A DNA stretch of 21,065 bases from a virus. The DNA is taken from positions 1 to 21,065 of IMG/VR virus record IMGVR_UViG_3300022223_000172; one strand, given 5' to 3'. The notes beneath the pieces were generated by a model, which searched no databases, had not been told where the DNA came from, and saw only the letters and a list, made by a program, of their open reading frames with translations. Positions 1-21,065 of this stretch are shown piece after piece; positions within the stretch are counted from its first letter, which is position 1, and each line of letters starts with the position of its first letter. The translations under genes were made by a program, and so were the position numbers.

Positions 1-282
1 CTGGGACAGCCGGGCGGATGCTGACGAGGCAAGGAGCTCTTGGGACAGCCGGGCGGATGCTGACGAGGCAAGGAGCTCTTGGGACAGCCGGGCGGATGCT
101 GACGAGGCAAGGAGCTCTTGGGACAGTCGAGCGGATGCTGACGAGGCAAGGAGCTCTTGGGACAGCCGAGCGGATGCTGACGAGGCAAGGAATTCCTGAG
201 ACAGGCGGGCGGATACTGATGAGGCAAGGAATTCCTGAGACAGGCGGGCGGATACTGATGAGGCAAGGAATTGCTGAGACAG
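1..282 (-). repeat. 39-bp in-frame tandem repeat array
   Basis: Seven contiguous 39-bp units occupy 282-10, and an eighth begins at 9-1. Each unit encodes 13 residues. The copies nearest the gene start carry GGAATTCC, while the copies nearer the edge carry GAGCTC and are almost identical. This gradient suggests recent expansion or homogenisation from the edge side. The unit length is a multiple of three, so copy-number change would lengthen the protein without a frameshift. There are no spacers, so this is not a CRISPR array. Confidence 0.95.
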
Positions 283-438
283 CTTCGCCGCTGTAGATAC
301 CTGTTTCTCGTAAAGCCCTGAAAAGGCCGATGCGGATTTCTGCATCTTTTGTAACTGACGAGCGAGATCGGCTGAGATGCCTAGGCTTACGCCCATAGAG
401 GTACTGGCTTTCTTAGACTTATCAGACGAGTCGCTCAT
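1..438 (-). CDS. Partial gene of 13-residue tandem repeats
   Basis: An open frame starts at the ATG at 438 and runs without a stop to the window edge (146 codons). Residues 1-52 are a non-repetitive serine/lysine/alanine-rich lead (MSDSSDKSKKAS...). From residue 53 follow seven complete 13-residue repeats and the start of an eighth. The first copies read LSQQFLASSVSAR and LSQEFLASSVSAR; the later ones are all LSQELLASSASAR. The repeats are predicted to be helical and amphipathic, and there is no signal peptide. No good ribosome-binding site precedes the ATG. The gene lies 132 bp downstream of the G-like gene on the same strand, where a Mu-type phage would carry its protease/scaffold gene, but I do not recognise this protein. 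It could be a phage-specific structural or scaffold protein, or a host gene if the prophage is truncated here. Confidence 0.6.
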   Translation of the reverse strand, partial: MSDSSDKSKKASTSMGVSLGISADLARQLQKMQKSASAFSGLYEKQVSTAAKLSQQFLASSVSARLSQEFLASSVSARLSQEFLASSASARLSQELLASSASARLSQELLASSASARLSQELLASSASARLSQELLASSASARLSQ

Positions 439-456
439 ATCTGTGGCAATCTACCA

Positions 457-478
457 CATTTAATCCCCATTTAATTCC
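457..478. repeat. Two adjacent 11-bp direct repeats upstream of repeat gene
   Basis: CATTTAATCCC (457-467) is followed at once by CATTTAATTCC (468-478), 10 of 11 bases identical and one helical turn apart. They lie 19-40 bp upstream of the ATG at 438. The rest of the 439-570 gap is C-rich with a small hairpin (CCCTAC/GTAGGG near 507-521) and no gene. The repeats could be regulator half-sites for a promoter of the downstream gene; they share the TTTAAT/ATTAAA core with the dyad at 8576-8591. Confidence 0.4.
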
Positions 479-570
479 CCCCCTGTCCGCCTTTCTCCCC
501 CCTCCCTACCCGGTAGGGGCGATCCACCCCTTTCAACGCCTCACAGGGCTGCTCAGGCGGCCAGCCAATA

Positions 571-1020
571 TCATCCCCCCGACGCTCTCTCCAGATGCTC
601 CTGCAGGATATCCAGTATCTCCACCCGGTCTTCTTCCGTCAGCCCGAGGGGTGGCCGGGCGGGGATGCCGCGCTCTTCATCCCCGAACTGGTGGGTAGCG
701 CCGTAGATGCGGTCGGTGCCGAACTCCAGCCCATCGGGGGCGGTCTGGTAGCGCAGCAGGTCGCGCAGGTCGCCCTCCAGCACCAGTATCTTGTTCTGGT
801 TCTTCTTCTTGCGCTTTACGGTCTTGGGGGCGAGCGGGGCCCAGGGGGTGCCGTCTGCGGCTTCTTGCCTGGCCCAGCGCTCGCGGTGGCTGTTGAGCAG
901 GTACTCACCGATATCTGCAAAGGGCGCATCAAGGTTTTGCCCCACCTCAAGCAGTTGCTGTAGCACCTTTTTGGCGGCGCTGTCGTTTTCAATGTCTATA
1001 TAAATACTGGCACCGGCCAT
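571..1020 (-). CDS. G: Phage virion morphogenesis protein (Mu gpG-like)
   Basis: This 149-residue protein resembles the Phage_tail_S/virion morphogenesis family to which Mu gpG belongs, which acts in head or tail assembly. An acidic N-terminal segment (IYIDIENDSAAKKVLQQLLE) is followed by GEYLLNSHRERWARQ and the family pattern DGTPWAPLAPKTVKRKK near residues 56-72. Then come LEGDLRDLLRYQ, a small hydrophobic core (YGATHQFGDEERGIPARPPLGL) and a C-terminal helix. The length is typical. AGGAG six bases before the ATG supports the start. The gene follows the F-like gene after 96 bp containing GC-rich inverted sequence but no further gene, and belongs to the late operon. The family assignment is firm; the exact role is inferred from Mu. 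Confidence 0.85.
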   Translation of the reverse strand: MAGASIYIDIENDSAAKKVLQQLLEVGQNLDAPFADIGEYLLNSHRERWARQEAADGTPWAPLAPKTVKRKKKNQNKILVLEGDLRDLLRYQTAPDGLEFGTDRIYGATHQFGDEERGIPARPPLGLTEEDRVEILDILQEHLERASGG

Positions 1021-1116
1021 GACATGCTCCTATAATATGTGTTCGATGTTGCGGGGAGGGTCCGGCCCTTACGATACGCACCATCCGCCGACCCTCGCCG
1101 AGAGGGGGTCACGGCC

Positions 1117-2343
1117 TCAATTCTGCCTGCCGTAGATCAGCATCCCCAGTCTGCGCTTCTGTATCTCCTTGACCCGGCTCATGGGGATAAACGTCAGTGC
1201 CTCCAGCACCCCACGGCTGGCATTAGCCACCAGAGTTAGTCCCTTGTCTGAACGCCCTGGCAGCTCCACGGCCTTGATAACACGCATTCTCAATACATAC
1301 CGTCCGCTGCCCTTGTGGCGCTCGAACGTGGCCCAGACTTCGAACGGGTCGGTCAGGGCCTCTTCCAGGAGCGGCAGGAACTCGGAACGTTTGATGTCGA
1401 TATGGCTGCCCAGCGCCTCGGCGTTGATCAGCACGGGAAGCCCGCCAACGTTGTAGACCTTCTCATCACCCTCCAGCTGCTTGCGTAGCGCGACCACTAC
1501 CTCTTCCTGGTCGTGGTAGTGCTTGCCGACGTTCGCCTGCGGCTTGTCAAAGGGGATAACGGCGGGGCGGTCATAGGTGGCAGGTCGACCAGAGGTGAGC
1601 TGCTCCCAGGCGTCGCGCCCCTGGGCGCGCCAGGTGTCCATCGCCTCCTGTGAGAGCTGTCGGCCCCAGGCAGCCTGGCCAGGGTTATAGGCAAAGCCGG
1701 GGTCAATGCCTTTGGGTACCCGCACGGTACGAGGCGTGGGGCCACGTGTGCCAACGGTTTGCTCCTCCCATTCAATGGGTGGGGCGGTATCTGGCCCGCT
1801 CTTTCCAACACGTTTTAAATCGCGTTCACTCAAGCTCTCCATGTAGCAATGACAACCCCAGCCATTCTGCGGCCAGTGGGTACTCACCCACGGATCATCA
1901 ATCGGTAATATGATGCCATCCCATGCCACGTGCTCTGGCCTGGGATGATCAACGGAGTCGTTGTGGCGGTAGCGCACATAGGGGCGGGTGCGCTTGACCT
2001 GCTGCACTTGATGATATCGACCCGCATTGTAGGACTGGCGCAAGTTGGTGTCGTAGATGACGCGAGTGCGCCAACCCCGACCGCCGTTGTAGGGCCATCC
2101 ATGTGTGGCAACGATCTGGTCGAACTGCTTGCGGAACTCGGCCAGGGTGGTGCCCTGGGTGATGGCCTGGTCGACGGCGCCGCGCAGGTCGGTGAGTAGA
2201 TCCTCTTTCATCGCCCCGGACACGACGAAGGCGCGGGCGTGCATCCCCTCCCAGATATCGGTCCAGGCGGCGGTGGGCAGATTGACCTTGTCGCGGAAGA
2301 AGGTGATCTGTTCCTGGAATGGGAGGGAGCCGTAATCAGCCAA
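1117..2343 (-). CDS. F: Mu F-like minor head protein with C-terminal nuclease-fold domain
   Basis: The start is a TTG at 2343, six bases after a perfect AGGAGG and overlapping the end of the portal gene by 8 bp. An upstream in-frame ATG at 2427 lies deep in the portal gene and would add 28 unlikely residues. The 408-residue product begins MADYGSLPFQEQITFFRDK, like F proteins of Mu phages. Residues about 50-178 form the Mu F/SPP1 gp7 head-morphogenesis domain, with RTRVIYDTNLRQSYNAGRY (92-110) and the conserved WGCHC at 162-166. Residues about 275-408 form a second domain (HYHDQEE; LPVLINAEALGSHIDIKR; FLPLLEEALTDPFEVWATF; then strands ending in LEALTFIP). This resembles the phage barnase-EndoU-colicin-RelE (PBECR) nuclease folds fused to F-like proteins. 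Such polyvalent domains are proposed to be delivered with virion DNA. The head function is confident; the nuclease activity is inferred. Confidence 0.88.
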   Translation of the reverse strand: MADYGSLPFQEQITFFRDKVNLPTAAWTDIWEGMHARAFVVSGAMKEDLLTDLRGAVDQAITQGTTLAEFRKQFDQIVATHGWPYNGGRGWRTRVIYDTNLRQSYNAGRYHQVQQVKRTRPYVRYRHNDSVDHPRPEHVAWDGIILPIDDPWVSTHWPQNGWGCHCYMESLSERDLKRVGKSGPDTAPPIEWEEQTVGTRGPTPRTVRVPKGIDPGFAYNPGQAAWGRQLSQEAMDTWRAQGRDAWEQLTSGRPATYDRPAVIPFDKPQANVGKHYHDQEEVVVALRKQLEGDEKVYNVGGLPVLINAEALGSHIDIKRSEFLPLLEEALTDPFEVWATFERHKGSGRYVLRMRVIKAVELPGRSDKGLTLVANASRGVLEALTFIPMSRVKEIQKRRLGMLIYGRQN

Positions 2344-3874
2344 GCCCCGCCTCCTGCAGGATATCGTGCCGCCCCGCCAGCTCGGCGGCGGTAAGTGCCT
2401 GGGCCATGATCTCGGCCAGGTCATCACCGTTCATATCGGGGTAGGCCTCAATGAGCTGGTCGCGCAGCTGCTCCAGGGAGTCGGCCTCATCAATGAGGCG
2501 GCGCACGGTGTCGATGAGGCCAGTGAGGGCGGCTGCGCCCTGCTGCTCCAGCTGGGCCCGCTGGGCATCCACCACGCCACCGGCATTTGATGCGTTGGCC
2601 TTCAATGCCGCTCGCACAGCTCCCCGCAACGGCTCGACCGGCTTCTTCTTCACCCACCCTTCGCCGTAGGTCTCCTGAATGTACTCCTCGGTGGGCTCAA
2701 AGCCCATGCTGTAGATCTTCTCATCGCGCTCGGCACGGGTGTTCATGTCCTCCTCTTCGTCGGTCTCGAACTTAAAGCGCGGGCAACGGCGCAGGCTGTT
2801 GATGCCACCGAGGTTGAGCACGGCCAGCGGGTAGACCAGATCACGGGTGAGGGTGGCGGCGATTTGCCGGGCATCAGCCACCAGCAGGTCGTGGCGTACC
2901 TCGTTGTGAACGTTGCCCAGGGCATTGGTGTTGGTGCCCTCGCCGGTACCGCTGGTGAGGGTGCCACCGAGGATCGCCTTGGACTCGCTGCGCTCTGCCC
3001 ATTCGATCATCGCCTGGAACGGATCGGCTGCACCCTTGGCCGCCTCCTTAAACTCAATGCCCATCCCCTCAGGAATGATGCCGGCGGCAGCATGGCCGAT
3101 GTTGACCACGGCACGCAGCAGGGTGGCCTTCTCATTATCACTGGCGCCCACCGGGTAGGTACCGAGGCGCAGCGGCAGACCGTAGATCTCCAGAAACTCG
3201 GCGAGATCCCGCACGCTGTAGTTCTTGAACAGGAACGGCCAGGCCAACACCCGGTGCAAACCGCCACGGGTGAGGTAGCCGCTCTTGGCCTGGTGGCGAT
3301 GAACGATCCAGCCGAAGGGCTGCAGCGGCTCGCCGTCGGTACCCGTGCCGCGCAGGCGCAGCTCGGTGCGGGTATCGCGGTCTACAGTAAACCAGCGGTG
3401 GGGGCGGCACTGAATATCGGGCAGCCACTCGCGCCCCTCGCGCTGCCACTCCATCTCCAGGCAGGAGTAGCCGTGGCCGATGGCGCTGGCGGCATCGGTG
3501 ATCACATCCTCAATGTCGAGATCCTGCATCATCTCCTGCAGCGCCTCGGCGGCCTTCTCTTCGGCGGCGCTGGCGTTACGCGGGGGAACGATGCCCCAGT
3601 CGAGCCCCAGCAGGGAGAGTTTGCGCTTTTGCATCTCGGCGAAGATGTGGGCGTCTTTCTCCTCCATGTCGTCGAACAGATCGCACTGGGCCAGCATGTC
3701 GCCCTGCTCGGCGTTCTGCAGAATACTGGCCAGCCGGGGCGGGGTGAGGCCGCGTGTAGGGTGGTTGGCAAACTCCGAGTGCAGTGATGCGACGCGGGCG
3801 GTTTGCGGCTCCTGGATGTCGGCCAGCTTGAACGGCTCGCCGGTGCGCGGATCGATGATGCGGGTTTGGGCCAT
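2336..3874 (-). CDS. Portal protein (DUF935, Mu gp29-like)
   Basis: This 512-residue protein of the DUF935/Mu gp29 portal family forms the dodecameric ring at the head vertex through which DNA is packaged and the tail attaches. It opens MAQTRIIDPRTGEPF, typical of the family. Central segments include AEMQKRKLSLLGLDW, GYSCLEMEWQREGREW, HRHQAKSGYLTRGGLHRVLAWPF and a stem-like region around FLEIYGLPLRLGTYP. The acidic, glutamine-rich C-terminus (about 410-512) is a predicted helical extension. The ATG overlaps the stop of the preceding small gene by one base (TGATG), implying coupled translation. The terminase lies just upstream and the F-like gene downstream, the standard packaging cluster. Length is normal for the family and nothing seems broken. 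Confidence 0.93.
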   Translation of the reverse strand: MAQTRIIDPRTGEPFKLADIQEPQTARVASLHSEFANHPTRGLTPPRLASILQNAEQGDMLAQCDLFDDMEEKDAHIFAEMQKRKLSLLGLDWGIVPPRNASAAEEKAAEALQEMMQDLDIEDVITDAASAIGHGYSCLEMEWQREGREWLPDIQCRPHRWFTVDRDTRTELRLRGTGTDGEPLQPFGWIVHRHQAKSGYLTRGGLHRVLAWPFLFKNYSVRDLAEFLEIYGLPLRLGTYPVGASDNEKATLLRAVVNIGHAAAGIIPEGMGIEFKEAAKGAADPFQAMIEWAERSESKAILGGTLTSGTGEGTNTNALGNVHNEVRHDLLVADARQIAATLTRDLVYPLAVLNLGGINSLRRCPRFKFETDEEEDMNTRAERDEKIYSMGFEPTEEYIQETYGEGWVKKKPVEPLRGAVRAALKANASNAGGVVDAQRAQLEQQGAAALTGLIDTVRRLIDEADSLEQLRDQLIEAYPDMNGDDLAEIMAQALTAAELAGRHDILQEAGLG

Positions 3875-4131
3875 CAGTTTGTCCTCAGTAACTTGTCCAT
3901 CTGCCGGGGGGTGATCTCACGGGCCCCGGTCATGCGTGCGATGCTGATCTGCCCACCGGCAATGTGTGCCACCCGCCCCTCGATGGCGCGGGCTGGTATG
4001 CCCAGGCGGCGGCAGATCTCGCGCAGCTCTTTCTCACCTGCCGCGCCGGGTTGGTCTGAGACCAGGCGGCAGACGTGAAAGCGATACTTGCCCGTGGTGA
4101 CGGGGGCGGGGGTGTCGAATAGCAATGCCAT
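3874..4131 (-). CDS. Small conserved-position phage protein, function unknown
   Basis: The 85-residue product starts MALLFDTPAPVTTGKYRFHV. AAGGAG lies seven bases before the ATG at 4131, so this start is preferred over an in-frame ATG at 4212 inside the terminase gene. The protein has a short N-terminal strand region (YRFHVCRLVSD), an acidic helix (EKELREICRRLGIPARAI) and a basic C-terminal helix (TPRQMDKLLRTN). The arrangement is compatible with a small helix-turn-helix-like fold. It lies between terminase and portal genes, 10 bp after the former and overlapping the latter by one base. Some Mu-like phages carry small extra genes here. I do not recognise a family. Confidence 0.7.
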   Translation of the reverse strand: MALLFDTPAPVTTGKYRFHVCRLVSDQPGAAGEKELREICRRLGIPARAIEGRVAHIAGGQISIARMTGAREITPRQMDKLLRTN

Positions 4132-4141
4132 CACTCGCTCC

Positions 4142-5689
4142 TTACCAGCCGCCCTGGCCGCTGTAGCCGAGATCCGAATCACCCTCGATGTCGTCCCACT
4201 GGGAGCGGGCACTGGGGGCCTCGGTCCACTCGATGGGGGCGACCTCGCGCTTCATTGCCTTGTGGGCGAGGAACAGGGCGATAGCCGAGTCACCGTGGCG
4301 CTGCAGTCGGGGGCCGTCGCCTTTCTGGGTCTTGGACTTTGGCAGCTTGGCGATACCATCAATGAGGCGCAGGGCACGCAGATCGTCACGCACCTCAACA
4401 TCCCTGGGGATATCGTCGAGAGTGCCATCCTGCAGGGCAGCCTTGAAGCGAGGCATGTGTTCCAGGTAGACGCTATCGGAGAGCATCACCTGCTCGATGC
4501 GGGCGGTGCCGTATTTCTGCGCCGCCTTCTCTGCCAGCCATTGGCCGTTGCCGCGTGCATCAAGACAGCCGCTGCGGAACCTGGGCAGGCGGTCGACGAT
4601 ATAGAAGAGGATCTGCCGCTGCTGCTCGAAGGGGCAGTTGGAGAGTTCCACTTGCAGCTTGACGCGGTTGACCAGGTCGCGCCCCTCTTCGAGGATGTCG
4701 AGCACGGTCAGGTCACCGAGGCGACCAAAGTCTTCACCAAAGGCATGATAGAGATCGGGATTAAGCGCCGCTAAAACGTCCTTTAAATTCTCATCACACC
4801 AGGCGTCCACCTCGGCCTCGCGCACGTGATCCGGCATGTAGGCGAACTCGGCTTCCCAGCGACCGCGCACCAGCGGGGTGGCGGGGTTCATGCGCGTCTC
4901 GATGAGGCCCATCGAGAGGTAGGCACCACCGGACTGAGAGGGGATGACGTCCAGCTCCTCGGCGGCGGCATCACCATAGAAGTTGTAGGCGTCTTCCACC
5001 CACTGCTCTTCACCGGCCTGTGTCCACTCAAGGCCACGGCGCAGACAGACGCGCCGATAGAGTCCGGCCTCGACCGCCTGACGGAAGGTGGTGCGGTGCA
5101 CGCTGCCCTTGCGCTTACCGGCACGAACATCCTGGATCAGTTCGTTGAAAGCATTGTCCACCCCGTCGTGGGTGGAGATGATGCGCACCTTGTCACCCCA
5201 CAGCAGCATGGCCATTGCGGCCTTGAGCATGGCGGCGAGGTCGTTGTGGAAGGCGGCCTCGTCGATGACGATCACCCCCTGCTTGCCTCGCAAGTTGGTG
5301 GGGCGGGAGCTGAGGGCGACGATGCGCTTGCCCGACTTGGGGAAGTCGATCTTGTAGCTCTTAATCTCTTTGTCGCCGTCGTGGAAGATGCCCTCCTCGA
5401 TCTCCCCGGCGGCCTGATTGAAGGCGCGGGCCCACATGGCGCAGGCCTCAATGTATTCGATGGCCATGTCCTGGGTGGCGGAGATGTAGAAGACATTGGA
5501 GCCACTTTGAGCGGCGGCGATGAGTACATCGTCCGAGGCCTCGGCCCAGGTAAGGCCGATGCGGCGGGACTTCTCGCCCACCTTGAGCTGGGCGTCGTCG
5601 GCCACCCATGCCTGCTGATAAGAGAGCAACACCGGCGGGGCGGTGTTGGTGGTGGTGCTGGGTAGGGTGGTGGTGAGGAAGTCGGTCAC
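4142..5689 (-). CDS. Terminase large subunit (Mu gp28-like)
   Basis: This 515-residue packaging motor drives DNA into the prohead with ATP and cuts it at headful. The N-terminal ATPase has a Walker A variant, GEKSRRIGLTWAEAS (38-52), characteristic of terminases with no classical GKS, and Walker B VIVIDEAAF (139-147, with D143/E144). The coupling motif candidate is RIISTHD (169-175). The C-terminal RNase H-like nuclease begins at HAFGEDFGRLGDLTVLD (315-331, D320 as first acidic residue) and continues with CLDARGNGQWLAEKA. The GTG start at 5689 overlaps the stop of the gp27-like gene by four bases (GTGA). Length and layout match Mu gp28 relatives. Confident. Confidence 0.94.
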   Translation of the reverse strand: MTDFLTTTLPSTTTNTAPPVLLSYQQAWVADDAQLKVGEKSRRIGLTWAEASDDVLIAAAQSGSNVFYISATQDMAIEYIEACAMWARAFNQAAGEIEEGIFHDGDKEIKSYKIDFPKSGKRIVALSSRPTNLRGKQGVIVIDEAAFHNDLAAMLKAAMAMLLWGDKVRIISTHDGVDNAFNELIQDVRAGKRKGSVHRTTFRQAVEAGLYRRVCLRRGLEWTQAGEEQWVEDAYNFYGDAAAEELDVIPSQSGGAYLSMGLIETRMNPATPLVRGRWEAEFAYMPDHVREAEVDAWCDENLKDVLAALNPDLYHAFGEDFGRLGDLTVLDILEEGRDLVNRVKLQVELSNCPFEQQRQILFYIVDRLPRFRSGCLDARGNGQWLAEKAAQKYGTARIEQVMLSDSVYLEHMPRFKAALQDGTLDDIPRDVEVRDDLRALRLIDGIAKLPKSKTQKGDGPRLQRHGDSAIALFLAHKAMKREVAPIEWTEAPSARSQWDDIEGDSDLGYSGQGGW

Positions 5690-6252
5690 GACTTCACCCC
5701 GAGGATCGCCCGGCGCAACTCCTGCACCGAGTCGGCAGAGAGGCCGCCCTGCTTGGCCACTTTCTCGGCGACTTCGGCGGCCTCTTTGCGGGCCTGCTGT
5801 TTAATCTCCTGCTCGCGCTTCACGTTTTCGCTGGCGGCCTTCTCCAGCCGCTCCATTGCGATGGCCATGTTCTTGAGCATCTTGGCCACCTCGGGTGCTT
5901 CTTCCTTGTCGATCTCACCCTGTTGCATCGTCATGGAGAGGTCAAAGGCGAGGGTGCGCAGGATCTCATTGACCAGGTGGCCGACCTGCCCCTGGGGCTG
6001 TGCACCGAGTTTAGCGATCCACATCTGGGCCACCTGGCGCGATTGACGTAGACGTTCGCCCACCTGTTCCATGCGCATGGAATAGCGGTTGACCGCGGAC
6101 TTGCTGACGCGCTCCGGGTGGCCCACATTTTCGAGGATCGTGTTGATCTCTTTGGTCGCCTCCATCTGGGAGACACGGGGATCGCGCAACAGTGCCTGCA
6201 ACTGCTCCAGGATATCGGGCGGGAGTTGTTCGATGGTGGAGGGGCGTGCCAT
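5686..6252 (-). CDS. Mu gp27-like protein (DUF3486), probable small terminase
   Basis: This 188-residue protein has the DUF3486 family opening MARPSTIEQLPPDILEQLQALLRD. An HTH-like segment (SQMEATKEINTILENVGHPERVSKSAVNRYSMRMEQVGERL) is followed by a long helical, coiled-coil-prone C-terminal half (MAIAMERLEKAASENVKREQEIKQQARKEAAE... region, about 120-175). In Mu-like phages the gene always precedes the large terminase and is thought to be the small subunit that recognises the packaging start. It begins three bases after the stop of the small membrane-protein gene, with GGAG at a good distance, and overlaps the terminase start by four bases. Confidence 0.88.
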   Translation of the reverse strand: MARPSTIEQLPPDILEQLQALLRDPRVSQMEATKEINTILENVGHPERVSKSAVNRYSMRMEQVGERLRQSRQVAQMWIAKLGAQPQGQVGHLVNEILRTLAFDLSMTMQQGEIDKEEAPEVAKMLKNMAIAMERLEKAASENVKREQEIKQQARKEAAEVAEKVAKQGGLSADSVQELRRAILGVKS

Positions 6253-6255
6253 CGG

Positions 6256-6408
6256 TTACTCCGAGTAGTTGACGGTGATGTGAACCAGACCACCGCCGTG
6301 GGCAATACCACGTGCGAACCAGTAACCTGTGGACCAGGCAACAGCAATGATTAAGGCAACAATTTGAACTGCCTTTAACCAGGACTTTGACTTCTCGCCA
6401 CCTTTCAT
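6256..6408 (-). CDS. 50-residue single-span membrane protein
   Basis: This short frame is intact: ATG at 6408, TAA at 6258-6256. The product begins MKGGEKSKSWLKAVQ and has one hydrophobic helix about residues 10-31 (LKAVQIVALIIAVAWSTGYW core), then a short polar tail ending HITVNYSE. The positively charged N-terminus predicts it faces the cytoplasm. Its ATG overlaps the stop of the gp26-like gene (ATGA) and its stop lies three bases before the gp27-like ATG, so it is fully embedded in the late operon. Small membrane proteins occur at this position in other Mu-like phages. The role is unknown; an accessory lysis or membrane function is possible. Confidence 0.7.
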   Translation of the reverse strand: MKGGEKSKSWLKAVQIVALIIAVAWSTGYWFARGIAHGGGLVHITVNYSE

Positions 6409-6701
6409 TGTCCAGGCCTCGGGCGTGCTACACCGGGAACGCGTGCACGCCCCAGGGCAACGTCTTCACCACGCCGTGTGAGCTTGGCAACATACATCCC
6501 CGACACTTGCTGCAGTTCGATGAGTCCCTGCTCACGCAACCACGCTAGATGATTGTGCAACTTGTCCCCACTAATGCCGTGACCAACGGCCTGCAACATA
6601 CGGCCGAGCGTATGTTCGTTCTGACTGTAATCCGGGTCTTGCTCCAATGCCTGTAAAATAGATAGGCGTTGATCCTCGTTTACGATATCTGCAAAACTCA
6701 T
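6405..6701 (-). CDS. Winged-helix phage protein (Mu gp26-like)
   Basis: This 98-residue protein opens MSFADIVNEDQRLSILQALEQDPDYS and continues with NEHTLGRMLQAVGHGISGDKLHNHLAWLREQGLIELQ. This matches the small winged-helix family found between the gp25-like and gp27-like genes in Mu phages (VpaChn25_0724-type). The two helices plus wing (about 26-85) resemble an ArsR/MarR-like fold. The C-terminus is basic and proline-rich (RARVPGVARPRPGQ). It overlaps both neighbours by four bases. DNA binding is inferred; the biological role in the late operon is not known. Confidence 0.8.
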   Translation of the reverse strand: MSFADIVNEDQRLSILQALEQDPDYSQNEHTLGRMLQAVGHGISGDKLHNHLAWLREQGLIELQQVSGMYVAKLTRRGEDVALGRARVPGVARPRPGQ

Positions 6702-7033
6702 TTACGGCCTCCATTCAGCAGGTGATCGTTAATTAGCCCAAGAGTTCTATTCAGGGCCGTAAGCTCTCCCTCTATCTTCCCCATACCGCTGGCAATGGTG
6801 TTGACCTTTTCGTGTATGTCGCCGAGGTCATCATGGTTAGGGAGGTGGCGAACATCGTTCTCTAGCAATGTCACACGCTCCTGTAAACGTATAACGCGGT
6901 TGTCGACCCTATCTATCGCAGCCTTGTTTACCTTGGTGCGATTGACAATCCAGGTGTAGATGGCGAGGGCTACCATCACGAAGGTTTGAACCAGGTCGAA
7001 CCAGATGCGGAATTGGCCGTAATCAAGATCCAT
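6698..7033 (-). CDS. DUF2730 protein (Mu gp25-like), membrane-anchored coiled coil
   Basis: This 111-residue protein has an N-terminal membrane segment about residues 8-30 (FRIWFDLVQTFVMVALAIYTWIV). A basic stretch and a long coiled coil follow, with repeated leucine/valine spacing (VIRLQERVTLLENDVRHLP; IHEKVNTIASGMGKIEGELTALNRTL). This is the DUF2730 layout seen in gp25-like proteins. It starts inside the last codons of the zinc-finger gene (11-bp overlap) and overlaps the gp26-like gene by four bases. The function is unknown; it is a late gene expressed with the lysis module. Confidence 0.82.
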   Translation of the reverse strand: MDLDYGQFRIWFDLVQTFVMVALAIYTWIVNRTKVNKAAIDRVDNRVIRLQERVTLLENDVRHLPNHDDLGDIHEKVNTIASGMGKIEGELTALNRTLGLINDHLLNGGRK

Positions 7034-7253
7034 GTTGTTGTTCCGTTCGTTCTCTTAGTGAAAGACAGTGCACGCAAATACCCACCTCAATGCGGTGGGC
7101 GGCAAGCGGCTCAAGGCAGTCGGGGCAGCAGGGCTCGCCATCGAGCATGTAGGGGGTATAGCGGCGTGCTGCCCGCTTCCTTACTTCTGCAATGGCGGCC
7201 TCACGCTCCTGTACCTCACGTCGTTGCGCCTGTTCGTATTGCCACTCGTCCAT
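7023..7253 (-). CDS. TraR/DksA-type C4 zinc-finger protein
   Basis: This 76-residue protein has an N-terminal charged helix (MDEWQYEQAQRREVQEREAAIAEVRKR) and a C4 zinc finger made of CPDC and CVHC separated by 15 residues. This is the short TraR-like form of DksA, lacking the long coiled-coil half. Such proteins bind the RNA polymerase secondary channel and alter promoter use without ppGpp, and many phages and plasmids carry them. Here it sits inside the late operon between the outer spanin and the gp25-like gene, as in several Mu-like phages. Family assignment is good; action on polymerase is inferred. Confidence 0.85.
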   Translation of the reverse strand: MDEWQYEQAQRREVQEREAAIAEVRKRAARRYTPYMLDGEPCCPDCLEPLAAHRIEVGICVHCLSLRERTEQQHGS

Positions 7254-7256
7254 GCG

Positions 7257-7553
7257 TCACTCCGGTGGGGTGAGTGCGTTGGGTGAGATGGCATCGGTAT
7301 GTGTTGCCTCAATAATGGCGACAAGCTCTTCAGCATAAACACGGCGTAGACGATCACGCTCTACCAGACGAAAGTAGGCATTGTCTGACAGGCAAATCAA
7401 TTCATTTGCTGACACAGCAGGAAGCAATGGTCTGACAGGTAGAGGTAGCGGCTGTGAGACATAGCGAACAGACGATGGACTACAGGCAGGCAGGACGATC
7501 ATCAGTGCCAGCATGGCGATAAGGAGGAGGAAAGACTGTATACCCTGATTCAT
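7257..7553 (-). CDS. Outer-membrane spanin-like lipoprotein (Rz1-like)
   Basis: The product from ATG 7553 begins with a hydrophobic signal (about 7-22) ending in the lipobox LPAC, which puts the lipidated cysteine at residue 24. A proline-rich segment (PLPLPVRPLLP) follows, as in Rz1 proteins, then a helix (FRLVERDRLRRVYAEELVAIIE). An in-frame GTG at 7562 gives three more residues and overlaps the i-spanin stop (GTGA); GGTGAG five bases before the ATG favours 7553. It would sit in the outer membrane and, with the inner spanin encoded just upstream, fuse the two membranes at the end of lysis. The role rests on the lipobox, proline content and gene order, not on close sequence match. Confidence 0.75.
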   Translation of the reverse strand: MNQGIQSFLLLIAMLALMIVLPACSPSSVRYVSQPLPLPVRPLLPAVSANELICLSDNAYFRLVERDRLRRVYAEELVAIIEATHTDAISPNALTPPE

Positions 7554-7558
7554 GAGTC

Positions 7559-7816
7559 TCACCCTGCGTTGTCCAGATGATCGCGCAGGCCGGCCTCGAC
7601 TTCACGCTTAAGAGTCTGCTGCTCACTGCGGTGGCGCTGCTGCACCTCTTCACGCGCCTGGTCAATGCGTTGTACGGCGACGGCAACGATGTTAGCCACC
7701 TCGGCACGTTGGCGTTGTTGCTTGGCCTCGGCCTGGTGGCGCTTGCTGCTGAGACGAAAGAAGACCGCCAGGGCGGCAGCAATGGCAGAGAAGAAGGCGA
7801 GGACTCTAGTCAGCAT
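7559..7816 (-). CDS. Inner-membrane spanin-like protein (Rz-like)
   Basis: The start is the ATG at 7816, with AAGGAG seven bases upstream; an in-frame ATG at 7897 lies inside the holin-like gene and lacks a site. The 85-residue product has an N-terminal membrane segment (LTRVLAFFSAIAAALAVFF) followed by a long, charged, glutamine-rich helix (about 23-80) predicted to form a periplasmic coiled coil. This is the layout of the inner spanin, which pairs with the lipoprotein encoded just downstream. It overlaps the holin-like gene by 11 bp and the lipoprotein frame by four bp if the GTG is used. It also resembles small Mu-phage proteins such as DUF2681. Confidence 0.72.
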   Translation of the reverse strand: MLTRVLAFFSAIAAALAVFFRLSSKRHQAEAKQQRQRAEVANIVAVAVQRIDQAREEVQQRHRSEQQTLKREVEAGLRDHLDNAG

Positions 7817-8033
7817 GGGGGTTCTCCTTTTCGGTCTTCTCACGCCCCCACCAAATTCCGAGCACAGCTCCGGCGGCGGCAGCAAACTCGGTACCACTCA
7901 TAGGTGGGACTTCGCCGAGGCCGGGAACGGCAAGGCTAGCCAGGGCGAACTTGATGAGCACCACCGCCAGCGAGACGGTAACAAAGGTGAGGGTGATGGA
8001 GGGCTTGCCGCGAGAGTCTTTGAGGCCATACAT
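7806..8033 (-). CDS. Putative holin
   Basis: This 75-residue protein opens MYGLKDSRGKPSITLTFVTVS and has two predicted membrane spans (about 14-33 and 48-62) separated by a short loop (GLGEVPPMSG). A charged C-terminus (GREKTEKENPHAD) follows. Small two-span proteins with this 'DSRGKPS...GREKTEK' pattern occur next to endolysin genes of Gram-negative phages and are usually called holins. It overlaps the endolysin stop by one base (TAATG) and the spanin start by 11. It would form lesions in the inner membrane to release the endolysin. The role is inferred from topology and place. Confidence 0.72.
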   Translation of the reverse strand: MYGLKDSRGKPSITLTFVTVSLAVVLIKFALASLAVPGLGEVPPMSGTEFAAAAGAVLGIWWGREKTEKENPHAD

Positions 8034-8539
8034 TACGCTGCACCTTTAATGGCTGTTTCAACGGAGATTAAACCGGTGACATAGACCGTCTTCAGACGAC
8101 CAAAGAGGCCAGAGAGCTTGGCGGCTGTGAGATTCATCTGGCGTGGCAGTTGGTTGTGCTGTGGCACGGAGACATGCACCCACTCACCAAACTCATGAAT
8201 AAGCTGGTCATAGCCCTTGCAGTTATCACGAATCCACCGGGCTACCTCTAGCGGTGTATGGCCCGGCACTACAAAGTCTGCCGCCTGGCAGGTGAGGTGC
8301 TGGCTGGTTTTAGAGCCCTTGATCAATTTGTTGAGTTTGGCCGGTCGGTAGCCGCTGGTAATAGAGACAGGGCCGAAGTGGTTACGCACAGGCTGCAGCA
8401 CATCGCGACAGAGGCGCTTGAGGTTGGCGTGAAACACGCCACCCTCGACAATGGTCATATCGATGCCGTGACGGGTGGCCGTCTGCGAGCGCTGGAACTC
8501 GTCGAGGTAGAAATTCTTGGAGAGCTGGATTCTTTTCAT
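8033..8539 (-). CDS. Endolysin, peptidase M15 family
   Basis: This 168-residue zinc peptidase cleaves peptidoglycan peptide stems for host lysis. It starts MKRIQLSKNFYLDEFQRS, typical of M15_3 endolysins. The metal-binding motif is H81-x6-D88 in TSQHLTCQAAD, with H122 in EWVHVS as third ligand, and SGYRPAKLNKLIKGS precedes it. No signal peptide is seen, so it depends on the holin. It takes the position of the lys gene at the head of the Mu late operon. The ATG has no Shine-Dalgarno site: a GC hairpin (GCGGGC/GCCCGC) and a possible -10 sit immediately upstream, so the message may be leaderless. Confidence 0.9.
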   Translation of the reverse strand: MKRIQLSKNFYLDEFQRSQTATRHGIDMTIVEGGVFHANLKRLCRDVLQPVRNHFGPVSITSGYRPAKLNKLIKGSKTSQHLTCQAADFVVPGHTPLEVARWIRDNCKGYDQLIHEFGEWVHVSVPQHNQLPRQMNLTAAKLSGLFGRLKTVYVTGLISVETAIKGAA

Positions 8540-8591
8540 GCGGGCTATAATGGCCCGCAGGTGTGGTATATATGGATTAAAGCGTTTTAAT
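8540..8591 (-). promoter_or_regulatory. Candidate Mor-dependent late promoter
   Basis: Reading on the minus strand, a perfect 16-bp dyad ATTAAAACGCTTTAAT (8591-8576, 6-bp arms, 4-bp spacer) is followed about 24 bp later by CATTAT (8552-8547), a plausible -10. If so, transcription would begin at 8540-8539, the A of the endolysin ATG, and the dyad centre would lie at about -44. Mu Mor binds a 16-bp dyad centred at -43.5 in a promoter lacking a -35 box, so the geometry matches. A second possible -10, TATATA (8572-8567), would give a leader containing the hairpin 8540-8558. Inference only. Confidence 0.5.
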
Positions 8592-8718
8592 GGAGGACGT
8601 GGTAAGTGGTATCATCAGGTATCCGGCCATTGCACTTGGTGCGGCGGCATTAGTGATTGCTATATATTTGTATCAGTTCAATGATGGCTTGTCGAATAAC
8701 CGGCAGATATCAAATTAG
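8590..8718 (+). CDS. Possible 42-residue single-span membrane protein
   Basis: This is a short plus-strand frame, ATG 8590 to TAG 8718. The product MEDVVSGIIRYPAIALGAAA continues as a hydrophobic helix (about residues 11-29), then a polar tail FNDGLSNNRQISN. The look is of a genuine small phage membrane protein. Against this, no ribosome-binding site precedes the ATG (GGAGG at 8592 falls inside the frame and only two bases before a GTG). The ATG also overlaps the candidate late-promoter dyad on the other strand. Its stop codon is the first three bases of the TAGGCCTA repeat that brackets the methyltransferase cassette. It may be a remnant of, or passenger with, that cassette. Confidence 0.35.
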   Translation: MEDVVSGIIRYPAIALGAAALVIAIYLYQFNDGLSNNRQISN

Positions 8719-8723
8719 GCCTA
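8716..8723. repeat. TAGGCCTA, left copy bracketing the cassette
   Basis: The palindrome TAGGCCTA occurs here and again at 11044-11051, one on each side of the plus-strand methyltransferase/nuclease pair. I saw no other copy in the window. The flanking bases differ (AAT-ACCCC on the left, GCC-GTAAG on the right). CCCC-N7-GGGG follows at 8724-8738 with TTTTT further on at 8747-8751, too loose to call a terminator. Confidence 0.6.
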
Positions 8724-8770
8724 CCCCCTTTAATGGGGAGAGTAAGTTTTTACACTGACCCCAAATATCG

Positions 8771-8850
8771 AAGTAGTGATATTCTAATATACTGTTAGTC
8801 CACGATGTGGATATGTCCAAAATACAATGGTCGATGTAAGGAACACCGGG
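8771..8850 (+). promoter_or_regulatory. Promoter/operator-like region of the methyltransferase cassette
   Basis: This AT-rich stretch holds a 12-bp dyad ATATT-CT-AATAT (8779-8790) overlapping a good -10 candidate TATACT (8788-8793), though without a convincing -35. A second dyad, TCCAC-GAT-GTGGA (8799-8811), would sit at the start point, followed by GGA-TATG-TCC (8809-8818). ACTGTTAGTC (8791-8800) resembles half of the C-box of restriction-modification controllers, but no controller gene is nearby. TAAGGA (8837-8842) is the ribosome-binding site for the ATG at 8851. Confidence 0.45.
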
Positions 8851-9951
8851 ATGGTTGCAGAGACACAGAACGCTAGTCTACACCGGGCGAAGGGTGCCAA
8901 GGAGGACGAGTTCTACACGCAACTCGAAGACGTGGAGCGTGAACTGAAGCACTACCGAAAGCATTTCAAGGGGAAGGTTGTCTACTGCAACTGTGACGAC
9001 CCAAGGGTTTCCGCCTTCTTCCACTACTTCTCATACAACTTCGAAAAGTTGGGTCTCAAAAAGCTGATAGCGACGTGCTACAAGAACCATGAACGCGACC
9101 TGTTCAGCACGCATGACAGCGAACGTGCGATCTTCCTTGAGTACGAGGGCGACAAGAATGGTGACCGTATCCCCGGCGATGATGAGATTGAGGTAAAACA
9201 CCTCGTCGGTGATGGTGACTTCCGGAGTGCAGAAGCGATTGAACTTTTGAAGCAGGCAGACATCGTTGTTACGAATCCTCCCTTCTCTCTCTTCCGAGAG
9301 TTTGTCGCGCAACTCAATATGTATAACAAAAAGTTCATCATATTGGCGAACCAAAACGCCATTACTTACAAGGAAATTTTTCCCCTCCTTCAAAAGGGGA
9401 AGATATGGGTGGGCGCAAACAGCGGAGACATGAGTTTTCGGGTTCCCGATCATTATACACCAAGAGCAACGCGGTTCTGGGTGGACGAAGATGGTCAAAA
9501 GTGGCGGAGCTTCGGGAACATGTGCTGGTTCACTAACCTGGACTACAAAAAGAGACACGAGGATCTTACCCTCTACAAGACCTACACCCCTGATGAATAC
9601 CCAAAGTATGACAACTTTGACGCGATAGAAGTTAGCAAAGTTGCAGATATCCCCATAGATTACGAGGGCGTAATGGGGGTCACAATTGGGTTTCTTACCA
9701 AGCACAATCCTGATCAGTTTGAGATCGTTGGTATTACCAAGACTTGGTATGGCGGCGCAACTAAGATATATCCACAGCAAACACAAGTAAGCACAAACGG
9801 CAAGACTAGTCAGGTTGGGAAGCTCAATGATGGTCCTGTTTTGAGGGTGGACTCACCACCGACGGAAAAAACTTACTACAAAGTAGACGGTGAGTGCTAT
9901 GTACAGATGTATGCTCGCGTATTGATTCGGAACAAGAAGGTTGAAGCCTGA
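8851..9951 (+). CDS. EcoRI-family adenine-specific DNA methyltransferase
   Basis: The 366-residue product is read from the ATG at 8851, which has TAAGGA eight bases upstream; the in-frame ATG at 8827 has none. It resembles the M.EcoRI family (N6-adenine methylation using S-adenosylmethionine). The N-terminal KEDEFYTQLEDVERELKHYR (FYTQ at 21-24) and VVYCNCDDPRVSAFFHYF (NCDDP 47-51) mark the cofactor region. The catalytic motif is TNPPF (141-145) in DIVVTNPPFSLFREF, followed by NQNAITYKEIFPLL and the recognition half. The stop overlaps the ATG of the nuclease gene by one base (TGATG). The gene is on the strand opposite the phage genes and looks more AT-rich (two 60-base lines counted at 48% and 38% GC). 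It could protect DNA against the partner nuclease or against host restriction. The recognition site cannot be read from sequence. Confidence 0.9.
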   Translation: MVAETQNASLHRAKGAKEDEFYTQLEDVERELKHYRKHFKGKVVYCNCDDPRVSAFFHYFSYNFEKLGLKKLIATCYKNHERDLFSTHDSERAIFLEYEGDKNGDRIPGDDEIEVKHLVGDGDFRSAEAIELLKQADIVVTNPPFSLFREFVAQLNMYNKKFIILANQNAITYKEIFPLLQKGKIWVGANSGDMSFRVPDHYTPRATRFWVDEDGQKWRSFGNMCWFTNLDYKKRHEDLTLYKTYTPDEYPKYDNFDAIEVSKVADIPIDYEGVMGVTIGFLTKHNPDQFEIVGITKTWYGGATKIYPQQTQVSTNGKTSQVGKLNDGPVLRVDSPPTEKTYYKVDGECYVQMYARVLIRNKKVEA

Positions 9952-11036
9952 TGGAAATCGAACTCAAGAAAATCCGCGTTGAGGAATTGGTAGAAGACTA
10001 CCAGGATGACGCCGAGGACGGTGTGCTCGGATACAGCGGCAAACTCGACATTCGTCCGCCCTACCAGCGCGAGTTCGTCTACGATGCCAAAGAGCGGAAC
10101 AAGGTCATTGACACGCTGACCCAAGACTTCCCACTGAACGTCATGTACTGGTCTGTGCGAGATGATGGAACCTACGAAGTAATCGACGGGCAGCAGCGAA
10201 CCATCTCCATCTGCCAGTACGTCGATGGCGAGTTTGCATGGAATGACCTCTACTTTCATAACCTTACCGACGACCAGCAGGAGCAAATCCTCAACTATGA
10301 ATTGATGGTCTACTTCTGCCAGGGCACGGACAGCGAGCGGTTGGCATGGTTCGAGACCATCAACATCGCCGGAAAGGTATTGACTAAACAGGAACTTCGC
10401 AACGCGACGTATGCGGGGCCGTGGCTGTCGGACGCCAAGAAGCATTTCAGTAAGACCGGTTGCCCCGCGTACCAGGTCGGTGGCGATCTCATGAAGGGAT
10501 CGCCCATTCGCCAAGAGTACCTCGAAACTGTCCTTGACTGGATCAGTGACGGAAACATTCGGGAGTACATGGGAAAACACCAGCACAACTCCAAGGCGAA
10601 CGAATTGTGGGTGTACTTCCAAAACGTGGTTGCGTGGGTGAGGGCAACCTTTCCGGTGGAGCGCAAGAAGGAAATGAAAGGGCAACCGTGGGGTGTGCTC
10701 TACAACGAGTACAAAGACGTGGCTCTCGATCCTGACGAACTTGAGGATCGCATCTCAGCGCTCATCCAAGACCCGGACGTAACGAACCATCGCGGCGTTT
10801 ACCTCTACGTACTGAACGGTAAGGAGAAGCATCTCAACATCCGCCAGTTCGATGAGAGGATGCGTCGTTCAGCGTTTGAGCGGCAGAAGGGCGTGTGTCC
10901 GGACTGCGGCAACACCTTCAAGATAGATGAGATGGAGGCAGACCATATCACGCCGTGGCACGAGGGCGGTAAGACTGAGGCGGACAACTGTCAGATGCTC
11001 TGCATCCAAGACAACCGAAAAAAGGGAGGGAAATGA
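9951..11036 (+). CDS. DUF262 protein with C-terminal HNH nuclease domain
   Basis: This 361-residue protein has an N-terminal DUF262 (ParB/GmrS-like) domain with PPYQREFVYD (36-45) and DGQQRTISI (79-87), the nucleotide-binding motif of the family. GTDSERLAWFETINIAGKVLTKQELRNA follows. The C-terminus carries an HNH module: CPDC (316-319), ADHITPWHEGG (D331/H332/H337), N346, CQMLC (347-351). The usual fourth zinc cysteine (C-x-x-C-N) reads CIQDN here, with an aspartate. DUF262 nucleases include the type IV enzyme GmrSD and SspE. This one lacks DUF1524 and is paired by a one-base overlap with a DNA methyltransferase, suggesting a restriction partner. Whether it cuts unmethylated or modified DNA is unknown. 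It ends 25 bp from the convergent mor gene with no clear terminator. Confidence 0.87.
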   Translation: MEIELKKIRVEELVEDYQDDAEDGVLGYSGKLDIRPPYQREFVYDAKERNKVIDTLTQDFPLNVMYWSVRDDGTYEVIDGQQRTISICQYVDGEFAWNDLYFHNLTDDQQEQILNYELMVYFCQGTDSERLAWFETINIAGKVLTKQELRNATYAGPWLSDAKKHFSKTGCPAYQVGGDLMKGSPIRQEYLETVLDWISDGNIREYMGKHQHNSKANELWVYFQNVVAWVRATFPVERKKEMKGQPWGVLYNEYKDVALDPDELEDRISALIQDPDVTNHRGVYLYVLNGKEKHLNIRQFDERMRRSAFERQKGVCPDCGNTFKIDEMEADHITPWHEGGKTEADNCQMLCIQDNRKKGGK

Positions 11037-11043
11037 TCCGGCC

Positions 11044-11051
11044 TAGGCCTA
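11044..11051. repeat. TAGGCCTA, right copy bracketing the cassette
   Basis: This is the second copy of the 8-bp palindrome at 8716-8723. Here it lies within a larger palindromic stretch (GGCCTAGGCC, 11040-11049) in the 25-bp gap between the converging nuclease and mor genes. TGATC (11034-11038) and GATCA (11060-11064), containing the two stop codons, form a weak outer pair. No T-run follows, so a terminator is not supported. Confidence 0.55.
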
Positions 11052-11061
11052 GTAAGGGTGA

Positions 11062-11472
11062 TCATTCAAACATATCCCCCTGCACCCTGGCCACATGCAT
11101 CCCTCTCTGCTCCCGTATGATGTTATAGACCTGCACCTCGGTTAAATCATACTTCTGTGCCAGGGCGGGCACGTTGCGACCGTTGAACTCCAGCCATATC
11201 TGGTTATCGCGCAGGGCAAGGCGCAGTTTCTCATCCTTGGGCAGGTAGGTGAGGCGCCCGCCGAAGTAGTGGGCAATGACGGTGATTACCTGTGTGGCCT
11301 CGGCGGATGCCTCCTCCGCACTCATCTTGCGGCGACGCTGGAAGTGTTCTGCCAGCACGTCGATCATGTCGGCCAGTAGCTTTGGCCAACGGTGCTTGCT
11401 CTGCTCGGCATCTTCCATGTGCTCCAGGAGCTGGTCGAGGCCTTCGGTGTCTTTGAACAGTTCGTTCTGCAT
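11062..11472 (-). CDS. mor: Mor-family late/middle transcription activator
   Basis: This 136-residue protein belongs to the Mor/C family of Mu. Such dimers bind a dyad just upstream of -35 and recruit RNA polymerase to promoters lacking a -35 box. The N-terminal dimerisation part holds HRWPKLLADMIDVLAEHFQR and AEEASAEATQVITVIAHYFGGRLTYLPKDEKL. The C-terminal helix-turn-helix is NVPALAQKYDLTEVQVYNIIREQR. The ATG at 11472 overlaps the GemA stop by one base; a TTG directly before it is less likely. It closes the early operon. The next minus-strand gene is the endolysin, 2.5 kb away across the plus-strand cassette, so Mor is the obvious activator of the late operon. No separate C gene is seen. 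Confidence 0.9.
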   Translation of the reverse strand: MQNELFKDTEGLDQLLEHMEDAEQSKHRWPKLLADMIDVLAEHFQRRRKMSAEEASAEATQVITVIAHYFGGRLTYLPKDEKLRLALRDNQIWLEFNGRNVPALAQKYDLTEVQVYNIIREQRGMHVARVQGDMFE

Positions 11473-12065
11473 CAACCTTCCCCAGTTCTGCCTACAAGCT
11501 CGTTGCTAATGGCACGCAACCAACTCCGGTTGCGCTCCCAGCCCCTCGGCAGCTTGGGGAACAGCTTTCGCAGGTAGGCCCTATCCTTCCCCAGGTGCTC
11601 CAGGTAAAGATCCACCCCGGCTAGTAGCCCGCGCTTTTCCCGCTCGACAGAGAGGGCGGCGATGATGGCCCGCCAGTGTTTGTCGCCCTTTACCCAGGCG
11701 AGCTTCTCCACTCCGGGGTCTTTCTCCAGCTCTGGATTGCCCCTACCGCCAGTGATGTTGCGGGCGATGGTGTCGGCATAGCTCCAGGGCAGGCCCATAT
11801 CGGCAAGCAGCGCCTCGACCTTGGTGATGTACTCCGGCAGGCGGTCGTAGTTGTGCGGTCGCGTGCCAGCTTTTTTCGGGCGCTCGAACGTAGCCCCGCA
11901 CTTGACCAGGTGTTTGATCACCGCGTGGCGCTGGTGTTCGTCGAGGTCTTTGGCGGAGCGCACGCGGGCCACTGTCCACAGCATGTCGCGGTAGGCATCG
12001 TCCCCCAGGGCGAGTTGTTTCTTGCCCAGGTGGATCTTGGCCAGTTCGGCGTTGCGAGTACTCAT
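11472..12065 (-). CDS. gemA: GemA-like regulatory protein (DUF1018, Mu gp16-like)
   Basis: This 197-residue protein opens MSTRNAELAKIHLGKKQLALGDDAYRDML, the signature of DUF1018/GemA. The central HAVIKHLVKCG and the C-terminal DKHWRAIIAALSVEREKRGLLAGVDLY complete the family pattern. In Mu, GemA affects host gene expression and DNA topology. It sits directly before mor in the early operon, as in many Mu-like phages, and overlaps both neighbours by a few bases. Length is usual. Confidence 0.85.
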   Translation of the reverse strand: MSTRNAELAKIHLGKKQLALGDDAYRDMLWTVARVRSAKDLDEHQRHAVIKHLVKCGATFERPKKAGTRPHNYDRLPEYITKVEALLADMGLPWSYADTIARNITGGRGNPELEKDPGVEKLAWVKGDKHWRAIIAALSVEREKRGLLAGVDLYLEHLGKDRAYLRKLFPKLPRGWERNRSWLRAISNELVGRTGEG

Positions 12066-12298
12066 GTGGCCGCGCGCCTTTTTGCAGGGCTAATAACAAA
12101 CTGCTGGCATGGCGCATTCGCATTGAGTTTTCTGGCGAAACCCTGTGCATACTTCTGCACCGATGCCCTAGTACCGGCACGGGTGCCGCGCATCACTTCA
12201 CCAGCAGGCCCCATCACCGTGTAGCGGTGATACGTTTTGCCATCCTCTTTCGTACACCTGCCCATGACGATGCTAAAGGGCTGCCTCTTTCGAGCCAT
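12062..12298 (-). CDS. Small basic protein, unknown
   Basis: The 78-residue product from the ATG at 12298 (AGGAG seven bases upstream) begins MARKRQPFSIVMGRCTKEDG. It is rich in arginine and lysine and has alternating strands (YHRYTVMGPAGEV) and a helix (ASVQKYAQGFARKLNA). An in-frame ATG at 12334 would lie further inside the upstream gene. It overlaps the preceding gene by 26 bp and GemA by four. A nucleic-acid-binding role would fit the charge, but no family is recognised. Confidence 0.65.
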   Translation of the reverse strand: MARKRQPFSIVMGRCTKEDGKTYHRYTVMGPAGEVMRGTRAGTRASVQKYAQGFARKLNANAPCQQFVISPAKRRAAT

Positions 12299-12770
12299 TG
12301 CTCTGCTCCTCCATTTTTTCCCGCTCGGCCGCATAGGTGTCGTAGTCGATCACCTCAATCGATTCGCACGTCTTCCTGATGTGACGGATAAACGGCAGTG
12401 GTCGATTCCAACTTGGATCTGGCCAGACGTAGTGGTCGTAGTAGCCGCGTTTTCTGCACTCTCTTTTTCCGAGTAACTTCTCCCATAGCTTCAACTCCTT
12501 TTGCCTCATCCTGGCGCGTTTGCGTGGCATCCAGAATCGGCGGGCCTCTTCTGACATCTCTCGTTTGTCGTCACCTGTGAGTGATGGCAACCACTCGCCC
12601 TTGAAGCGCCAGCCGTTGACACTGGTGATGATTTTCAGCCGATTCTTGTCTGTTCGTCTGAGGCTGGCTGTGACAAGGTAGCCATCACAGCGCAGGAAGA
12701 CGGTATCGAAGAGGCTGTCGAGTCGCTTGGCGATGTCGTCCCACTCTGCCTTGCTGGGTTGTTGCTTCAT
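12273..12770 (-). CDS. Hypothetical early phage protein
   Basis: This 165-residue protein opens MKQQPSKAEWDDIAKRLDSLFDTV. A strand-rich part (RCDGYLVTASLRRTDKNRLKIITSVNGWRF) precedes a strongly basic helix (MPRKRARMRQKELKLWEKLLGKRECRKRG region, about 80-110) and a tryptophan/proline segment (YVWPDPSWNRPLPFIRHI). An AGGA site is eight bases from the ATG. It is soluble and basic, and similar early genes of unknown role occur in Mu-like phages. I do not recognise a named family. Confidence 0.7.
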   Translation of the reverse strand: MKQQPSKAEWDDIAKRLDSLFDTVFLRCDGYLVTASLRRTDKNRLKIITSVNGWRFKGEWLPSLTGDDKREMSEEARRFWMPRKRARMRQKELKLWEKLLGKRECRKRGYYDHYVWPDPSWNRPLPFIRHIRKTCESIEVIDYDTYAAEREKMEEQSNGSKEAAL

Positions 12771-12818
12771 CGGGCTGTCCTCTTATTGGTGGACCACGTA
12801 ATCTCAGTACCAGGTAAG

Positions 12819-12834
12819 GGGTGGCGTCCCACCC
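12819..12834. other. GC hairpin in an early-operon gap
   Basis: GGGTGG-CGTC-CCACCC is a perfect 6-bp stem with a 4-base loop in the 78-bp gap between two early genes, otherwise an operon with overlaps or gaps of a few bases. No T-run follows on either strand. It may be an RNA-processing or stability element or an attenuator. Confidence 0.35.
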
Positions 12835-12848
12835 GCTCAGGCCGACGT

Positions 12849-13481
12849 CTATCTGGCTGTATTGACGACGGCCAACTGGGGGTGGCGACGGCCTCCCTTC
12901 GTTTGCACACCCAGAATCGGTCCGCCCTCTGACAGGGTGCGGATCATGATCACGTTGAGCAGTTGGAACAGCACCAGGGCGATGGCCTGCATGAGAATGA
13001 TGGCCTGGCGCTGCCATGCCATGCGCTCTGGCTCGGCGCTGGTAAGCTGGCGGAGTTCGGCACGGGCAGCGGTGAGCTGCTGCTGTGTGCTGTCGATACG
13101 GCCAGACCAGCCGATGCGCTTTTCGCTATTGCTTAAAAAGGTGTTTAACGCCTGTTCAAGGGCGGCGACCTCTGCGGTAATCACCGTCCGTTGTTCGGCG
13201 CTTTTATCGACGCTCACATGCTCTTCCACCAGTGGGGCGGAGACCTGATAGAGCGGCCCGGCCAGTACCAGCACGGTGGCAACGGCGCCGAGGCTGCGAA
13301 TAGAGAAGCGCGGATGGCTCCAGCACCACAGGGCGGCGCCCTCCAGTAGTAGCGACCAGGCCCAGCCGGTGAGGGGGTCGACCACCTCCGTCCAGAACAG
13401 AATGGCGTGGTATTGCAGCAGGGCAACACCGCCAATGAGGATCAGGGCTGCGGATATCTTGCGTGGGTTCAGTGCTTTCAT
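12849..13481 (-). CDS. Membrane protein with internal coiled coil, unknown
   Basis: The 210-residue product has two to three N-terminal membrane segments (about 9-27, 36-54 and 64-82). A long charged helical region (about 95-155: AEVAALEQALNTFLSNSEKR; STQQQLTAARAELRQLTS) and a further membrane segment (about 161-184, AIILMQAIALVLFQLLNVIMI) follow. AAGGAG lies eight bases before the ATG. A membrane protein among the early genes is unusual in Mu itself; a superinfection-exclusion or host-takeover role is possible but unproven. The neighbouring upstream gene is the Gam-like one, 13 bp away. Confidence 0.75.
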   Translation of the reverse strand: MKALNPRKISAALILIGGVALLQYHAILFWTEVVDPLTGWAWSLLLEGAALWCWSHPRFSIRSLGAVATVLVLAGPLYQVSAPLVEEHVSVDKSAEQRTVITAEVAALEQALNTFLSNSEKRIGWSGRIDSTQQQLTAARAELRQLTSAEPERMAWQRQAIILMQAIALVLFQLLNVIMIRTLSEGGPILGVQTKGGRRHPQLAVVNTAR

Positions 13482-13494
13482 GATGGCTTCTCCT

Positions 13495-14013
13495 TTATGC
13501 GGCCTGCTCGACTTCCTTGAGCAGGGCGTTGACGAGTTTGTCTACCTCAGTATCAACCGGTTTGATCATCACCACGTCTTCGTCGTCTGTGAGAGTGATG
13601 CCGAGGCGCTTGAGATCGGTAACGGTGAGGTCTGCGACGCTGGGCTTGTAGACACTCTCCTTGACGTTAATCATCAGCTCTTGCTGTGCTTCTGGCAGCA
13701 GCTTGCGGATGCGCGCAATCACGGCTTCTTCATCGTCGATGACGACCTTTCCCTTCTGCTTCATGTAGCCCACGCGCACACCCTTGATGGTTTGCGTCTT
13801 GGGTTTGGTAAAAAGCATGGGCGAATCTTCCAGAGCGGCCTTAAGTTTTGCGTGTGTCTCGCCCACATCACCGACCGCCTTACGGATAACCGGCAGCACC
13901 GGGTGTTTTACGCGCTCCAGTTCGGCCTGCAGTTCGGTGACCACACCTGCTAGGAAGGCACGGGCATCGGCGTAGTCGCGGGTGAGTTTTTCGATATCTG
14001 TCATTGTTGCCAT
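13495..14013 (-). CDS. Gam-like host-nuclease inhibitor
   Basis: The 172-residue product starts at the ATG at 14013, five bases after GAGGAGG; the ATG at 14070 adds a cysteine-rich, implausible lead. An N-terminal helical hairpin (DIEKLTRDYADARAFLAGVVTELQAELERV) is followed by a strand/helix core (TIKGVRVGYMKQKGKVVIDDEEAVIARIRKLLPEAQQ). It ends with ADLTVTDLKRLGITLTDDEDVVMIKPVD, reminiscent of the end of Mu Gam. Length and place match Mu Gam, a Ku-like protein that binds DNA ends and shields them from RecBCD. The match is by pattern rather than strong identity, so the call is moderate. Confidence 0.6.
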   Translation of the reverse strand: MATMTDIEKLTRDYADARAFLAGVVTELQAELERVKHPVLPVIRKAVGDVGETHAKLKAALEDSPMLFTKPKTQTIKGVRVGYMKQKGKVVIDDEEAVIARIRKLLPEAQQELMINVKESVYKPSVADLTVTDLKRLGITLTDDEDVVMIKPVDTEVDKLVNALLKEVEQAA

Positions 14014-14023
14014 GTGGGCCTCC

Positions 14024-14365
14024 TCAGGTTGGCAGGTGGAGCTGTCCGCGCAGGTCGGGCAGCGATACACGTTTCATGGCGGCGACCTGTTTGAGGGAGG
14101 TCATCGCCCTGTCATAAAGGTATTCGCAAGTGGCCTGCAGTTCGGCATCTGTCTCTGCGATGAAGTAGCCACGCGCCGGGTGGGCACAGATGTGGTGGCC
14201 CTCTTCGCGCAGGCTGGTGACGTGGGCACGCAGCAGCCTCTCTGCTACCGTGTCGGTACCAATTGACCCCGTCATTTCGGCCACCAATTCAGCAGCCGTT
14301 GCACCATTGCCCTCGCCGATGTGGCGACGCAGGGCAACCAGAACGTCGTCTTTGTTGAACAGCAT
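14024..14365 (-). CDS. Winged-helix domain protein, unknown
   Basis: The 113-residue product from the ATG at 14365 (GGAGGG seven bases upstream) begins MLFNKDDVLVALRRHIGEGN. The segment TAAELVAEMTGSIGTDTVAERLLRAHVTSLREEGHHICAHPARGYFI has the three helices and wing of a small DNA-binding domain. The C-terminal helix (ELQATCEYLYDRAMTSLKQV) may dimerise. It lies between the zinc-ribbon gene (4 bp) and the Gam-like gene (10 bp). A regulator is likely; its target is unknown. Confidence 0.7.
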   Translation of the reverse strand: MLFNKDDVLVALRRHIGEGNGATAAELVAEMTGSIGTDTVAERLLRAHVTSLREEGHHICAHPARGYFIAETDAELQATCEYLYDRAMTSLKQVAAMKRVSLPDLRGQLHLPT

Positions 14366-14369
14366 GGCC

Positions 14370-14624
14370 TTACCCTCCAATGAACCTGCGAAGTGATGGC
14401 ATCAAGTAGCTGAGCTTCTCTACGTTGATGCCCTGTGGCTTGCCGTCTACGGCCAATACCGGGCAGCCTGCCTCGACGCCCAGCGGCACGTTACCGTAAC
14501 CATCTTCATCCAGTGAGGGATCGGCATGCCTGATCACTTTGTGATCACACTGTTCACACAGCCCCTCGATGAGGTGGTGATCTACAATGCCGCACCCCTC
14601 ACATCTGCCGATTTCCTGCTCCAT
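14370..14624 (-). CDS. Small zinc-ribbon protein, unknown
   Basis: The ATG at 14624 stands five bases after AGGAGG; a GTG at 14630 lies in that site and is unlikely. The 84-residue product has an N-terminal CEGC...CEQC pair separated by about 12 residues, a compact zinc ribbon. It continues with an acidic loop (DPSLDEDGYGNVPLG) and a basic C-terminal helix (VEKLSYLMPSLRRFIGG). Nothing more specific is recognised. It overlaps no neighbour and sits in the run of small early genes. Confidence 0.65.
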   Translation of the reverse strand: MEQEIGRCEGCGIVDHHLIEGLCEQCDHKVIRHADPSLDEDGYGNVPLGVEAGCPVLAVDGKPQGINVEKLSYLMPSLRRFIGG

Positions 14625-14633
14625 GTTCACCTC

Positions 14634-14945
14634 CTATGCTGCCCGGTTTGGGCTGGTTGTTTGCCACTGGATGAAGGCACCGGCGTAGGCCGCCTCCCAG
14701 GTGTATACAGTGCCGCTGGCAGTGTGCTCGCGCTTGAACCAGGAACCTGAAAGGCGCACGCACTGTTCGCACGGTTGCACCCAGATGATTGGACGCTGCT
14801 GGCTGATGGCTGCCTTGATAATGGTGAAGCCCTCTTTCTTCAGGCGTTCTACCGCCTGAAGCGCCTTGAAGGTGTTGGCGACCATGCGGCCGTTCTGTTT
14901 CTCAATGGCCTCTTTGCCCTTGAAAAGCTGGACGACTTCACTCAC
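14634..14945 (-). CDS. Hypothetical early phage protein
   Basis: The best start is the GTG at 14945, six bases after GGAGG, giving 103 residues (MSEVVQLFKGKEAIEKQNGR). An ATG at 15014 would lie well inside the upstream gene and add a low-complexity lead. The sequence has a helix (NTFKALQAVERLKKEGFTII), a strand with CEQC (IIWVQPCEQCVRLSGSWFKRE) and a strand-rich end (GTVYTWEAAYAGAFIQW). Only one cysteine pair is present, so a full zinc site is not evident. The gene overlaps its upstream neighbour by 8 bp. Confidence 0.65.
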   Translation of the reverse strand: MSEVVQLFKGKEAIEKQNGRMVANTFKALQAVERLKKEGFTIIKAAISQQRPIIWVQPCEQCVRLSGSWFKREHTASGTVYTWEAAYAGAFIQWQTTSPNRAA

Positions 14946-15186
14946 GGGCCACCTCCTGCAGGCTGGCCGCGCAGCCGATGAGCTGCATGCCGGAGATGGC
15001 GGCACGCTTGCCACCCACGGTGGCGACTAGAAGGTGATCGCCGTTGTGTTTAACGATGCTCAGTATGCAAGGCTGTCTGTTGTCGACCATGCCGCTGGCG
15101 ACGGGCTGCTCATCAAGACTGTGCATCTTTTCAATGAGGTAGACGGGCAATTCCCTACCACTCATCATCATTGGGTTGTCACTCAT
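14938..15186 (-). CDS. Hypothetical early phage protein
   Basis: This 82-residue protein begins MSDNPMMMSGRELPVYLIEK, with GGGAGG nine bases upstream. It is mixed strand/helix with no membrane segment or motif I recognise; CILSIVKHNGDHLLVATVGGKR may be a small beta sheet. It overlaps the next gene by 8 bp and the preceding one by 4 bp, so it is clearly translated as part of the early operon. Confidence 0.6.
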   Translation of the reverse strand: MSDNPMMMSGRELPVYLIEKMHSLDEQPVASGMVDNRQPCILSIVKHNGDHLLVATVGGKRAAISGMQLIGCAASLQEVARE

Positions 15187-15554
15187 TTGTTGTTCCCTCC
15201 CTTTCTGCTGTGTAGACAGGTACCGCTATGGCACGCCTTGAACAGGCGTACCCGTGTGGCGTTGGTAGCTGCGTAGGGCTGGCGCTGTTTTTCCAGGCAG
15301 ATATGGGCGGCCAGCTCACCGAGCACAGGACAGTTAACGGTGGCGGCAAGAAAGGCCCCTTTTACTGCCTGTTCAACGGCGATTAAATCTCCCCTGTAGC
15401 TGTTACCCAGCACGGTGTTGACTACGGCAGGGCTGTAACCGATATCGTCCGCCACACGCTTCTGGCTGCTGGCGTCACACTGCTCGGCCATAACACGCAC
15501 CCAGTCAGGCTGCTCATTACCCCAGGCGTTGGTGGCACGTGCGACGGCGCTCAT
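15183..15554 (-). CDS. Helix-turn-helix phage protein, unknown role
   Basis: This 123-residue protein carries a helix-turn-helix, SQKRVADDIGYSPAVVNTVLGNSYRGDLIAVEQAV (about 29-63). CPVLGELAAHICLEKQRQPYAATNATRVRLFKAC and a terminal CHSGTCLHS follow. Cysteines at about 75, 86, 107 and 112 could bind zinc. This pattern (HTH, 'CPVLGE', 'TN..RVRLF..C') recurs in early regions of Mu-like phages. A DNA-binding regulator is likely. Four-base overlaps join it to both neighbours. Confidence 0.7.
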   Translation of the reverse strand: MSAVARATNAWGNEQPDWVRVMAEQCDASSQKRVADDIGYSPAVVNTVLGNSYRGDLIAVEQAVKGAFLAATVNCPVLGELAAHICLEKQRQPYAATNATRVRLFKACHSGTCLHSRKGGNNK

Positions 15555-16225
15555 GCCTCACCTCCCTGGCGGCTCCACACCACCTCGCGGGTGTTGGGGT
15601 CGTAGACCGCTTTAACGCGCTGGATCATCGGTGCAAGCGGCCCGGTATAACGCTGGGGGATAAAGCGGTAACGTGCCTGGCGACCGGGAGCCCCCTCCTG
15701 CATTTCTTTGAGGTAGTTGGCATAGTGCAGGTAGCGGATGTAGTCCTTGGCTGTGGTCTCGTTGACCTGTTCACCAGTACTGTTGACGATGCTGAGCAGC
15801 TCGGTGCGGTTGAACTCACCCAGTACGCGCATCGCCCGCCACATGCGTTCGTTGCCATCGCCCTGGGTGACTCGCTCGCCCTTGCGGGTGACACGCGGTG
15901 TCTCGTTACCGGCATCCTTGATCAGCTGCCAGCGGTTCTGCACGTAGCGGTTCGACTCATCGCATTCGCGGCGCTGACCTTCGGTGCGCTGCAGGTACCC
16001 GGCAAGGGTTAGCCCCTGCACGTAGGTTTTTACTGTGTCGCGGCTGCAGCGGCGTGCGTCATTCGCCTGCTTGCTTCGGGCGGTATCATTCACCCACTCC
16101 TCAATGTCGTTGATGGTGAACTGGCGCAGCTCACGGATAGCCGCCCATATGGCATCGCGGTGGGTGCGGTAGCCGTGGCGCAGGGTGCGATCTGCGGTGG
16201 CGCGGTGTCGTTGTTTGCTGGCCAT
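15551..16225 (-). CDS. Tandem winged-helix protein, unknown role
   Basis: This 224-residue basic protein appears to hold two helix-turn-helix domains. The first is about 25-85 (AIWAAIRELRQFTINDIEEWV... DTVKTYVQGLTLAGYLQRTEG). The second is about 127-195 (MWRAMRVLGEFNRTELLSIV... TAKDYIRYLHYANYLKEMQ). The two share the pattern 'helix, turn, T.K.Y...L..A.YL', suggesting an internal duplication. Its ATG overlaps the B stop by one base. It may act in regulation or in the transposition complex, being encoded directly after B. Confidence 0.72.
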   Translation of the reverse strand: MASKQRHRATADRTLRHGYRTHRDAIWAAIRELRQFTINDIEEWVNDTARSKQANDARRCSRDTVKTYVQGLTLAGYLQRTEGQRRECDESNRYVQNRWQLIKDAGNETPRVTRKGERVTQGDGNERMWRAMRVLGEFNRTELLSIVNSTGEQVNETTAKDYIRYLHYANYLKEMQEGAPGRQARYRFIPQRYTGPLAPMIQRVKAVYDPNTREVVWSRQGGEA

Positions 16226-16983
16226 CAGTGCTTCCTCCGCACGGTTTCGCCGGTGTAGATGTCAGCGCCATTGCCCCACTCGGCAAGGGTGAGGGTGTCG
16301 ATACCGTTGGACAGGGCGAACTCCTGGGCACGCTCCAGATTGATGCAGACGCGGCGGGTGACACCTTTGGTGACCTTGACGATCTGCAGCAGCAGATCAT
16401 CATCGATGTGAACCTCGCGGCAGTAGAGTTGGCGCAGCTGTTTTGCATCGGTCATGTCTACCGGTTGTGCCGCCTCCCAGCCGACCATGCGATTGTGAAA
16501 ACGCTCCCACTGCTTGCGCAGATTAGCCTCTACCTGCTCTTCGCCGATGATAAGAATCGGGGTGCGACCGCTCCCCATGTAGATGTCGCGTACCAGGTCG
16601 ACCATTCTTTTTTTCACTACGTAGTCGAATTCGTCGATGATGAGGGGACGATTGGTGATGGCCAGCTCTGCCGACACGCGGGCAACCATGTCTGAAATGG
16701 TGCCGCCACTGTCGAGCCCGATCTCGATACAGATGTTTTTGATGAGATCCTTGCGCGTCCAGCAGCTCAGGCACTCGACGTAGTAGGCACGGTAGCGGTT
16801 GGCGACGTAGGCGGCCCCCGTTGATTTACCGTAACCGCTGTAGCCGTAGAAGCCGACTATCGAATCCAGATAATTTGGACTGTTGATGGCCAGCTCCATC
16901 AGCTCCATACAGAGGCCGACATTTGCCAGGCTGGCGATGTTGTTGTAACCAGTAACGTTGACAGGGTCTGTCTGCTGACTCAT
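16225..16983 (-). CDS. B: Transposition ATPase B (MuB-like)
   Basis: This 252-residue AAA+ ATPase binds target DNA, activates the A transposase and gives target immunity. Walker A is GYSGYGKST (47-55) in VGFYGYSGYGKSTGAAYVAN. Walker B is PLIIDEFDY (113-121), followed by LIIGEEQVEANLRKQWERFHNR (sensor and arginine region). The C-terminal RQLYCREVHIDDDLLLQIVKVTKGVTRRVCINLERA is the AAA+ lid. It is shorter than Mu B (312 residues) and lacks the N-terminal HTH domain. GGAG lies eight bases before the ATG. It follows A after a 57-bp gap with a terminator-like hairpin on the opposite strand. Confidence 0.92.
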   Translation of the reverse strand: MSQQTDPVNVTGYNNIASLANVGLCMELMELAINSPNYLDSIVGFYGYSGYGKSTGAAYVANRYRAYYVECLSCWTRKDLIKNICIEIGLDSGGTISDMVARVSAELAITNRPLIIDEFDYVVKKRMVDLVRDIYMGSGRTPILIIGEEQVEANLRKQWERFHNRMVGWEAAQPVDMTDAKQLRQLYCREVHIDDDLLLQIVKVTKGVTRRVCINLERAQEFALSNGIDTLTLAEWGNGADIYTGETVRRKH

Positions 16984-17008
16984 TCTTATATCTCCAGTGT
17001 TGTTATAT

Positions 17009-17033
17009 AGCCCGCCCTGCTAGGCGGGTTTTT
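17009..17033 (+). terminator. Rho-independent terminator on the plus strand between A and B
   Basis: CCCGCC (17011-17016), loop CTGCTA, GGCGGG (17023-17028) and TTTTT (17029-17033) form a textbook terminator for plus-strand transcripts. On the minus strand, the direction of A and B, the run of A precedes the stem and CTATATAAC follows it, so efficient termination of the early operon is not expected. It may stop antisense transcription into A. Confidence 0.6.
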
Positions 17034-17040
17034 CTTTGGG

Positions 17041-19248
17041 TTAAGCTCCCTCGATTGCTGTAACCCCAAAGTCTTCTGCCATCTTGCTGGCAGCCCGGTA
17101 GGCGGATGTTTTTTGGTACCCGCTCAACCATTTCCGATCGGCTTCACTCACGGCGCGCCCCTCATCCAGTCGCTGCTCCAGATCCACCGCACGCTGATAC
17201 AGCTGGCGTGGGTCTTGGCGGGGCGCTATCTGTGTGACCTGTGCCCGTCGCTGGAGCGATTCGGCGGCAATGCGCCTGGCCGCTTCGCGTTGGCTGTTGG
17301 TGGTGGTAGTGGTGTTGGTGGTGTCTTGTGTGGCGGCGGCTTCGGCGGCGGCCTGCAGTGCCGGTGTGTTGTAGGTTTCGCCGCGTTTTGGCAGCTCGGC
17401 CACGTTGGCCTTGTTGCGGTGATGGGTCAGGATCTCGTCGGCGATCGCCTTGGTGTTTTGCTTCTTGGCGGCGGCCTTGAGTTCGCGCCGCTTCTCCTGA
17501 ATGGCGGCCTTCTGAATCTCGCGGCCCTTGGCGGCCACTTCGCGGCGGTCGATGCCGGTATAGGCAGGGGCCTCTGCAATGCAGACGAAGGCACCGTTGC
17601 GGTCGAAGACGTAGATCTTGCCCAGGTCATCGGGGTCGTAGCGCACTTGCACGGTCTCGCCGACCAGCAGCCCCAGTTCCTGGTGGATGTACTCGATATT
17701 GTCGAGGGCGATGCCCTTCTTGGTAACGGTGCGTTGGCCGTTGTTGCTGGGTGCCTGGGCCAGCAGCACGTCGAGGGCTCGTTCGTTCTCGATGCGCTGG
17801 ATGGGCTGGTTCCAGCTGTTGGCCACCTCGAACGGTGTGCGGTTATTGAGGCCGTTGTGTGAGCGGTGGTGGTAGATGTTCTCTACCCACTCGTCGCAAA
17901 TGCGTTGCAGCTCGGCGGCGGTGAGTTTGACCTCGACTACCTCATTCTTTTTAAGCAGGCGGTCGGCGAAGGCCTTGCGCGCCTCGATGGCGCTACGCTC
18001 GGCAACGTTGTGGCCGATGTAGCCGTCGAGCAGCTCGACGATGTCGTGGCTAAAGGTGCGGAAGAAACGCTCGATGTGCGGTTTCTCCCATGCGCTGAAT
18101 GGATTGCAAAACTCCTGCTCTATATGCAGCGAGCTGACCACGCGGCGGATGTGCATCGCTTTGTAGTCGCTGCCGTTGTCGGTCTTGATGGACTCGGGCA
18201 CGCCCCAGCCGAGCAGGGCACGGCGAAGGATGGTGGCAACAGATATAGCCGTAGGCGTCTTGGTTACCAGTAGTTTGGTACGGCGGCTATACACGTCGAT
18301 CACCCCGTTGATGGAGTGGCGGCCGTCGAGCAGCATCACATCGGCGGGAGTGCCGTCGAACTCCCACAGCTGATTCAGTGCGAAGACGTGCTCGGAGGCT
18401 GAGCCCATCGCCAGCATGTAGCGATTTTTCCATTCGTCGGGGTTGGCGGTGGCGGCAAGCAGTTGGGCGTTCTCTTTCTTCCAGCTGTTTAACCAGCGTT
18501 CAAACGCCTTTTTAGAGGGCAGCTCTACACTGGAATCGGCAAAGCGAGCCTCGGCAGAGCTGTACAGGTGTGTGGCACCGCAGTGCGGGTGGTCGGTGAC
18601 CATTGCCACGCAAAAGGTTTGCAGTTCTGGCTGTGTATCTATCTTGCTGCTGCCCTTGCGGTTGCTTCCGCGTTTGTCGACGAGCCCGATGGCACCATTT
18701 TCGTGCAGCCTATCTTTCCAGCGATAGACCGTGGCATAGGAGACGCTGGGGATGATGTTCAGCAACCACTCTTCGGTCTGAATACCTCCGCTGTTGTACA
18801 GCTCACAGAATGAGTCGATGGCATCGGTGGTGATGAGCTGTGACTTGGCGCTGTACTCATCGAGCATCGCCAGCACACACAGGCGGGCATCCATGCTGCT
18901 GCGCTGGCCTCTATTTAGCGCAGTGGCAGCGGCCAGGCCTGCCTCACGCTCACGCTGGTTTACCTTCTCATCGATGCGCCGGCGCATTGCCAGTTGGCGA
19001 CCGGCCAGTGCACCCGCGGCGGCATCTTCGCCGGTGGTGGCGCGCTGGGTGTTGATTGCTTGGGCGGCTAGGGCGGCGCGGGTGGCGGTGGGGAGGGTAT
19101 TGATGTGGTACTCCCACCCCTTACCGACCGAACGCTTGCGCCGTTCGAGTTCGCCACGTTCACCCATTAGATTGACGCTGCGGGAATGTTTTGGCATCCC
19201 AGGCAATCCAGCCAGCTCGGCGGCGCTGTGCCACTCCTTATGGCTCAT
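17041..19248 (-). CDS. A: DDE transposase A (MuA-like)
   Basis: This 735-residue transposase nicks the phage ends and joins them to target DNA. Domains in order: an N-terminal winged helix (EWHSAAELAGLPGMPKHSRSVNLMGERGELER, about 5-60); a second DNA-binding part (about 115-260, with SVSYATVYRWKDRLHENGAIGLVDKRG); then the RNase H-like core. The core has D298 in LWEFDGTPAD, D357 in IKTDNGSDY and E393 in HIERFFRTF (D-35-E). A beta-barrel and a basic helical C-terminus follow (QEKRRELKAAAKKQ; threonine/alanine-rich linker near 640-660) for B contact and catalysis. All catalytic residues are present. The ATG overlaps the upstream stop by four bases. Length is slightly above Mu A (663). Confidence 0.96.
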   Translation of the reverse strand: MSHKEWHSAAELAGLPGMPKHSRSVNLMGERGELERRKRSVGKGWEYHINTLPTATRAALAAQAINTQRATTGEDAAAGALAGRQLAMRRRIDEKVNQREREAGLAAATALNRGQRSSMDARLCVLAMLDEYSAKSQLITTDAIDSFCELYNSGGIQTEEWLLNIIPSVSYATVYRWKDRLHENGAIGLVDKRGSNRKGSSKIDTQPELQTFCVAMVTDHPHCGATHLYSSAEARFADSSVELPSKKAFERWLNSWKKENAQLLAATANPDEWKNRYMLAMGSASEHVFALNQLWEFDGTPADVMLLDGRHSINGVIDVYSRRTKLLVTKTPTAISVATILRRALLGWGVPESIKTDNGSDYKAMHIRRVVSSLHIEQEFCNPFSAWEKPHIERFFRTFSHDIVELLDGYIGHNVAERSAIEARKAFADRLLKKNEVVEVKLTAAELQRICDEWVENIYHHRSHNGLNNRTPFEVANSWNQPIQRIENERALDVLLAQAPSNNGQRTVTKKGIALDNIEYIHQELGLLVGETVQVRYDPDDLGKIYVFDRNGAFVCIAEAPAYTGIDRREVAAKGREIQKAAIQEKRRELKAAAKKQNTKAIADEILTHHRNKANVAELPKRGETYNTPALQAAAEAAATQDTTNTTTTTNSQREAARRIAAESLQRRAQVTQIAPRQDPRQLYQRAVDLEQRLDEGRAVSEADRKWLSGYQKTSAYRAASKMAEDFGVTAIEGA

Positions 19249-19685
19249 TCCATTTCCCCCATCATTTTTTTAAGCTCCCGAATCTTCCGGGTAACTTCTT
19301 CCTTCATACGCTCAAACTTGCCGAGCTCTGCGGTGAGCGTCTCTTTGCCAATCAGCAGCCGGCCACCGCGCTTGTCGGCCAGCCAGTTGCTGAACATGTG
19401 TGTCTCGCAGGCGGTCTCCAGCACGGGAACCATATAGAATGGCATGTTGTAGGCATCGCGCGCCTCGCTTGACCAGGCATCGAGCATGTACTTGCTCACA
19501 TCGCGCCCTGTAAGGCGGCTCATGCGTGAGGCCACCTCGAAACGGTCACCCTCTGCGCCGTTAAGCGCCTCGCTCACCAGGTGTGCGATCTCACGCCCGT
19601 AGTCCATGCTGGCTGGCAACTGTGCAGCCGGTTGTGGCACCTCGAACAGGTCCAGAGTGAGTGTGTCTCTGCGATGACGACTCAT
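19245..19685 (-). CDS. Hypothetical protein between ner and A
   Basis: This 146-residue protein opens MSRHRRDTLTLDLFEVPQP. A helical core (YGREIAHLVSEALNGAEGDRFEVASRMSRLTGRDVSKYMLDAWSSEARDAYNMPF) and a charged coiled-coil end (ELGKFERMKEEVTRKIRELKKMMGEME) follow. The segment FEVASRMSRLTGRDVSKYMLDAW looks like a helix-turn-helix. AGGAGG is ten bases upstream. Proteins like this occupy the same place in other Mu-like phages that lack it in Mu itself; a role in transposition or early control is possible. It overlaps A by four bases. Confidence 0.72.
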   Translation of the reverse strand: MSRHRRDTLTLDLFEVPQPAAQLPASMDYGREIAHLVSEALNGAEGDRFEVASRMSRLTGRDVSKYMLDAWSSEARDAYNMPFYMVPVLETACETHMFSNWLADKRGGRLLIGKETLTAELGKFERMKEEVTRKIRELKKMMGEME

Positions 19686-19687
19686 GT

Positions 19688-20038
19688 CTATGCCGCCTCC
19701 TGCTTATGAACATTGCGCCCACGTTTGGGGGTGTTATTCTTTACTGTCTTGGAAATAGACTTTTTAGGGCGACCCATGCGGTAGAGGGGTAGGCCGTCGG
19801 CATCGTAACGCTCGGGCCATAGCACCTTGGGTTCCAGCTCCAGGGCATCGGCAATCACTTTCTCCATGCGGGGGTATGATTTGCAGAACGCCTGGTAGAG
19901 GCACTGGCGCGATACCCCGGCCTCTTCGGCCAACTGGGCCATCGACGAGCCGAGCATATGGATCTGATACTTGACCCAGGCACGGCGTTTGTCGGGGTCT
20001 CTGAGAAGCTGCCTTGTGGTCTTGTCTATCTTCATCAT
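19688..20038 (-). CDS. ner: Ner-like early regulator (Nlp family)
   Basis: The 116-residue product carries the Ner/Nlp helix-turn-helix: RRAWVKYQIHMLGSSMAQLAEEAGVSRQCLYQAFCKSYPRMEKVIADALELEPKVLWPERYD. Ner in Mu represses the early and repressor promoters during lytic growth. The C-terminus adds about 40 basic residues (RPKKSISKTVKNNTPKRGRN) absent from the 75-residue Mu Ner. An ATG at 20050 is excluded if the -10 at 20047-20052 is real, so ATG 20038 (or 20035) is used. It has no clear ribosome-binding site, and the message may be nearly leaderless. Confidence 0.85.
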   Translation of the reverse strand: MMKIDKTTRQLLRDPDKRRAWVKYQIHMLGSSMAQLAEEAGVSRQCLYQAFCKSYPRMEKVIADALELEPKVLWPERYDADGLPLYRMGRPKKSISKTVKNNTPKRGRNVHKQEAA

Positions 20039-20046
20039 GGCTATAG

Positions 20047-20075
20047 ACATTACTTCAAATATGAAGGCCAGTCAA
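20047..20075 (-). promoter_or_regulatory. Candidate early promoter
   Basis: On the minus strand TTGACT (20075-20070) is followed by exactly 17 bases and TAATGT (20052-20047). This is a good -35 and a fair -10 for the ner-A-B early operon. The start point would fall about 20040-20041, two or three bases before the ner ATG at 20038. The TCGGAT dyad at 20090-20105 lies 15 bp upstream of the -35. Confidence 0.5.
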
Positions 20076-20089
20076 CAAATGTGAATAGT

Positions 20090-20238
20090 TCGGATTCAGA
20101 TCCGATTGTTAGATGTGCAAAAATGAAGGGGCGTTTTTCTTAACTTATTGATATGACTAATAAAACAATAGAATCAGATCGTAATGTAGAGAATCGGATC
20201 GATGATCCGATTCTTGTGCCAGGTATCGGATCTCGGAT
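20090..20238. promoter_or_regulatory. Operator cluster built on TCGGAT half-sites
   Basis: A dyad TCGGAT-TCAG-ATCCGA lies at 20090-20105. A perfect 10-bp inverted repeat follows at 20191-20213, arms GAATCGGATC and GATCCGATTC with spacer GAT. A single GAATCAGATC is at 20171-20180, and two direct TCGGAT copies are at 20226-20231 and 20233-20238. The two dyads are about 104.5 bp apart centre to centre, close to ten helical turns. All but the first lie inside the repressor reading frame. They are likely repressor (or Ner) operators with possible looping. Confidence 0.6.
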
Positions 20239-20875
20239 AGCTGAAGTTTCAAAAATGTTGGGAGGGAACGCTGCTGCTGGTCGTGCGGCCTTCAAATCTG
20301 ATATCCAGATAGGTAGGTATATCCGTGAGATGAGCATGCCAGGTATGGATGTAGTTGTTGGCTTGGCCCGTGCCTCAGGCGTTAACCTTGCATGGTTAGC
20401 CACCGGCGAGGGCCCCATGCGCCCAGGCGAGGAGGAGATGGCACCAGGTGCAATGGATGATGAGTTCGCCCTGGTTACGGTCTATAACGTGCGCGCCTCT
20501 GCAGGCCACGGGGCCTCCATCGACCAGGAGCAGCCCCTGTCTGAGATAGCCTTTCGGCGGGATTGGCTGACTCAAGAGGGCCTTAGCGTTCGGGGCTTGG
20601 CGGCAGTTACTGCAGATGGTGACTCTATGGAGCCCACGGTGAAAGATGGCTCTTTATTGTTGCTGGATACCAACCAGCGCGAGCTGGCGGGCAACCGTAT
20701 CTATATCTTACGGATGGACGGGCACCTCTATGCCAAGCGCTTGCAGCGCCTGACTGATGGCTCAATTCGAGTGAGTAGTGACAATCCTGCCTATGCTGAT
20801 GAGGTGGTAGACAGAGACGCGCTCGATAGCCTTGATATCATCGGGCGGGTAGTATGGATCGGGCGGCGCGTGTGA
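20153..20875 (+). CDS. Phage repressor with S24/LexA-type self-cleavage domain
   Basis: The 240-residue product combines an N-terminal DNA-binding domain (about 24-88: GIGSRIAEVSKMLGGNAAAGRAAFKSDIQIGRYIRE... VGLARASGVNLAWLATGEGP) with a C-terminal peptidase S24 domain. The predicted cleavage bond is A117-G118 in RASAGHG, the nucleophile S158 in DGDSMEPT and the general base K195 in HLYAKRL. It is thus SOS-sensitive in type, unlike the Mu c repressor, which lacks this domain. It diverges from ner. The ATG at 20153 has no ribosome-binding site; an in-frame GTG at 20216 would remove the operator-encoded first 21 residues. Identity as the lysogeny repressor is firm from position and domains; the start is uncertain. 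Confidence 0.9.
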   Translation: MTNKTIESDRNVENRIDDPILVPGIGSRIAEVSKMLGGNAAAGRAAFKSDIQIGRYIREMSMPGMDVVVGLARASGVNLAWLATGEGPMRPGEEEMAPGAMDDEFALVTVYNVRASAGHGASIDQEQPLSEIAFRRDWLTQEGLSVRGLAAVTADGDSMEPTVKDGSLLLLDTNQRELAGNRIYILRMDGHLYAKRLQRLTDGSIRVSSDNPAYADEVVDRDALDSLDIIGRVVWIGRRV

Positions 20876-20881
20876 GTCGCA

Positions 20882-20924
20882 TTTCATGTGTCTAACTATC
20901 AAACCGTCGCGGGTTTCATGCGTC
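20882..20924. other. Candidate transposase end-binding sites (phage left end)
   Basis: TTTCATGTGTC (20882-20892) and TTTCATGCGTC (20914-20924) repeat in the same orientation 32 bp apart, just beyond the repressor gene. Here the Mu left end carries A-binding sites with a GTTTCA core. The exact phage-host junction is not visible; the sequence beyond differs in character (pyrimidine-rich) and holds no gene. Confidence 0.5.
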
Positions 20925-20995
20925 GTTCAAGTTTTGTTAAATGGTGGCGTTGTGGATGTCTTAATCGCCGACTAGGGCGCGCCACTCCAGCTTTC

Positions 20996-21030
20996 GTCCC
21001 ATCAAGCCCCGTCAAATCCCGCCCTATCCC
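20996..21030. repeat. Short phased CCC repeats at window edge
   Basis: GTCCCATCAA (20996-21005) is directly followed by GCCCCGTCAA (21006-21015), 8 of 10 identical. ATCCC and TATCCC then recur to 21030, giving CCC tracts roughly every helical turn. No gene is seen from 20876 to 21065. The tracts could belong to the phage end or to flanking host DNA. Confidence 0.35.
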
Positions 21031-21065
21031 ATAATTCTCATTCCTTATGTCCCCTCACAGGCCCT

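Follow-up and report, generated by a model that had tools for sequence, protein, structure and literature searches.

What is the gene of tandem 13-residue repeats that adjoins the head genes of a Mu-like prophage, and what might it do? The stretch of DNA analysed (21,065 nucleotides, hereafter the window) corresponds to C6, one of the 197 contigs of a genome, and its base 1 is a contig end that lies inside the repeat array. The original prediction, made from this truncated gene, offered an expandable scaffold or structural protein, or a host gene at the edge of a truncated prophage. The architecture of the gene, its slot in the prophage, its family and the turnover of its array are solidly established by the genomic comparisons reported here; the function that we propose is put forward more cautiously.

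A repeat array split between two contigs

In the window, a minus-strand frame (438..1) runs to the contig end without meeting a stop and provides the N-terminal 146 codons, the 5' half of the gene (1..438). As predicted, it shares its strand with, and adjoins, a G-like virion morphogenesis gene (571..1020, minus strand; PF05069, E 2e-32), which forms the upstream border of the slot. The first 52 residues (283..438, minus strand) are unique, with a charged start, MSDSSDKSKKAS, and had no match beyond chance in Pfam, PHROG, NCBIfam or PADLOC. From residue 53 to residue 146 follow seven full copies of LSQELLASSASAR and a partial one (LSQ), in line with the seven or more copies that had been proposed. 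At the DNA level this is a 39-bp tandem array (1..282, minus strand) with three diverged units by the unique start, four protein-identical ones, and LSQ at the contig end. TRF placed the array at 2-269, with 6.9 copies and 95% matches, and the lag-13 autocorrelation of the protein reached z 15 against shuffles. Between units, pN/pS was 0.18 in the array's own frame and 0.83 or more in the other frames, the one exception being an opposite-strand frame (0.24) that is interrupted by stops. The low value in the minus-strand frame indicates that the array is translated and under purifying selection; an opposite-strand reading of the array (SSWDSRADADEAR), which contains stops and has no second half, was ruled out. 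The array is real.

The array recurs, identically oriented, at the end of a second contig of this genome, C47 (5097 bp); nothing else in the genome matches the first 1.5 kb of the window. The frame of the repeat gene carries on across the contig end, its 3' half occupying L003:4224-5096 on C47 (minus strand, outside the window). After its stop come a full-length Mu-type protease I (L003:2960-4087; PF10123, E 5e-112), which is the downstream border of the slot, a head protein and the major head protein gpT, so that the adjacent sequence shows the phage going on. A single Mu portal gene and a single G, both on C6, are present in the genome, as is a single I, located on C47; the contigs are thus the two halves of one prophage, and the assembly break between them is caused by the array. 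With portal, G and I present once each and divided around the repeat gene, the idea of a host gene at a prophage edge was abandoned.

On the C47 side the array has three identical units and then two diverged ones. Taken together, the two halves have identical central units and diverged units at both edges, the usual sign of expansion from inside. This is the reverse of the earlier impression that the outer copies were identical and the inner ones diverged, which arose from the truncation of the array at the contig end. Once a terminal base is trimmed from each contig, exact overlaps of 23, 62 or 101 bp are obtained, and given these alternatives a total of ~9-10 units applies only if the contigs join once.

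Additional cargo between Mu G and I

The repeat gene is an additional cargo gene (moron) in the slot between G and I. In Mu nothing but regulatory sites (a terminator and a late promoter) and a gyrase site lies in this gap, while in Pseudomonas phage JBD30 the position is filled by AcrF1/aca. In the Mu-like prophages of G582 and G967, too, a repeat gene lies between G (PF05069) and I (PF10123); their slots (loci L048 and L071) contain the relative plus other genes. Outside the array the gene has a GC content of 0.465-0.50, against 0.61-0.62 for I and G. Simple promoter and terminator scans of its strand, which covered sigma70 types, found none.

Three further observations concern these prophages. 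The G582 and G967 slots contain additional small membrane-protein genes without Pfam matches (L048:6775-7701 and 9296-10096; L071:5756-6649 and 7147-7761), among whose products proteins of 266 and 297 aa are related to each other (44%) and resemble membrane proteins of the abortive-infection type. A type II restriction-modification (R-M) pair in the window (8827-11036, plus strand; PADLOC MTase_II 7e-128, REase_II 1e-136) runs opposite to the prophage late genes and is a second defence cargo of the same element. Also in the window, a Mu gpF-like head protein (1117-2427, minus strand) ends in a PBECR2 nuclease-like domain (PF18810, 1.1e-17).

A shared membrane and SH3 half with lineage-specific repeats

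In the half of the protein encoded on C47, the repeats are followed by a helical linker, one transmembrane (TM) segment (LRFLLWLLNGIILPIFAAAMGGIIATQYI), a single strong hydrophobic segment (KD 2.11), and an SH3_3 domain at residues 231-285 of that half (PF08239; 38.9 bits against a curated cut-off of 27, E 1e-9). SH3_3 is a common domain, and cell wall binding is frequent among its members. The nearest solved structure is 2kq8, an SH3 domain from a cell wall hydrolase (E 4e-5), and weak matches to lysis and amidase PHROGs run through the SH3 part. Modelled from a single sequence, the repeat half was predicted as one continuous helix (best model pLDDT 88, pTM 0.37; three of the five models 52-61), which makes this a weak prediction. 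The model of the C-terminal half was poor (pLDDT 44) and could not support a fold search. Against PADLOC-DB 2.0.0, the C-terminal half had no match at E 1 and the N-terminal half matched only a helicase, at 0.021.

Two PHROGs of unknown function, 7086 and 23259, match the TM and SH3 half (1.8e-11 and 1.5e-12); in the 355-position profile phrog_7086 only positions 171-353, corresponding to the C-terminal half, are matched. Together with the 'SH3 domain-containing protein' of P1-like phage-plasmids they are the closest known proteins, likewise membrane cargo of temperate phages. In contrast, the N-terminal half of the window gene is unrelated to theirs and carries a 13-residue array, whereas the E. 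coli proteins show a weak period only. A profile search with the C-terminal half recovered relatives in other Pseudomonadota and in phage-plasmids of E. coli and Citrobacter. Almost every pair is alike in the TM and SH3 half (the window gene reaches 2e-27 against the protein from a Mariprofundaceae metagenome-assembled genome (MAG) and 7e-18 against the P1-like proteins), whereas the N-terminal halves are unlike between lineages, the best cross-lineage values being 4e-4 (Mariprofundaceae/G752) and 0.016.

A clear, lineage-specific tandem array is present in eight lineages (z 7.6-33), and the period differs among them: 13 residues in the window gene, 16/32 in G752, 19 in Citrobacter (LAQGSTIADSVSLSERMTK) and in G582/G967, 20 in G219, 23 in Mariprofundaceae, 24 in G588 (IAEKYKNLMSPSSSISALIATQDT) and 43 in G383. 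Family-like relatives in G737, G894, G108 and G051 have no clear array, and none of ~25 other SH3_3 matches with a scorable N-terminal part rose above z 4.0. The P1-like gene was present in 69 of 5426 E. coli genomes, on plasmids only; E. coli chromosomes searched with the G588 relative gave no match. Neither did INPHARED phages, searched by tblastn with three family members, and in IMG/VR the C-terminal and N-terminal queries matched only C47 itself and the Citrobacter query nothing. A scan of genome contigs yielded only two true relatives.

The original prediction of an expandable array is borne out by the congeners G582 and G967, whose Mu-like prophages are related. The C-terminal parts of their orthologues, 201 residues each, align without gaps at 88% identity, and yet the arrays have 8 units in G582 and 11 in G967. 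The unit consensus also differs, nearly all units being PKF..MM in one and PQF..MF in the other. Such unequal unit numbers with separate consensus sequences amount to array expansion plus homogenization.

Outside Mu-like prophages, the genomic company of the relatives is informative. In P1-like phage-plasmids the relative sits where simB-simC would be, in a locus flanked by icd (96% to P1) and pmgC (98%); simA is kept ahead of it, as is a gene for a 168-aa protein whose N-terminus is signal-like. The superimmunity genes simABC are listed among the eight variable regions of P1-like elements (PMC9603915) and are dispensable in P1 (PMC10695390). Elsewhere, a relative lies inside a type I R-M operon (L047, Mariprofundaceae), and others adjoin PtuAB-like (Septu) and AbiD-like genes (L050), a PifA-like KAP NTPase (L051) and a GajB-like UvrD helicase with DUF4238 (L049). 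These few loci hint at an association with defence genes. We found no literature on SH3, TM or repeat anti-phage proteins that describes this TM and SH3 repeat family, which is uncharacterized and mostly tied to mobile elements or defence genes.

Several features of these loci deserve mention in their own right. The Mariprofundaceae locus (L047:935-10040) is a tight operon of hsdM, a DUF1016-type gene (PADLOC PDC-S02), hsdS, the repeat/TM/SH3 gene and a gene for a 1269-aa protein that matched nothing in Pfam, NCBIfam or PADLOC; it is possibly a new defence module. Near the G588 relative, a 228-aa open reading frame (L046:4495-5181) has a short match to penicillin-binding protein 1a glycosyltransferase domains (E 3e-21). 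SimA of the P1-like phage-plasmid (L008:6415-6906) is 163 aa long, against 52 aa for P1 SimA (L016:22913-23071). Since the two align at 93% along 41 residues, the P1 protein could be a truncated version.

A putative exclusion protein at the cell envelope

Relatives of the repeat gene occupy positions that are used for genes against rival viruses or against immunity, and the protein is therefore probably an undescribed anti-virus shield. More specifically, we propose, as a reading about as likely to be right as wrong, a prophage-encoded inner-membrane exclusion or defence protein whose cytoplasmic repeat rod can expand. It would be a single-span protein of the inner membrane, composed of an N-terminal helical repeat rod, one TM segment and a C-terminal bacterial SH3 domain; the rod is probably cytoplasmic and the SH3 domain probably periplasmic, to judge from a slight charge bias and a low-quality model. 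Such a protein would most likely act at the envelope, guarding the lysogen against other phages. Its SH3 domain may anchor it to peptidoglycan or to an incoming tail, while the rod could multimerize, or touch a phage or effector partner, with its length and sequence shifting through unequal recombination. This mechanism is less certain than the function.

In favour of exclusion are the TM and SH3 half common to the relatives, the G-I slot and its use for AcrF1, the replacement of simB-simC, the defence neighbours, the AT-richness of the gene and the turnover of its array. Against it count the small number of loci behind the defence-neighbour association, the commonness of SH3_3, the fact that SimC is not a homologue, the failure to recognize a promoter of the gene's own and the weak basis for the topology. 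As the P1-like relatives hold the simB-simC position after simA, they are likely to serve a similar purpose; a comparison of SimC with the SH3 protein from that slot nonetheless gave no match at E 0.01, and P1 SimB and SimC, which have signal-like N-termini, differ from the family in having no SH3 match and no repeats. A helpful parallel in design is CwpV of Clostridioides difficile, in which a conserved anchor is joined to a type-variable half of tandem repeats that act against phage DNA entry (PMC4737114). Like CwpV, the repeat protein would belong to the envelope, and both combine an anchor with variable repeats, but this is analogy and not homology: CwpV units have 79-120 residues and lie on a Gram-positive cell surface, whereas the units here are short and probably cytoplasmic.

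The strongest competitor, a reading that we regard as doubtful but worth keeping in view, is that the gene is peptidoglycan-binding envelope cargo that alters the wall of the lysogen, the timing of lysis or stress tolerance, and that its repeats serve as no more than a passive spacer. The frequent wall binding of SH3_3 domains, the hydrolase SH3 domain 2kq8 as nearest structure and the weak lysis and amidase PHROG matches are all consistent with it. However, the gene is away from the lysis genes, its relatives are in superimmunity, anti-CRISPR and defence positions, and a passive spacer gives no reason to expect the wholesale replacement of repeats.

It is less probable still that the protein aids an incoming phage against host immunity, in the manner of AcrF1. 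The AcrF1 gene of JBD30 does occupy the same position between G and I, and the prophage has an R-M pair as well, but relatives also occur in apparently non-phage R-M operons and defence loci of hosts, and a membrane protein with an SH3 domain is unlike known anti-CRISPRs; AcrF1 itself is a small cytosolic inhibitor, unrelated to the repeat protein.

A virion structural or scaffold protein, as first suggested, now seems very improbable. The gene is indeed among the head genes and on their strand. The Mu scaffold, however, is encoded within the I protease, and here protease I is a separate, full-length gene downstream, the repeat protein itself having no PF10123 match. The repeat gene is an addition that is missing from the G-I position of Mu and JBD30, its product has a TM and SH3 half, and relatives occur outside phages, beside defence genes. 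Finally, that unrelated contig ends merely have a simple repeat in common is scarcely credible: both contigs do end inside the array and their terminal bases conflict, but the array occurs in just two places in the genome, both of them contig ends and in the same orientation and frame, the single-copy Mu genes are divided over C6 and C47 in Mu order, and a collapse cannot yield diverged units on both sides.

Returning to exclusion, we tentatively suggest, with rather less confidence than for the individual protein, that these genes encode a widespread undescribed family of membrane proteins borne by phages and defence islands, in which a conserved TM and SH3 anchor is combined with a lineage-specific, repeatedly replaced and homogenized repeat rod that serves as a fast-evolving recognition or length module for phage exclusion. 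One relative is present in E. coli phage-plasmids, which makes the family directly testable in laboratory strains. If the suggestion is correct, two classic cargo positions, the P1 superimmunity operon and the G-I slot of Mu (home of AcrF1 in JBD30), would gain an exclusion or defence family, and the rapid turnover of the repeats would make it possible to study whether their length or their sequence determines specificity in a phage arms race.
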